A stretch of 24,223 nucleotides of DNA. Origin: Candidatus Aenigmatarchaeota archaeon. Lineage in GTDB: Archaea; Aenigmatarchaeota; Aenigmatarchaeia; CG10238-14. Positions 1-24,223 of this stretch are shown one piece after another. The translations under genes and the position numbers were made by a program. Under the pieces are notes generated by a model. That model had not been told where the DNA came from. It worked only from the letters and a program-made list of their open reading frames with translations, and did no database searches. The DNA lies in assembly GCA_017610225.1 (NCBI GenBank), contig JAFCCM010000032.1:1-24223 (forward strand), read 5' to 3'. Within the stretch, counting starts at the first letter, position 1. Every line of letters begins with the position of its first letter.

Positions 1-1083
1 CCCGCTTGTTATATCTTTAGCACTTACAGATTCTTTCAAACTATAAAACTTAGTAGTCCCAAGTGTATCATTTATGTCTTCTGAATCTGTTGTTCCGCTT
101 CTAACTAATCCTATATTTATCTCATGCATTAACCCATTAACATCTGCAATTCCACAATTTTGGCCATTGTGAGTAGTTTTACCAAATGGAGTTCCTGAAC
201 CAGTTTTACCACAATTTAAATATCCATCACTAATATAAGATATTGTGGCATCATTGGCATCTCCTAAAGCGTCATCATTACAACCTTTTGGAAAATTATA
301 AGTCGCATCATACCATGCACAGTTTGTTGTATTTGAAGCCGCTTGACCGTGAGCCATTGATAATATTGCTATTGCGCTATGTTGAAAGATAGTTGTTACA
401 TGGAATACGCTTGAAGAATTTACTGCACCATTAACTCCATCACGAGCACGTGCAGCATTAATAGCTTCATAATAAAAATTTCCCGAGCAAGCAGTTAAAT
501 CAGCAATAGGATTGTGGACTGCATCAGTTGAAATTGGTAACCCATTTTTAATACTTGAAGCAATATATCCAGTTCCTAATGCATTTTTACTACATTTATA
601 TTTATCATAGAAAAATCCTTGCTGATCTATTCCCCCATCTTTAAAAGCTCTATGCATTGCATATCCATCAACATTAGCTTCTGATTCAGTTTCATATGTA
701 TCAATCCCTTTAATAGTTATTTCTAATGTTGAAATTTTATAATAAAATCTAGGAATCCAACACATTATTGAACCATCTACATATTGATAATTTCCGTAAT
801 TAGCAGATAAAGGATTTTTATAATCAGACATAGGTATCATATTATTTGGTAAAATATCTGTGGGACATATACCCACACCAAAGCCAGCTGTGCCAGCTAT
901 TCCAATTATATTATCTTGAGGATGTTGTTCATATTCTACCCATCTTGCATCACTACCAATATATTTTTTTTTTGTTGTTGGTATATATATTTCTCTTCCT
1001 TCATCAGAAGCACTCCAATCAGGAAGATTTGAAAGTTTTTCACCAATAAATTTACCTTCCATTTCAATTCCGTAATTTTTCAT
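1..1083 (-). CDS. Tail/receptor-binding protein with C-type-lectin-like C-terminal part (3' end outside window)
   Basis: An open frame runs leftwards from an ATG at 1083 to the window edge, 361 codons without a stop, with AGGAGA about 8 bases upstream. The visible part has GFGVGICP (residues 68-75), WIPRFYY (109-115) and, further on, AHGQAASNTTNCAWYDA, FPKGCNDDALGDAND and NGLMHEINIGL. From memory of phage proteins, this order (WIP-FYY, then CAWYD, then NGLMxEIN-GL) is typical of tail-tip proteins whose C-terminal half adopts a C-type-lectin or formylglycine-generating-enzyme-like fold, used to bind host receptors and in some phages diversified by a retroelement. The function is inferred. It is the most promoter-distal of four leftward tail genes. 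The missing C-terminus would hold any variable region. An adsorption role is likely and the exact family is uncertain. Confidence 0.75.
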   Translation of the reverse strand, partial: MKNYGIEMEGKFIGEKLSNLPDWSASDEGREIYIPTTKKKYIGSDARWVEYEQHPQDNIIGIAGTAGFGVGICPTDILPNNMIPMSDYKNPLSANYGNYQYVDGSIMCWIPRFYYKISTLEITIKGIDTYETESEANVDGYAMHRAFKDGGIDQQGFFYDKYKCSKNALGTGYIASSIKNGLPISTDAVHNPIADLTACSGNFYYEAINAARARDGVNGAVNSSSVFHVTTIFQHSAIAILSMAHGQAASNTTNCAWYDATYNFPKGCNDDALGDANDATISYISDGYLNCGKTGSGTPFGKTTHNGQNCGIADVNGLMHEINIGLVRSGTTDSEDINDTLGTTKFYSLKESVSAKDITSG

Positions 1084-1120
1084 ATTTTAATCTCCTATTT
1101 TATAAAAAATTATTAACTAT

Positions 1121-1513
1121 TTAGATTCGAATAATTATACATTTTCCTTGGACAACCGTTCCCCAATCTATAGTGACTGTATTTAAATCTGTCAATGTTA
1201 TAGAATTAGGAATTATTTGCTGAGCCCCGGCTCCGTCATCATCAAAACATTGAATATTTATATCAAAAGAATTTAGATTATGTAAAACAGTCCAAGTAGT
1301 TTCTGACGTACTATCAAAGGACTCAGAATATCCACCAACTGATAAATTAATTGTTTCATCAGAATCATTTACAAAATATAAATTTCCATCTTCTTTAAGA
1401 TAAAGATATCCAAAACCAGTTTCAACTGATCCAGGTCCACTTGGTAGTTCTTTTAAAATAGTCATTCCCTGAATTAAAACTCTTGGTAAAACATAAGCTC
1501 TGTTATTTTCCAT
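1121..1513 (-). CDS. Small tail-fibre-like structural protein
   Basis: 130 residues, with an AGGGAGA ribosome binding site just upstream of the ATG at 1513. The C-terminal half carries TWTVLHNLNSFDINIQCFDD, followed by IPNSITLTDLNTVTIDWG and a closing hydrophobic strand GKCIIIRI. I recognise the pattern W-x-V-x-HNLNS, then V/I-x-F-DD, then I-P-x-SITLTD-x-NTVT as a beta-sandwich module repeated in many phage tail fibres and tail-fibre tips. The N-terminal 60 residues (GFGYLYLKEDGNLYFVNDSD) resemble the short display strands of trimeric fibre proteins. There is no signal peptide, membrane segment or catalytic motif. It sits between two larger tail genes on the same strand with short spacers, so it is probably co-transcribed and assembled into the same appendage. 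Confidence 0.7.
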   Translation of the reverse strand: MENNRAYVLPRVLIQGMTILKELPSGPGSVETGFGYLYLKEDGNLYFVNDSDETINLSVGGYSESFDSTSETTWTVLHNLNSFDINIQCFDDDGAGAQQIIPNSITLTDLNTVTIDWGTVVQGKCIIIRI

Positions 1514-1540
1514 TATATAAATCTCCCTAAAAATTATTTT

Positions 1541-2299
1541 TTAACTATTTAAACTTCGAGTCAATTCATACCAAATAGAACCGTCATATATTAATTGAAT
1601 AGAATCATATTGGTTTCCGTTAAAATCTAATCCACCTTGTAATTTAATATTTCCATTACTCTGAATAGTAGTTAGATCATTTGAAAAGATTATATATCTT
1701 ATATCATCTTCTTTGCAATTAATAAAATCTGTTATTGAAACTGAAATACTATCTGTTGCAGTTTTCCAAGTTCTATAAGCAGATAAATCTGGAGTTGTAT
1801 CATTATCTCCCATAATTCCAATGACTCTTGGATGTGATTCTCCATCTCCATATAATGAAATATTCTCACCAAAAACTTCTTTTCCAAGTTCTATAATATT
1901 ATTTGTATTACCATTCACATCTGTTTGTAAAGTTTCAATTGAACCAATTTGTGGACGTTGAGCTGAATAATTTGCCGAAGTGACACGAAATCTAACTTGG
2001 CTTGTTGCGTCAATAATGCCAGGTTCAAACTGTACAGCAAAATTTGAATATTCTGCATAATCACCATAATTTGTTCCATTGATAGTTTCAATACATCTTT
2101 TATAATTTCCATTTACAAAAACTTCTAATTCATTAGTTCCTATGTTATACCAAAAACTTGTGGGAACAATTCTACTAGAAGCTTGTGACTCGTTAACAAT
2201 TACAAGTACGTCACGTAAAACATTTAAACTTACATTGTAATCAGCTCCAGTTTGAATTTTCCTATAAATATTATTTGAAACTTCTTGAAGTTTAGACAT
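1541..2299 (-). CDS. Tail fibre-like protein, shares C-terminal module with its neighbour
   Basis: 252 residues with the ATG at 2299 and a weakly GA-rich leader (AGAGGATTGATTTT) upstream. Residues 199-252 align without gaps to the last 54 residues of the 757-residue protein encoded next door. By hand I count 28 identical positions, including TTIQ, NIKL, GG, DF and the identical ending RSLNS. Upstream of this, DNDTTPDLSAYRTW followed by SISVSITDF fits a common phage appendage module (DTTPS, then F/W-T, then ITDF, then I-x-F, then NIKL-GG-DF, then L-x-Y-D-W-E-x-RS). The N-terminal region has no motif I recognise. A structural role in the tail fibre or baseplate appendage is likely. The shared ending suggests both proteins trimerise or attach through the same C-terminal fold. 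Confidence 0.72.
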   Translation of the reverse strand: MSKLQEVSNNIYRKIQTGADYNVSLNVLRDVLVIVNESQASSRIVPTSFWYNIGTNELEVFVNGNYKRCIETINGTNYGDYAEYSNFAVQFEPGIIDATSQVRFRVTSANYSAQRPQIGSIETLQTDVNGNTNNIIELGKEVFGENISLYGDGESHPRVIGIMGDNDTTPDLSAYRTWKTATDSISVSITDFINCKEDDIRYIIFSNDLTTIQSNGNIKLQGGLDFNGNQYDSIQLIYDGSIWYELTRSLNS

Positions 2300-2324
2300 A
2301 AAATCAATCCTCTATTTATTTTTT

Positions 2325-4598
2325 TTAGCTATTTAAGCTTCTTGACAGTTCTACCCATTTATCATTTAAAAATTGAAGAGTTAACGTATCATCCACATTG
2401 CCAGTGAAATCTATGCCTCCACTTAATTTAATATTATTATTATGTTGGATTGTTGTATAATCATCATTAAAAAGAATTGTTATTTCATTTCCAGGGGTTG
2501 CATCAATTATCTCTGAAATAGTTGTATCTATTGAATTATTTGTAACCAAGGTCCCACATCTTGAAAATTCATATATTATACTTGCAGTTGTATCTCCATC
2601 ATCTAATGTTTTGATATAAGAAGTTTTTGCAATTACAGAAATTGCGTCATCCAGATCTGGTTGATTAAATACATAATTTGCAAGATCTGAAATTGCTGTC
2701 GTAAGAGAAGATCCTTGATCAATTATTTCATGTGTATAAGTATAATATGGATCTATATCTTCATCTCCTTCACTTCCAGTAAATGTTTGAAGATTATTTT
2801 TACATGTTTCAATAGGAATTGTTAAATTAGTAACTCCATTATTGTTTATTGACGGAGTTGTATATAAATCTCCAAATAATGTTTTGATATTATTCTCATT
2901 AATAAATAAAGCAAAAGAAGCAATGACATCTTGATCATACAAAATACCATAATCTTCAATATTTCCATTAGAAGAAAAATCTGCTCTAACTCGTAAATCC
3001 ATATTATTTTTTCGTAAAGTTGATGAAGCGAGAATCGCCGTTGTTCCGCTTACTTGGCCTACAATTGTTTCTCCAATGCTAAATGGATTTACTCCGATAA
3101 CATTGCGAATTAAAAGAGTATCTATTCCATCATCTGCAGATAATATTGCAGTTTTTCCAGATGATTGATAAACTAATCCTTCTCCAGTTATGAATACTCC
3201 AGAAGCTCCTGAATAAGTTTGTACATATTCAGAAAATATATGTAATGTATCTAAAGTAGTCGGTTCCCAATATATTCCGCCATCATTTGAAAGATACCAA
3301 TCAATATCTTCAGTACATTCTGCAGAAATCTGACATTGCACAATATTTGTACCATCATATCCTGCTTCAACAAGATTTATACTTCGAAATGTTTTTCCAG
3401 GATCCCCATCCATTCTATATTCAGAAGTATTTAAAGAAGATGTAGTATTAATTTGATCTGTATAATCTAAATTTGTAAAACCATCTATAGTTAAACGTTT
3501 GAAAATAGAATTAAGTAATAAATCTTGATAAATATCTTTCCACCCATCAGCAGCCCCTTCAGTTATTCCGCCTACATTTCTACCAGGCATAAACCAAATA
3601 GAACATGTTGAATAACTAGTTCCTGATGTAACACAAGTTCCAACATATTGAGAATATTCTGCTGGTATAAGATCTGTTATACATCCTTCAGAAATAGCAG
3701 ATAAATAAACATTTTCTCCGTATTGAATAGTTCGACCAGATTCTATAGGAACATTATTTGCTAATCCGTATAATCTAACTTGACTTACTGGCGCTGTTAT
3801 TGGATCAACTGATAATACAACTGCGTCAACTAAAGTTTCAGCACTTGTGGCAATAGCCGGATGCATTTTTTCATCAGTTCCAATATAAACTAATTGTCCT
3901 TCTGAACATAATGTTGTGTCTGCAGCTGATCGAATTCCATTAAAAGTATGCCATGCGCTAGATCCACCAAAATATAATTCATCTTTATCTCTTACGTAAA
4001 TTATTTTTCCTTCATGATCTGTCTGTACAAATATTGGTAAAGTATTTTCTACTTCTGCAAAAAGAGGGCTGTACATTCTTTTATTAGTAGGATTTGAAGG
4101 ATCATAATCATAAAGAGATTCTATAACAAAATTAATTCCATTGAATATTACTTTAACACATTTAAGAAATAAATACTCAGAATCTTGAGAATATAAAATT
4201 GTTTCATTGGAAGACCCATCACCTTTTGCTGGTCTTAGAATTCTGATTTTTGCTGTTGGTGCAGGTTTTGATTTTTCGTAAGTATATTTAAGACAAATAT
4301 AATAATATCCAGTTCTATCCGCAGCAGTACTTGTTAAATAAAAATCAGGATCTGTCATATCAACACGAAAATTTTCAGAGATTTCAATAAGAACATCATC
4401 TTTAAAACATTGTCCTGTTCTAACCTCAGTAAATTCAAGAGGACTTGTACTATCTGAATATACATCTATTGCATGAGTAGAAAATAAACAATTTGTATGG
4501 TTAGAAATCATTCTGCTTAATTTGTTCACAATATTACTATTATAACTCGAATACGGATCTATATTGCGATTTTGAAATGGAATTGTTGTTATCGCCAT
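2325..4598 (-). CDS. Large tail fibre/baseplate appendage protein
   Basis: 757 residues. The ATG at 4598 is preceded by AAGGAG at a normal distance, and this is the first gene of the leftward tail cluster. It is rich in Ser, Thr, Asn, Asp and Gly with alternating hydrophobic residues, as in beta-rich fibres. Residues from about 460 to 530 (SGASGVFITGEGLVYQSSGK, then IGETIVGQVSGTTAIL) look like a phage beta-sandwich repeat in which an effect-type phrase (G-E-T-I-x-G-x-x-SG-x-TA) recurs. Residues 704-757 form the module shared with the neighbouring 252-residue protein and end in RSLNS. No enzymatic (lyase, peptidase, glycosidase) motif is visible. The cluster order large fibre, medium fibre, short fibre, lectin-like tip suggests successive parts of one adsorption apparatus. 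Structural role fairly sure, exact part not. Confidence 0.75.
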   Translation of the reverse strand: MAITTIPFQNRNIDPYSSYNSNIVNKLSRMISNHTNCLFSTHAIDVYSDSTSPLEFTEVRTGQCFKDDVLIEISENFRVDMTDPDFYLTSTAADRTGYYYICLKYTYEKSKPAPTAKIRILRPAKGDGSSNETILYSQDSEYLFLKCVKVIFNGINFVIESLYDYDPSNPTNKRMYSPLFAEVENTLPIFVQTDHEGKIIYVRDKDELYFGGSSAWHTFNGIRSAADTTLCSEGQLVYIGTDEKMHPAIATSAETLVDAVVLSVDPITAPVSQVRLYGLANNVPIESGRTIQYGENVYLSAISEGCITDLIPAEYSQYVGTCVTSGTSYSTCSIWFMPGRNVGGITEGAADGWKDIYQDLLLNSIFKRLTIDGFTNLDYTDQINTTSSLNTSEYRMDGDPGKTFRSINLVEAGYDGTNIVQCQISAECTEDIDWYLSNDGGIYWEPTTLDTLHIFSEYVQTYSGASGVFITGEGLVYQSSGKTAILSADDGIDTLLIRNVIGVNPFSIGETIVGQVSGTTAILASSTLRKNNMDLRVRADFSSNGNIEDYGILYDQDVIASFALFINENNIKTLFGDLYTTPSINNNGVTNLTIPIETCKNNLQTFTGSEGDEDIDPYYTYTHEIIDQGSSLTTAISDLANYVFNQPDLDDAISVIAKTSYIKTLDDGDTTASIIYEFSRCGTLVTNNSIDTTISEIIDATPGNEITILFNDDYTTIQHNNNIKLSGGIDFTGNVDDTLTLQFLNDKWVELSRSLNS

Positions 4599-4810
4599 TT
4601 AATTAATCTCCTTACTTTTTGATGAAGGAATATAAATATCATCATTCTTTATAACATTTTTTAATTTTAGTTTTTGTTCTAAATTTTTTTCCTTATTAGA
4701 ATAGAAAATTTTTAAATTTTAGAACTTAATTTTCTATATATATTATTAATTGAGAAATAAAATTTGTTCTATTTTTATTTTTTTTATAATAAAAAGGAGA
4801 TAATAACATA
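4599..4810. promoter_or_regulatory. Divergent AT-rich control region between tail cluster and rightward small genes
   Basis: No gene is visible here. The stretch separates the leftward tail genes from a rightward small gene and so should hold promoters for one or both. It contains two copies of TTGTTCTA (4674-4681 and 4764-4771; TAGAACAA on the other strand). It also contains a 10-bp inverted repeat (ATAGAAAATT at 4701-4710 pairing with AATTTTCTAT at 4728-4737) and a TATAAT at 4785-4790. The second TTGTTCTA lies 13 bases before that TATAAT. Composition alone makes TATAAT-like strings common here, so the promoter call is an inference. Confidence 0.45.
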
Positions 4811-5025
4811 ATGATTTCAAAAAAAAATATTTTTGATAATATGATAGGATTTCATATTTTTAGTATATATGGTCTTTTTCTCATTTTTTTAATTTCAGGT
4901 ATTTTTGTTTTCCATATTGTATTAATTATTATGGAGATATAAGCATAAATTGGTGGTAAGGATTTTTGATAGGATTGATACTTTATATTGGACAAGGTAT
5001 AATTTTTCTTGTATTATTAACTTAG
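4811..5025 (+). pseudogene. Remnant of a small two-segment membrane protein
   Basis: An ATG at 4811 with AAAAAGGAGA 10 bases upstream opens a 43-codon frame ending at TAA 4940-4942. Its product has a long hydrophobic run (residues 20-41, e.g. GLFLIFLISGIFVF). In the next frame, from about 4942 to the TAG at 5023-5025, the sequence reads SINWW, a TAA, then GFLIGLILYIGQGIIFLVLL, a second convincing membrane segment. One missing base near 4940 and one nonsense codon at 4957-4959 would turn a protein of about 70 residues with two membrane helices into this broken form. Alternatively the 43-residue single-helix product is the functional gene and the rest is chance, since AT-rich DNA easily encodes hydrophobic runs. 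Function unknown. Confidence 0.45.
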
Positions 5026-5064
5026 TTGATAATATTATTTTTTTAAATGAAAAGGAGAGAAAAA

Positions 5065-5297
5065 ATATTTTTTAAGCTTAACATAAACTTGTATAGATTT
5101 TTTATTTTGACAGGAATTATATAATTTATGGATTTTGGATATGGGTATTTTCTTTTAAAAATCAAACTGTTCATATTAATTTAGAAAAAGAAATAATTGA
5201 GAAATGTGTCAAAGATGATCAAATTTTTTGGAAGAATATTGAAAGTCAAATAATTAAACATATGAAAAAACGAGAGGAAATAAGAGGGCATTCTTAA
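5065..5297 (+). pseudogene. Remnant of a single-pass membrane protein with charged tail
   Basis: AAAAGGAGAG at 5050-5059 is followed at a normal distance by ATA (5065) rather than ATG. From there one frame reads IFFKLNINLYRFFILTGII to a TAA at 5122. The overlapping frame continues IIYGFWIWVFSFKNQ and a charged stretch (NLEKEIIEKCVKDDQ, then KHMKKREEIRGHS) to TAA at 5295-5297. Joined by one added base near 5119-5124, this gives about 77 residues with one membrane segment followed by a basic/acidic helix. The ribosome binding site, continuous charged coding style and stop codon inside a hairpin argue for a former gene. The lost start and frameshift argue that it is broken or misread. Function unknown. 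Confidence 0.4.
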
Positions 5298-5312
5298 ATT
5301 AGAATACCCTCT
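5283..5312. terminator. Hairpin, probable transcription terminator
   Basis: AGAGGGCATTCT (5283-5294) pairs with AGAATACCCTCT (5301-5312), 11 of 12 bases matched, with a 6-base loop that contains the stop codon of the upstream gene remnant. There is no clear T-run on the plus side. The hairpin lies between convergent genes (rightward remnants on the left, the leftward zinc-finger gene on the right) and could stop transcription from either side. Confidence 0.5.
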
Positions 5313-5461
5313 GTAACTAAATCAATAACATAAAAGAACTATATAACTTTTTTTATAATTAAATATTTGTTCTAAAAAAATTAAAAGTTAGATATTAAAA
5401 AAGAAGAATTTGTGAATTATAAAAATTTTGATAAAACTTTAATATATGAATTTTAATTCAT

Positions 5462-6133
5462 TTAATTAAATATAGCTTTTTCAATTTCAGAATTAGATGG
5501 GTTTTGAGAATGAATCTCAATTACTTTCCATCCTTCAATTTTTAATTTATTATTTCTTTGTGGATCATTAAATTGATTTTGATTATGCCAGAAAGTTTTT
5601 GGAAATTCTATATTTACTTTCAAAATAGGATCTGCGAAATCAGTTATGAATTCATATTCTAAATGATTAGATATAGATAATTTTTGTATCATATAATCCA
5701 TTTGAATATTTGAATAAAATTGTTTTAAACAATTTAGAATTTGATTTTTCTTATATTGAATTGGATCTTTAATTTCTGTCTTATAATCAATTTCTAATTC
5801 TTCTATTTCTGGTTCTTCATTAACAATAATTTCTTCAGGAAATTTATAATCACTAATTTTATCTTCAATAATATTTTCTTTTTGTATTGGAGGTTTTAAA
5901 GATTTATTCGTTTCTTCTGAATCTTTTTTAAATAAAGATGATTTTGCATATTTCTGTCGAGATTTAAAATCTGAACTTGTTAAAGGACTATCCGGAAATC
6001 TTAATTTATATTGCTTCATTGTAACTTGATGTTTTAAAAGATGACCTGGTGTAATTATTGAAAATGGTTTTCCGCAAATTTGACATAAAACTTTACCTTC
6101 ATTATTTGTATTAGGATATGATTTTTCATTCAT
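5462..6133 (-). CDS. MucR-like zinc finger fused to Vsr-like/PD-(D/E)XK endonuclease domain
   Basis: 223 residues. An in-frame ATG at 6151 exists, but the AAAGGA lying just inside it is well placed for the ATG at 6133, so I use 6133. Residues 17-35 have C17-x2-C20 and H31-x3-H35 followed by VTMKQYKLRFPDSPL, the pattern of MucR/Ros-like phage zinc-finger proteins. A charged linker (70-130) follows. Residues 160-220 read EFITDFADPILKVNIEF, FWHN, then LKIEGWKVIEI, which resembles the core of Vsr-like (DUF559-type) nucleases with acidic residues in the first strands and the IEF strand. This class commonly behaves as free-standing homing-type endonucleases in phages. It diverges from the gene at 6201. 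Function inferred, family moderately sure. Confidence 0.65.
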   Translation of the reverse strand: MNEKSYPNTNNEGKVLCQICGKPFSIITPGHLLKHQVTMKQYKLRFPDSPLTSSDFKSRQKYAKSSLFKKDSEETNKSLKPPIQKENIIEDKISDYKFPEEIIVNEEPEIEELEIDYKTEIKDPIQYKKNQILNCLKQFYSNIQMDYMIQKLSISNHLEYEFITDFADPILKVNIEFPKTFWHNQNQFNDPQRNNKLKIEGWKVIEIHSQNPSNSEIEKAIFN

Positions 6134-6200
6134 TTTAGATTTTCCTTTCATTTTGATTATTTATTTCAAATTTATATTTTGTTCTATAAAAGGAGGAAAC

Positions 6201-6587
6201 ATGATAAAAGAACAAAACATTATACATCATTATATTATAACTATTAAATGTCATAGTATTTTTAGTCAACAAGCTGGACAATTCTTTATGAAATATAAAC
6301 CTATTCATTGGACAACGAAAGATCGAGATAACCTTTTTGATGCAATTCAATTAAGTAAAGATAAATTATTTCCCTCTGGAGTTGAAATAAATGAATCTTT
6401 AGAAATATATAATTGTCAAGAATTAGTTCATAATTTAAATGGACTTCGATTAGCTGCTTGCGCAAATGAATGCTCAATACATCATTTTAATTCAGAATAT
6501 GAAATTGAAGAAGAATGGTTTGATATGATAGTTAAAAATTATAAATATAATAAAAAATTATTGAAAAATTCAAGAATAAATCTTTAA
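6201..6587 (+). CDS. Uncharacterised protein, 128 residues
   Basis: The ATG at 6201 follows AAAAGGAGG by 4 bases, so I prefer it to an in-frame upstream non-ATG start at 6153. I do not recognise the family. The product mixes aromatic and charged residues (FFMKYKPIHWTTKDRDNLF, then LVHNLNGLRLAACANECSIH) with several His and Cys residues, and it has no signal peptide or membrane segment. The LRLAACANECSIHHFNSE stretch is probably helical. It is the first gene of the rightward block and is followed 18 bases later by another small gene with its own ribosome binding site, so it is probably the head of an operon. TTGTTCTA at 6179-6186 lies just upstream and may be part of its promoter or that of the divergent gene. 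Confidence 0.7.
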   Translation: MIKEQNIIHHYIITIKCHSIFSQQAGQFFMKYKPIHWTTKDRDNLFDAIQLSKDKLFPSGVEINESLEIYNCQELVHNLNGLRLAACANECSIHHFNSEYEIEEEWFDMIVKNYKYNKKLLKNSRINL

Positions 6588-6605
6588 AAAGGAGAATTAT
6601 TAATA

Positions 6606-6950
6606 ATGAATTCTATTTTAAATTATATTGATGAATCTTGTTTAGAAATAGCTTTTGAACTATATGATGAATTTAAAGAATATGGAGATACCTATGATGA
6701 GAAGGCTGTAAAATTTTTTAAAAATGCTAAAAAGAATGGAGTTCGAGATATCGCAAATTCTTATGCAGATCATTTATATAACGATCCTGATAATTTAGAA
6801 TGTTTATTAGGAGATAAATTATATGATATGTTTAAAGGAAATAAAAATCAAATAAGAGAATTTTGTCAAAAGAATATAAAAACAACAAATGTCTCATCTT
6901 TAAAAATGGCACTTAAAAAAATTGGAGAAAGATATGGAACGGTATTATAA
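6606..6950 (+). CDS. Uncharacterised helical protein, 114 residues
   Basis: AAAAAGGAGA lies 10 bases before the ATG. The family is not recognised. The sequence is strongly helical and acidic at the N-terminus (NSILNYIDESCLEIAFELYD, then FKEYGDTYDEK), and becomes more basic towards the C-terminus. It has no membrane segment or catalytic motif. Its last 17 bases overlap the start of the next gene, whose ribosome binding site (GGAG) is embedded in this coding sequence, so the two are probably translationally coupled. Confidence 0.7.
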   Translation: MNSILNYIDESCLEIAFELYDEFKEYGDTYDEKAVKFFKNAKKNGVRDIANSYADHLYNDPDNLECLLGDKLYDMFKGNKNQIREFCQKNIKTTNVSSLKMALKKIGERYGTVL

Positions 6951-7260
6951 ATTAGTTATTGAAGAAACAACTCAAAATACTTTAAAAGATAAACCAATTA
7001 AATTTAATAAGCTTTTTTTATATTTTGATGAAATAAAAGAAGTAGAAGAATATTTAATTAAAAGATATAGGAAACTTCCCAAAATAACAAATAATAATAA
7101 AATTTATACAGAAGATAAAAATAATAAATCTGTAGAAATTGGTTTTACTTATTCATATTGGAATAATGATATATCTCACAATACTAAAAAATGGTTTCAA
7201 ACTGATTGGATTTGTATATTTTATTTAACTTGTGAATCATATTTATTAAGGAGGAAATAA
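6934..7260 (+). CDS. Uncharacterised protein, 108 residues
   Basis: A TTG at 6922 is in frame, but TTGGAGAAAGAT supplies a GGAG ribosome binding site 6 bases before the ATG at 6934, so I use 6934. This start lies inside the preceding gene. I recognise no family. The product is rich in Tyr, Lys and Trp (FTYSYWNNDISHNTKKWF) and soluble. Its stop codon TAA (7258-7260) directly abuts the ATG of the RNase H gene, and its last codons form the AGGAGG ribosome binding site of that gene. This indicates a coupled operon. Confidence 0.65.
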   Translation: MERYYKLVIEETTQNTLKDKPIKFNKLFLYFDEIKEVEEYLIKRYRKLPKITNNNKIYTEDKNNKSVEIGFTYSYWNNDISHNTKKWFQTDWICIFYLTCESYLLRRK

Positions 7261-7842
7261 ATGAGGAGCGAAGTTTATTTATATTCAGAAAAAGAAACAA
7301 TGACAGAACTGGGAAAAAATATAGGTCTTGTAGGTAAAGCTCTTCAAAATTTTAAAAAATATGCTTTACATGAAGTTAAATTTGAATTAGAAGTTAATAA
7401 AGATTCTGGAGAATATAATATAATTTCTGTTAATAACTTAAAACTTGAAAAACTAAAAAAAAGAAATTATATAGCTTATTTTGATGGAGCATGCAAACCA
7501 AATCCGGGAGAAAGAAAAACTGGTTGTTTAATAAAAGATTCTAAAGGAAACATTATTTTTAAAAATTCAAAAAATATGGGATTTGGAACAAATAATGAAT
7601 CTGAATATTTAGGTTTACTTGAAGTTATTAAAAAAATAGTAAATTTAAATATTCAAAATGTTAAGATAATGGGAGATAGTCAACTTGTTGTAAATCAAAT
7701 TTTAGGAGTATGGAAATGTGACTCTCCCACATTACGTGCTTTAAATCAGCAAGTTCATATATATTTAAGTAAAATTCCAAATTGGACTTTAAAATGGGTT
7801 AGAAGAGAAGAAAACCAAGAAGCAGATTTGTTATCAAATTGA
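7261..7842 (+). CDS. Type 1 ribonuclease H with N-terminal extension
   Basis: 193 residues. The catalytic domain occupies about residues 68-193: YFDGACKPNPG (D75), NNESEYLGL (E115), MGDSQLV (D139) and NQEADLL (D189) give the four acidic residues of RNase HI. Such enzymes cut the RNA strand of RNA-DNA hybrids, for example to remove Okazaki primers or R-loops during phage replication. The first 65 residues are an extension not belonging to the RNase H fold, with ELGKNIGLVGKALQNFKKYA probably helical. It may bind nucleic acid or a partner, but I do not recognise it. The ribosome binding site AGGAGG overlaps the end of the upstream gene. The RtcB gene follows after 17 bases. Function sure, role of the extension unknown. 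Confidence 0.92.
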   Translation: MRSEVYLYSEKETMTELGKNIGLVGKALQNFKKYALHEVKFELEVNKDSGEYNIISVNNLKLEKLKKRNYIAYFDGACKPNPGERKTGCLIKDSKGNIIFKNSKNMGFGTNNESEYLGLLEVIKKIVNLNIQNVKIMGDSQLVVNQILGVWKCDSPTLRALNQQVHIYLSKIPNWTLKWVRREENQEADLLSN

Positions 7843-7859
7843 AAAGGAAAAATTATATT

Positions 7860-9071
7860 ATGATAAAAATATTTGAAGAACACCAAAATGTATCTATTTA
7901 TTCATGGACAGAATCTATAGAAGAAATGGCATTAAAGCAAGCTATAGATTTAACAAAACTTCCTTTTATTTTTCATCATGTTGCTTTAATGCCAGATGTT
8001 CATCCAGGATACGGTATGCCAATTGGAGGAGTTATTGCTTGTGATAATGTTGTGATTCCTAACGCAGTCGGTGTAGATATTGGATGTGGAATGATTGCTG
8101 TTCAAACAGATCGTCATTCAGATATTTTAAATATACAAGAAATTAGAAAGTTATTTGATAATCTCGCAAAACTTATTCCTGTTGGAAAAGGATGTTTTAA
8201 AGAATTTCAAGATTGGAAAGGTTTTGAAAAATATGAATCTTGTTTTATGAAAGATTTAAAATTACTTGGTTGGTATACAGATCATATTTGGAATTTAGCA
8301 AAAAAGAGCATTGGTAGTTTAGGTTCAGGAAATCATTTTTTAGAATTACAAAAAGGGGATGATGGTTTTTTATGGCTTATGATTCATTCTGGTTCAAGAA
8401 ATTTGGGATATAAAATAGCAGAATATTATAATAAGATTGCTCTTGATTTAAATCATAAATTTTATTCTTCATTACCAAATAAAGATTTAGCTTTTCTTCC
8501 TGTTGATTCTCAATGGGGTCAAGATTATATAAGAGATATGAATTTTGCTTTAAGTTTTGCTTTTGAAAACCGTCAAATAATGATGAATAGATTTAAAGAA
8601 TGTTTAAATGATATTTTTCCATATATTCAATTTTCTCAAGAAATTAATATTCATCATAATTATGCTAATCTTGAAAATCATTATGGAAAAAATGTTTGGG
8701 TTCATAGAAAAGGTTCAACAAGTGCTAAAAATGGAGAACTTGGGATAATTCCAGGAAGTATGGGAACTCCTTCATATATTGTCAAAGGTTTAGGAAATAG
8801 AGATTCTTTTATGTCTTGTTCTCATGGGGCTGGAAGACCTATGAGTAGAACTGATGCAAGTAAAAAATTAACAAAAGAAGAATGTGATAAATCCATGAAA
8901 GGAATTATATGTGGAAGATGGAATAAAATTAAAAGAGGAAAATTAAAAGGAGAATATGATTTAAGTGAAGCACCTGGGGCTTATAAAAATATTAACGTTG
9001 TTATTTCTGAACAAAAAGATTTAGTTACACCTATTGTTAAATTAGAACCTATTGGAAGTTTAAAAGGATAA
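7860..9071 (+). CDS. rtcB: RNA-splicing ligase RtcB
   Basis: 403 residues from the ATG at 7860, which follows AAAAGGAAAAA. The in-frame TTG at 7839, overlapping the previous gene, lacks a ribosome binding site. RtcB joins RNA 2',3'-cyclic-phosphate or 3'-phosphate ends to 5'-OH ends using GTP and Mn2+. Signature residues are present in order: LMPDVHPGYGMPIGG (44-58), VDIGCGM with D73 and C76, GSGNHFLEL with H159, IHSGSRNLG with H177, NIHHNYA with H265/H266, RKGSTSAKNGE, and SCSHGAGRPMSR with H322, the expected guanylylated histidine. The length is at the short end for the family and nothing appears missing. It lies in an operon with RNase H. In phages RtcB is thought to repair tRNAs cut by host nucleases that leave cyclic phosphate ends, and that role is an inference here. 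Confidence 0.95.
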   Translation: MIKIFEEHQNVSIYSWTESIEEMALKQAIDLTKLPFIFHHVALMPDVHPGYGMPIGGVIACDNVVIPNAVGVDIGCGMIAVQTDRHSDILNIQEIRKLFDNLAKLIPVGKGCFKEFQDWKGFEKYESCFMKDLKLLGWYTDHIWNLAKKSIGSLGSGNHFLELQKGDDGFLWLMIHSGSRNLGYKIAEYYNKIALDLNHKFYSSLPNKDLAFLPVDSQWGQDYIRDMNFALSFAFENRQIMMNRFKECLNDIFPYIQFSQEINIHHNYANLENHYGKNVWVHRKGSTSAKNGELGIIPGSMGTPSYIVKGLGNRDSFMSCSHGAGRPMSRTDASKKLTKEECDKSMKGIICGRWNKIKRGKLKGEYDLSEAPGAYKNINVVISEQKDLVTPIVKLEPIGSLKG

Positions 9072-9085
9072 AGGAGGTTATTGAA

Positions 9086-9307
9086 ATGAGAGGTTATGGT
9101 CTTCCAAGAAATGATGATGTTGGCAATCCAGATATTGCCGATATTGTTTTATATGGATTAAAAGCAGGAAGACTTTGTCCAAAATGGACTGCTAATGGTG
9201 ATAACAAAAAAAGATGTCGAAGAATCTGGAAAAAGAAAGAAAGACAAAAATATAAGAAATTTATAAAAAATGAAATATTAAATTTAATTAAAAAGGAGAA
9301 ATTTTAA
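9086..9307 (+). CDS. Small basic phage protein, 73 residues
   Basis: AAAGGAGG lies 8 bases before the ATG. The N-terminal part RGYGLPRNDDVGNPDIADI is followed by a Lys/Arg-rich C-terminus (RRIWKKKERQKYKK). I recall similar short proteins with the RGYGLPRNDDV start in many tailed phages, without an assigned function. The basic tail suggests nucleic-acid or virion binding, but this is inference. The next gene starts 2 bases after its stop codon, with the ribosome binding site in its last codons. Confidence 0.7.
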   Translation: MRGYGLPRNDDVGNPDIADIVLYGLKAGRLCPKWTANGDNKKRCRRIWKKKERQKYKKFIKNEILNLIKKEKF

Positions 9308-9308
9308 A

Positions 9309-9797
9309 ATGGAAGAAAAATTTCATGAAAATTTAATGGATGAAGCTTATAATTTATGGAATAAAAACTTATCAATATCATATGAAAATTTCTTAGAATT
9401 AATAGAAAATCAATTATCCCCACTACATACAATAGGTGTCATTTTTGGAAATTTGAATTATCAAGTTGACAATGGAGGATTTATTCAATGGTATGATAAT
9501 AATTATTCTTGTTCTATTGAAAAGATAATTAATTTTCTTGAAGATAATAAAACATTTGATGTAGTATTTGAAGATGTTTTACATATAGTATATGGAGTAA
9601 ATGAACATATAGAACATATAGAGGATGGTAAAAAAGAAATAAATAAAGTTTCTTATGATTATCAAGATTTCTTTAAAGAAAGTTTAGGACATTTTTTACA
9701 AAAAAATCTTAATAGATATGATACAAAATATTATAAAATTAATAATGAATTTATGAAAAAATTTAATGAATGTCTTCAATCAAATCCAAAATTATAA
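9309..9797 (+). CDS. Uncharacterised protein, possible DMP19/DUF4375-like
   Basis: 162 residues. AAAAGGAGA lies 10 bases before the ATG. NYQVDNGGFIQWYDNNY (about residues 50-66) resembles the E-x-x-x-NGGF-x-Q-(Y/F)-x-N core of the DMP19-like (DUF4375) family, whose founding member DMP19 was described as a DNA-mimic protein. The protein is acidic overall (repeated Glu/Asp, e.g. HIEHIEDGKKEINK), consistent with that family but not proof. No membrane or catalytic features are visible. It follows the small basic gene with almost no gap and precedes the nicotinamidase gene. The family link rests on one motif and should be treated as a suggestion. Confidence 0.55.
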   Translation: MEEKFHENLMDEAYNLWNKNLSISYENFLELIENQLSPLHTIGVIFGNLNYQVDNGGFIQWYDNNYSCSIEKIINFLEDNKTFDVVFEDVLHIVYGVNEHIEHIEDGKKEINKVSYDYQDFFKESLGHFLQKNLNRYDTKYYKINNEFMKKFNECLQSNPKL

Positions 9798-9834
9798 ACC
9801 GTTTATTTAATTAAATTTAAAAAGGAGAATTGCT

Positions 9835-10626
9835 ATGAAATTAGAATTTTTGATTATTGATCCTCAGAATGATTTTTGTGATCCAAAAGGAAGTTTATTT
9901 GTTCCAGGTGCTGATAAAGACTCTGAAAGATTATCTTCTTTAATTACAAGATTGACTTCAAAAATTGACGATATTCATGTAACATTAGATACTCATCATT
10001 TTGTTGATATTGCTCATCCTATCTTTTGGGTAAACTCAGAAGGTAAACATCCAGATCCTTTTACAATTATTTCACAAGATGATATTTCTAATAGTTCATG
10101 GAGAACAACAAATCCTCAATTTCAAAAAAGAGCAAAAGAATATATAAATCAACTTGCTAATAATGGAAGATATCCTCTTTGTATTTGGCCGCCTCATTGT
10201 TTAATTGGTTCATGGGGTCATAATATCCATCCTTCATTATATAAAACTTTTTTAGAATGGGAAAAAAGTTTTGCTATGGTTGACTATGTGACAAAAGGAT
10301 CTAATTTTTGGACAGAACATTATTCAGCTGTTCAAGCAGATGTCCCTGATCCTCAAGATCCAGATACAATGTTAAATACAAGATTAATTGAAACTTTAGA
10401 AAAATCAGATATTATCTTATTAGCTGGACAAGCAAGAAGTCATTGTCTTGCTAACACAGTTAGAGATATTGCAAATAACTTTGGAGAAGATAATATTCAA
10501 AAAATGGTTCTTCTAAATGATGCTACTTCTGATGTTTCAGGTTTTGAAAATTTTGGAGAAGATTTTGTAAAAGATATGGTTAAGAGAGGAATGCAAATTT
10601 CAAATACTATTGATTTTTTAAAATAA
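9835..10626 (+). CDS. Nicotinamidase/isochorismatase-family cysteine hydrolase
   Basis: 263 residues, with AAAAAGGAGA before the ATG. The fold signature is complete: IDPQNDFCDPKGSLFVPGA with D9, DTHH with D52 and H54 plus H61 as probable metal ligands, WPPHCLIGSWG (118-128), VTKGSNFW with K154, and GQARSHCLANTV with C204. D9, K154 and C204 form the D-K-C catalytic triad of nicotinamidase (PncA-like), which converts nicotinamide to nicotinate for NAD salvage. The insert between residues 60 and 120 is longer than in short isochorismatase-like enzymes, as in eukaryote-type nicotinamidases. Catalysis by this family is well supported. Nicotinamide as the substrate is likely but not certain. Context includes an NAD-dependent DNA ligase 8 kb downstream. 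Confidence 0.85.
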   Translation: MKLEFLIIDPQNDFCDPKGSLFVPGADKDSERLSSLITRLTSKIDDIHVTLDTHHFVDIAHPIFWVNSEGKHPDPFTIISQDDISNSSWRTTNPQFQKRAKEYINQLANNGRYPLCIWPPHCLIGSWGHNIHPSLYKTFLEWEKSFAMVDYVTKGSNFWTEHYSAVQADVPDPQDPDTMLNTRLIETLEKSDIILLAGQARSHCLANTVRDIANNFGEDNIQKMVLLNDATSDVSGFENFGEDFVKDMVKRGMQISNTIDFLK

Positions 10627-10689
10627 ATAAAAATTATTAAAAATATGAATAAGAGGAAATTATATTTAAAATAAAGGAGAAATTTAAAA

Positions 10690-11448
10690 ATGCCAAAATT
10701 AATGCCTACAAATGATACAGAAATTATTAATATTCCAGGTCCAGGAAATTTTCAGTTTTCAGCAATTCGACCTGAGAAACTTGAGTCAACAGAATATACT
10801 TTAGTTACAATAGTAGTTGATGTAACCGGAAGTGTATCAAATTTTGCTGATGATCTTTTAAAATGTGTTAAATCTATTATAGAAGCTTGCACGAAAAGTC
10901 CAAGATCTGAAAATCTTATGTTGAGATTTATTACATTTAATGAAAATGTTGAGGAGATTCATGGATTTAAACCTCTTATAGATATTAAACCTAATGATTA
11001 TAATCCTTTAAATCCGTTTGGAATGACTGCTTTATATGATGCATCTTTTTCAGGTATTACTGCAACTTTAATGTATGCTAAAAATTTAATTGATCAAGAT
11101 TTTGATGTTAATGGTTGTGTTTATATTATTACAGATGGAATAGATAATAAATCTAAAATAACCCCAAAACATATTCTTGAAAAAATTAACGATGCAGAAA
11201 GAAATGAAGAAATTGAGTCTTTAACAACTATTCTCATAGGATTAAATGATCCAAATTCTAGATGGTCGGGAGTCGTTACTAGTTCATTAGAATATTTTAA
11301 AAATGAAGCAGGATTATCTCAATTTGTTGATATTGGAGATGCTACTTCTGAAAAATTAGCGAAACTTGCAAATTTTGTTTCTCAAAGTATAAGTAGCCAA
11401 AGTCAATCATTAGGAACTGGTTCAGCAAGTCAATCATTAACATTTTAA
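10690..11448 (+). CDS. von Willebrand factor A (TerY-like) domain protein
   Basis: 252 residues, with AAAGGAGAA before the ATG. A vWA domain spans about residues 38-232. Its metal-ion-dependent adhesion site is intact: DVTGS (D44, T46, S48), GMTALYDA (T113) and ITDG (D149). The C-terminal tail is Ser/Gln-rich (SQSISSQSQS). No signal peptide or membrane anchor is seen, so it should be cytoplasmic, as in TerY-type vWA proteins rather than adhesins. In bacteria such TerY proteins occur with a PP2C phosphatase and a protein kinase (the TerY-P triad), and here both lie within 2.4 kb downstream. This suggests a scaffold or metal-dependent binding role in a phosphorylation module. Domain sure, partnership inferred. 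Confidence 0.85.
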   Translation: MPKLMPTNDTEIINIPGPGNFQFSAIRPEKLESTEYTLVTIVVDVTGSVSNFADDLLKCVKSIIEACTKSPRSENLMLRFITFNENVEEIHGFKPLIDIKPNDYNPLNPFGMTALYDASFSGITATLMYAKNLIDQDFDVNGCVYIITDGIDNKSKITPKHILEKINDAERNEEIESLTTILIGLNDPNSRWSGVVTSSLEYFKNEAGLSQFVDIGDATSEKLAKLANFVSQSISSQSQSLGTGSASQSLTF

Positions 11449-11454
11449 ACTTTA

Positions 11455-11523
11455 AAAAGGAGAAATTTAATATGAGGATCTTATTATTTTAAAATGACAA
11501 GATCCTCATATTAAATGACAAGA
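11455..11523 (+). promoter_or_regulatory. 17-bp perfect hairpin enclosing a ribosome binding site-led 6-codon mini-ORF
   Basis: TTTAATATGAGGATCTT (11466-11482) is perfectly complementary to AAGATCCTCATATTAAA (11499-11515) with a 16-base loop. Just before it lies AAAAAGGAGA, and inside it is ATGAGGATCTTATTATTTTAA (11472-11492), a 6-codon frame encoding MRILLF. AAATGACAAGA is repeated at 11492-11502 and 11513-11523. It could be a terminator, an RNase processing site or a translation-controlled leader for the 11532 gene. Confidence 0.55.
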
Positions 11524-11531
11524 GGGAATAT

Positions 11532-11801
11532 ATGATTCGAGAATTAGCAAAAACAATTTTATTAACTCAACAAATTCGAGAAGATAGTTATGATCATGAA
11601 ATAGAAAAACATAACAAAGGGAATGTATATTTTAATTTTGAAAAATGTTATAAAATTAATATATATTCTGCGGCTAAAAAAGCTTTACATGAATTAAATA
11701 TGAATAGTGAATTAATTGATATTATTTATCTATTATGTAAAAATAATTGGAATGATTCTAATGAATGGGCTGATAGAATTTTAAAACAAAAGGAGAAATA
11801 A
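11532..11801 (+). CDS. Uncharacterised protein, 89 residues
   Basis: The ATG at 11532 follows AGAGGGAATAT, a weaker ribosome binding site than its neighbours, directly after the strong hairpin. I recognise no family. The product is mixed helical, with a basic/acidic N-terminus (IRELAKTILLTQQIREDS) and a C-terminal ELIDIIYLLCKNNWNDSNE, and has no membrane segment. Its last codons (AAAGGAGAAA) form the ribosome binding site for the 376-residue gene, which starts 7 bases after its stop, so they are probably co-translated. Its location between the vWA and PP2C genes makes it a candidate accessory of that module. Confidence 0.65.
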   Translation: MIRELAKTILLTQQIREDSYDHEIEKHNKGNVYFNFEKCYKINIYSAAKKALHELNMNSELIDIIYLLCKNNWNDSNEWADRILKQKEK

Positions 11802-11807
11802 TTAAAA

Positions 11808-12938
11808 ATGACTGAAAAAAAACATGTAGCAAAAACGATTAGAGATTTAAAAATTCATCCATTAAATTTTTTAATCATGGATAAATCAGAAAATATTAAT
11901 TCTACTATTGAAACTGTTAAAAGTTTTTGGAATTATGATTTAATGTCAAGAAAGCCAGGACCGGCATATACAGAAGATGGTATATTTATAGGAACAAATT
12001 TAGATTTAGCTTGTTTCTTATATTCACTTCTTGGAAGAAATGCTGTTATTAATATTCCAGAATATAAAACATTTAGACAAACAAAATTTAAAGAAGGTCA
12101 AATGTTAACCTCAAAAGATAACCGACATGGGGTTTTACTTGGAGTTACATCAAATAAAAATAATTTTACTTTTTCTGTAAAAATTAAAGATATGAATATT
12201 ATGGCATCTGAAGATGTTGGGGATTATCGAAATTTTGCTCTTACTGATTTTAGTGGAAAATGGTATGATGGATGGAAAACAATTCAATTTCTTCCTTCTT
12301 CCAAAGAAAATAAATTTATAACTGAAAATAAATTATGGTCAGGTTCATCAATTATATTTAAAAATTTTGTTCATCCTAATCGGTGGACTTCTTTCTTTGG
12401 TCAATATTATTTTATTACTAAACTCTTAATACAAAGATTAGTTGATGAAAGAAAACATCTTAATTCAATTAAGAAAAAGATGATTGAAAAAGGAATTGAA
12501 TATCCCAAAAAATCTGGAATTAAATTTACACCAAAATCTTATATTAAAGAATCAGTCGATAAAGGAAAACAAATCAAAGTAGATTCTTTTCATGTTGAAA
12601 TTGATTTTCCAGAAAAAGAAAATTCTAAATTTATTGAATATACTTTTGATTCTAAAAATCTTCTCAAAGTAACTAAACTTTGGAGAAAATATGGAAAGGA
12701 TATATCTCAACTTCAATTTATGACTCGTGCAACTGAATTGGCTCATTATAATACTCCTAATAGATTTCCTCATTGGTTAAAAAATGTAAAATGGGAAAAT
12801 GATTATAAACTTAAAGGAAAAAGAATTAAATGGGAACGTCTTGTTCTTTTTCAACCTGAAGTTGGAAAACAGGCAATAGCAATTCGTAAAAGATCATTTG
12901 AAAAAGCTGAAAGAGTTTCAGAGAATTTTCAAGAATAA
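11808..12938 (+). CDS. Uncharacterised protein, 376 residues, between vWA and PP2C genes
   Basis: The ATG follows AAAGGAGAAATAATTAAAA. I do not recognise any domain. Residues 40-200 have mixed alpha/beta character with conserved-looking aromatic stretches (FSGKWYDGWKTIQFLPSS and FVHPNRWTSFFGQYYF). Residues 205-260 are Lys-rich and probably helical, and the C-terminal 90 residues (KVTKLWRKYGKDISQLQFMT and FPHWLKNVKWENDYKLKG) are basic and Trp-rich, compatible with nucleic-acid or virion contact. There is no signal peptide, membrane segment or clear catalytic triad. A 14-bp hairpin follows the gene. Position suggests it is co-transcribed with vWA and the 89-residue gene. It may be a substrate or partner of the kinase/phosphatase pair, but this is only context-based. 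Confidence 0.65.
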   Translation: MTEKKHVAKTIRDLKIHPLNFLIMDKSENINSTIETVKSFWNYDLMSRKPGPAYTEDGIFIGTNLDLACFLYSLLGRNAVINIPEYKTFRQTKFKEGQMLTSKDNRHGVLLGVTSNKNNFTFSVKIKDMNIMASEDVGDYRNFALTDFSGKWYDGWKTIQFLPSSKENKFITENKLWSGSSIIFKNFVHPNRWTSFFGQYYFITKLLIQRLVDERKHLNSIKKKMIEKGIEYPKKSGIKFTPKSYIKESVDKGKQIKVDSFHVEIDFPEKENSKFIEYTFDSKNLLKVTKLWRKYGKDISQLQFMTRATELAHYNTPNRFPHWLKNVKWENDYKLKGKRIKWERLVLFQPEVGKQAIAIRKRSFEKAERVSENFQE

Positions 12939-12949
12939 TTTTTTTAATT

Positions 12950-12989
12950 AATAGAGATAGAAAGAAAATATCTCTTTTCTATCTCTATT
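12950..12989 (+). terminator. 14-bp perfect hairpin, probable terminator
   Basis: AATAGAGATAGAAA (12950-12963) pairs perfectly with TTTCTATCTCTATT (12976-12989) around a 12-base loop, followed by T-poor sequence and the ribosome binding site of the PP2C gene. It probably ends transcripts of the 376-residue gene or partly separates it from the phosphatase-kinase pair. The lack of a T-run makes full termination uncertain, and it may instead be a processing hairpin. Confidence 0.6.
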
Positions 12990-13006
12990 TAAAAAGGAAA
13001 AAAATA

Positions 13007-13816
13007 ATGAATAAAATTATATCAGTTGATCATTTTTCAAAAATGGGATCTTCTCATAAAATTTGTGAAGACTATATCATATCAGAAAATAATTATATTC
13101 CAGTTCCATATGTTATTCTTTCTGATGGTTGTTCTTCATCTCAAAATACAGATATTGGTGCAAGGATATTAACTCACTTGACAAAACAATATCTATTATC
13201 ACAATCTTCTTTTTTTAATTTAAATTCTCAAGATATGAGTAATTGGATAATATATAATGCTGAAAATATTGTAAAAACAATGGGGTTAAATAAATCTTGT
13301 TTAGATGCTACTCTTATTATTTCTTATATTGTTAATGATGACGTTTATGTATATATGTATGGTGATGGTTTTTTAATAACAATTGATTTGAATAATGAAA
13401 TTCGTTTTTCTAAAATTTCATATAAAAATAGTGCTCCTTATTATCTGAGTTATCAAATTAATTCCTATCGAAATGAATTATATAAAAAAAGTAATCCTAA
13501 AAAAAGATTAACAAATAAATATACATGTTATACTTGGTTGCCATATGAAAATCCATTTTTAAAAAAATTAAAATGTGAAGATTTTAAAGGAATATTTATA
13601 GCTTCTGATGGGCTTGATTCTTTTATTAATAAAGATGGAGAAAAACAAAATATTGAAAAAATAATGAAAGAAATAACTTCATTTAAAAATACTAATGGTG
13701 AATTTATTAAAAGAAGAATGGGAAGTAAAAAGGGTGTTATAAATAATCTTAAAGAAAAAGAATTTACTCATTATGATGATATTTCAATTGGAGGATTCTT
13801 TTTCAGGGAGTATTAA
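13007..13816 (+). CDS. PP2C-family serine/threonine protein phosphatase
   Basis: 269 residues, preceded by AAAAAGGAAAAAA. PP2C motifs appear in order: CEDYI (E21, D22), ILSDGCSSS (D40, G41), LDAT (D100, T102), YGDG (119-121), IASDGLDSF (D201) and HYDDISIGG (D257, D258). These acidic residues bind the two Mn/Mg ions used to remove phosphate from Ser/Thr. No membrane or regulatory domain is fused. The insert at residues 135-190 (rich in Tyr, Lys, Asn) is longer than in minimal PP2C proteins. The kinase gene begins 3 bases after the stop codon, so the pair is probably translationally coupled and antagonistic. Catalytic family sure, substrates unknown. Confidence 0.88.
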   Translation: MNKIISVDHFSKMGSSHKICEDYIISENNYIPVPYVILSDGCSSSQNTDIGARILTHLTKQYLLSQSSFFNLNSQDMSNWIIYNAENIVKTMGLNKSCLDATLIISYIVNDDVYVYMYGDGFLITIDLNNEIRFSKISYKNSAPYYLSYQINSYRNELYKKSNPKKRLTNKYTCYTWLPYENPFLKKLKCEDFKGIFIASDGLDSFINKDGEKQNIEKIMKEITSFKNTNGEFIKRRMGSKKGVINNLKEKEFTHYDDISIGGFFFREY

Positions 13817-13819
13817 AGA

Positions 13820-15511
13820 ATGAAATATTTTATACGAGGAAAAGGTGAAGTCAATTTATCTCAAAATGATTTTGTTGCGAAAGGTGGGGAAGGAAGTATT
13901 TTTAAAAAAGGAAATATTTCATATAAAATTTATGAAGATTCTAAAAAAATGATTCCTGAAGCAAAAATAAAAGAACTACAAACTATTAAAAATCAAAATG
14001 TCATAAAACCAAAAGATATCATATTAAATAATAAAAATACAATTATAGGTTTTACAATGAAATGGATTGATGGTATTCCTCTTTGCAAATTATTTACAAA
14101 TGATTTTCGAAAAAGAAATGGTGTATTAGAAGATACTATTATAGAATTAGTTGAAAATATGAAATTGACTATTAATTCAATTCATAAATCAAAATGTATT
14201 ATTGTAGATGGAAATGAATTCAATTATTTATTTGATCAAAAGAAATTTAATCTTCCTTATTTTATTGATGTAAATAGTTATCAGACTCCATCATTTCCAG
14301 CTACAGCAATTATGCCATCTATTAAAGATTGGCATTCAAAAACTTTTTCTGAATTATCTGATTGGTTTTCTTTTGCTATTATAGCCTGTCAACTTTTTAT
14401 TGGTTTACATCCTTTTAAAGGAAGACATCCTAATTATAAAAAAAATGATTTTGAATCAAGAATGAAAGATAATGTTTCAATTTTTAATTCAAAAGTTCGA
14501 ATGCCTCCACCTACACGAAATTTTAATCTTATTCCATCTAAATATAAAGAATGGTTTATTAATTTATTTGAAAAAGGAATAAGACTTGAACCACCTGATC
14601 TTCCAGGATCAATTATTGTATCTCAAGTTCAAATAACATTAATCCAAAGTACAAACAATTTTAAAATATCTTTTTTAAAAGAATTTAAAAGCGAGATATT
14701 TCATCATATGATTATTTATGGAAATCGAGTAACAAAAATTAAAAATAAAATTTTTATTGGAAATAGAGATTTTAAAATTTCGCATGAAACAGAAGTTCTT
14801 TTTACTCCAAAATATATAACTCCAATTTTAGTAAAAAAAGATCAAAATAAAATAAAATTTAAATGTTTGGATAATAATAAAACTTTAATATCTCTTAATT
14901 TAAATTGTCAAGAAATATTAATTACTAATAATATTCTATATATTAGAAATGAAGGAGATCTTATAGAAACATCTTTTATTGAATCTTCTAATAAAATAAA
15001 TCTTATAGTTAAAAATATTTGGAAAATAATGCCTTACTCAAGCATTGTTTTTAGTAATGTTATTTATCAAAATGTTCTTGGAAAATCTTATTTAGTAATT
15101 CCTATTCCAAAAATTGATGGATTAAGTTCATGTATTATTAAAGAAATTCCTGAAATTGAAAAATTTAAAATCATCGAAGCAAAACATGATTCAAACGTTT
15201 GTATACTTATTGGTTTTAAAAGTGGGATTTATTATAGAATAATTTTAAAATTTGATGAGAAATATGAAAAATATTCTTATAGAATTATTGAAGATATCAC
15301 AACACCTGTAATTAATTTTATAACTTTAACAAATGGAATAGTTCTTTTAATGAATAATGATAAACTTGAAGTTTTTTCAAAAGATATTTCAAAACCTACT
15401 ATTAAAGTTTTTGATGATCCTAATATAAATTCAACAATGAAACTTTGTAAAGATGGAACTAAAGTTATGTTTTTTAAAGAAAATAAATTATATGAGATTA
15501 AAATGAGGTGA
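13820..15511 (+). CDS. Ser/Thr protein kinase with unrecognised beta-rich C-terminal domain
   Basis: 563 residues. Kinase domain about 1-280: Gly-rich loop AKGGEGSIF (20-28), catalytic lysine K36 in SYKIY, hinge TMKWIDGIPL (79-88), catalytic loop IVDGNEFN with D130 and N135 (HRD replaced by IVD), DFG replaced by DVN (D150), and DWFSFAIIACQLFIGLHPF (181-199). The essential Lys, Asp, Asn and Asp are all kept, so it is probably active despite altered loops. Residues about 285-563 are made of short hydrophobic strands separated by turns (e.g. KFKCLDNNKTLISLNLN, CQEILITNNILYIRNEG), suggestive of a beta-propeller-like sensor or substrate-binding domain. It directly follows the PP2C gene, and the vWA gene is 2.4 kb upstream. 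A member of a TerY-P-like module by content, but the substrate is unknown. Confidence 0.82.
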   Translation: MKYFIRGKGEVNLSQNDFVAKGGEGSIFKKGNISYKIYEDSKKMIPEAKIKELQTIKNQNVIKPKDIILNNKNTIIGFTMKWIDGIPLCKLFTNDFRKRNGVLEDTIIELVENMKLTINSIHKSKCIIVDGNEFNYLFDQKKFNLPYFIDVNSYQTPSFPATAIMPSIKDWHSKTFSELSDWFSFAIIACQLFIGLHPFKGRHPNYKKNDFESRMKDNVSIFNSKVRMPPPTRNFNLIPSKYKEWFINLFEKGIRLEPPDLPGSIIVSQVQITLIQSTNNFKISFLKEFKSEIFHHMIIYGNRVTKIKNKIFIGNRDFKISHETEVLFTPKYITPILVKKDQNKIKFKCLDNNKTLISLNLNCQEILITNNILYIRNEGDLIETSFIESSNKINLIVKNIWKIMPYSSIVFSNVIYQNVLGKSYLVIPIPKIDGLSSCIIKEIPEIEKFKIIEAKHDSNVCILIGFKSGIYYRIILKFDEKYEKYSYRIIEDITTPVINFITLTNGIVLLMNNDKLEVFSKDISKPTIKVFDDPNINSTMKLCKDGTKVMFFKENKLYEIKMR

Positions 15512-15518
15512 AAATTAT

Positions 15519-15851
15519 ATGAATATTGAAATTAAAAAGATTATTTTGAAAAATAATATTTCAGTGTATATAAAGGATTCTATATTTCCAGTTGGTTGTG
15601 CAGAATTATCGAGTTTTATTAAAGAAGGTGAATTTTATTTTAATCGATTATTTGTACAACCTAAATTTCGGAGAATGGGTTTTGGTCATATTTTAATGCA
15701 ACAGATTATAAGAATAGTTGATAAAAAGAAAATAAATATTGTTCTTGATATTAATCCTTATGGGGATCTCAATTATGATCAATTATTTAAATTTTATCAA
15801 AAATATAATTTTGAAGAAGTGGATGATTATCTTATTAGAAAATATCAATAA
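15519..15851 (+). CDS. GNAT-family N-acetyltransferase
   Basis: 110 residues, with AGGTGAAAATTAT before the ATG. The acetyl-CoA binding motif A is clear: RLFVQPKFRRMGFGHILMQQ with R-R-M-G-F-G (about residues 51-56). It is followed by the expected second core strand (NIVLDINPYG) and a motif B-like end (FKFYQKYNFEEV). It transfers an acyl group from CoA to an unknown amine. At 110 residues it is shorter than most GNAT proteins (about 140-170), the N-terminal substrate region being abbreviated. It starts 7 bases after the kinase stop codon and 17 bases before the RNA ligase, so it is part of the same operon. Substrate unknown. Confidence 0.85.
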   Translation: MNIEIKKIILKNNISVYIKDSIFPVGCAELSSFIKEGEFYFNRLFVQPKFRRMGFGHILMQQIIRIVDKKKINIVLDINPYGDLNYDQLFKFYQKYNFEEVDDYLIRKYQ

Positions 15852-15868
15852 AAAAGGAATAAAAAATT

Positions 15869-16975
15869 ATGAGTGAATTAATTGTAGAAGTTGTTAAAAT
15901 TAAAAATGTTGAAAAACACCCAAATGCAGATAGATTGGATTTGGTGACAGTGAAAGGTTGGCAATGTGTTGCTACTAAAGATTCTTTTAAAATTGGTGAT
16001 AAAGCTATATATTTACCAATTGATTCAGTATTATCTGGAGAAATTGAATCAAAATTATTTCCTCCTGAATCAAAAGTAAAATTATCTAAAAGTCGTATTA
16101 AAACTATTAAATTAAGAGGAGCTATTTCACAAGGAATGGTTGTATCTTTAAATACTCTTAATCTTTCAGAAAATATTAAAATTGGAACAAATGTTAAAGA
16201 TAAATTAGGAATAACTAAATATGAACCTCCTAAAAGAGGAACTTTACATGGTGGTGGGGTTGGTCATATTTCTAAAAAACAAATAAATCCAAATTTTAGA
16301 AAATACACAAATATAAATCATGTTAAAAATTACCCAGAAATTTTTAATAATGTTGTTGTAGTTATAACTGAAAAAATTCATGGTACTAATTTTCGAGTTG
16401 GGTATGTTAAACATGGTCATTTAAATTTATGGCAAAAAATTCTTAAATTATTTGGTCGTATTTCAGATTATGAATTTGTATTTGGAAGTCATAATGTTCA
16501 ATTGCAAAGTATTTTAAAAAGATTTAAAAAAACTTTTTATAAGAAAAATATATATTTAGAAACTGTTATAAAATATGATTTACAAAAAAAATTACAAAAA
16601 AACGAAGTTATTTATGCTGAAATATATGGATATGGAATTCAAAAAAATTATCATTATGGATGTAAAAAAAATGAATATAAAATGGTGATTGTTGATATAA
16701 TGATTAATGGAGAATATATAGATACAGAAAAAGCTATTCAGTTTTGTGAAGAAAGAAATCTTCCTTATGTTCCAGTTTTATATAAAGGAGTTTATAATCA
16801 AGAAATTATTGATAAATATGTTAAAGGAAAATCTGTATTATCTCCAAAACATCAACCAATTAGAGAAGGAATTGTTATAACTTCAGCACAAGAGCAAATG
16901 ACATATATGGGAAGAGCAATTTTAAAATATATTAATCCAAAATATTTATTAAAAGATCAATCAGAATGGCATTAA
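15869..16975 (+). CDS. Rnl5-type (DraRnl-like) RNA ligase with N-terminal OB module
   Basis: 368 residues. Residues 1-115 form an OB-like module (EVVKIKNVEKHPNADRLDLV, then GDKAIYLPIDS) like that of Deinococcus DraRnl (DRB0094). The ATP-dependent nucleotidyltransferase domain has motif I KIHGTN with nucleophile K169, then VFGSHN (204-209), AEIYGYG (250-256), motif IV EGIVI (333-337) and motif V LKYINPKYL with K353. Such enzymes adenylylate the 5'-phosphate and join it to a 3'-OH. DraRnl seals nicks in duplexes with an RNA 3'-OH end. It complements RtcB, which handles the opposite end chemistry. The length matches the family (about 340-370). Family well supported, biological target inferred. 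Confidence 0.88.
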   Translation: MSELIVEVVKIKNVEKHPNADRLDLVTVKGWQCVATKDSFKIGDKAIYLPIDSVLSGEIESKLFPPESKVKLSKSRIKTIKLRGAISQGMVVSLNTLNLSENIKIGTNVKDKLGITKYEPPKRGTLHGGGVGHISKKQINPNFRKYTNINHVKNYPEIFNNVVVVITEKIHGTNFRVGYVKHGHLNLWQKILKLFGRISDYEFVFGSHNVQLQSILKRFKKTFYKKNIYLETVIKYDLQKKLQKNEVIYAEIYGYGIQKNYHYGCKKNEYKMVIVDIMINGEYIDTEKAIQFCEERNLPYVPVLYKGVYNQEIIDKYVKGKSVLSPKHQPIREGIVITSAQEQMTYMGRAILKYINPKYLLKDQSEWH

Positions 16976-16980
16976 AATTA

Positions 16981-18144
16981 AAGGATTAAATCATGTGGAT
17001 AAATCCAAAAGAAATGTCGGAGATAATGTACAACTATTGTCTTGAAGAAGATAAAGAAGAATACTGGAGTTTAATTACTTATTCTAGATGGGTTTATTGG
17101 TATTGTAAAAATATTAAAGATCGACCAGAGATGAGAAAATTTATTACTAATTCGAGATGGGCTTATTATTATTGTCTGGATATAAAAGACCGACCTGAGA
17201 TAAGAAACTTTATTAATGATTCTTATGATGCTTATTATTATTGTAAAAATATTAAAGAACGACCTGAGATGAGAAAATTTATTACTAATTCTATATGGGC
17301 TTATTGGTATTGTAAAAATATTAAAGATCGACCAGAGATGAGAAAATTTATTACTGAATCAGATTATGCTTATTATTATTGTAAAAATATTAAAGATCGA
17401 CCTGAGATGAGAAAATTTATTACTAATTCTATATGGGCTTATTGTTATTGTCGAGATATTAAAGATCGACCTGAGATGAGAAACTTTATTACTGAATCAG
17501 ATTATGCTTATTATTATTGTCGAGATATTAAAGATCGACCAGAGATGAGAAAATTTATTAGTGATTCTTATGATGCTTATTATTATTGTAAAAATATTAA
17601 AGATCGTCCAGAAATTAGAAAATTTATAAAGGATTAAATCATGTGGATAAATCCAAAAGAAATGTCGGAGATAATGTACAACTGTTGTCTTGAAGAAGAT
17701 AAAGAAGAATACTGGAGTTTAATTACTGAATCTGAATGGGCTTATTGGTATTGTAAAAATATTAAAGATCGACTAGAAATAAGAAAGAATATTACTAAAT
17801 CTTATTATGCTTATTGGTATTGTAAAAATATTAAAGATCGACCTGAGATGAGAAACTTTATTACTGAATCAGATTATGCTTATTATTATTGTCGAGATAT
17901 TAAAGATCGTCCAGAAATTAGAAAACATATTACTAAATCAATAAATGCTTATTATTATTGTCGAGATATTAAAGATCGTCCAGAGATGAGAAAACATATT
18001 ACTGGATCAGATTATGCTTATATGTATTGTCGAGATATAAAAGACCGACCTGAGATGAGAAAATTTATTACTGAATCAGATTATGCTTATTTGTATTGTC
18101 GAGATATAAAAGACCGACCTGAGATGAGAAAATATATAAAGGAG
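16981..18144 (+). repeat. Tandem 69-bp coding repeats within a duplicated gene pair
   Basis: Fourteen 69-bp units in two blocks (8 from 17074 and 6 from 17722), each block preceded by the same roughly 100-base segment (16981-17080 and 17629-17728, offset 648 bases, one mismatch). The strings AAAGATCGACC and GATTATGCTTATTATTATTG recur. The frame is preserved throughout, so the repeats are under coding constraint and unit gain or loss would keep both proteins in frame. Confidence 0.85.
16993..17637 (+). CDS. 23-residue-repeat protein A (8 units)
   Basis: 214 residues: a 27-residue cap (WINPKEMSEIMYNYCLEED onward), eight gap-free 23-residue units, and IKD at the end. Unit pattern: I-T-x-S-x-x-A-Y-x-Y-C-(K/R)-(N/D)-I-K-D-R-P-E-(M/I)-R-(K/N)-F. 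In all 14 units of this and the next gene I1, S4, Y8, Y10, C11, I14, K15, R17, E19 and R21 are invariant, whereas positions 3, 5, 6 and 9 vary. The pattern suggests a helical solenoid whose core is fixed and whose exposed positions vary, so a protein-binding role is plausible. It has no membrane segment or enzyme motif. The ribosome binding site is AAAGGATTAAATC. I know no name for the family. Confidence 0.8.
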   Translation: MWINPKEMSEIMYNYCLEEDKEEYWSLITYSRWVYWYCKNIKDRPEMRKFITNSRWAYYYCLDIKDRPEIRNFINDSYDAYYYCKNIKERPEMRKFITNSIWAYWYCKNIKDRPEMRKFITESDYAYYYCKNIKDRPEMRKFITNSIWAYCYCRDIKDRPEMRNFITESDYAYYYCRDIKDRPEMRKFISDSYDAYYYCKNIKDRPEIRKFIKD

Positions 18145-18147
18145 TAA
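17641..18147 (+). CDS. 23-residue-repeat protein B (6 units), tandem duplicate of A
   Basis: 168 residues: a cap identical to that of protein A except for Y15 to C, six 23-residue units and IKE. The ATG lies 3 bases after the stop of A, and its ribosome binding site (AAAGGATTAAATC) is formed by the end of A. The first 100 bases, from 12 bases before the ATG, match gene A with one difference, showing recent duplication. Units differ from A in the variable positions and B1 has L instead of P at position 18. Unit number (6 against 8) probably changed by recombination between 69-bp DNA repeats. Its last codons (ATAAAGGAG) supply the ribosome binding site of the next, broken gene. Function unknown. 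Confidence 0.8.
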   Translation: MWINPKEMSEIMYNCCLEEDKEEYWSLITESEWAYWYCKNIKDRLEIRKNITKSYYAYWYCKNIKDRPEMRNFITESDYAYYYCRDIKDRPEIRKHITKSINAYYYCRDIKDRPEMRKHITGSDYAYMYCRDIKDRPEMRKFITESDYAYLYCRDIKDRPEMRKYIKE

Positions 18148-18149
18148 TT

Positions 18150-18349
18150 ATGGAAAAAAATTTCATTATTATAATTTTACATTTTTAGAAAATAATTGTT
18201 ATAATTCAATTTATGTTGGATATGATAAAAAATATGTTTCAGTTTCTCAAATAAACGAAGCTAAAATAAAAGCTAAAACATCCTTAAAAGCAGTTCTTTT
18301 ATCATGTTCATATCTTGGAAAAATGACAATAGATCAATTTAATAATTAA
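18150..18349 (+). pseudogene. Small gene interrupted by a one-base shift in an A-run after the start
   Basis: AAAGGAG at 18138-18144 and an ATG at 18150 form a normal start, but the frame stops after 12 codons. Adding one A to the A7 run at 18154-18160 gives a product of about 66 residues starting MEKK, followed by FHYYNFTFLENNCYNSIYVG and KAKTSLKAVLLSCSYLGKMT, to TAA at 18347-18349. The shifted frame has the codon style and mixed hydrophobic/charged content of its neighbours and no upstream start of its own. It could be a recent frameshift, a sequencing error in the homopolymer, or a gene expressed by slippage. Family not recognised. Confidence 0.55.
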
Positions 18350-18371
18350 AACTTTAAAAAAGGATTTAAAA

Positions 18372-20183
18372 ATGAATAGAAAAGAATTTTTAGAAAATGA
18401 AATTGAAAGACATGATACGTTATACTGGAAAAAAAATCAACCTGAAATTTCTGATATTGAATATGATAAATTAATTGAAGAATTAAAGAAATTCAATCCA
18501 AAAAATTCTCTAATTAATGAAATTCATACACCCAAAGTTTCATTTTCAAAAAGTAAAATTAAACATAAATTTGAAATGTTAAGTTTAGATAAAGTTTACT
18601 CTCCAGAAGACTTAATAAAATGGTGTGAAAAAGTTTCAAGAGATGAAAATGAAGAATTTTTAATCGAATTAAAATATGATGGTTGCTCTGCTGAATTAGA
18701 TAAAGGAATTTTATCTACAAGAGGTGATGGTATTTTTGGAGAAGATATTACTAATAAATTACCTATTATTAAAATAATTTCAAAAAATAAAGATTATGTT
18801 CGAGGTGAAATATTAATTGAAAAATCTATATTTCAAAAAATAAAAAATAATAATTTTAAGGAAAAAACATACAAAACTCCAAGAAATATGTGTGCAGGTA
18901 TTTTAAATAGAGATGATGTTGATTTTTCGAAAGGTCAAATATTAACTTTAATTGATTTTAATTATAATTTTATGACTTCAACATTAAAAGAAATAAAAGA
19001 AATAATTTGGGATCAATTAATAAAAACTGCTCAAAAACAAGAATATCCTGCTGATGGAATTGTATTTAAAATTAAAGATTTAAAATATGCAAAATCTTTG
19101 GGAATAACATCTCATCATTCTAAATCTGAAATAGCTTTAAAGTTTACAAATCCAACTGGAGAAACTAGATTAATTGGAATTGAATGGAGTGCAGGAAAAC
19201 ATAAATTAACACCAATAGGAAAAGTTATTCCAGTTGAAATTAATGGGGTAACTATTTCAAATATTAATTTACATAATTATAAATACATTTTAGATAATGA
19301 AATTCAAATTGGTGATACTATTATTGTTGAAAGAGCAGGAGATGTAATACCTGATGTGCAATCTTCTTATCCAACAGAAGGAGAACCAAGGCAATTTATT
19401 AAATTAATAAATTGCCCAATTTGTGGTTCTTTAGTTAAATATGAAGAACCTGAAATAATATGTATAAATGAAAATTGTTCTGGAAAACATTTAGCTCAAT
19501 TAATGGATTCTGTAAAGAGAATTGGTATTGAAAGACTTGGAGAACCGACTTTAAAAAAAATGATAAAAACTTTAAATGTATATGATATAATTGACATATT
19601 TAATATTACTGAAAATGATTTAATGAAACTTGAAGGATTTGCAGAAACATCATCTAAAAATCTATATGGAGAAATTCAAACAATAAAAAATAATGGAGTG
19701 TTTGAATGGGAAATACTTTCTTCTTTAAATATTCAAGGTATTGGTAAAACTTTAAGTAAGGAATTATTAAAAAATAAATCTCTTGATGAATTAAGAAAAA
19801 TGACAAAGAATGAATTACTTAAATTTGATGGGATAGGTCCCGAAAGAACTAAAATTTTATATGAAGGATTAATTAAAAATTCAAAATTTATAGAACATCT
19901 TATTTCTATTTTATCAATAAAAGGAGATAATAAGAAAATGCATAATTTATCTGGATTAGTTTTTACATTGACAGGAGCAATGCCTTTGAAGAGAAATGAA
20001 ATTATAAAAATGATTGAAGAGAAAGGTGGTGAAGTGAAAGGAATATCTAAAGATGTTAATTATTTAGTTACATCAGACCCAAAAAGTAAATCAAGTAAAA
20101 TAAAAAAGGCTGTAGAATATGGAATATCTATTATATCTTTTGAAGCATTGAGTGATATGATTTTTAAAAATGCACAAATATAA
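18372..20183 (+). CDS. ligA: NAD-dependent DNA ligase LigA
   Basis: 603 residues, against about 670 in bacteria. The N-terminal Ia region is present (ISDIEYDKLIEELKK, 26-40), which binds NMN. Adenylation domain: ELKYDG with nucleophile K101, STRGDGIFGEDIT (115-127), VRGEI, DGIVFKI (229-235), SEIALKF (252-258). OB region: EWSAGKHKLTPIG (271-283). Four-Cys zinc finger: C348, C351, C364, C369. Helix-hairpin-helix region 370-520 and a C-terminal BRCT domain (about 529-603, GLVFTLTGAMPLKRNEIIKM). It seals DNA nicks using NAD+, probably in phage replication and repair. All catalytic parts are present, and the shorter length reflects reduced linkers. The ribosome binding site AAAAAAGGATTT precedes the ATG. 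Confidence 0.95.
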   Translation: MNRKEFLENEIERHDTLYWKKNQPEISDIEYDKLIEELKKFNPKNSLINEIHTPKVSFSKSKIKHKFEMLSLDKVYSPEDLIKWCEKVSRDENEEFLIELKYDGCSAELDKGILSTRGDGIFGEDITNKLPIIKIISKNKDYVRGEILIEKSIFQKIKNNNFKEKTYKTPRNMCAGILNRDDVDFSKGQILTLIDFNYNFMTSTLKEIKEIIWDQLIKTAQKQEYPADGIVFKIKDLKYAKSLGITSHHSKSEIALKFTNPTGETRLIGIEWSAGKHKLTPIGKVIPVEINGVTISNINLHNYKYILDNEIQIGDTIIVERAGDVIPDVQSSYPTEGEPRQFIKLINCPICGSLVKYEEPEIICINENCSGKHLAQLMDSVKRIGIERLGEPTLKKMIKTLNVYDIIDIFNITENDLMKLEGFAETSSKNLYGEIQTIKNNGVFEWEILSSLNIQGIGKTLSKELLKNKSLDELRKMTKNELLKFDGIGPERTKILYEGLIKNSKFIEHLISILSIKGDNKKMHNLSGLVFTLTGAMPLKRNEIIKMIEEKGGEVKGISKDVNYLVTSDPKSKSSKIKKAVEYGISIISFEALSDMIFKNAQI

Positions 20184-20208
20184 AAAATAATTTAAAGGAA
20201 AGAGACTA

Positions 20209-20489
20209 ATGAAAAAGATTCAGTACAGATTCATTTTTATAATTATGAATGGATTTTTAAACCTCGAGGTCCAATGCAAAAAGAATCTTTAAGTTTGTAT
20301 TTATATGAAAAACTTAATGCATTATATAAATTTTGGACAGACCCAAAATATGGAGATAATCCTGATACAGAAATTCTTATAAAAACATTAAAAGAAAATC
20401 TTCTAGAAGAAACAACAATTGCATGGGAAAACTTCGCAGAAGAAACAATTCGAGGATTCATAGATAAAGTTAATAATGAAAAAATTTAA
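20209..20489 (+). pseudogene. Small gene interrupted by a one-base shift in an A-run after the start
   Basis: AAAGGAAAGAG lies just before the ATG at 20209, but that frame ends after 27 codons. The next frame is open through 20489 and contains IHFYNYEWIFKPRGPMQKES, FWTDPKYGDNPDTE and a helical acidic C-terminus. Adding one A to the A5 run at 20212-20216 gives a product of about 94 residues starting MKKDSVQ that joins the two exactly. If translation instead began at the internal ATG at 20274, the product would be 71 residues with no good ribosome binding site. I read it as a disrupted, misread or slippage-expressed gene. Family not recognised. Confidence 0.55.
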
Positions 20490-20510
20490 AAGAAAAGGAA
20501 TAAATAAATT

Positions 20511-20717
20511 ATGAGTGAACAACATGAAACGGGATATAATTATAGAACAAATTCTGAACTAAATTTTCTTCAAAATATTGGAAGTTATTCAAAACAAACT
20601 AATAGAATTAAGTGTTTAAAAGGATATATAGAAAGTGCTAAAAATAGAGTTAATTGGGGAGAAATTGACAAAAAAATAACAATTAAATTTGCTAAAAAAT
20701 TATTAAAAGAGTCATAA
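20511..20717 (+). CDS. Uncharacterised protein, 68 residues
   Basis: AAAAGGAATAAATAAATT precedes the ATG. The product is soluble and basic towards the C-terminus, with probably helical LKGYIESAKNRVNWGEIDKK. I recall short phage proteins with a similar Y-x5-A-K/R-x-W-x-x-I-D arrangement, but no function is known to me. It lies between two disrupted genes in the rightward operon and its reading frame is intact. Confidence 0.65.
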   Translation: MSEQHETGYNYRTNSELNFLQNIGSYSKQTNRIKCLKGYIESAKNRVNWGEIDKKITIKFAKKLLKES

Positions 20718-20720
20718 ATT

Positions 20721-21150
20721 ATGTCTAAACAAATCAAAATTCATAAACTTATAGAAGATCATTATAAATTCACAAAAGGGATTGTCCATAAACATTGTGA
20801 ACGTTTCAGGTGCTAAAGCTTCCTGGCTTTCTCTGGGAATCTCTGTAATAAAATAAAAAATCAAATAAGAACTAAAAAAGGAAAAGCAAAAAAAGTACCA
20901 TTAAATCTTTGTGAATATGAAATTTCAAAAAATAATAATAAACTAGAACAAGAAATATATAATAAAGATTTAATTAAAAAACTTTTTAAAAAAAATACCA
21001 AAAAAATGGAAAGAATTCATTATTATGCATTATAAATATGGATATAATTTTAGAGAGATAGGAGATATAAATAATTATACTGAATCAAATGCAAGTTTAA
21101 AACATAAAAATATTATTAAATTTTTAAAAAATTCTTTTAACTTATATTAA
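20721..21150 (+). pseudogene. Disrupted sigma-70-family-like gene
   Basis: An ATG at 20721, 3 bases after the previous stop, opens 31 codons (HKLIEDHYKFTKGIVHKHCE) to TAA at 20814. The same frame resumes as CNKIKNQIRTKKGK, through LEQEIYNKDLIKKLFKK, and then shifts at the A8 run 20988-20995. In the next frame IPKKWKEFIIMHYKYGYNFR, EIGDINNYTESNASLKHKN and IIKFLKNS run to TAA at 21148-21150. The last part looks like sigma region 4 (P-K-x-W-x-E-x-I, then Y-x-x-G-x-x-x-x-EIG, then a helix-turn-helix), and the first like region 2. The segment 20806-20850 is unusually GC-rich and in no frame fits smoothly. At least two lesions separate it from an ECF-like sigma factor of about 140 residues. Sigma assignment is moderate. 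Confidence 0.5.
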
Positions 21151-21173
21151 ATTTAAAAAAAGGAAATTAAAAT

Positions 21174-21431
21174 ATGGAATTATGGATGATTATAATTGGA
21201 GCTTCTATGGCATTTGCAGATATTCCACAAATACTTAAACTAATAAAAAGAAAGTCTTCAAAAGATATAAGTCTTTTATTTTGGTTTATAATATTACACG
21301 GACAATTGTGGTGGTTAGGATATGGAATATATATTAAAAGCATTAGTTTAGCAGTATCCAATTTTATATGTGTAATGTTTGCAATATATATAATTGTACT
21401 TGTTTTTAAATATCGAAAAGTGTTAAAATAA
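21174..21431 (+). CDS. SemiSWEET/PQ-loop small membrane transporter
   Basis: 85 residues, with AAAAAAAGGAAATTAAAAT before the ATG. Three hydrophobic segments (about residues 2-18, 32-52 and 56-78) form one triple-helix bundle. IPQILKLIKRKSSKDISLLF (18-37) carries the PQ motif at the end of the first helix, typical of MtN3/SWEET/PQ-loop proteins. The length matches bacterial SemiSWEETs, which dimerise in the inner membrane and move sugars by facilitated diffusion. Such a gene in a phage is unusual, and sugar transport is an inference from family only. It is the last gene of the rightward block and is followed by a strong hairpin. Confidence 0.82.
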   Translation: MELWMIIIGASMAFADIPQILKLIKRKSSKDISLLFWFIILHGQLWWLGYGIYIKSISLAVSNFICVMFAIYIIVLVFKYRKVLK

Positions 21432-21444
21432 AACTTTATCATCT

Positions 21445-21492
21445 TTCATTCTCTTATTCTTTAGTTTGAATAAGAGAATGAAGGGGGGGGGG
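21445..21492. terminator. 15-bp perfect hairpin with adjacent G10 run, convergent terminator
   Basis: TTCATTCTCTTATTC (21445-21459) pairs perfectly with GAATAAGAGAATGAA (21468-21482) around an 8-base loop. It is followed on the plus strand by ten G residues (21483-21492), extraordinary in DNA this AT-rich. It sits between the stop codons of two convergent genes, as expected for a bidirectional terminator, although there is no T-run. Confidence 0.7.
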
Positions 21493-21499
21493 AGTTTAA

Positions 21500-22927
21500 T
21501 TATATTTTTTGTTGTTGAAATTTTAAACTTCCACAATCCCAAATTCTTGTATAACCTTCTTTTTGTCTTAACACCCATTCAGTAACATCTTTAGGTTCAT
21601 CTTTAGTTTTTCTTAAATTAAAACGATGAATTTTTAAAAAATCTTTTAAATACCAATAATTAATTTGAGTTTTTGAAATTAATTTAAAACCCAATTTGTA
21701 ATAAAGATTTCCTATTGACCATCTTCTATCTGCATAACTAAAGATTTCTTTCCATTCATAATTCTTCTTGAAATGAGATAAAAGTTTTCCAGCAATTCCA
21801 GGAATATGATAATTACTATTTGAACAAAATCTATTTAATTCCCAGATTCCTTCCTTTGATTTACTTCCTTTACTTATGTTTCCTTTTGAAAATGTCATAA
21901 CTGAAACTAATTCATTTTCAAAAAATGCTCCAAGCTTAATTTTAGAAGAATCTTTTCCTTGTATATGATAAGTTTCTAAAAATTCATTTTTAACTTTAGG
22001 TTCTATTTCTTTAATTATACATTTTCTTGCATGAATTCTTTTACTGTTATTAACTTTTAAAATTTGTTTAATTCTTGATTTAACTATTTCTTTTTTAAAC
22101 ATCCATTCATCTTCAAATATGTGAATTAATTGAATTCCTTGTTCTTCACATAACTTGGTTTTAAGAAGATGATAATTTTTATCTTTGATAAATTTTTCAG
22201 TATTATAATAAAAACTATCATATTCAAATCCAATTTTTAATTTAGGAATGTAAATATTAATTTCTAACCACCTATCGGTTTTTGGATTTTTTATAATAGA
22301 TCTACAATTATGTTCAATTTTAAAATTATCTGGAAGAATATTTTTAATAAAATCTAAAATATTTTGTTCTGGTTTACTAGTATCATTTAACCAAGGATGA
22401 CAAAGTTTACAAGGATGAGGCCCTTGATAAATATTAAAATAATCTCTAAAAATTATATTACCACAAGATAAACATTTAAGTTTAAGAACTTCACCATTAT
22501 TTTTAAATTCAGAAAGTAATTCTAGATTATATATTTCTTTAAGAATTTTTTTTATAAATGGTTTTTTATTTTTTAATCTTGTTTCTTTTAATTTTTGTTT
22601 CGATTTTTTACTTTTTATTTGATAACAACTACACTTAGTTTTTTCAATATTTGTTTTAATAATTTTATCGTTATGAAGACTGCATTTAAAACTACATTTA
22701 AGACTACAAAATTTTGCATAACCTAATTTAAGGTTGATGAACTGAGTTTCTTTTTTACAAGACTCAACTATTCCATGCATTAAACAGATACCTTCATCTT
22801 TTTTAATACGAAGAAATTTATCATAATATTCTTTTTGAGTTATAGAATGTTTTTTAAGATGATTAGAAATATTATTGAATTTTTTGTTACATATTTGACA
22901 AATAAATTTTTGATCAATTTTATCCAT
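21500..22927 (-). CDS. Multi-domain zinc finger/endonuclease protein with GNAT/Mom-like C-terminal domain
   Basis: 475 residues, with AAAGGAGATAATT before the ATG at 22927. Residues 10-27 form a C-x2-C/H-x3-H finger (C10, C13, H23, H27) and further Cys pairs follow (C74/C78, C152/C155, C173/C176). Residues 185-290 match a Vsr-like PD-(D/E)XK nuclease core: LEINIYIPKLKIGFEYDS, then K257, then GIQLIHIFEDEW. The related right-edge gene has D where this one has N224. Residues 300-450 (ARKCIIKEIEPKVKNEFLE, KLGAFFENELVSVMTF, WELNRFC, SYADRRWSIGNLYYKLGF) form the C-terminal domain I know from phage homing-type endonucleases, resembling GNAT/Mom-like folds. Probable mobile endonuclease; N224 may reduce cutting. 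Confidence 0.78.
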   Translation of the reverse strand: MDKIDQKFICQICNKKFNNISNHLKKHSITQKEYYDKFLRIKKDEGICLMHGIVESCKKETQFINLKLGYAKFCSLKCSFKCSLHNDKIIKTNIEKTKCSCYQIKSKKSKQKLKETRLKNKKPFIKKILKEIYNLELLSEFKNNGEVLKLKCLSCGNIIFRDYFNIYQGPHPCKLCHPWLNDTSKPEQNILDFIKNILPDNFKIEHNCRSIIKNPKTDRWLEINIYIPKLKIGFEYDSFYYNTEKFIKDKNYHLLKTKLCEEQGIQLIHIFEDEWMFKKEIVKSRIKQILKVNNSKRIHARKCIIKEIEPKVKNEFLETYHIQGKDSSKIKLGAFFENELVSVMTFSKGNISKGSKSKEGIWELNRFCSNSNYHIPGIAGKLLSHFKKNYEWKEIFSYADRRWSIGNLYYKLGFKLISKTQINYWYLKDFLKIHRFNLRKTKDEPKDVTEWVLRQKEGYTRIWDCGSLKFQQQKI

Positions 22928-23109
22928 AAATAATTATCTCCTTTATATTTTGTTCATATAACATATCATATTATCTAAATGAATTAAAATTCATAAATTA
23001 ATATATTTAATAAGTCAATTTATATAGGATTAAAACTATATATATTATTATATGAAAAAAGAAGAATTTTTATTTATAATTTGTAATTTAATAAGGGAGG
23101 AAGAAATAC
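22928..23109. promoter_or_regulatory. Divergent intergenic region between two endonuclease-like genes
   Basis: 182 bases, no gene seen. It should hold promoters for both flanking genes. It contains TTTTGTTCATATAA (22949-22962), similar to the TTGTTCTA sites at 4674-6186, and an inverted repeat ATGAATT-AA-AATTCAT (22979-22994). A second inverted repeat is TATATAG/CTATATA (23021-23027 and 23036-23042). Operator or promoter roles are inferred only from position and symmetry. Confidence 0.4.
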
Positions 23110-24223
23110 ATGGGTAGTAAACACAATGTTCAAGATGTTGAGTTTGTTGAGTGTCCATATTGTCCTAAAGGAAATAAAAACCAGTTTAAAATGTTACATT
23201 GGAAACATTTAAGAAATTTGCATGGAAAAACAATTGAGGATGTTAAAGATGAGTTTCCTGATATTCCAACAATGACTTTAAAAGAATATAATAAGAAGAT
23301 CAATTCTGCAAAAATAGGATCCTTAGAAAGCAAAAAAACTCATGACAAAATAAAAACTATTTATTGTTTTTATAAAGATGACGATGATTGTCCAGGTGAA
23401 CCATATGAAATTGCAAATAATCAACCAAATATATGGATGTGTAATACATGTCGGAAGCTTGGAAAACCAGAAGTAGATGGAAAAAGGAAAGAACATGCTA
23501 ATGATGCAAGAACGAAAACTTTGATGGAAAGATATAATGTTACAAATGCACATAATGTTCCTGGTGCAAATGAAAAGATTCTAGAAACTTATAAGAAACA
23601 AGGAAAGGAAGGAATTGGATTTGCTGATAAGGAGTTAGCTAAGAGATCGGAAGATACCATCGAAAAGAAAACAGGTTATCGAAATTTTATGCAAACTGAA
23701 GAAGGGAGAGAACTTTTTCGTGGCGATAAAAGCCCAACAAAAAGACCTGAAGTTCGTATTAAGATTTCAAAAAAATTAAAAGGAAAACTATCTAAACTTA
23801 AATATAGAACTTATGAAAATATTTTTGGAGAAGAAAAAGCAATAAAATTAAAAGAAAAAAAACGTGAACATTTAATCAAAGAATTTCTTAAAGAATTTGA
23901 AATATTGTTAGATTATTTTAAAGTGAATTTTTGTGATGATGAATATAAAGGAGCATTAGTATGGCATAATTTTCAATGTCAGAAATGTAACTATATATTT
24001 AAACAACCATGGAATTCAATACAACAAGGTTATAAATGTCCAAAATGTTTTCCAAGAAATCAAGGAGAATCAATTGCTGAAATTGAAGTTCGTGAATTTA
24101 TTTGTGATCTAATTGGAAAAGATAAAGTTAAAAATAATTGTAGAAATTTAATTAAGAATCCAGAAACTAATCATTTTTTAGAAATAGATATTTATATTCC
24201 TTCTTTAAAAATTGCAATTGAAT
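23110..24223 (+). CDS. Zinc finger/endonuclease-like protein, related to the 475-residue neighbour (3' end outside window)
   Basis: GGGAGGAAGAAATAC precedes the ATG at 23110. The frame stays open for 371 codons to the window edge. Residues 15-38 have C15, C18 and H33/H38 (CPYC, then HLRNLHGKTIEDVKDEFP), a MucR-like finger. Middle: KTLMERYNVTNAHNVPGANE and a Lys-rich linker, of the kind found in modular phage endonucleases (NUMOD-like). A four-Cys ribbon (CQKC, CPKC) follows. The last residues, NNCRNLIKNPETNHFLEIDI and YIPSLKIAIE, align with HNCRSIIKNPKTDRWLEINI and YIPKLKIGFE in the 475-residue protein. So it is a divergent paralogue with the canonical D in the nuclease core. Likely a mobile homing-type endonuclease; the C-terminal domain is not in view. 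Confidence 0.75.
   Translation, partial: MGSKHNVQDVEFVECPYCPKGNKNQFKMLHWKHLRNLHGKTIEDVKDEFPDIPTMTLKEYNKKINSAKIGSLESKKTHDKIKTIYCFYKDDDDCPGEPYEIANNQPNIWMCNTCRKLGKPEVDGKRKEHANDARTKTLMERYNVTNAHNVPGANEKILETYKKQGKEGIGFADKELAKRSEDTIEKKTGYRNFMQTEEGRELFRGDKSPTKRPEVRIKISKKLKGKLSKLKYRTYENIFGEEKAIKLKEKKREHLIKEFLKEFEILLDYFKVNFCDDEYKGALVWHNFQCQKCNYIFKQPWNSIQQGYKCPKCFPRNQGESIAEIEVREFICDLIGKDKVKNNCRNLIKNPETNHFLEIDIYIPSLKIAIE

What the first reader, a model, noticed from the sequence alone, without database searches (positions are those of the whole stretch)
10690..15511. TerY-P-like vWA, PP2C phosphatase and protein kinase module in a phage
Seen: a vWA protein with intact MIDAS, a PP2C with all metal-binding acids and, 3 bases later, a kinase with K36, D130, N135 and D150. 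Known: vWA (TerY), PP2C and kinase form the TerY-P triad in bacterial tellurite/stress and defence-associated loci. Inferred: this phage carries its own triad, with two unknown genes (89 and 376 residues) inserted, perhaps to counter host signalling or to control virion assembly or takeover by reversible phosphorylation. I know of no described phage system of this exact composition.
Basis: partly seen in the sequence, partly recalled or inferred. Interest (0 to 1): 0.8.

Follow-up and report, generated by a model that had tools for sequence, protein, structure and literature searches.

The report
Phage nicotinamidase with kinase-phosphatase signalling module
This virus of bacteria carries a protein-phosphorylation switch whose genes travel as one block with an enzyme that recycles the cell's vital cofactor NAD, which suggests, but does not yet prove, that some giant phages switch NAD production on and off by phosphorylation during infection.

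Summary
In detail: vWA with intact MIDAS (10690-11448), PP2C (13007-13816), kinase (13820-15511). The interpretation needs changing. Of 75 kinase-centred viral loci, 72 hold all four genes in the held flanks, on one strand; two of the other three have the missing genes further off, one ends at a contig edge. The 89- and 376-residue genes are optional inserts. In many relatives, though not in the window or its nearest ones, genes for the rest of Preiss-Handler NAD+ salvage (PncB, NadD, NadE) lie close by: NAPRT-type within 10 kb in 15 of 29 records, NadE-type in 18 of 32 (expected 3.1 and 3.4). In seven of 53 kinase lineages they are interleaved, e.g. nic>vWA>pncB>nadE>PP2C>nadD>kinase. Contigs binned as bacteria show NrtR-like NAD regulators beside the block. 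Best reading: a TerY-P-like phosphoswitch tied to NAD+ salvage. It works like TerY-P but is not a canonical member. Substrate, trigger and activity are untested.

The parts
9835..10626 (+). Nicotinamidase-like cysteine hydrolase (263 aa), first gene of the four-gene module; triad D9/K154/C204, metal-site D52/H54/H61
10690..11448 (+). vWA protein (252 aa), complete MIDAS, conserved Ser-rich C-terminal tail (S231, S233, S235, S238)
   Evidence: MIDAS 86 of 86, tail serines 82-85 of 86; homologous to TerY-P/YegL vWA by hhalign 97.4%
11532..11801 (+). 89-residue unknown gene, insert, not part of the core
   Evidence: no blastp relative at 1e-4 in L001-L008; weak PHROG 4776 hit E 0.0025
11808..12938 (+). 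376-residue unknown gene, optional insert of a subgroup
   Evidence: cluster 13: window plus L009, L010, L011, L012, L016, i.e. 6 of 80 loci
13007..13816 (+). PP2C-type Ser/Thr phosphatase (269 aa)
   Evidence: PF13672 32.8 bits; metal acids conserved in 87 of 88
13820..15511 (+). Ser/Thr-type protein kinase (563 aa): kinase domain about 1-255, beta-rich tail about 273-562 (29 predicted strands, probably a beta-propeller)
   Evidence: AF2 pLDDT 90, pTM 0.52; kinase fold; BFVD matches include a 7-bladed propeller lactonase; catalytic residues

Best explanation
A four-gene phage operon, nicotinamidase > vWA > PP2C > kinase, that gates NAD+ salvage by reversible phosphorylation. Shown here: the four genes form one conserved, co-oriented unit; the catalytic and metal residues are intact; in many relatives the unit is close to, and in some interleaved with, genes for the remaining Preiss-Handler steps (nicotinate phosphoribosyltransferase PncB, nicotinate-nucleotide adenylyltransferase NadD, NAD synthetase NadE); on contigs binned as bacteria it sits beside NrtR-like NAD regulators. 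Inferred: nicotinamide released by host NADase defences, or by phage and host NAD+-consuming enzymes, is deamidated by the nicotinamidase and rebuilt into NAD+. The kinase and PP2C set the phosphorylation state of the vWA adaptor (its conserved Ser tail is the first candidate site) and/or of the salvage enzymes, with the beta-rich kinase tail as docking or sensing domain, so that the costly pathway runs only when NAD+ is short. In the window phage the downstream enzymes are not in the 24 kb and must come from the rest of the genome or from the host.
For: Co-occurrence: 72 of 75 kinase-centred viral loci have all four genes in the held flanks (up to 8 kb each side), 64 in exactly this order. 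The three others: L044 has the nicotinamidase just beyond the held flank; L039 has nicotinamidase and vWA about 10 kb away on the same contig (L089); L028 starts at the contig end. By single-linkage clusters at 60% kinase identity: 50 of 53. In 58 of 63 lineages at 90% identity the vWA is the next core gene after the nicotinamidase, with at most 60 bases between open frames in 39 of those 58. NAD link: of 48 records searched, 30 have a NAPRTase match (28 over the cut-off) and 33 a NAD_synthase match. After dropping one duplicate record, NAPRT lies within 10 kb of the kinase in 15 of 29 records (expected 3.1) and NadE in 18 of 32 (expected 3.4); 0 of 20,000 simulations reached either. With the seven weak NAPRT matches left out: 11 of 22, expected 2.3, 0 of 20,000. 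Terminase as a comparison: 0 of 13 within 20 kb, expected 2.1. NAPRT or NadE is in 22 of 23 records of 200 kb or more. pncB, nadE or nadD lie between core genes in 7 of 53 lineages, e.g. L036 nic>vWA>pncB>nadE>PP2C>nadD>kin. Curated models: L036 PncB 403 bits (cut-off 269.6), L035 NadE 839 (cut-off 473). Contigs binned as cellular: 11 of 31 kinase loci hold all four genes; NrtR-like gene in 10 of 31 (three of these were seeds of the profile), 0-45 bases from the module in 8 of those 10 by open-frame bounds. Cultured Variovorax sp. SRS16 plasmid 2: NrtR-like/nic/vWA (L200), about 20 kb on PP2C-kinase-pncB (L196), then NADAR and NadE.
Against: No biochemical, expression or phosphorylation data. 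No PncB, NadD or NadE in the window by profile or Pfam. 41 of 75 viral loci show none of pncB/nadE/nadD in the held flanks (34 do). The window's nearer relatives L009-L014 are among those without, and the whole records of L009-L014 (59-248 kb) have neither a NAPRTase nor a NAD_synthase match; L010's 248-kb record is the one exception among the 23 large ones. These records may be fragments. The nicotinamidase scores far below the curated PncA cut-off, so other substrates of the superfamily cannot be excluded. Some nicotinamidase loci lack the triad nearby (L152, L161; L202), and some kinases occur without nicotinamidase (12 of 31 genome-contig loci kinase only, several on short contigs). The proximity test assumes uniform placement and treats related records as independent; terminase, a structural gene, is an imperfect control.
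Confidence: 0.53

Rival explanations
1. General host takeover: the kinase/phosphatase pair acts on host proteins, and the NAD genes only share an auxiliary-gene region of the phage genome.
For: Phage kinases with host targets are known (recalled); 41 of 75 viral loci have no pncB/nadE/nadD in the held flanks, and the window's nearer relatives have no NAPRTase or NAD_synthase match in their whole records; the kinase has a long tail suited to docking.
Against: All four genes, nicotinamidase included, in 72 of 75 kinase loci; interleaving in 7 of 53 lineages; the same link, with NrtR-like regulators, on contigs binned as bacteria.
Confidence: 0.22
2. A TerY-P-like defence cassette carried by the phage against competing phages, with nicotinamidase as effector or by-stander.
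For: Same gene order and homologous proteins as the vWA-PP2C-kinase triads of Sphingobium and Rhizobium plasmids (L197, L198) and E. coli yegL-pphC-yegI (L195): hhalign 97.4%, 97.3% and 99.4% for vWA, PP2C and kinase; TerY-P-like modules are reported as stand-alone anti-phage systems (PMC11090510, passages).
Against: No PADLOC TerY-P model is hit (weak test, no positive control); a pair of CxxC motifs is in 0 of 75 kinase tails; neighbours in relatives are NAD enzymes, not nucleases or ter genes.
Confidence: 0.13
3. vWA works as a chaperone for virion assembly or for RNA repair, under phosphorylation control; NAD link secondary.
For: MoxR-vWA chaperone pairs are proposed for jumbo phage assembly (PMC7824862, passage); RtcB, RNase H and RNA ligase genes are neighbours in the window.
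Against: No MoxR-type ATPase among the 20 window proteins scanned with Pfam; the RtcB cluster is in only 3 of 80 loci; the module is also on contigs binned as cellular.
Confidence: 0.05

Closest known systems
TerY-P triad (vWA, PP2C, kinase) and E. coli yegL-pphC-yegI
   Same: Homologous three proteins in the order vWA > PP2C > kinase (L195, L197, L198; in E. coli one gene on the other strand lies between PP2C and kinase).
   Different: Nicotinamidase as near-constant fourth gene; beta-rich kinase tail of about 290 residues without a pair of CxxC motifs; NAD-salvage neighbours in many relatives.
Phage NAD+ synthesis, NadV with NadM/NadR, and NARP1
   Same: Phage genes that rebuild NAD+, proposed or shown to counter NADase defence (PMC9503650 section 3.6 read; NARP1: abstracts in listing, and passages of PMC13232231).
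   Different: Here the deamidating Preiss-Handler route (nicotinamidase, PncB, NadD, NadE) with a kinase/phosphatase/vWA module. Main-text word finds: PMC9503650 has 0 for nicotinamidase, isochorismatase and PP2C and 1 for vWA, a predicted chaperone near ADP-ribose-processing genes; PMC7824862 has 0 for isochorismatase, PP2C and TerY and 4 for vWA.
Phage X1 NAD genes (PMC13384950, passages seen)
   Same: Lists pncB, nadM, nadD, nadE in one phage as auxiliary genes.
   Different: No 'kinase' in its main text; no linked signalling module in the passages seen.
KKP kinase-kinase-phosphatase prophage module (PMC11341870, abstract, outline and passages)
   Same: Phage-borne PP2C and kinase as one switch.
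   Different: KKP has two kinases and the main text has no vWA hit; here one kinase, a vWA and a nicotinamidase.
NrtR-regulated bacterial NAD operons (recalled)
   Same: NrtR-like gene beside the module on contigs binned as cellular.
   Different: The protein-phosphorylation genes; six such proteins score 161-206 bits against the NtrR equivalog cut-off of 400, so NrtR-like only.

Membership tests
TerY-P triad | TerY-like vWA with MIDAS | tested here: met
   MIDAS 86 of 86; hhalign 97.4% to a TerY-P/YegL set
TerY-P triad | PP2C-like phosphatase in the same operon | tested here: met
   PF13672; hhalign 97.3%; PP2C in 75 of 75 viral kinase loci
TerY-P triad | Kinase of the same family | tested here: met
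   hhalign 99.4%, E 3.7e-21 over the kinase domain
TerY-P triad | Kinase C-terminal zinc ribbon | tested here: not met
   two CxxC motifs in 0 of 75 tails, one in 6 of 75. Crude test: of the comparators Sphingobium has two CxxC, Rhizobium only one
TerY-P triad | Kinase C-terminal OB fold (defence variants) | tested here: inconclusive
   tail is all-beta with 29 strands, far larger than one OB fold, but it was not folded and searched alone (one search covers 1-271)
TerY-P triad | Match to PADLOC TerY-P models | tested here: inconclusive
   no TerY-P hit; E. coli YegI/PphC/YegL get none either, and no known TerY-P protein was run as positive control
TerY-P triad | Linkage to ter or restriction genes | tested here: not met
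   none among 20 window proteins scanned with Pfam (not all 34 ORFs); frequent neighbours in relatives are NAD genes
Nicotinamidase (PncA) | D-K-C triad and metal ligands | tested here: met
   D9 90, K154 92, C204 92, D52 92, H54 91, H61 87 of 92; roles assigned by recall of PncA enzymology
Nicotinamidase (PncA) | Fold nearest to nicotinamidases | tested here: met
Nicotinamidase (PncA) | NCBIfam PncA equivalog cut-off | tested here: not met
   35 bits against 174
Nicotinamidase (PncA) | Activity on nicotinamide | not testable with these tools
   needs an enzyme assay
KKP module | Two kinases and one PP2C | tested here: not met
   one kinase beside the PP2C in the window
Phage NAD+ synthesis by NadV | Nicotinamide phosphoribosyltransferase | tested here: inconclusive
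   none among the window proteins scanned; PF04095 may not by itself tell NadV from PncB; one viral representative, L036, was typed as PncB by NCBIfam

The most novel reading that the evidence does not exclude
Giant phages, and some bacteria and megaplasmids, own a dedicated eukaryote-like phosphorylation circuit (vWA sensor/adaptor, PP2C, propeller-tailed kinase) that measures NAD+ or nicotinamide status and switches a complete Preiss-Handler NAD+ pathway on during infection: the first phosphorylation-controlled NAD+ salvage operon in prokaryotes or their viruses.
Probability: 0.43. Interest if true: 0.88.

Novelty: new variant of a known kind. Interest (0 to 1): 0.72.

Why it matters
NAD+ depletion is an anti-phage weapon and phages are known to rebuild NAD+ (PMC9503650 section 3.6). 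I found no description of a phage NAD+ pathway with its own kinase, phosphatase and vWA in the searches, which cover open-licence PMC papers only. If the link is functional, it offers a function for a YegI/TerY-P-type kinase family whose role is, to my recall, open; joins two fields (TerY-P signalling and NAD+ counter-defence); and names a cultured carrier, since Variovorax sp. SRS16 has all four genes and pncB and nadE on one plasmid.

Tried and rejected
376- and 89-residue genes as core: rejected. Scattered, independent vWA, PP2C and kinase genes: rejected for this kinase family; distant vWA hits in Microbacterium and Rhodococcus phages were not examined for neighbours.

A first scan with the window kinase alone in viral contigs found nothing; an alignment was needed. 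An E. coli megablast with window 10690-15511 gave no match. tblastn in 50,697 phage records found the kinase in 4 records, three uncultured huge phages and one unverified faecal contig, 3 with a more distant query, and the nicotinamidase in the same 4, so I know of no cultured phage carrier. The cluster I first called nadM mixes NadM, Nudix and NrtR-like proteins by single linkage; interleaving and flank counts in the report use pncB/nadE/nadD only. The pncB, nadE, nadD and NrtR profiles were built from session proteins, so their seed loci match by construction. Seven of the 30 NAPRTase matches are weak (17-32 bits); the test was repeated without them. The NrtR hit in L179 is a long overlapping open frame and L168's is a 72-residue piece; both are in the 10 of 31. 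The propeller reading of the kinase tail rests on strand count and on BFVD matches (propeller lactonase, P22 gp10-like), which were not inspected for the aligned range; the PDB rows shown were kinases. Literature: no paper found with nicotinamidase plus vWA/PP2C/kinase in phages. Gao 2020, Anantharaman 2012 and Osterman 2024 were not read. The phage nature of the window rests on PHROG hits (RNA ligase, RtcB, NAD ligase, virion-like) and on relatives in phage records; no capsid, portal or terminase showed among the 20 window proteins scanned.
Full report

A conserved four-gene unit. Profiles built from the first loci were run over all open frames of the fetched loci. Of 75 kinase-centred viral loci, 72 hold nicotinamidase, vWA, PP2C and kinase in the held flanks, on the same strand, 64 in exactly that order. 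The three exceptions: L044's nicotinamidase lies just outside the held flank, L039's nicotinamidase and vWA lie about 10 kb away on the same contig (L089), and L028 begins at the contig end. The 75 include redundant contigs; with kinases collapsed at 60% identity, 50 of 53 lineages have all four. Starting from the nicotinamidase (best 80 of 161 relatives kept), 69 of 80 loci have all four, while L152 and L161 have nicotinamidase alone with full flanks. Between the core genes different phages carry different inserts, such as the 376-residue gene (6 of 80 loci) or a 592-residue gene in L006. The signalling proteins keep their active sites: kinase G22-G23 in 75 of 75, K36 74, E52 70, D130 75, N135 74, D150 75; MIDAS 86 of 86; PP2C acids 87 of 88. 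The vWA ends in a conserved serine-rich tail (S231, S233, S235 and S238 in 82-85 of 86) and usually a final Phe (69 of 86).

Link to NAD+ salvage. Clustering of neighbouring genes gave, after the four core genes, a nicotinate phosphoribosyltransferase group (24 of 80 loci), a NAD synthetase group (21 of 80) and a mixed NadM/Nudix group (18 of 80) as the most frequent families. NCBIfam places representatives above curated cut-offs for PncB (L036, 403 vs 269.6) and glutamine-dependent NadE (L035, 839 vs 473); NadD (L036) falls just short (105.6 vs 112.5). Whole-record searches over 48 records found NAPRTase in 30 (28 over the cut-off), NAD_synthase in 33 and the broad CTP_transf_like family in 29. 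After dropping G040, a near-duplicate of W02, NAPRT lies within 10 kb of the kinase in 15 of 29 records (expected 3.1) and NadE in 18 of 32 (expected 3.4), not reached in 20,000 simulations of uniform placement. Without the seven weak NAPRT matches it is 11 of 22 (expected 2.3). Terminase gave 0 of 13 within 20 kb (expected 2.1); as a structural gene it is an imperfect control. In 34 of 75 loci at least one of pncB, nadE, nadD is in the held flanks; in 7 of 53 lineages one or more lie between core module genes. The clearest are L035, L036 and L042: nic > vWA > pncB > nadE > PP2C > nadD > kinase. An order in which metabolic and signalling genes alternate is hard to explain unless they work together.

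Against it: the window has no such gene, and neither have the flanks or the whole records (59-248 kb) of its nearer relatives L009-L014. Either those lineages keep the other enzymes elsewhere, use the host's, or the link is not universal.

Outside phages. The single genome-contig scan gave 31 kinase loci; 11 hold all four genes and 12 the kinase only. Ten of 31 have an NrtR-like gene, within 0-45 bases of the module in 8 of those 10 (L168 and L179 are weak cases; L170, L173 and L181 were seeds of the profile). Six tested with NCBIfam score 161-206 bits against NtrR (cut-off 400). In L170 the order is kinase > NrtR-like > NudC (NAD diphosphatase, 262 bits, cut-off 158). L173, on a 511-kb Acidobacteriota contig, has NrtR-like > nic > vWA > PP2C > kinase among what by eye look like chromosomal genes. 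These are metagenome bins, so some may be phage contigs. A cultured case is Variovorax sp. SRS16 plasmid 2 (801 kb): NrtR-like, nic and vWA in L200, PP2C-kinase-pncB in L196 about 20 kb away, NADAR and NadE further on. The same kinase match is in strains PBL-E5 and PBL-H6.

How it most likely works. Nicotinamidase makes nicotinate from nicotinamide; PncB, NadD and NadE carry it to NAD+. The downstream steps cost ATP and PRPP (general knowledge), so gating is plausible. The kinase (fold supported for 1-271) and PP2C should set a phosphorylation state; the vWA, a metal-dependent binding domain with a serine tail, is the natural adaptor and substrate; the kinase's beta-rich tail (29 strands, probably a propeller) would dock partners or sense a ligand. 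All of this paragraph beyond the folds is inference.

Comparison with the known. The three signalling proteins are homologous to TerY-P and to E. coli YegL, PphC and YegI, in the same order. TerY-P as described in PMC11090510 (passages) has a zinc ribbon or OB fold at the kinase end and is tied to tellurite resistance or nucleic-acid restriction. Here no tail of 75 has two CxxC motifs (a crude test, since the Rhizobium comparator also has only one), and the neighbours differ. So it works like TerY-P but I do not file it as a member. The reviews of phage NAD systems (PMC9503650, section 3.6 and passages; PMC7824862, passages) describe NadV with NadM or NadR, not this route, in what I saw. PMC13384950 (passages) lists pncB, nadM, nadD and nadE in one phage without a linked kinase.

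Verdict. Observation confirmed; interpretation partly supported and extended. The conserved four-gene unit is well supported; its tie to NAD+ salvage genes is well supported for many relatives, not for the window itself; the regulatory mechanism is a hypothesis at about 0.53.

Noticed in passing
window 21500-22927 (-): 475-residue protein matching PHROG homing/HNH endonucleases (1e-85) and, in Pfam, Mom (1.1e-7) with a weak Ros/MucR-like zinc-finger N-terminus.
   Followed up: no
window 16993-17637 (+): 214-residue protein made of a short unit repeated many times, with no match over a Pfam cut-off.
   Followed up: no
window 7261-9071 and 15869-16975 (+): RNase H-like, RtcB and RNA ligase genes flank the module: an RNA-repair-like set.
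   Followed up: no
L202 6965-12853: Variovorax paradoxus SPNA7 1.19-Mb plasmid: NrtR-like, nicotinamidase, pncB, nadE and a nadM-group gene in a row, without vWA/PP2C/kinase in the 16.8 kb held.
   Followed up: partly
L201 7983-9555: Vibrio parahaemolyticus 0.88-Mb plasmid: the nicotinamidase relative is followed by an RNA ligase gene, without the triad in the stretch held.
   Followed up: no
L200 3519-9765: Variovorax SRS16 plasmid: macro domain, two NUDIX genes, nicotinamidase, vWA, deoxyribosyltransferase-domain gene and NAD kinase together, a dense NAD/ADP-ribose region.
   Followed up: partly
L164 and protein P0011: Among the closest relatives of the window kinase, two (78% and 68%) are on contigs binned as Lokiarchaeota (31 kb) and Thorarchaeota (255 kb); possibly misbinned virus contigs.
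   Followed up: no
L008 2849-4300 (-): Human-gut contig with the module in order nic, vWA, PP2C, truncated kinase; upstream a 483-residue protein with a second MIDAS-like stretch by eye.
   Followed up: no
L006 12114-13892 (-): 592-residue insert between vWA and PP2C, an endonuclease-like candidate by eye only.
   Followed up: no
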